From assembly GCA_001871075.1 (NCBI GenBank), contig MNUP01000050.1:1-10736 (forward strand): DNA of 10,736 nt, given 5' to 3'. Numbering within the stretch: the first letter of the stretch is position 1; the number at the start of each line of letters is the position of its first letter. Positions 1-10,736 of the stretch are shown here, one piece after another. Source of the DNA: Candidatus Desantisbacteria bacterium CG1_02_49_89 (GTDB taxonomy: Bacteria; Desantisbacteria; UBA1551). Under the pieces are notes generated by a model. It saw only the letters and a list, made by a program, of their open reading frames with translations. It was not told the DNA's origin and searched no databases. The position numbers and the translations under genes are program-made.

Positions 1-417
1 TCATTAAAAGAAAATAAGGTAAAATTCGTTATCATAGGCGCCACTGCTTTTCCTGTGCACGGTTACAGCAGGGCAACCCTTGACATTGACATATTTATAG
101 AAAAAACGCCGGTAAACGCCGGGAGAACCCTGAAGGCGCTTGGAGGATTCGGTTACGATGTCTCAGATATCAGCGTGAAGGATTTGTTGTCAAAAAAGAT
201 ACTTATACGCCAGTATATCCTGGAAACGGATATCCATCCGTTTGTGGCGGGAGCGACTTTTAAAAAGGTCTGGAAAAATAAGGTTGCGGGCAAGATCGGC
301 TCGACCGGAGCCTATTTTTCAGGCTTAAGCGACCTGATAAAAATGAAAAAGGCGGCAGGGCGCGCAAAAGATAAAGAGGACCTGAAAGTTCTTTTAAAGC
401 TGAAGAAAAAGAAATAG
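1..417 (+). CDS. Nucleotidyltransferase-fold protein, AbiEii/DUF6036-like (5' end missing)
   Basis: The reading frame is open from base 1, so the gene starts before the window; the GTG at 55 is internal to the conserved domain and should not be used as the start. The visible 138 residues begin in a beta strand (KVKFVIIGATAF) followed by HGYSRATLDIDIFIE. This is the G-x-x-A...HG-x-x-R-x-T-x-D-I-D signature of the small nucleotidyltransferases that include AbiEii-type toxins and DUF6036 proteins; the two Asp residues would bind the catalytic metal. The C-terminal DLIKMKKAAGRAKDKEDLKVL matches the usual 'DLI-x-x-K-x-AAGR-x-KD-x-x-D' ending of this group. Known members transfer nucleotides to tRNA or protein, some as toxins of type IV toxin-antitoxin systems. 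Whether this one is a toxin cannot be told, because the upstream partner lies outside the window. Confidence 0.8.
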   Translation, partial: SLKENKVKFVIIGATAFPVHGYSRATLDIDIFIEKTPVNAGRTLKALGGFGYDVSDISVKDLLSKKILIRQYILETDIHPFVAGATFKKVWKNKVAGKIGSTGAYFSGLSDLIKMKKAAGRAKDKEDLKVLLKLKKKK

Positions 418-508
418 ATATATGGCCGAGCGGGTCTACAGCAAAGGGGTGATCAGATGTTAGTAAAAAAGGTGTCAGGTCTTGACATGTGACATATTTA
501 TGGTGTAG

Positions 509-647
509 TGCCCCGCTAATATAGATAGAAGTCGGAAAGCAGACGGGCAGGTGGTTTGGCGTGTCCCAGTTTAACCTTGAGCCACTATTTCAATAAAATT
601 ATAGATGGAAATTAAAAGCCGGTCGCTATTGCAGGGCCGGTTTTTTT
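509..647 (+). ncRNA. Possible structured small RNA (unassigned)
   Basis: There is no ORF here, but three potential stems follow one another: TGCCC (509-513) with GGGCA (545-549); GTGGTTTGG (551-559) with CTTGAGCCAC (576-585), using several G-U pairs; and the terminator hairpin at 617-642 followed by seven T. A consensus -35 box TTGACA lies at 482-487 with a partial -10 (TGTAGT, 504-509) 16 bp further on. That promoter would start transcription near 515, which would exclude the first stem, so the parts are not fully consistent. The segment CCTTGAGCCACTATTTCA (575-592) resembles the 5' bubble side of proteobacterial 6S RNA, but the length and the missing 3' half do not fit 6S well. It could instead be the 3' UTR of the upstream gene. 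Confidence 0.25.
617..647 (+). terminator. Rho-independent terminator
   Basis: AGCCGGTC (617-624) pairs with GGCCGGTT (635-642) including G-U pairs, a two-base-pair GC/GC extension closes the loop, and seven T follow at 641-647. It ends the transcription unit upstream of the GIY-YIG promoter. Confidence 0.75.
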
Positions 648-675
648 ATTTTACCTCTCCTTATAGCCTATTATC

Positions 676-703
676 TTGACTTTTTCAGGTTTTAATATAT
701 AAT
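676..703 (+). promoter_or_regulatory. Sigma70-type promoter of the GIY-YIG gene
   Basis: TTGACT (676-681) and a perfect TATAAT (698-703) are separated by 16 bp. Transcription would begin near 710, about 60 bases before the ATG at 772. It lies just after a terminator, so the GIY-YIG gene is probably an independent unit. Confidence 0.7.
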
Positions 704-771
704 AGACTTGCATAATTAGATGCTATTATCAATATATATAAAAGCATGGGTTAATTAGTTCAGGATAGAAG

Positions 772-1032
772 ATGTATTATGTTTATGTGCTAAAAAGTAG
801 AAGTATAAAGCGTAGTTATGTAGGATGCTCAAATAATCCAGCAGAACGTTTAAAAGCCCATAATTCAGGTTTGGTGCAATCCACTAAAAACGGACGGCCC
901 TGGCGGATTATTTATACTGAAGAATTAGATTCTTATGCGGAAGCTCGTCGTCGTGAGCATTATTTTAAAACTGGCGGCGGCCGTAGAAGAATAAAAAGGA
1001 TCTTGGAAGGATTGTCCACCCGTATCACCTAA
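772..1032 (+). CDS. Small GIY-YIG nuclease-superfamily protein
   Basis: This 86-residue protein is a single GIY-YIG domain. Residues 3-5 (YVY) and 16-18 (YVG) form the two short motifs that name the family; R26 in ERLKAHNSG is the usual catalytic arginine and E62 in EARRREHYFK the usual metal-binding glutamate. These stand-alone domains are related to UvrC and homing endonucleases, but the cellular role of the small versions is poorly defined. The ATG follows only a weak Shine-Dalgarno (AGGAT), and a good promoter sits at 676-703. The stop codon TAA (1030-1032) lies in the loop side of a perfect 7-bp hairpin (1024-1039), and a dense hairpin cluster and tRNA-Ser follow, so the extreme C-terminus (LSTRIT) may be encoded by repeat sequence rather than by the conserved domain. 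Confidence 0.85.
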   Translation: MYYVYVLKSRSIKRSYVGCSNNPAERLKAHNSGLVQSTKNGRPWRIIYTEELDSYAEARRREHYFKTGGGRRRIKRILEGLSTRIT

Positions 1033-1235
1033 AGGTGATCGGGCGAGACCTCATTAAAAAATATTTCGGGTTGGGATCCGCCCGTTCCGCCCACTTCGTG
1101 GTCGAGACTGGGCGAGATCTCGCCCACTTGAAACCGGAGTAACCAGTTGAGTGGATGGGTGTCCGCCCATATCGTTTGCCTTTGGCAGAACGATTGGGCG
1201 AGACCTCGCCCGTTCGCCCGATGGCGAAACGGGCG
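1024..1235. repeat. Cluster of palindromes/hairpins between the GIY-YIG gene and tRNA-Ser
   Basis: At least five inverted repeats crowd these 212 bases. They are ATCACCT/AGGTGAT (1024-1039), CCAC-TTC-GTGG (1091-1101), the 16-nt perfect palindrome GGGCGAGATCTCGCCC (1110-1125), a long near-perfect hairpin at 1164-1200 (CGCCCA, ATCGTT and TGCC pairing with GGCA, AACGAT and TGGGCG), and CGCCCGTTCGCC/GGCGAAACGGGCG (1207-1235). GGGCGAGACCTC occurs twice (1041-1052 and 1196-1207) and its variant GGGCGAGATCTC once. The last hairpin ends two bases before the tRNA-Ser 5' base. Long reverse-strand ORFs here are by-products of the high GC content and palindromy. Confidence 0.75.
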
Positions 1236-1236
1236 G

Positions 1237-1323
1237 GGAGAGGTGGCCGAGCGGTTGATGGCACCGGTCTTGAAAACCGGCATTGACGCAAGTCAATCGT
1301 GAGTTCGAATCTCACCCTCTCCG
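1237..1323 (+). tRNA. tRNA-Ser(UGA)
   Basis: An 87-nt class II cloverleaf. The acceptor arm GGAGAGG (1237-1243) pairs with CCTCTCC (1316-1322) and the discriminator base is G1323, as expected for serine. The anticodon stem CCGGT/ACCGG (1264-1268/1276-1280) holds loop CTTGAAA with anticodon TGA at 1271-1273, reading UCA. The long variable arm has the stem TTGAC-GCAA-GTCAA. The T arm is GTGAG-TTCGAAT-CTCAC (1299-1315). CCA is not encoded. A 12-bp hairpin starts at the very next base. Confidence 0.97.
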
Positions 1324-1400
1324 TGTTCCTTCTGCTGCGCAGAAGGAACAGAGTCCCGATGTTACATCGGGATGGTCTATTGCTCCATTTTCTATTTTCA
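1324..1400. repeat. tRNA-linked double hairpin, copy 1
   Basis: A perfect 12-bp inverted repeat TGTTCCTTCTGC/GCAGAAGGAACA (1324-1350, 3-nt loop) begins directly after the tRNA-Ser discriminator base. It is followed by AGAG and a second hairpin TCCCGATG-TTA-CATCGGGA (1354-1372), then GGTCTATTGCTCC and TCTATTTTCA. From 1350 to 1400 it closely matches 4813-4862 downstream of tRNA-Arg; the first hairpin has the same position but a different sequence. Neither hairpin is followed by a T run on the + strand, so a simple terminator is unlikely. Confidence 0.8.
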
Positions 1401-1415
1401 GATATTTTTTCAGCT

Positions 1416-1549
1416 AATACAAACGCATTAAGTAACTTGTCGTTGCGAGGAGTGAAGCGATGAAGCAATTTCGGTTTTAACGATGAGATTGCCACACTCA
1501 CTTCGTTCGTTCGCAATGACACTATCAGGTTATTTTGTGCGTTTGTATT
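1416..1549. mobile_element. MITE-like palindromic element
   Basis: The 12-nt sequence AATACAAACGCA (1416-1427) is perfectly inverted as TGCGTTTGTATT (1538-1549). Inside lies an 82-nt imperfect palindrome (1439-1520) whose left arm GTCGTTGCGAGGAGTGAAGC is complementary, with mismatches, to the right arm ending GTTCGTTCGCAATGAC. This inner sequence is of a type ('TTGCGAG...GAAGCAAT') known to me as a widespread dispersed repeat in many bacterial genomes. There is no transposase and no clear target-site duplication. Its right end is about 25 bp before the ribosome binding site of the next gene. Confidence 0.6.
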
Positions 1550-1585
1550 TGTCAGTTACTTGTTACTGTATCTAAAGGAGTATCC

Positions 1586-2710
1586 ATGGCTGATTATAAA
1601 AAAGTAATGAAGACCGTGCTGGTAGTGCTGCTTTTGCTGACAGGGCTTCTGATGGCTATGGGCCCGTATATCACGAAATACACGCAGGGGAAATACTATA
1701 AGAAGTATTACGGAGCCGAGGAGATCAATCCCGCTGACCTGAAAGATCATCCCGCTTCCTTCCGCATCAAAGGTATGACCCGGATCTCCTTCGATAAGCA
1801 ATACTTTCAGCCAGCGGCGCTGCAGATGATCGCCGCGAAACACGGCGTCAGGCAGGGCATCGGTTATTTTAATTTCCTAATGGGTTTCACATACGGAATG
1901 TTTTACAGGCCTGACATGCCCGCGCCCATGTTCACTAATGATCCCATACTGGGTTTCAAATATGCCGCGCCGTTTCTGGGCCTTAAAATGAAATTTCTTA
2001 TCACGGATGACAGGGATGTTTTCCTGAAAGCGGTCAAATTCCACGTTTCCAGGGACCATCCGGTCGTGATCGAGGTGGACGCGGGCGCCCTGCGCGGCGA
2101 AACCGTTTTTATCGCGCACCCGGAGGTTATCGCCGGGTACAGCGAAAAAGGATTTGAATACATGGAGGCGGACGGCAGGGTCAGGCCGGGAGCCGGCGTT
2201 CTTACGGCAACCAGCGACTCGATGGTCGCGGCGATGCTCAGCCAGTCAAAGGCGTTCATGAGCCCCCGCAAGTTCTCCATCATTATTTTTGAGCCGGCAG
2301 AAGAAAAGAAAACAGACCTGGGGGAAGTTTTCAAGCAGAACGGCGAGTCGCTCATAGGTAAGAAATACGGGGTCATAAGCGTTATGGGCACCGGTTCTTT
2401 CGCCCTGCAGCAGTTTTCAGCCGCGTTGAAGAAGAAGGGTATGTCAGGCGGCCTTTCTTTGATCGAGCCCGCCCCTTACATGCGCGCGGACAACGCTTCC
2501 TTCCTGCTTGAATATTTTCCGGCAGACGAAGACATAAAAAATGCCGCGGCCCAGCTGAAAGAGGCGGGCGCGAAATACGTGAAGGTGCTGGAGCTTTTAA
2601 AATCCGCTGACAAAGCCAGGGCTGAAGAAGCTTCAGGGCTGGTGAACGAGGCTGCCGCGCTTGAAAAAAGCGCCGGTGAGATCTTCCTGAAGAAAGCGGG
2701 TGTAAAATGA
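1586..2710 (+). CDS. Membrane-anchored BtrH_N/DUF4872-like protein
   Basis: I choose the ATG at 1586 because AAAGGAG (1574-1580) precedes it; an upstream in-frame TTG at 1535 lies within the palindromic element. The 374-residue protein has a hydrophobic anchor at about residues 9-25 behind a short lysine-containing N-terminus, so most of it is probably outside the cytoplasm. The middle contains GVRQGIGYFNFLMGFTYGMF, a PILGFKYAAPFLGLK stretch and DHPVVIEVDAGALRGETVFIAH...VIAGYSEKG. This order (G-F-x-Y early, 'PVVIEVD', 'AHPEVIAGYS') resembles the BtrH_N fold of butirosin-type acyltransferases and cysteine-peptidase relatives, and the helical C-terminus resembles DUF4872. I see no cysteine in the catalytic position, so activity is doubtful. 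It overlaps the next gene by 4 bp (ATGA), implying translational coupling. The family call is by pattern only. Confidence 0.6.
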   Translation: MADYKKVMKTVLVVLLLLTGLLMAMGPYITKYTQGKYYKKYYGAEEINPADLKDHPASFRIKGMTRISFDKQYFQPAALQMIAAKHGVRQGIGYFNFLMGFTYGMFYRPDMPAPMFTNDPILGFKYAAPFLGLKMKFLITDDRDVFLKAVKFHVSRDHPVVIEVDAGALRGETVFIAHPEVIAGYSEKGFEYMEADGRVRPGAGVLTATSDSMVAAMLSQSKAFMSPRKFSIIIFEPAEEKKTDLGEVFKQNGESLIGKKYGVISVMGTGSFALQQFSAALKKKGMSGGLSLIEPAPYMRADNASFLLEYFPADEDIKNAAAQLKEAGAKYVKVLELLKSADKARAEEASGLVNEAAALEKSAGEIFLKKAGVK

Positions 2711-3735
2711 GCTATGAAAGAGGGTGGGCCGCGCTTAATTTAAAAATGCCGGATACCATACCGCACACTGAATACTGCTCGCACCCCGGTCTGGTAAGGC
2801 ACATTACGGGGATCGACCCGAACGTTGACGGCAGCGCCTGGCGCAAGTTCATGGAGATCACGGACTACGACATACTGTGGTATTCAAACGACGGGCCTGA
2901 GTGGAAAGGCCGGTTGACAAATATGGGCCACGCGGTGTTCGCGGAAGGCGGCACGGATTACAATTCCGACATCCAATGCCCGTTCAAAACCCCTGAGGAC
3001 GTGCTGGATTTTGATCCTGTTAAGGAATACGGCGTCCCGGATATCGACGAAAGGGCGAAGTTTTTTACAGACATATGGAAGGCGGAACAGGGCGCGAGCC
3101 CGTTCCTTGTATGCCCGGGCGGGTATTACAGGACGGTTGTTTCGGCGTGCATAGCGGCTTTCGGCTGGGAGATGTTCCTTTCCGCGGCTCCGCTGGATTA
3201 CGAAAAATTCGGCAGGGTGCTGGACGGGTTCGCTGAGATCACCATGGCGAACGTGAAGGCGTGGGCGAAGACGGATATCAAATTCTTTATCCAGCACGAT
3301 GATATGGTCTGGACCGAAGGGGCGATATTCCACCCGGAGTGGTACAGGAAATACGTATTCCCGAAATATAAGAAATTCTGGAAGGTCCTGAAAGACGCAG
3401 GGAAGATAGTGCTCTTCTGCTCTGACGGCAATTTTACCGAGTTTGTGGATGACATAGCGGGCGCGGGGGCTGACGGGTTCATATTCGAGCCGCTGACCGA
3501 CCTGAAATATATCGTTGAGAAATACGGGAAAACGAAAGTGATAGTGGGGAACATAGATACAAGGGCGCTTACTTTCGGCACCAAAGAAGCCGTGAAGGCG
3601 GAGGTAGAGCGCTGCTATGACCTCGGGAGGAAATGCCCGGGTTATTTCTTCGCGGTGGGTAACCACATCCCGCACAATATACCTCTTGAGAACGCGCTGT
3701 ATTATCTTGAACTTATCCGGGACCGGCGCAGGTAA
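2707..3735 (+). CDS. URO-D-fold protein (uroporphyrinogen decarboxylase / corrinoid methyltransferase superfamily)
   Basis: This 342-residue protein spans the usual URO-D TIM-barrel length. Diagnostic segments are FIQHDDMVWTEGAIFHPEWY (195-213 region), KIVLFCSDGNFTEFVDDIAG (233-252), the GADGFIFEPLTDLKYI strand-loop, VIVGNIDTRALTFGTKEAV and the C-terminal GNHIPHNIPLENALYYLELI. These match the methyltransferase branch (MtaA/CmuA-like) better than haem-pathway HemE, whose N-terminal arginine motif is absent. In zinc methyltransferases the ligands are His-x-Cys and a later Cys; here the His position appears to be Leu236, Cys238 is kept, and the later Cys position is Asn319. Substrate and metal use are therefore uncertain. 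The start codon overlaps the stop of the preceding gene. DUF1638, a frequent companion of such proteins, follows after about 120 bp. Confidence 0.8.
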   Translation: MSYERGWAALNLKMPDTIPHTEYCSHPGLVRHITGIDPNVDGSAWRKFMEITDYDILWYSNDGPEWKGRLTNMGHAVFAEGGTDYNSDIQCPFKTPEDVLDFDPVKEYGVPDIDERAKFFTDIWKAEQGASPFLVCPGGYYRTVVSACIAAFGWEMFLSAAPLDYEKFGRVLDGFAEITMANVKAWAKTDIKFFIQHDDMVWTEGAIFHPEWYRKYVFPKYKKFWKVLKDAGKIVLFCSDGNFTEFVDDIAGAGADGFIFEPLTDLKYIVEKYGKTKVIVGNIDTRALTFGTKEAVKAEVERCYDLGRKCPGYFFAVGNHIPHNIPLENALYYLELIRDRRR

Positions 3736-3762
3736 TTGCAGATCGCCGGCTTACAAGCTTAT

Positions 3763-3787
3763 AAGTTTACAAGTTTACAAAGTTTAC
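3763..3787. repeat. AAGTTTAC short tandem repeat
   Basis: AAGTTTAC occurs at 3763-3770, 3771-3778 and 3780-3787 in the gap between the URO-D-fold and DUF1638 genes. The rest of the gap (to 3854) has ATCCGT twice and no evident promoter or terminator. Confidence 0.7.
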
Positions 3788-3854
3788 AAAGTAAATACTG
3801 TTTTATCTGTATGAATTCGTTCTACTAATCCGTATGCATCCGTGGATTTAAAAA

Positions 3855-4457
3855 ATGAGGCTGACAATAATTGCCTGCGAGATCCTGTTCAGGGAAATTT
3901 CCTGGTGCGTTTCGCGGTCAGAAAATGTGGTTGACGTCAGGTTCCTGCGCAAGGGCCTGCACGACCTGGGCGAGAAGGAGATGGTTGCCGCGCTCCAGAA
4001 AGAAATAGATTCGGTTGAACCTGAAAGGAGCGAGGCAATACTGCTTGGTTACGGGCTGTGCAATAACGGGATAAGGGGCCTGCGATCGAAAAAGTCGAAG
4101 CTGGTTGTGCCAAGGGCGCATGACTGCATCACCCTGCTGCTCGGTTCAAAGGAACGCTACAGGCAGTATTTTGACGCGAACCCCGGGACGTATTTCAGGT
4201 CAACAGGCTGGGCTGAAAGGGATGTTCCCGCAGAGCAGAAAGGCGCGTATACCCAGCTGGGGTTGCTGCCGACTTATGAAGAATATGTAAAAAAATACGG
4301 AGAGGACAACGCGAAATTCCTGATGGAAACGATGGGTTCCTGGGAGAAAAACTACAGCAGGATGGCATACGTGGACATGGGGATACCGGAATTCCCGGAT
4401 TACAGCGAGAACGCAAAAAAAGAAGCGGAAGAAAAAAATGGCGGTTTGAAACAGTGA
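3855..4457 (+). CDS. DUF1638 protein, frame broken near the C-terminus
   Basis: Two hundred residues carry the DUF1638 pattern: ACEIL near the N-terminus (7-11), LH at 35-36, ILLGYGLCNNG (62-72), LVVPRAHDCITLLLGS (83-98) and GTYFRSTGW (111-119). The conserved Cys and His residues could form a metal or corrinoid-related site, but the family has no established reaction; it often neighbours URO-D-fold methyltransferases and corrinoid proteins in anaerobes, as here with the gene just upstream. No clear Shine-Dalgarno precedes the ATG. The frame ends as EEKNGGLKQ, whereas the expected family C-terminus continues in the -1 frame from 4439 to 4582. The break coincides with seven A at 4432-4438 (another A7 run is at 4415-4421). 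It may be a sequencing or assembly error, a real mutation, or slippage. Confidence 0.8.
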   Translation: MRLTIIACEILFREISWCVSRSENVVDVRFLRKGLHDLGEKEMVAALQKEIDSVEPERSEAILLGYGLCNNGIRGLRSKKSKLVVPRAHDCITLLLGSKERYRQYFDANPGTYFRSTGWAERDVPAEQKGAYTQLGLLPTYEEYVKKYGEDNAKFLMETMGSWEKNYSRMAYVDMGIPEFPDYSENAKKEAEEKNGGLKQ

Positions 4458-4582
4458 AGGGCGACATTGGGCTGATAAAAAGGCTTATTGACGGCGGGTG
4501 GGACAGTAAAGATTTCCTTGTTCTGGACCCCGGCGAAAAGATCACGGCAACGTACGATGAAGGCATAATCAGTAAAACTTAA
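4439..4582 (+). pseudogene. Out-of-frame C-terminal part of the DUF1638 gene
   Basis: Read from TGG at 4439, this frame gives WRFETVKGDIGLIKRLIDGG, then WDSKDFLVLDPGEKITATYD and EGIISKT before TAA. The pattern 'W-x-[FY]-E-x-x-x-GD-x-x-L-[IL]-x-x-L-[IV]-x-G-x-W-x-x-x-DFLV-x-x-PG-x-x-I-x-A-T-Y-D' is what normally closes DUF1638 proteins. Adding one A to the A7 run (4432-4438) joins it seamlessly to the upstream 195 residues as ...AEEKKWRFE. No start codon of its own produces this peptide. Confidence 0.8.
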
Positions 4583-4606
4583 TTGCAAATTTCAAATTGC
4601 AAATTT
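4581..4606. repeat. AATTGCAAATTT direct repeat
   Basis: Two perfect copies of AATTGCAAATTT lie at 4581-4592 and 4595-4606, immediately at the end of the DUF1638 remnant; related A/T-rich words follow to 4620. Confidence 0.7.
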
Positions 4607-4627
4607 TAAAAGTCAAATTTTTACTTG

Positions 4628-4649
4628 TCCCGAAGGGATCCCTTTGGGA
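4628..4649. repeat. Palindrome TCCCGAAGGGA/TCCCTTTGGGA
   Basis: A 22-nt palindrome with one G-U pair and no loop spacer. Its core AAGGGATCCCTT and the following TTGGGATAAA recur in the larger palindrome at 9785-9836, so the two belong to one repeat family. Confidence 0.7.
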
Positions 4650-4669
4650 TAAACTCTGTAAACTTTTTT

Positions 4670-4701
4670 ACTCTGACACTTTGATACTCTGACTCTTTGA
4701 C
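4670..4701. repeat. 16-nt tandem repeat upstream of tRNA-Arg
   Basis: ACTCTGACACTTTGAT (4670-4685) is followed at once by ACTCTGACTCTTTGAC (4686-4701), 14 of 16 identical. It ends 14 bp before tRNA-Arg. Confidence 0.7.
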
Positions 4702-4715
4702 ACTGTTTTTATGGT

Positions 4716-4790
4716 GCGCCTGTAGCTCAATTGGATCAGAGCATTTGCCTACGGAGCAAAAGGCTGGGCGTTCGAGTCGCCCCAGGCGCA
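4716..4790 (+). tRNA. tRNA-Arg(ACG)
   Basis: A 75-nt cloverleaf. The acceptor GCGCCTG (4716-4722) pairs with CAGGCGC (4783-4789), with discriminator A4790. The anticodon stem TTTGC/GCAAA (4744-4748/4756-4760) holds loop CTACGGA with anticodon ACG at 4751-4753. The T arm is GGGCG-TTCGAGT-CGCCC (4766-4782). CCA is not encoded. A34 must be deaminated to inosine by TadA, whose gene lies at 6757-7194. A perfect hairpin begins at the next base. Confidence 0.97.
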
Positions 4791-4862
4791 TTTTTCCCCG
4801 TTGGGGAAAAATAGAGTCCCGATGTAACATCGGGACGGTCTATTCTCTATTCTCTATTTTCA
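4791..4862. repeat. tRNA-linked double hairpin, copy 2
   Basis: TTTTTCCCC (4791-4799) and GGGGAAAAA (4803-4811) form a perfect 9-bp hairpin directly after tRNA-Arg. Then AGAG and TCCCGATG-TAA-CATCGGGA (4817-4835) follow, with GGTCTATTCTCTA and TCTATTTTCA. Arrangement and sequence from 4813 onward match copy 1 after tRNA-Ser. It ends about 10 bp before the sppA ribosome binding site. Confidence 0.8.
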
Positions 4863-4880
4863 TTTTTTATTGGAGGGAAC

Positions 4881-5885
4881 ATGAAAAAATTATCAAAAAG
4901 AACGTGGGCGTGGATCATTATACTTGTCGTGGTGGCAGCGGGCGTTGTCCTGAATAACATCAAGGGCAAAGACAGCGTATCATCGGCAAGCTCTATGGTA
5001 AAGAAGCCCGTTAAAGTGCTGACAGGCCGCAAGTTCTACAAGCAGAGGTATGTTACCGGTGACGAAGCCGCCCCCGACAAAGTGGCGATAATAAACATAG
5101 TGGGTGAGATCTCAAATTCCAGGTATGGCCCTTCATACCGCAGGGGAATGGTTGACGAGCTAATAGACCAGATGAAAGAGGCCGAAAAAGACAACAGCAT
5201 AAAGGCGGTCCTGCTGGACATCAATTCTCCGGGAGGCCCGATAATCGACGCTGACCTTGTTTACGAGAAGATCAAAAAATTAGCGGAAAAAAAGACGGTT
5301 GTGGCTTACCTGGACAGGACCGCTGCCTCGGGCGGTTATTATATAGCCTGCGCAGCGAAGAAAATAGTCTCTCATCCGCTTACGCTCACGGGTAATATAG
5401 GCGTGATAATGGATTATATGAACCTCAGCAACCTGTTGGGTAAAAAACTCGGTGTTGAGATGGGCGTGATAAAGAGCGGCAGGTACAAGGACATAGGTTC
5501 CCCGTACCGCTCAATGGATGTAAGCGAAAGGAAAATGCTGCAGGGCCTGGTGGATGAAGCGCACAGCAGGTTTGTTCAGGTTGTTTCCGCAGGCCGCAAT
5601 ATCCCGGAAAGCAAACTCGCGAACATTGCTGACGGAAGGATATTCTCGGGCGCGCAGGCAAAGAAGGCGGGCCTTGTGGACGAGCTGGGCAGCCAGGAGG
5701 ACGCGATAGAGATAACCAAGAACCTGTGCGGCCTGAAAAAAGCCCAGGTTATTGAGTATTATACAACGCCAAAATTAAGGGACTGGTTGTTAGGAAAATT
5801 TGAAGATACTAAAATAAAGGGAACTTTCAGCAGCCTGCCTGAGCCGGCATTGAAATACCTGTGGATGCCAAGCGTAGAACGCTAG
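4881..5885 (+). CDS. sppA: Signal peptide peptidase SppA, S49 family (short form)
   Basis: The 334-residue protein starts with a lysine-rich segment and a transmembrane helix at about residues 9-25, so the catalytic domain is on the outer face of the cytoplasmic membrane. It cleaves leftover signal peptides within the membrane using a Ser-Lys dyad. The nucleophile is Ser150 in TAASGGYYIA and the general base Lys203 in SGRYKDIGSPYR, nearly the same spacing as in Bacillus SppA; NSPGG (115-119) is the conserved strand-turn that helps form the active site, and GNIGVI follows at 171-176. The length fits the single-domain SppA type that works as an oligomer, not the double-length E. coli type. GGAGG (4872-4876) sits just before the ATG. 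Its 5' leader overlaps the repeat that follows tRNA-Arg, so it may be cotranscribed with that tRNA. Confidence 0.93.
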   Translation: MKKLSKRTWAWIIILVVVAAGVVLNNIKGKDSVSSASSMVKKPVKVLTGRKFYKQRYVTGDEAAPDKVAIINIVGEISNSRYGPSYRRGMVDELIDQMKEAEKDNSIKAVLLDINSPGGPIIDADLVYEKIKKLAEKKTVVAYLDRTAASGGYYIACAAKKIVSHPLTLTGNIGVIMDYMNLSNLLGKKLGVEMGVIKSGRYKDIGSPYRSMDVSERKMLQGLVDEAHSRFVQVVSAGRNIPESKLANIADGRIFSGAQAKKAGLVDELGSQEDAIEITKNLCGLKKAQVIEYYTTPKLRDWLLGKFEDTKIKGTFSSLPEPALKYLWMPSVER

Positions 5886-5910
5886 CTGAAAGCTCAAAAA
5901 TAAAAAATTT

Positions 5911-5945
5911 CCACGAAAACACGAAAGTACCACGAAAACACGAAA
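5911..5945. repeat. CCACGAAAACACGAAA direct repeat
   Basis: Two perfect 16-nt copies (5911-5926 and 5930-5945) are separated by GTA. Just downstream, AAGCTTT (5947-5953) and AAAGCTT (5967-5973) form a weak inverted repeat followed by a few T, a poor terminator candidate for sppA. Confidence 0.75.
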
Positions 5946-6039
5946 TAAGCTTTCTATAGTGATTAAAAAGCTTTTGGCTAAAACGGGAAGAATAAAATGT
6001 AGTTTGAATCTTTCCGAATCCCTGTTAAAAAAGTTTTAA

Positions 6040-6073
6040 CACCGTAATCATTAGTTTGAAATCACCGTAATCA
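6040..6073. repeat. CACCGTAATCA direct repeat
   Basis: CACCGTAATCA occurs at 6040-6050 and 6063-6073, with TTAGTTTGAAAT between; TAGTTTGAA also occurs at 6000-6008. It lies just before the ribosome binding site of the RDD gene. Confidence 0.65.
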
Positions 6074-6091
6074 GAAAAATAAGGAGGAAGA

Positions 6092-6658
6092 ATGGAATCA
6101 GCATCTGATGTTAAATACGCGGGATTCTGGATAAGGTTTCTGGCGTCAATACTGGACTGGCTCGTTTTTATGGGAGCTTCCGCGGTCATCCAGTTTTTAA
6201 TGACAGGTAAAATGACATCCGAGATCCCGGATCTGTCAGGCCTGGTGGAATCAACAAGTAATTATGCTCTGATCTTCAAAGCGCTTTATGAGGCCTTTCT
6301 GCCTGTGATGAAGGTTTTCTACGTCACAATGTTTGTGAACATAGCGTATTCTGTCGTGCTCACCGGGAAATTCGGGGCAACGCTGGGCAAGATGGCGGTC
6401 GGCATAAAGGTGGTAAAAGAGGACCTGCAGCCCGTCGGGTTCGGCAAGGCCGTTGTCAGGGAATTCCTGGTAAAAGACCTTTTGTACGTTGTCCTGTTCT
6501 TTATTTCCTGGCTTGGTTACCTTTGGGTCGCGTGGGACCCAAAGAAGCAGGGCTGGCACGACAAGATAGCAAGAACAGTGGTTATAAAAGAACCAAAAGA
6601 AGTTCCGCCAGTTCCGAATCAGCCACAGGGTTCCGGTCCAGGGCAAGCCCCGGTTTAA
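6092..6658 (+). CDS. RDD-family membrane protein
   Basis: The 188-residue protein starts YAGFWIRFLASILDWLV (9-25), giving the Arg and Asp that name the RDD family, and continues through about three further hydrophobic stretches (near 26-37, 70-92 and 127-148). GATLGKMAVGIKVVKEDLQ is the typical cytoplasmic loop, and the closing WDPKKQGWHDKIARTVVI is the family's C-terminal signature with the second conserved Asp. The last 20 or so residues are proline/glycine-rich and look disordered. RDD proteins are small inner-membrane proteins; some have been linked to ion exchange, most have no known function. AAGGAGG (6081-6087) gives a strong ribosome binding site. It may share a transcript with sppA, since no strong terminator separates them. 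Confidence 0.9.
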   Translation: MESASDVKYAGFWIRFLASILDWLVFMGASAVIQFLMTGKMTSEIPDLSGLVESTSNYALIFKALYEAFLPVMKVFYVTMFVNIAYSVVLTGKFGATLGKMAVGIKVVKEDLQPVGFGKAVVREFLVKDLLYVVLFFISWLGYLWVAWDPKKQGWHDKIARTVVIKEPKEVPPVPNQPQGSGPGQAPV

Positions 6659-6666
6659 AGCCGTCG

Positions 6667-6740
6667 AGCGTCGTATGTCGTAAGCCGTTCGTTAATTAAT
6701 TTAATATTTTGCGTGCGACGCACGACGTACGACGTACGAC
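6667..6740. repeat. Inverted and tandem repeat of the ACGACGT type
   Basis: GTCGTATGTCGTA (6670-6682) pairs with TACGACGTACGAC (6728-6740) at 12 of 13 positions, across a 45-nt A/T-rich middle. The right arm is itself tandem: ACGACGT twice (6722-6735) plus ACGAC. It fills most of the gap between the RDD gene and tadA. Confidence 0.7.
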
Positions 6741-6756
6741 AAATAAGATATACAAC

Positions 6757-7194
6757 ATGAAAAAAGACGACGAAGTATTCATGCGGGAGGCGCTGAAAGA
6801 GGCAAATAAGGCATATAAAAAAAACGAAGTGCCGATAGGCGCGGTCGTAGTTAAAAACAATAAAATAATAGGCAGGGGCCACAATCTGGTTGAGAGAAGC
6901 GGGAACGCGGCAGCGCACGCCGAGATCCGCGCGATCGCGGCAGCGGCGAAGAAAGCCGGCGGCTGGCGTCTCAACGGATGCAGTCTTTACACGACTGTGG
7001 AGCCCTGCCTTATGTGTTTCGGCGCGTCAATGCTCTCGCGTATCCCGCGCATAGTGTACGGGGCCGACGAGCCGGAATTCGGTTCGATAAAGCGCATAAA
7101 AAAATTACCGGAGCGGATCGAAATAAAGGGCGGCGTTCTGAGCGAAGAAAGCAAAAGATTGCTGAAGAAATTCTTTAAAAGACTGAGGAAATAA
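6757..7194 (+). CDS. tadA: tRNA-specific adenosine deaminase TadA
   Basis: The ATG at 6757 gives a 145-residue protein beginning MKKDDEVFMREALKEA, the usual TadA N-terminus; an in-frame ATG-like start at 6709 lies inside a repeat and is unlikely. No strong Shine-Dalgarno is visible. Zinc ligands are His54 in AAHAEI, Cys84 and Cys87 in VEPCLMC; Glu56 is the catalytic proton shuttle. NEVPIGAVVV and LSRIPRIVYGADEPEFGSI are typical of TadA and separate it from cytidine and guanine deaminases. The enzyme converts A34 to inosine in tRNA-Arg(ACG), a tRNA encoded at 4716-4790, letting it read CGU, CGC and CGA. The stop overlaps the next ATG by one base (TAATG), so it is translationally coupled to the larA-like gene. 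Confidence 0.92.
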   Translation: MKKDDEVFMREALKEANKAYKKNEVPIGAVVVKNNKIIGRGHNLVERSGNAAAHAEIRAIAAAAKKAGGWRLNGCSLYTTVEPCLMCFGASMLSRIPRIVYGADEPEFGSIKRIKKLPERIEIKGGVLSEESKRLLKKFFKRLRK

Positions 7195-8582
7195 TGCCGG
7201 ATAATTTCTCGCTTACTTTCGGTAAGGACAGGATGAGTTTCAGCATACCGGAACCAAGCCTTGCGGGGCCGCTTATAAAGCCGAGGGAAGGAACGCCCCT
7301 GCCCGGAAATACCGCCGAGATAATCCGTAAGGCGCTTGAGCGCCCGGCAGGCAGGCCTCCGGTTGCCGGGCTCGTAAAAGATAAGATCGTAGGCCTTGTT
7401 TCATCCGACGAGTTCCGCTCAGGCCTGCAGAAGGATATTATTTTCGCGCTTGTTTCCGAGGTCGCGCAGGGCCGGCCGAAAAAGCTGAAAATACTTATCG
7501 CCACAGGCACCCACGATATAAGCATATACGCCAGGAACATCACCAAATGGGCGGAAGAGGCAGTGAAAGGGCTGCCGTTTGAAACAGAAGTGATAGCGAA
7601 CGACTGCTACGGAAAGGATTTTGTCCTGATAGGAAAGACGCCTAAAGGCACCCCTCTTAACATAAACCGCGGCCTGCTTTCCTGCGACGTGAGGATCTAT
7701 GGGCACGAGGCGAAATATCATTACATGAACGGGTATTCCTGCATTGACAAGCAGGTCCTTCCCGGGCTTTCGTCAATGGAAACAGTAAGGGCGAATCACA
7801 AGAATTCGCTGGACCACAACAATTCCGCGGCAGGCAGGAACCCGTGGCACAAAGACTCTGAGCGGCAGTTCAACCCGTTCGGGATTGACATAAGGGACGC
7901 GAGGGCGGCATCTGAGAAGTTTTTCCTGGACGGGAGCGGTAATCCGGAAGAAAGAGGGATACAAACGTTCGGCCTGGACATGGTGTCCGAAAGCGGCGGC
8001 ATATACTGGATAAAGGCCGGAGACCCTGATGCCATAACCAGGGAGATGACAGCGGCAGTTGACAGGCTCTCGCTCTTTAAGGCAAAAAAATCAAAATACG
8101 TTGTTATTTCCCCAGGCGGAAAACCCGCATGCGACACGATCTACAGCACCCAGAACTGTTTTGACATGGCGCTGAAGGGCGCTATACAGGACGGCGGGGA
8201 GGCACTGGTCATCGCTCCCTGCGCAGGCAGGGAGGATGTTCCCGAAAGCGTGCGCGGGCTTGCGCCGGACGCGAATTCCAAGAAGCTTTTCTGGGATAAC
8301 CTTGCCGGGCTAAGGGATGAAACTTTAAAAAAATGTTCGGAATTCATAGACAAAAATTTTGAACTCTACCTGTGGAAGACAGACCGGGTTCTTAAGCTTA
8401 TGAAAGAAAATAAGGTAAGGATCTACCTTTACAGCAGGCTGGACCCAGAAAGGGTAAAGCAGGGCGGTTTCATCCCGGCTGTAAGTGTCCAGGCGTGGAT
8501 CGACGAACGCGTTGAAAGAGCGGACGGCGGAACGTTCCGCGTGATAGATAACGGGAACAAAGTCCTGGTCCAGTCTGAGTAG
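7194..8582 (+). CDS. larA: LarA-family nickel-dependent racemase/epimerase
   Basis: A 462-residue LarA/DUF2088 protein. LarA enzymes use a nickel-pincer nucleotide covalently held by a lysine to move a hydride and invert 2-hydroxy acids such as lactate. The key residues known from Lactobacillus LarA (H108, H174, K184, H200) have counterparts with the same spacing: His107 in IATGTHD, His176 and Lys186 in HYMNGYSCIDK, and His202 in VRANH, preceded by VLPGLSSMET. The common GYSGG is here GYSCI. The C-terminal domain includes YVVISPGGKPACD and GGEALVIAPC. The substrate may differ from lactate, as the family is broad. No larB, larC or larE cofactor genes are in the window. Translation is coupled to tadA, and the next gene begins within about 30 bp. 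Confidence 0.88.
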   Translation: MPDNFSLTFGKDRMSFSIPEPSLAGPLIKPREGTPLPGNTAEIIRKALERPAGRPPVAGLVKDKIVGLVSSDEFRSGLQKDIIFALVSEVAQGRPKKLKILIATGTHDISIYARNITKWAEEAVKGLPFETEVIANDCYGKDFVLIGKTPKGTPLNINRGLLSCDVRIYGHEAKYHYMNGYSCIDKQVLPGLSSMETVRANHKNSLDHNNSAAGRNPWHKDSERQFNPFGIDIRDARAASEKFFLDGSGNPEERGIQTFGLDMVSESGGIYWIKAGDPDAITREMTAAVDRLSLFKAKKSKYVVISPGGKPACDTIYSTQNCFDMALKGAIQDGGEALVIAPCAGREDVPESVRGLAPDANSKKLFWDNLAGLRDETLKKCSEFIDKNFELYLWKTDRVLKLMKENKVRIYLYSRLDPERVKQGGFIPAVSVQAWIDERVERADGGTFRVIDNGNKVLVQSE

Positions 8583-8608
8583 CCCGAAGATTCCCTTGGA
8601 GAAAAGTT

Positions 8609-9379
8609 ACGAAACGAAAAATTATATTTTCGATTTTTTTGATAGGGGTGATTTTTGCCGGCGTGAAATGCCGGGCGGACACAAAGACCCTGCAGGAGAT
8701 CTGTTCTTCAGCGTATAACACCGAAGTCATATTTAATGTGCCCAGGGCAACAACTGTCAGTTATAAAGTTAAAAGCGGGGATACGCTTTTGGCGTTATCA
8801 CACCGGTTCTATACCACAGCCGCGCAGATCAGAAAGCTTAACAGGATCAAAGGCGATATTATAGTAACAGGCAGGAGCCTTAAAATACCTACATTTAAAA
8901 CGGAACCGGTAAAAATGTCACTGGGGAAGTTAGTTACTGATACGCAGAGTTATTCTGATCCTGAGTCTATCGATTCAAGGGCGTTGGGGCTTATTAGGTT
9001 TGTGGAAGAATGCCGGAATGTTCCATATAAATGGGGCGGAGAATCGTTTTACGGAATTGATTGCTCTGGTCTTGTGGCATTGTTCTATCGTAGATATTTC
9101 AACATACAACTACCTCATTCAAGCATGGAGCAGTCCAGGCTTGGGGAAGAAGTACGGGACCTGACAATGGGAGACCTTTTATTTTTTGCCATAAAAAGAA
9201 AAGTAAAGATCGATCATGTGGGAATTTATGTCGGGAACGGGAAATTTATACACGCCGCCTCAAGAGAAAAAAAGGTTGCAATTTCATCCCTGGAAGATTC
9301 GTATTACAGGGCAAAATTTATTACTGCCCAAAGGATTTTTTTACCCCCCAATCCGGTATATAATGTAATCGAAAATTGA
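8609..9379 (+). CDS. Secreted LysM-NlpC/P60 peptidoglycan hydrolase (apparent ACG start)
   Basis: The frame is open from 8579 without any ATG or GTG; the only usual start is TTG at 8639, which would cut a signal peptide in half. Reading from ACG at 8609 gives (M)KRKIIFSIFLIGVIFAG, a textbook signal peptide, and GGAG at 8598-8601 is ideally spaced 7 bases before it. I therefore place the start at 8609 (256 residues), with 8639 as the conservative alternative. Numbered from 8609, a LysM domain lies at about 51-95 (VKSGDTLLALSHRF...LKIP), which binds glycan strands. The NlpC/P60 domain follows with Cys152 in YGIDCSGLV, His203 in IDHVGIYVG and His215 in KFIHAA as the catalytic set of a gamma-D-glutamyl-diamino-acid endopeptidase. 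It sits in the tadA-larA-speD run. Confidence 0.88.
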   Translation, partial: TKRKIIFSIFLIGVIFAGVKCRADTKTLQEICSSAYNTEVIFNVPRATTVSYKVKSGDTLLALSHRFYTTAAQIRKLNRIKGDIIVTGRSLKIPTFKTEPVKMSLGKLVTDTQSYSDPESIDSRALGLIRFVEECRNVPYKWGGESFYGIDCSGLVALFYRRYFNIQLPHSSMEQSRLGEEVRDLTMGDLLFFAIKRKVKIDHVGIYVGNGKFIHAASREKKVAISSLEDSYYRAKFITAQRIFLPPNPVYNVIEN

Positions 9380-9405
9380 CCCACCACAATCTCGACAGGA
9401 GAGAA

Positions 9406-9774
9406 ATGAAAGATTACAGCACGAACGGAGTGCATTTTTTAGTGGAGTATTTCGGGTGCCGCAGCCAGTACCTCAATAATGCTTATAAAATAGACAGGAT
9501 ATTGCGCAAGGTCCTAAGAAAGAACGATTTTACGATAAAGTGCATGGACTGGGCTATTCATTATCCCCAGGGCAGGACAATAACGGCTATTATCGAGGAA
9601 TCAAGCGTTACAATAACCACGTGGCCCGAAAAGCAGTATCTTACTATCAACCTGCATACCTGCGGCGGTAATATAAAGGGATTGATGAAGGATCTGCGCA
9701 GGTTTTTCAGGCCGCATTATGTAAGAAGCGAAAAACCATATATTATAGGTAACGTTCCCCGAAGTAAATATTAA
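9406..9774 (+). CDS. SpeD-like pyruvoyl decarboxylase homologue with altered processing residues
   Basis: I choose ATG 9406, preceded by AGGAGA (9397-9402), over the TTG at 9376 that overlaps the previous stop. The 122-residue protein matches prokaryotic AdoMet decarboxylase in length and order: GVHFLVEYFGC (8-18), YPQG (53-56), EESSVTITTWPEK (64-76) and NLHTCGG (82-88). In SpeD the chain self-cleaves between Glu and Ser to make a pyruvoyl group. Glu65-Ser66 and Cys86 (Cys83 in Thermotoga) are kept, but the Ser55 and His68 equivalents are Thr58 and Thr71, and the usual ESH is ESS. The family includes members that act on ornithine or arginine instead of AdoMet, so polyamine synthesis is likely but the substrate is open; loss of processing is also possible. 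No speE is in the window. Confidence 0.75.
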   Translation: MKDYSTNGVHFLVEYFGCRSQYLNNAYKIDRILRKVLRKNDFTIKCMDWAIHYPQGRTITAIIEESSVTITTWPEKQYLTINLHTCGGNIKGLMKDLRRFFRPHYVRSEKPYIIGNVPRSKY

Positions 9775-9784
9775 AAAGTTACTC

Positions 9785-9836
9785 TTTATCCCAAAGGTCC
9801 CTAAGGGATCCCTTCGGGAGATCCCCTTGGGATAAA
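9785..9836. repeat. Compound palindrome with GGGATCCC core
   Basis: TTTATCCCAA (9785-9794) is perfectly inverted as TTGGGATAAA (9827-9836). The 32-nt interior holds further self-complementary words (AAGGGATCCCTT; GGGATCCC with GGGAGATCCC). The interior and right end resemble 4628-4652. It follows the speD-like gene by 10 bases, and might end its transcript although no T run follows. Confidence 0.75.
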
Positions 9837-9848
9837 ATAGGGGATGGG

Positions 9849-9885
9849 GTCCGATGCCCCGATGTTCATCGGGGATGCGGACTCT
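9849..9885. repeat. Hairpin related to the tRNA-linked repeat, reverse orientation
   Basis: An inner stem CCCCGATG-TT-CATCGGGG (9857-9874) sits inside an outer stem GTCCG/CGGAC (9849-9853/9878-9882). Read on the - strand it gives AGAGTCC...CCCGATG..ACATCGGG, the same words in the same order as the repeats at 1350 and 4813. It lies just before the ribosome binding site (GGAGGAG, 9888-9894) of the next gene and could affect its translation. Confidence 0.65.
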
Positions 9886-9904
9886 TCGGAGGAGATTTAT
9901 TCAG

Positions 9905-10507
9905 ATGAGATTGCGCGTGGCAGGAGCGCAGATACCCGTAACCGGCGAAATCGGCATGAACCTTAAAGCTATCCGGCGCGCTATAAAATACGCGAAAAGC
10001 AGGAGAGCCGATATATTATTGACGCCTGAAGGGTCTTTGAGCGGCTACACACATAAGTTTAACCCGGATGAAGTCAGGAATGCGTTGAGGGAAATAACTA
10101 CCGGGGCGCGCGAAAAAAGACTGGGTCTGGCGCTTGGGACCTGTTTTGTCGAAGATAACGGAAAATGCTACAACCAGATACGTTTTTACAGTCCCAAAGG
10201 CGGATACCTGGGTTTTCACAGCAAAATACTCAGATGCGGCTCGGTTTTCGGTAAACCTGAGGGAGAAATAAGGCATTATGCTGCAAGACCCCTGAGAACT
10301 TTCAGGTTCAAGAATATTATTATAACAAATAGGGGTCAGACCTTGAATAAAGGAATTATTCTCTTGACTTCTCCCGTTCATTCTGATACTGAGCTTAAAC
10401 AACCATCCCTCCTTCTTTTTTCTATCGTTGTGCCATACACGGCAAGACATAATTTGACTTTTTTGCTAAAATATGGTATAATAAAAATCAGAAACTGTGA
10501 GGAGTGA
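9905..10507 (+). CDS. C-terminally truncated carbon-nitrogen hydrolase (nitrilase superfamily), probable pseudogene
   Basis: ATG 9905 is preceded by GGAGGAG (9888-9894); it gives 200 residues. Residues 3-136 follow the nitrilase fold: LRVAGAQIPVTGEIGMNL at the start, ILLTPEGSLSGY with the catalytic Glu42, LGLALGTCFVE, and GYLGFHSKILRCG with the likely catalytic Lys107. Family members hydrolyse amides or nitriles using Glu-Lys-Cys and are usually about 250-300 residues. Homology stops after TFRFKN (about base 10315), just before the strand and loop that should supply the nucleophilic Cys. The rest (IIITNRGQTLNKGII onward) looks like translated non-coding DNA and contains a GGGGTCAGACCTTGA motif (10332-10346) like the one at 471. 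The product would lack activity. An insertion or deletion probably replaced its 3' half. Confidence 0.75.
   Translation: MRLRVAGAQIPVTGEIGMNLKAIRRAIKYAKSRRADILLTPEGSLSGYTHKFNPDEVRNALREITTGAREKRLGLALGTCFVEDNGKCYNQIRFYSPKGGYLGFHSKILRCGSVFGKPEGEIRHYAARPLRTFRFKNIIITNRGQTLNKGIILLTSPVHSDTELKQPSLLLFSIVVPYTARHNLTFLLKYGIIKIRNCEE
10454..10482 (+). promoter_or_regulatory. Sigma70-type promoter of hicB
   Basis: TTGACT (10454-10459) and TATAAT (10477-10482) are 17 bp apart, one base from the full consensus. Transcription would start near 10489, leaving a leader of about 24 bases with the ribosome binding site GAGGAG. It lies inside the tail of the broken nitrilase frame, which supports that tail being non-coding. 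Confidence 0.75.
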
Positions 10508-10512
10508 TTAAT

Positions 10513-10736
10513 ATGAAAAAATTAAAAGTTTATAGTTTTCAGGTTATTGTGGAACAGGATGAAGATAACATCTATGTAGCTTCCTGCCCATCCCTGCAAG
10601 GTTGTTATGCTCAGGGTGATAGTTTTGAAGAAGCAATAAAAAATGTTAAAGACGTAATAAAGATGTGCCTGAAAGAATTGAAGGATGAGAAGAAAAAGAT
10701 AGAGATTGAGTGTCCGGAGATGATTGCTTTAAAGCG
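10513..10736 (+). CDS. hicB: HicB-family antitoxin-like protein (3' end missing)
   Basis: The ATG follows TGAGGAGT (10498-10505) at good spacing, and the frame stays open to the end of the window, giving 74 residues. The sequence (YVASCPSLQGCYAQGDSFEE, then AIKNVKDVIKMCLKELKDE) is the HicB partial RNase H-like fold, with the typical 'P-x-L-x-G-C-x-x-x-G-x-[ST]-x-E-E-A-x-x-N' core. HicB proteins bind and inhibit the mRNA-cleaving toxin HicA, and many also repress their own promoter. The usual order is hicA before hicB, but no hicA lies upstream; a hicA may follow beyond the window, or this may be an orphan HicB-like protein. It has its own strong promoter. Confidence 0.88.
   Translation, partial: MKKLKVYSFQVIVEQDEDNIYVASCPSLQGCYAQGDSFEEAIKNVKDVIKMCLKELKDEKKKIEIECPEMIALK

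What the first reader, a model, noticed from the sequence alone, without database searches (positions are those of the whole stretch)
1237..4862. Hairpins start at the base after each tRNA and share a ~50-nt downstream repeat
After both tRNA-Ser (ends 1323) and tRNA-Arg (ends 4790), a perfect hairpin begins at the next base, 12 bp at 1324-1350 and 9 bp at 4791-4811. The two first hairpins differ in sequence, but each is followed by the same block AGAG-TCCCGATG-T(T/A)A-CATCGGGA-(T/C)GGTCTATT...TCTATTTTCA (1350-1400 and 4813-4862). Conserved position with diverged stem sequence suggests selection on structure, for example a 3' processing or stability signal for tRNAs lacking encoded CCA, or an element that inserts at tRNA 3' ends.
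Basis: seen in the sequence. Interest (0 to 1): 0.72.

Follow-up and report, generated by a model that had tools for sequence, protein, structure and literature searches.

The report
Mobile-looking hairpin element at tRNA ends
Most tRNA genes in this bacterium, and many in distantly related uncultured bacteria, are followed flush with the end of the mature tRNA by the same two-hairpin DNA element, which looks like a small mobile repeat that settles at tRNA ends and which I could not find described.

Summary
In the window's genome, 31 of 43 tRNA genes have a perfect hairpin of at least 8 bp starting within a few bases of the tRNA 3' end (shuffled flanks 0, 5' ends 0). The downstream block occurs 41 times, always on the tRNA strand 3' of a tRNA or tmRNA.

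The window copies are the short form of one element: hairpin 1 (free sequence, perfect pairing), AGA, stem A, a GG bulge, TCT, pyrimidine-rich tail. Stem A covaries. The same architecture abuts tRNAs or tmRNA in MAGs of Firestonebacteria, Elusimicrobia, Omnitrophota and other families. Two species of one genus differ: hairpins at 28 of 44 against 5 of 38 tRNAs, with compact empty sites.

Best explanation: a non-autonomous palindromic mobile element (REP/MITE-like) that inserts flush with the 3' end of tRNA-like genes. A processing or stability signal remains a rival, but the CCA-less idea fails, because CCA-encoding tRNAs carry it too. RAYT and integron links were tested and not supported. The mobilising enzyme is unknown. 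No match in Rfam or in the papers searched.

The parts
1237..1323 (+). tRNA-Ser(tga), no encoded CCA; the gene that the first copy abuts
   Evidence: ARAGORN and Rfam RF00005
1324..1350 (+). hairpin 1 of copy 1, 12 bp, loop TGC, starts at the base after the discriminator
   Evidence: sequence; fold z -5.1 with downstream part
1350..1378 (+). core of copy 1, short form: AGA 1350-1352 (A1350 shared with hairpin 1), stem A 1353-1361 with 1365-1373, loop TTA, GG bulge 1374-1375, TCT 1376-1378
   Evidence: sequence; covariation of the same stem in 26 copies
1376..1400 (+). conserved pyrimidine-rich tail of copy 1 (TCTATTGCTCCATTTTCTATTTTCA)
   Evidence: 41 genome-wide sites, all 3' of tRNA or tmRNA
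4716..4790 (+). tRNA-Arg(acg), no encoded CCA; the gene that the second copy abuts
   Evidence: Rfam RF00005; ARAGORN gives 4715-4791
4791..4811 (+). hairpin 1 of copy 2, 9 bp (10 with A4790-T4812), loop GTT
   Evidence: sequence; fold z -4.3
4813..4841 (+). core of copy 2, short form: AGA 4813-4815, stem A 4816-4824 with 4828-4836, loop TAA, GG bulge 4837-4838, TCT 4839-4841
   Evidence: sequence; D5
4839..4862 (+). conserved pyrimidine-rich tail of copy 2
   Evidence: sequence

Best explanation
The two blocks are copies of a short (about 75-110 bp) non-autonomous palindromic mobile element that inserts flush with the 3' end of tRNA-like genes, after the discriminator or after CCA. Shown: the anatomy (hairpin 1 with interchangeable sequence but perfect pairing; AGA, stem A, GG bulge, TCT; pyrimidine-rich tail; in the long form a purine-rich loop complementary to the tail), its exclusive tRNA/tmRNA placement in the window's genome, its patchy occurrence across phyla and its presence/absence within a genus. 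Inferred: the hairpins are recognised, on DNA or single-stranded DNA, by an unidentified enzyme, and the folded tRNA-shaped gene is the target, which would explain placement at the end of the acceptor stem on either strand of tmRNA. Inside tRNA operons the copies enlarge a compact spacer to about 110 nt, so they are probably transcribed and read through.
For: 31 of 43 tRNAs against 0 in shuffled flanks and 0 at 5' ends; 41 of 41 tail sites 3' of tRNA or tmRNA. Patchy spread: named MAGs of three phyla, 12 of 285 Omnitrophota with 25 sites against 2 control sites, 7 of 290 genomes by covariance model, absent from G001 of the same order. Same genus: 28 of 44 against 5 of 38 tRNAs; Thr-Tyr spacer 121 nt with the element against 1 nt without; Gly-Thr 111/30, Pro-His 114/28. 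tmRNA: 3' side in G000 (called by ARAGORN); outward on the 5' side in G245 and by eye on both sides in G061. Same core inside a repeat with terminal inverted repeats at stop codons in G310. Tandem copies at several tRNAs.
Against: No mobilising enzyme found: Y1 transposase genes are present but not next to copies. No clear target-site duplication. Polarity in G373/G513 is not settled by an outgroup. Copies within one genome differ considerably, so there is no young burst of identical copies. Perfect pairing in diverged copies also fits selection for a function.
Confidence: 0.6

Rival explanations
1. A functional tRNA trailer: the +1 hairpin and stem A guide or pace 3' maturation (RNase Z, 3' exonucleases, RNase III) or protect the precursor, and are maintained by selection on structure at each tRNA; spread by recombination between tRNA loci.
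For: Exact placement at the mature end, perfect hairpin 1 with 21 different arms in 31 tRNAs, covarying stem A, tmRNA carries it too, hairpin 1 is replaced but kept at tRNAs where both sister species have it.
Against: A sister species mostly lacks it, 12 tRNAs of the own genome lack the +1 hairpin, cassettes displace it from Leu-taa and Ser-gga without replacement, copies sit on the 5' side of tmRNA, and protein-gene ends carry the core in G310 and G559.
Confidence: 0.24
2. By-product of replication: tRNA ends are hot spots for template switching, which makes and perfects palindromes; the hairpins are not moved by an enzyme and have no function.
For: In many copies hairpin 1 takes in an inverted copy of the tRNA end (TGGC against GCCA); other palindromes replace or nest in its stems.
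Against: Does not explain the core sequence shared across phyla or the near-constant spacer of about 110 nt in G373.
Confidence: 0.09
3. Intrinsic transcription terminators of tRNA genes.
For: Hairpin followed by a T-rich tail; the scan calls a terminator-like site at 4816-4836.
Against: No more terminator-like sites than in shuffles (3 against 4.7); the tail has no continuous T run; the element lies between closely spaced tRNAs of conserved operons.
Confidence: 0.07

Closest known systems
REP / REPIN repeats mobilised by RAYT (Y1, TnpA_REP) transposases
   Same: Short bulged palindromes, intergenic, sometimes supplying a stop codon to the flanking gene (reported for GTAG REPs in PMC3733652); non-autonomous
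   Different: Flush with tRNA and tmRNA ends, two hairpins in direct order, no GTAG tag at tRNA copies, not linked to the Y1 genes of the same genomes
MITEs (small transposons with terminal inverted repeats)
   Same: In G310 the core lies in a repeat with terminal inverted repeats starting at a TA
   Different: tRNA copies have no terminal inverted repeats and no visible target duplication
Integron gene cassettes with attC sites
   Same: A structured, sequence-variable palindrome directly after a gene end
   Different: No RYYYAAC...GTTRRRY boxes in 66 flanks tested, no integron integrase above cut-off in G000, tRNA order is conserved rather than reshuffled
RtT repeats of the E. coli tyrT operon (from memory)
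   Same: Repeats 3' of a tRNA that include a piece of its 3' end, as in the tandem copies here
   Different: One operon; here genome-wide, two hairpins, several phyla. Recalled, not tested.

Membership tests
REP/RAYT repeats | Palindromic repeat near, or mobilised by, a Y1 (PF01797) transposase of the same genome | tested here: not met
   Y1 genes in 7 of 7 genomes but the core in only 1 of 30 loci around them for the full motif, that one being the tRNA-Ser copy of G059
REP/RAYT repeats | GTAG or related tetranucleotide at the 5' foot of the hairpin | tested here: not met
   tRNA copies start directly at the tRNA end; only the G310 and G559 protein-gene copies start with TAG
MITE | Terminal inverted repeats | tested here: inconclusive
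   Seen by eye in G310, not at tRNA copies
Integron attC | Inverted core boxes RYYYAAC and GTTRRRY at the ends | tested here: not met
   0 of 33 flanks in G373/G513 and 0 of 33 in G000
Integron attC | Integron integrase in the genome | tested here: inconclusive
   TIGR02249 above cut-off in G373, G513 and G061 but not in G000, G310, G559, G246, G059; no core at the three integrase loci read
Intrinsic terminator | G+C-rich hairpin followed at once by a T run, enriched over chance | tested here: not met
   3 sites against 4.7 expected in 1000-5000
Known structured RNA family (Rfam 15) | Match at the gathering score | tested here: not met
   Only tRNA matches in the window; only tRNA at gathering level in five loci
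Mobile element in general | Presence and absence at the same site in related genomes | tested here: met
   G373 against G513, same genus; direction of change not proven
Mobile element in general | Movement shown, or the mobilising enzyme known | not testable with these tools
   Uncultured genomes, no strain series

The most novel reading that the evidence does not exclude
A new class of mobile element that uses the mature 3' end of tRNA and tmRNA as its address, either by reading the folded tRNA-shaped single-stranded gene or through an RNA-level step at the tRNA 3' end. It has spread over several bacterial phyla and has rebuilt most tRNA spacers of some genomes, possibly with a domesticated role in tRNA maturation.
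Probability: 0.3. Interest if true: 0.85.

Novelty: new variant of a known kind. Interest (0 to 1): 0.62.

Why it matters
tRNA genes are classic docking sites for large integrating elements, which bring a copy of the tRNA end with them. Here a tiny structured repeat sits flush with the mature end of most tRNAs of a genome, lies between tRNAs inside operons, and recurs at tRNA and tmRNA ends in distant phyla. It makes testable whether folded tRNA genes or tRNA 3' ends are themselves recognised as insertion targets, and what a strong hairpin at +1 does to tRNA 3' maturation.

Tried and rejected
RAYT/Y1 transposase linkage: genes present, not linked. Integron attC: no core boxes; integrase absent from the main carrier. 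Pseudoknot between the purine-rich loop and the tail: complementarity is strong, but a copy's own tail pairs no better than another copy's tail (p 0.69 in G000, 0.09 elsewhere), so it is not claimed. Rfam: nothing but tRNA. Virus contigs: two core patterns, no hit. The CCCGATG-NN-CATCGGG hits with a 2-nt loop belong to other dispersed palindromes, not tRNA-linked where read. The hit in a Bacillota MAG (L086) has no tRNA near it and looks like chance. Literature searches found no description of such an element; one paper on REPs was consulted.

Full report
What was checked. tRNA-Ser ends at 1323 and a 12-bp perfect hairpin occupies 1324-1350. tRNA-Arg ends at 4790 and a 9-bp hairpin occupies 4791-4811, with the discriminator A4790 able to add one pair. 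Both elements fold with z-scores of -5.1 and -4.3 against dinucleotide shuffles.

Genome-wide test. The genome (2.48 Mb, 150 contigs) has 43 tRNA genes. Reading all their flanks shows the same arrangement after most of them. A perfect stem of at least 8 bp starting from -6 to +3 of the called tRNA end occurs at 31 of 43 tRNAs, at none of 860 shuffled flanks (mononucleotide shuffles) and at none of the 5' ends. There are 21 different 5' arms among the 31 stems. The tail pattern GGTCYATTN{1,2}TCNATT is found 41 times against 0 for the reversed control. All 41 lie 3' of a tRNA or tmRNA on its strand, 34 within 180 nt and all within 430 nt. Several of the farther ones are tandem copies or have been displaced by a cassette.

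Anatomy. After hairpin 1 comes AGA, then stem A, a GG bulge, TCT and a pyrimidine-rich tail ending TATTTTCA. The window copies are a short form in which stem A is GTCCCGATG-TNA-CATCGGGAC (G-U closing in copy 1). The long form reads AGAGCAATNGAGCAATAGAGAATAGA...ATTGCGGTCTATTGCTCTATTTTC and has a purine-rich loop complementary to the tail. Stem A covaries: in 26 copies from several phyla, 90% of cells are paired with 17 two-sided changes against 4.8 in shuffles, and slid controls fall to 23-47% paired. A copy's own arms pair better than swapped arms in G000 and in the other genomes (0 of 20,000 permutations each). The loop-tail complementarity is not copy-specific and is left unexplained.

Distribution. 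An exact pattern found one copy each in MAGs titled Firestonebacteria, Elusimicrobia and Omnitrophica. Reading tRNA flanks of those genomes showed the full element after tRNA-Met, Ser and Thr (and a partial one after Gly), after tRNA-Val, and after tRNA-Asp, respectively. A scan of 285 Omnitrophota genomes gave hits in 12, 25 sites against 2 control sites. A covariance model found it in 7 of 290 genomes at E below 1e-4, with only 16 candidates scored per genome. Copies read in G373, G513, G351 and G025 follow a tRNA with hairpin 1 at its CCA end. tmRNA carries it on the 3' side in G000 and facing outward on the 5' side in G245, both with ARAGORN calls. By eye, G061 has it on both sides of a tmRNA-like gene next to an smpB-like reading frame, and G064 after a tmRNA-like 3' end. 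In G310 the core lies inside a repeat with terminal inverted repeats at the ends of protein genes, where the repeat usually supplies the TAG stop; in G559 dispersed copies also begin with TAG. G001, the only other genome held of the window's phylum, has none.

Presence and absence in one genus. G373 and G513 share a genus label. The +1 hairpin is at 28 of 44 and 5 of 38 tRNAs; these are counts of hairpins, and a few in G373 (Phe, for example) look like ordinary terminators or other repeats. tRNA order is conserved but spacers differ: Thr-Tyr 121 against 1 nt, Gly-Thr 111 against 30, Lys-Glu 111 against 15, Pro-His 114 against 28, Val-Asp 110 against 57; the Lys-Glu spacer of G373 has the hairpin without the standard core. 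A 1-nt spacer is hard to reach by decay, which favours insertion in G373, but there is no outgroup. At tRNAs where both genomes carry the element, hairpin 1 is often replaced wholesale (Ala-cgc, Ala-ggc, Val-gac, Met, Ser-cga) while the core stays similar. These tRNAs encode CCA, and in several ending GCCA the CCA lies inside the stem.

Interpretation. Cross-phylum patchiness, presence/absence within a genus, a flush junction and the two-sided placement around tmRNA fit a structured mobile element whose target is the end of a tRNA-shaped gene. Perfect pairing with free sequence fits recognition of structure, selection on the precursor RNA, or palindrome correction in replication; the data do not separate these. 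A terminator role is unlikely between closely packed tRNAs and gets no support from the scan. A role tied to missing CCA is refuted by the CCA-encoding carriers. The enzyme is not identified: Y1 transposases are present but unlinked, and integron recombination is not supported. PF05635 four-helix-bundle genes occur in all eight genomes searched and in none of 14 controls, and lie directly after an element-bearing tRNA or tmRNA in G000, G246, G247 and G373. That is a lead, not a result.

Limits. The flanks come from draft metagenome assemblies. Searches of relatives sampled part of each group. The literature check covers open-licence full texts only, so 'not described' means not found there.

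Noticed in passing
L327 (G000 C81, from 19745 to about 20120): A GIY-YIG-like reading frame sits between tRNA-Ser(gga) and a displaced copy of the element, in a cassette with ends TACTACGC and GCGTAGTCAG and followed by a 14-15 nt duplicate of the tRNA 3' end.
   Followed up: partly
L063, L065, L066, L067 (G000); L111 (G001): Small cassettes after tRNAs that end in a duplicate of the tRNA 3' end, several with the shared right end GGAGAAGAAATCCC and an inverted copy of the T-arm near the left end.
   Followed up: partly
L250, L266, L269, L276 and other G513 tRNA flanks: A repeat containing the reverse complement of the preceding tRNA's own T-arm (for example GGACTTGAACGGG-like stretches after tRNA-Cys), followed by GAGAAAACGGGAGTTTTC.
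   Followed up: no
L283, L295, L300, L312: PF05635 four-helix-bundle (23S rRNA intervening-sequence type) genes directly after element-bearing tRNA-Ser or tmRNA in G246, G247, G373 and G000.
   Followed up: partly
L088, L114, L118 (G060, Elusimicrobia): Minihelix-like repeats beside tRNAs that repeat the two strands of the tRNA acceptor stem around a short hairpin.
   Followed up: no
L337, L338, L339 (G513, G061, G373): Integron integrases above the NCBIfam cut-off in three carrier genomes; in G061 a tRNA-Pro(cgg) lies within about 2 kb.
   Followed up: partly
L225, L238, L241, L246 (G373): A second long repeat after the +1 hairpin at tRNAs without the standard core: GTGTAATTAGTAATTTGTATTTTG...CAAATTACAAACTACACACA.
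   Followed up: no
L152-L160 (G310), L193-L220 (G559): The core sits in dispersed repeats that start at protein-gene stop codons and usually supply the TAG.
   Followed up: partly
window 9842-9890; L075-L085: Another dispersed palindrome family (CCCGATG-NN-CATCGGG within GGTCCGATG...CATCGGACC or GGCGAGACCTCGCC contexts), not tRNA-linked where read.
   Followed up: partly
window 772-1032: A GIY-YIG-like reading frame (MYYVYVLKSRSIKRSYVGCSNNPAERL...) lies about 200 bp upstream of tRNA-Ser, with GGGCGAGACCTCGCCC palindromes between; identified by eye from the sequence.
   Followed up: no
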